Source of the DNA: Candidatus Desantisiibacteriota bacterium
GTDB lineage: Bacteria; JACRDZ01
Assembly: GCA_016209155.1 (NCBI GenBank)
Contig: JACQWU010000161.1
Coordinates: 1-5,639, forward strand
Direction: 5' to 3'
Length of the DNA: 5,639 nucleotides
The position numbers and the translations under genes are program-made. The notes beneath the pieces were generated by a model that did no database searches, had not been told where the DNA came from, and saw only the letters and a program-made list of their open reading frames with translations. The stretch's first letter is position 1. Every line of letters starts with the position of its first letter. Shown in pieces: positions 1 through 5,639 of this stretch.

Positions 1-1631
1 AATTTGAAAAGATTTTAAATGAAGATAGGTACAGGTTTAAATCTATATTAGACAGCATGTCGGATGGAGTTTTTACGGTAGATAAACATATGAAAATTAC
101 GGAATTTAACAAGGGAGCGGAAAAAATTACAGGATTTAGCCGCGAGGAAGCAATAGGCAGTTCCTGTAAAAATATTTTTCACCGCGATTTATGCGAAAAA
201 GAATGCGCTTTATCTAATACTAATAAAACAGGAAAACCTATAAATAATACTGAAAATACTATTATCAACAAAAATAATAAAATTATTCCGGTTTTATGCA
301 GTTCAGCTCCGCTTATTGATGAGGATGGGAATATATCAGGCAGTGTGGAAACTTTCAGAGATATTACGGATTTTAAAAAAATGCATGAAAATCTTGAGAT
401 TGCAAGAAACCAGGCTATTGCATACTCGGATATTCTTAAAAATCAAAATAAAGAACTGCTGGAAACATACTCGCGCCTTGAAACAAATCAACGTAAAACA
501 GAAGACTATTTAAAACAGTTGGAAACCACAAATTATCTTCTTGATAAAAAAATAATTGAGCTCTCAAAGCTAAACGAATTTTCTGTTGCCCTAAGCTCAA
601 TTCTTGCACTGGATGAGCTTTTGCATATGGTAACACGTTCCTGCATTGAACAAATGGATGCTGATTCAGGTTCTCTGATGCTGATGGATGACGGTAAAAA
701 AGAACTTATTGTCAGAGTTGCATATGGTAATTATTCTTATGATATTTTAAATGCAAGAGTAAAAATAGGAGAAGGTATTTCCGGTTGGGTGGCTGATCGC
801 GGGGAGGCGCTGCTTGTTACTAATATTGATAAGGATCCGAGATTTAAAAAAATATCCCGTCAGAGGTATGAATCAAAATCCCTCATAAGTGTTCCGCTGA
901 AAATCAAAGAGAGAGTGATTGGAGTACTCAATATTAATCATAAAAAAACGAAAGAATCTTTTAATAAGGCGGATTTGGATCTTTTGTTAACCATTGTAAA
1001 TCAAGCGGCAATTGCAATAGAGAATGCTAATCTTTATGATAAACTTCAGCAGAGCTATTTTGAGACAGTACATTCCCTGACTATGGCTGTTGAAGCTAAA
1101 GACGACTGGACCCGCGGACATTCGGACAGAGTAATTACCTATGCTCTGGAAATTGCTAAATCCATAGGATTTTCCGAACGTCAGATGGAACAGATACGGT
1201 ATGCAGGTGCATTGCATGATATAGGGAAAATCGGAATAAGTGAAGCAATTATAAATAAAGAACGTTTCCTTACAAAAGAAGAATATGCTATAATTAAAAA
1301 ACATCCTGTAATAGGCGCAAGTATCATTGAACCGATTGAATTTTTGCATCCCATACAGCCTATTATCCGTCATCATCATGAGCATTATGACGGGAACGGA
1401 TATCCGGACGGATTGTCAGGGGACAATATCATATACGAAGCCCGTGTTTTAGCTGTGGCTGATGCCTATGATGCAATGACATCCGACCGTCCATACCGGC
1501 ATGCTTTGAGCAGCAGCGAAGCTATGCTTGAATTAAAGAAACATTCCGGCAAACAGTTTGATCCGAAATTAGTTAATATTTTTGAAGAAATAATCCTCAG
1601 GGGAATTAATGAAAAAATTGTATTTAGTTGA
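1..1631 (+). CDS. PAS-GAF-HD-GYP signalling protein, 5'-truncated
   Basis: Likely a cytoplasmic sensor whose output domain hydrolyses cyclic di-GMP. The reading frame is open to the window start (codon phase from base 3), and the codons before the Met at base 57 read ...RYRFKSILDS, the normal first part of a PAS domain, so the true start lies upstream. Numbered from that Met: PAS to about 105, with Cys37, Cys46, Cys50 and Cys81; a charged coiled coil about 107-175; GAF about 178-325; HD-GYP about 335-515. The HD-GYP motifs are all present: HSDRV (355-359), HD (387-388) in HDIGKIG, His416, HHE (440-442), DGNGYP (445-450) and the later DAYDAMTSDRPYR. No DNA-binding or GGDEF domain is visible. 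The last codons overlap polA by 23 nt. The HD-GYP assignment is firm from family motifs; phosphodiesterase activity and the PAS/GAF ligands are inferred or unknown. Additional N-terminal domains cannot be excluded. Confidence 0.95.
   Translation, partial: FEKILNEDRYRFKSILDSMSDGVFTVDKHMKITEFNKGAEKITGFSREEAIGSSCKNIFHRDLCEKECALSNTNKTGKPINNTENTIINKNNKIIPVLCSSAPLIDEDGNISGSVETFRDITDFKKMHENLEIARNQAIAYSDILKNQNKELLETYSRLETNQRKTEDYLKQLETTNYLLDKKIIELSKLNEFSVALSSILALDELLHMVTRSCIEQMDADSGSLMLMDDGKKELIVRVAYGNYSYDILNARVKIGEGISGWVADRGEALLVTNIDKDPRFKKISRQRYESKSLISVPLKIKERVIGVLNINHKKTKESFNKADLDLLLTIVNQAAIAIENANLYDKLQQSYFETVHSLTMAVEAKDDWTRGHSDRVITYALEIAKSIGFSERQMEQIRYAGALHDIGKIGISEAIINKERFLTKEEYAIIKKHPVIGASIIEPIEFLHPIQPIIRHHHEHYDGNGYPDGLSGDNIIYEARVLAVADAYDAMTSDRPYRHALSSSEAMLELKKHSGKQFDPKLVNIFEEIILRGINEKIVFS
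1599..1603 (+). promoter_or_regulatory. Ribosome binding site of polA inside the upstream gene
   Basis: AGGGG lies 5 nt before the ATG at 1609 and within the last codons of the HD-GYP gene. It is a passable Shine-Dalgarno match with one G:U wobble. With the 23-nt gene overlap it suggests that polA translation is coupled to ribosomes finishing the upstream gene (inference). Confidence 0.6.
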
Positions 1632-4170
1632 CGGGCATTCTTATTTATACCGCGCTTTTTATGCTATTAGAAATCTTTCCACACGACAGGGTATTCCAAC
1701 AGGTGCAGTGTTCGGTTTTATCAATATGATGCTGAAAATAATAGAAGAACATCCAGACATGCTGATAGTAACTTTTGATTCACCTGTACCAAGCTTCAGA
1801 GTAAAAAAATATTCCGAATATAAAATTCACCGCAAACCCATGCCGGATGATTTAATATCGCAGATTCCCGTAATTAAGGAAATGCTTGATGCCTTAAATA
1901 TTTACAGGATAGAAATGCCCGGTTTTGAAGCAGATGATATATTGGCATCTATTTCACGAAAAGCGGAAAAAGAAGGAATAGAAGAAATCGTTATATTCAG
2001 CAATGATAAAGATATTCTTCAGCTTGTTAATGAGCACATCAGTGTGCAGACAGAAAGCGTAACTCCCATTAAATATACTCCTCCTGAGGTTATAACCCGT
2101 TTTGGAAATCCTCCAGATAGAATTCCTGATATTTTAGCGCTTACAGGTGATGCATCCGATAATATACCCGGGGTACCGGGGATAGGTCCGAAAACAGCAA
2201 TAAAATTAATTCAGGAATTCAAAACATTAAATAATCTTTTAAATTCTCTTGCCATGGTTGAAAGTAAAAAAGTGCAGGCGCTCCTCCAAAAGTATATTGA
2301 TTCAGCGCGGTTAAGCTTTGAATTGATCAATCTAAATATTGACCCTCCGATAAACATTGATTTTAAAGAATGTATAATAAAAGAGTTTGATTATGATAAA
2401 CTAAAAGTTCTTCTTAATAAGCTTGAATTCACAACTCTTGCAAGAAAACTTATTCCTGATGAAGAAAATAAGCCGGAATATATAATTATTAATAATATGG
2501 AATCTTTTTTTCTGGAAATGGGATCTTTATCAAAAGTATCTGAATTTTCTTTTGACATTGCATCTTATGGCAGCAATACCATGGATATACAATTGGCAGG
2601 GATTGCTTTTTGTATTTCAAAAAACAAAGGTTTTTATGTACCTTTCAGTCAAAATCTTCTGGATATGTCTTACCAACTTGACCTTAATAAAATGCTTATA
2701 GAGATAAAGTCAATTTTTGAAAATCCTGATATTAAAAAAATAGGGCATAATATTAAATCTAATTTAATAATTTTTCATAAGTATGGAATAAACCCAAAAA
2801 ATATAACTTTTGATACATCTTTAGCCTCATATGTACTTAATCCTTCACGCCGTACGCATGAAATTACTGAACTTGCAATGGAATATCTATCCGTAAATAT
2901 AATTTCACCGGACAAATTAACAGGTAAGGGCAGAAAAGAAATATCCTGGGGAGAAGTGGATAAAAATTCAGCAGGACAATATTTTTGCGGGAATGCGGAT
3001 GTTATTTTTCAGCTTAAACAGTTACTTGCAGAAAAGCTGGAACAGGAAAACTTACTCTCTCTTTTTTATCAAATAGAAATGCCTCTTATTCCTGTGCTTG
3101 CAAAAATGGAAATGCAGGGTATAAGGCTTGATGTGAACTATATTAATAAAATAAAACAAGAAGTAGATTTTATGCTTAAAAAGTATGAAAAAGATATATT
3201 TGCAACCAGCGTGGAAATTCTTGAAGAATTGGCTCTTACTCATGAATTACCCATTTTAGTTTTAAATTACAGGCAGTTAGCGAAATTAAGTTCTACATAT
3301 GTGGATGCTCTGCCGGAAATGGTCAATCCTGATACAGGCAGACTGCATACTTCCTTTAATCAGACAATAACAGCTACAGGCAGACTTTCAAGTTCCAATC
3401 CGAATCTGCAGAATATTCCAATACGTTCGGAATTCGGCAGACTCATACGCGGAGCATTTATTGCACCGGCTGATGATTGGAAATTAATATCAGGAGATTA
3501 TTCACAAATAGAACTGCGGCTTCTTGCGCATTTTTCAAAAGATAAAAATTTAATGAAAGCATTCCTTGAAGGTGAAGACATCCATGTACGTACAGCATGT
3601 GAGCTTTTTAATATTACTCCGGACAAAGTAGATGATAATTTAAGACGCATAGCAAAAACTATTAATTTTGGTATTGTATATGGGATGAGCCCTTATGGTC
3701 TTGCGCGTGACCTTAAAATAGACAGAGAGAAAGCATCTCTATATATTGATAATTATTTTATCCAGTATCCCGAAGTTAAAAAATTTATTGATTATATAAT
3801 AAGTGAGACTCGTGAAAAAGGATATGTAACCACTTTACTCGGAAGAAAGAGATATATATCAGAATTAATATCAGAGGCAAGAGGTATTCAGGATTTTGGT
3901 GAAAGAATAGCTGTCAATACTCCTCTTCAGGGAACAGCCGCGGATTTAATAAAAATTGCAATGATTAGAATAGATAATGAACTTATGGCAAGGAATCTTC
4001 GTACAAAGATGATTTTACAGATTCATGATGAATTGATTTTTGAGTCACCTGATGAAGAAGTGGATAGTGTATCAATACTCATAAAAGATATAATGGAGCA
4101 TGCTCTCATTCTTGATGTTCCAATTAAGGTGGATATTAAGATAGGTAACAGCTGGCTGGAGATTTATTAA
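1609..4170 (+). CDS. polA: DNA polymerase I (proofreading site degenerate, short thumb)
   Basis: Family A DNA polymerase for RNA-primer removal and gap filling, 853 aa. The start is secure because MKKLYLVDG is the canonical PolA N-terminus. The 5' nuclease domain (about 1-275) keeps its acidic ligands: Asp8, Asp57, Glu107/Asp109/Asp110, Asp133/Asp135, Asp181/Asp184, then a helix-hairpin-helix GVPGIGPKTA. The 3'-5' exonuclease fold (about 290-475) is present, but aligned to E. coli D355/E357/D424/D501 it reads Asp316/Ala318/Asn385/Asn462, so proofreading is very probably inactive. The polymerase domain (about 485-853) is catalytically intact: TATGRLSS with Arg592, motif A DYSQIELR (Asp630, Glu635), O-helix Arg679/Lys683/Phe687/Tyr691, Arg766/Asn770/Gln774, and motif C HDE (806-808). 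Around residues 530-532 about 36 thumb residues found in E. coli Pol I are missing in frame. It overlaps the HD-GYP gene, and its TAA is followed 15 nt later by the next ATG. Confidence 0.98.
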   Translation: MKKLYLVDGHSYLYRAFYAIRNLSTRQGIPTGAVFGFINMMLKIIEEHPDMLIVTFDSPVPSFRVKKYSEYKIHRKPMPDDLISQIPVIKEMLDALNIYRIEMPGFEADDILASISRKAEKEGIEEIVIFSNDKDILQLVNEHISVQTESVTPIKYTPPEVITRFGNPPDRIPDILALTGDASDNIPGVPGIGPKTAIKLIQEFKTLNNLLNSLAMVESKKVQALLQKYIDSARLSFELINLNIDPPINIDFKECIIKEFDYDKLKVLLNKLEFTTLARKLIPDEENKPEYIIINNMESFFLEMGSLSKVSEFSFDIASYGSNTMDIQLAGIAFCISKNKGFYVPFSQNLLDMSYQLDLNKMLIEIKSIFENPDIKKIGHNIKSNLIIFHKYGINPKNITFDTSLASYVLNPSRRTHEITELAMEYLSVNIISPDKLTGKGRKEISWGEVDKNSAGQYFCGNADVIFQLKQLLAEKLEQENLLSLFYQIEMPLIPVLAKMEMQGIRLDVNYINKIKQEVDFMLKKYEKDIFATSVEILEELALTHELPILVLNYRQLAKLSSTYVDALPEMVNPDTGRLHTSFNQTITATGRLSSSNPNLQNIPIRSEFGRLIRGAFIAPADDWKLISGDYSQIELRLLAHFSKDKNLMKAFLEGEDIHVRTACELFNITPDKVDDNLRRIAKTINFGIVYGMSPYGLARDLKIDREKASLYIDNYFIQYPEVKKFIDYIISETREKGYVTTLLGRKRYISELISEARGIQDFGERIAVNTPLQGTAADLIKIAMIRIDNELMARNLRTKMILQIHDELIFESPDEEVDSVSILIKDIMEHALILDVPIKVDIKIGNSWLEIY

Positions 4171-4185
4171 CTCTGGATAATTTAT

Positions 4186-5520
4186 ATGATAAAAGAAAAA
4201 ATACTAATTTTATGGGAAAATGAAAGAAAATTTTTGATAACTATTTTCTTTTTGTCTCTTATTTTAAAGCTCTTATACATTTTTATGGTAGAAGGAATTA
4301 ACACACATCCGGGAGTTGATGGTGTGTTTTATGACAAAGTAGCATTAAATGTTGCAAGAGGATATGGTTTTGTAACAAGCCCGGGGGATTATGGTACTGA
4401 AAAACCGCCGATTTATGTATTTCTTATAGGGCTCTTATATTATATTTTTGGCCATAATTACGGCGCTATAAGAATTGTACAGGCAATACTTAGCGGAGTG
4501 ATATGTATTTTTACTTATCTTATCGGTAAAAAAGTAAAAAATGAAAATATTGGTAAAATTGCCTCTTTTTTGGTGGCTCTTGATCCTTTTCTTACACAGC
4601 TTTCAGCCTGGTATCTTTCACAGATTCTGTATATAACATTTGAAATTATTGCCATTTATTTTATTGTCAAAATGGAAGAGGAATTTTCATGGGGGAAAGC
4701 TTTTATTACAGGATTATTATTAGGACTTTCTTCACTTACAATGTCTTATTCCTCACCGTTTTTTTATCCGTTTATATTGTTGTGGAGTTTTTTGGTGTTT
4801 AAAGGAAATGCAAAAAATATAGGCAAATCTTTTGGTACTATCGCTTTAGTTCTTACTCTTACAATATCTGTATGGACAATCAGAAATTATATTATATTTA
4901 AGGAATTTATTCCTATTGGTACTGCAAGCGGGCTCCGGTTTTGGGGAGGGAATAATCCGCGCGCAAAAGGCGTATGGGTACCATGGAGCGGATCCTCAAG
5001 ATTTTATTTCAGCGCCGGAGAGCCCGGATGGGGTGATGCGGGTGATTGGTCTGACTGGGCATCTCAGGCAGGATCCCCGTGGCTCAATTTACAATTCGGT
5101 AAATCCGGAGGTTTGACCCGCAATGAAAGAGATATGCGTTACTGGTTAATGGGGTGGAAATGGATAAAAAAACATCCGGCTGATTATTTAATTCTTTCAT
5201 GCAAAAAATTTATAACTTTCTGGCAGTATTGGAACCCCCTTACTACTTTACCGCGGCCAAACCGTTTATGGCGGAATATCGGTAAAATGTATTATTATCC
5301 TTTGCTTGTATTTTTTCTTATAGGTATAATTTATAATTTAAGTGCGTGGAAAAAACTTACAACTTTGTATATTTTTATATTGCACAGTATTACCGGAGCA
5401 CTTGTTTTTTTTGGTGATGCCGGACAGCGTGCGCCTATTACACCTGTTCTATGGATAATAGCTGCGGCGGGACTTGCAGAGATATATCCGGGAATAAAGG
5501 AAAAATTATGGCGTTTATAA
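4186..5520 (+). CDS. GT-C membrane glycosyltransferase, PMT/ArnT-like
   Basis: 444-aa integral inner-membrane protein resembling the ArnT/PMT (GT39/GT83-like) superfamily, which moves sugars from polyprenyl-phosphate carriers on the outer face of the membrane. After a first membrane helix (about 15-35) comes the loop signature DGVFYDKVALNVARGYGF (Asp45, Asp50), then EKPP (72-75) in the place of the usual RPP, then a run of hydrophobic helices giving roughly 10-11 in all. TIRNY (231-235) and GNNPRAKG (255-262) match the conserved start of the large outer loop, and NERDMRYW (313-320) its end; GDAGQRAPITP (410-420) is the usual Arg-containing motif before the last helix. Gln146 in LSQIL stands where relatives usually have an acidic residue. 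It begins 15 nt after polA with only a weak GGA-type ribosome site. Acceptor and donor sugar cannot be told. The superfamily is secure; the subfamily is not. Confidence 0.88.
   Translation: MIKEKILILWENERKFLITIFFLSLILKLLYIFMVEGINTHPGVDGVFYDKVALNVARGYGFVTSPGDYGTEKPPIYVFLIGLLYYIFGHNYGAIRIVQAILSGVICIFTYLIGKKVKNENIGKIASFLVALDPFLTQLSAWYLSQILYITFEIIAIYFIVKMEEEFSWGKAFITGLLLGLSSLTMSYSSPFFYPFILLWSFLVFKGNAKNIGKSFGTIALVLTLTISVWTIRNYIIFKEFIPIGTASGLRFWGGNNPRAKGVWVPWSGSSRFYFSAGEPGWGDAGDWSDWASQAGSPWLNLQFGKSGGLTRNERDMRYWLMGWKWIKKHPADYLILSCKKFITFWQYWNPLTTLPRPNRLWRNIGKMYYYPLLVFFLIGIIYNLSAWKKLTTLYIFILHSITGALVFFGDAGQRAPITPVLWIIAAAGLAEIYPGIKEKLWRL
5496..5501 (+). promoter_or_regulatory. Ribosome binding site of the cysteine-rich gene
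   Basis: AAAGGA sits 6 nt before the ATG at 5508, inside the end of the glycosyltransferase gene. This good match at good spacing is the main reason to place the start of the small downstream gene at 5508 rather than at the later TTG at 5541 in the same frame. Confidence 0.65.
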
Positions 5521-5639
5521 AAGCCCGCGGGATAAAAGGATTGATATATGTCCCCTCTCAAAAATCTAAATATAAAAAAAATAATTGCAAAGGCTGCTTC
5601 TCCTGTCAATGGTGCAGTGATGAAAGGTGCGAATTATGC
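5508..5639 (+). CDS. Small cysteine-rich protein, 3'-truncated by window end
   Basis: A reading frame of 44 codons that runs off the window without a stop. It starts MAFIKARGIKGLIYVP, has a basic linker (Lys19, Lys21, Lys23, Lys24), and then six cysteines: Cys27-x2-Cys30-x2-Cys33-x2-Cys36-x4-Cys41-x2-Cys44, with Trp35 and an SDER segment between the fourth and fifth. Regular CxxC spacing of this kind is very unlikely in a non-coding frame and points to a zinc or iron-sulfur site; which one cannot be decided. There is no signal peptide or membrane helix in the visible part. The ATG overlaps the last 13 nt of the glycosyltransferase gene and has an AAAGGA ribosome site, so it looks translationally coupled to it. 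I do not recognise a named family, and the C-terminus lies outside the window. A second, cysteine-free frame from 5548 competes for this stretch and is judged less likely. Confidence 0.75.
   Translation, partial: MAFIKARGIKGLIYVPSQKSKYKKNNCKGCFSCQWCSDERCELC

Follow-up and report, generated by a model that had tools for sequence, protein, structure and literature searches.

A truncated frame with six cysteines at a contig end begins a gene of an undescribed family of small, probably metal-binding proteins

Introduction

The stretch of DNA analyzed here (hereafter, the window) is one whole contig of 5,639 nucleotides from a Candidatus Desantisiibacteriota genome (3.08 Mb in 352 contigs, 78.8% complete). 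Its final bases raise the question of whether an open reading frame that carries six regularly spaced cysteines and runs off the end of the contig is a gene and, if so, what kind of protein it encodes. Here, the frame is examined through its homologues, their conservation, their predicted structure, and their genomic surroundings, with the conclusion, held at a probability of roughly 0.7, that a gene begins here whose product belongs to an undescribed family of cytosolic proteins whose six cysteines most likely ligate metal as thiolates and whose role probably lies in redox, sulfur, or metal housekeeping.

A gene cut by the contig end

The frame at positions 5508-5639 (+) comprises 44 codons before the contig ends and translates to MAFIKARGIKGLIYVPSQKSKYKKNNCKGCFSCQWCSDERCELC, with cysteines at residues 27, 30, 33, 36, 41, and 44. 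A sequence-only reading of the window had described an ATG at 5508, a ribosome-binding site, a 13-nt overlap with the preceding gene, and a C-x2-C-x2-C-x2-C-x4-C-x2-C array, all of which are present: the site, AAAGGA, is read directly at 5496-5501 (+), 6 nt upstream of the ATG, and the overlap spans 5508-5520 (+), the preceding PMT_2-type gene stopping at 5520. No stop codon is visible, as the sequence breaks off at base 5639. It lies beyond the contig end, and the extension proposed in that reading did not recover it, since a search of the same genome with the last 89 bases found no continuing contig; a full-length homologue (L003/L049) is 57 aa long. The start at 5508 is favored over an in-frame ATG at 5451 because most homologues begin with M[A/P/S/G][F/W/Y] at this point. 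A Shine-Dalgarno-like word lies upstream in 83 of 132 homologues. The same reading had left room for a competing frame from 5548, which is not conserved and has no credible homologue (best E of 0.3, versus 221 matches to the main frame).

Distribution of the family

Among 60 relatives searched, one genome from the source's own small phylum yielded a first homologue, which shares 52% identity across all 44 residues (E = 9.7e-12); in this sister genome the protein is complete at 57 aa: MAYKRIPGIKGKFHVPDAPDRPGKHNCPDCFSCQMCGDSRCELCRREQNKKTKKDSS. When the alignment of these two sequences was used as the query for a scan of genomes from 84,980 species, 57 loci were recovered in Desulfobacterota, Planctomycetota, Kiritimatiellia/Lentisphaerae, Spirochaetes, Fibrobacteres, and a single Nitrospinia MAG. 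The window protein matches a model of the homologues with an E of 7.5e-21, a value to which its own row in that model contributes. Most of the weak matches in the homologue searches, with E between 1e-3 and 0.1, were dismissed as chance.

The family was detected in 2 of 4 genomes of the source's small phylum, in 140 of 291 genomes of Desulfobacteria (the class of Desulfonema magnum), in 26 of 198 Spirochaetota genomes, in 5 of 198 genomes of a planctomycete class, in 5 of 194 genomes of the phylum that holds a Kiritimatiellia genome, and in 1 of 74 genomes of another phylum. Desulfobacteria are mostly sulfate reducers. Copy number is usually one, with exactly one match in each of 22 genomes checked singly and two copies in a few Desulfobacteria genomes. 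Further, the family was not found in the IMG/VR viral contigs or in the phage and plasmid collections searched, and the gene is therefore regarded as a host gene.

Sequence conservation

When residues 1-44 of the window protein are aligned with 53 homologues, the identities are 39-63%. In the resulting 54 sequences, K24 and the six cysteines are invariant, and M1, G11, P16, D29, Q34, D38, and R40 are kept in at least 90%. An alignment of 111 sequences agrees, except that D38 falls just below 90% and that M1 too is invariant, its members having been picked for a clear start. In a set of 160 distinct sequences, extracted with a pattern that demands the cysteines, the core columns retain K in 159, H in 126, C in 160, D in 149, C in 160, F in 116, C in 160, Q in 141, C in 160, D in 139, R in 155, C in 160, and C in 160. 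Two fetched profile matches that fall outside the extraction pattern (L195 and L209) also retain all six cysteines, and the last two cysteines count as independent evidence because the pattern used in the genome scan spanned only the first four. The homologues from several phyla, with six cysteines at exact spacing, thus bear out the suspicion of a real small cysteine-rich gene. The GLIYVP segment pointed out in the sequence-only reading is likewise kept, as GxxYVP, and the tryptophan at residue 35, for which conservation had been anticipated, occupies a variable column (M in 56, W in 34, H in 14, and F in 13 of 160 sequences).

Within groups of close homologues, dN/dS (Nei-Gojobori) is mostly 0.05-0.35; a few pairs have higher values, and L136/L204 reaches about 1.1 at low divergence. 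Purifying selection acts in most close pairs. That the frame might be spurious, or a decaying fragment at the end of a contig, has in its favor that it is cut by the contig end with no visible stop codon. This idea is contradicted by full-length homologues in many phyla, by the invariant cysteines, and by the purifying selection evident in almost every close pair, and it can be set aside as extremely improbable; the frame at 5508-5639 is a genuine gene.

Protein anatomy and predicted structure

Homologues that are not fused to other frames have 52-86 aa (median 65) and lack a signal or membrane segment. The N-terminal region, MAFIKARGIKGLIYVP in the window (5508-5555, +), corresponds to the family consensus MxFxxIPGxxGKVYVP, and in an AlphaFold2 model built with 111 sequences it forms the two strands of a hairpin (residues 2-5 and 12-15, pLDDT about 80), with a short helix at residues 38-43. 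The model is moderate overall (pLDDT 78, pTM 0.33), and an earlier one was weaker. The cysteine core, K-x2-C-x2-C-x2-C-x2-C-x4-C-x2-C (5577-5639, +), is delimited by the alignments of 54 and 111 sequences and by the column counts in 160; it covers 20 residues. Shorter relatives that have no hairpin occur (L011-L016, L079, L082, and L086), and the core is therefore taken to be the essential unit. A hairpin-less six-cysteine relative sits immediately downstream of a DsbD-type gene, with a slight overlap, in L151, L152, and L153, three genomes from the Kiritimatiellia phylum.

The tail after the sixth cysteine is variable and mostly basic, and 101 of 132 tails contain extra cysteines. Across 132 homologues, tails average 5.4 K+R versus 2.4 D+E, and the window protein has 9 K/R versus 3 D/E. 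Such a charge would suit a small nucleic-acid-binding zinc protein, either a regulator or one associated with ribosomes or RNA, in which the basic tail contacts nucleic acid, an idea that overlaps with the reading preferred here and differs from it in the target. However, neither the sequence nor the length of the tail is conserved, some tails end in acidic residues (the L074-L085 group), and no nucleic-acid-binding family is consistently matched, which leaves this role improbable.

Relationship to known families

The window protein has no match in Pfam, NCBIfam, or PHROGs, and its homologues have no consistent match in Pfam (54 and 111 members scanned) or NCBIfam. Weak Pfam matches, including Tat, TP2, DUF3079, and RING-like models, each appeared in only 1-4 of the 54 or 111 members and were therefore attributed to cysteine and lysine composition. 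No solved structure in the PDB was matched, either by sequence profile or by a Foldseek search with the AlphaFold2 model, and literature searches turned up no publication that describes the family.

Three groups of known proteins resemble the family in part. Like 4Fe-4S ferredoxins (the Fer4 group of Pfam), the family is small, has CxxCxxC runs, and is common in anaerobes; ferredoxins, however, have the motif CxxCxxCxxxCP, whereas the array described here, C-x2-C-x2-C-x2-C-x4-C-x2-C, lacks the CP, and none of the 54 and 111 members scanned matched a Fer4-type model. The earlier judgment that no ferredoxin is apparent thus holds at the level of sequence. HVO_2753 (PF07754) and other C(P)XCG zinc finger proteins are similar in having fewer than about 70 residues and several CxxC pairs, but the family does not have CPxCG knuckles of this type: its cysteines are followed mostly by F/Y, Q, S, or L/R and rarely by G, a sequence that departs from the C(P)XCG pattern. 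The PF07754 model gave 9.1 bits against L003, with a curated cut-off of 33.2, and did not match the window protein. Bacterial metallothioneins are also small and cysteine-rich and may bind several metal ions through thiolates; they differ in that the core of the family contains only CxxC and no CxC array, and metallothionein models were not matched in Pfam or NCBIfam scans of the homologues. As far as sequence comparison can tell, the family is undescribed in Pfam, NCBIfam, PHROG, and PDB, and is neither a ferredoxin nor a named zinc finger. The window protein shares with the family both the GxxYVP hairpin segment and the K-x2-C-x2-C-x2-C-x2-C-x4-C-x2-C core at the same spacing.

Genomic neighborhoods and potential partners

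The genes that precede the six-cysteine gene in the window encode a PAS-GAF-HD-GYP protein, DNA polymerase I, and the PMT_2-type membrane glycosyltransferase (4186-5520, +; PF13231, E = 8.7e-15), the last being a neighbor in this genome only. By eye, the first 3'-5' exonuclease motif of the DNA polymerase I frame (2550-2620, +) apparently reads FDIAS in place of the usual DxE, and on this sequence-based impression proofreading may have been lost. The gene order of the window is not shared with the sister genome, in which the six-cysteine gene lies between mntP and panC. The gene mntP, which encodes a manganese efflux pump, is found close to family members in three lineages that are not related to one another (L049, L030, and L074-L085).

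Across 160 representatives, 75 close co-directional upstream genes belong to 42 families, and 65 close co-directional downstream genes belong to 43 families. The upstream diversity led to rejection of a conserved operon, and co-translation with the glycosyltransferase, proposed from the window, is a local arrangement and not a trait of the family. Recurrent neighbors include a gene for a mannosylglucosylglycerate-synthase-like glycosyltransferase (7 loci) and cydB (6 loci), and upstream genes in unrelated lineages encode FdhD, cytochrome bd subunit II, rhodanese, DsbD, IspG, NIR_SIR, and Ni-SOD; those downstream include thioredoxin reductase, MsrB (SelR), and ferredoxin domains. The neighbors thus lean toward a sulfur or redox role, and this lean may be a coincidence given how diverse they are.

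Alternatively, the product might be a thiol-redox protein or a sulfur carrier with no permanent metal. Its three CxxC pairs would then shuttle between the dithiol and disulfide states or hold a persulfide, in the service of proteins like FdhD, rhodaneses, DsbD, or thioredoxin reductase. Directly upstream of the family lie fdhD at 19 loci, a 3-mercaptopyruvate-sulfurtransferase-like gene at 5, and DsbD at 3, and in two genomes the six-cysteine frame continues with no stop into thioredoxin reductase (L119:1118-2284, +; L120, minus strand); both observations speak for this reading. However, FdhD went unmatched in at least 13 of the 140 Desulfobacteria genomes that carry the family (G464, G471, G486, G544, G550, G559, G613, G672, G694, G709, G712, G735, and G744). 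The protein can therefore occur independently of FdhD; an obligate FdhD partner is contradicted, and partnership with FdhD as the core function was ruled out. In L119 and L120, moreover, the reductase still has an AAAGGAG site and a GTG start to itself, and read-through between two adjacent genes may account for the open frame instead of a true fusion. Finally, strict retention of six cysteines exceeds the need of a single redox pair. Taken with this evidence, a metal-free thiol role is unlikely.

In L215, the six-cysteine gene and a thioredoxin reductase gene overlap in different frames. The six-cysteine frame is also open into a two-domain ABC ATPase (L117), a xylose-isomerase-like TIM barrel (L045/L129), and, at L121:2406-4352 (+), the mercury-methylation protein HgcA (NF040863, 417.8 bits, cut-off 275). 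In L121, a gene for an HgcB-like ferredoxin follows the HgcA frame, and a thioredoxin reductase-like gene lies upstream. Because the partners differ and the thioredoxin reductase gene has not lost its ribosome-binding site or start codon, these continuous frames were set aside as functional clues and kept as weak leads only.

Potential role of the six cysteines

In the preferred reading, an N-terminal beta-hairpin (GxxGKVYVP) would precede a compact core, K-K-H-x-C-x-D-C-F-S-C-Q-x-C-S-D-x-R-C-x-x-C, whose cysteines would bind metal as thiolates, followed by a variable tail that is usually rich in Lys and Arg. Ligation by thiolates is inferred because the cysteines are invariant and the protein is short, with no signal or membrane segment; on these sequence features, the protein probably binds some metal. 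Zinc, bound as one or two ions, is one candidate, and an Fe-S cluster is the other. A lean toward Fe-S or redox chemistry comes from lineages rich in anaerobes and from the redox and sulfur genes among the neighbors; the odds of Fe-S and zinc are nevertheless about equal, and zinc is as plausible as Fe-S or redox use. It should be noted that a small protein with cysteine motifs need not contain zinc, since 5 of 14 C(P)XCG proteins of Haloferax are zinc-free (PMC11241148). The hairpin and the basic tail might dock the protein to a partner, and the whole probably works as a small, soluble protein with a metal-thiolate site that serves anaerobes in housekeeping of a redox, sulfur, or metal kind. 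The identity of the metal, the partner, and the process are speculative. A more specific version, in which cysteines at i, i+3, i+6, i+9, i+14, and i+17 would form a metal-thiolate microdomain of a geometry absent from solved structures, in a single-copy factor for redox or metal housekeeping in anaerobes from several phyla, is conceivable though doubtful.

About half of the sampled Desulfobacteria, together with scattered members of other phyla, carry this mostly single-copy protein, which has no Pfam, NCBIfam, or PDB entry. A model for the family would allow annotation pipelines to name it, and with six fixed cysteines in a protein of fewer than 90 residues, metal binding is directly testable.
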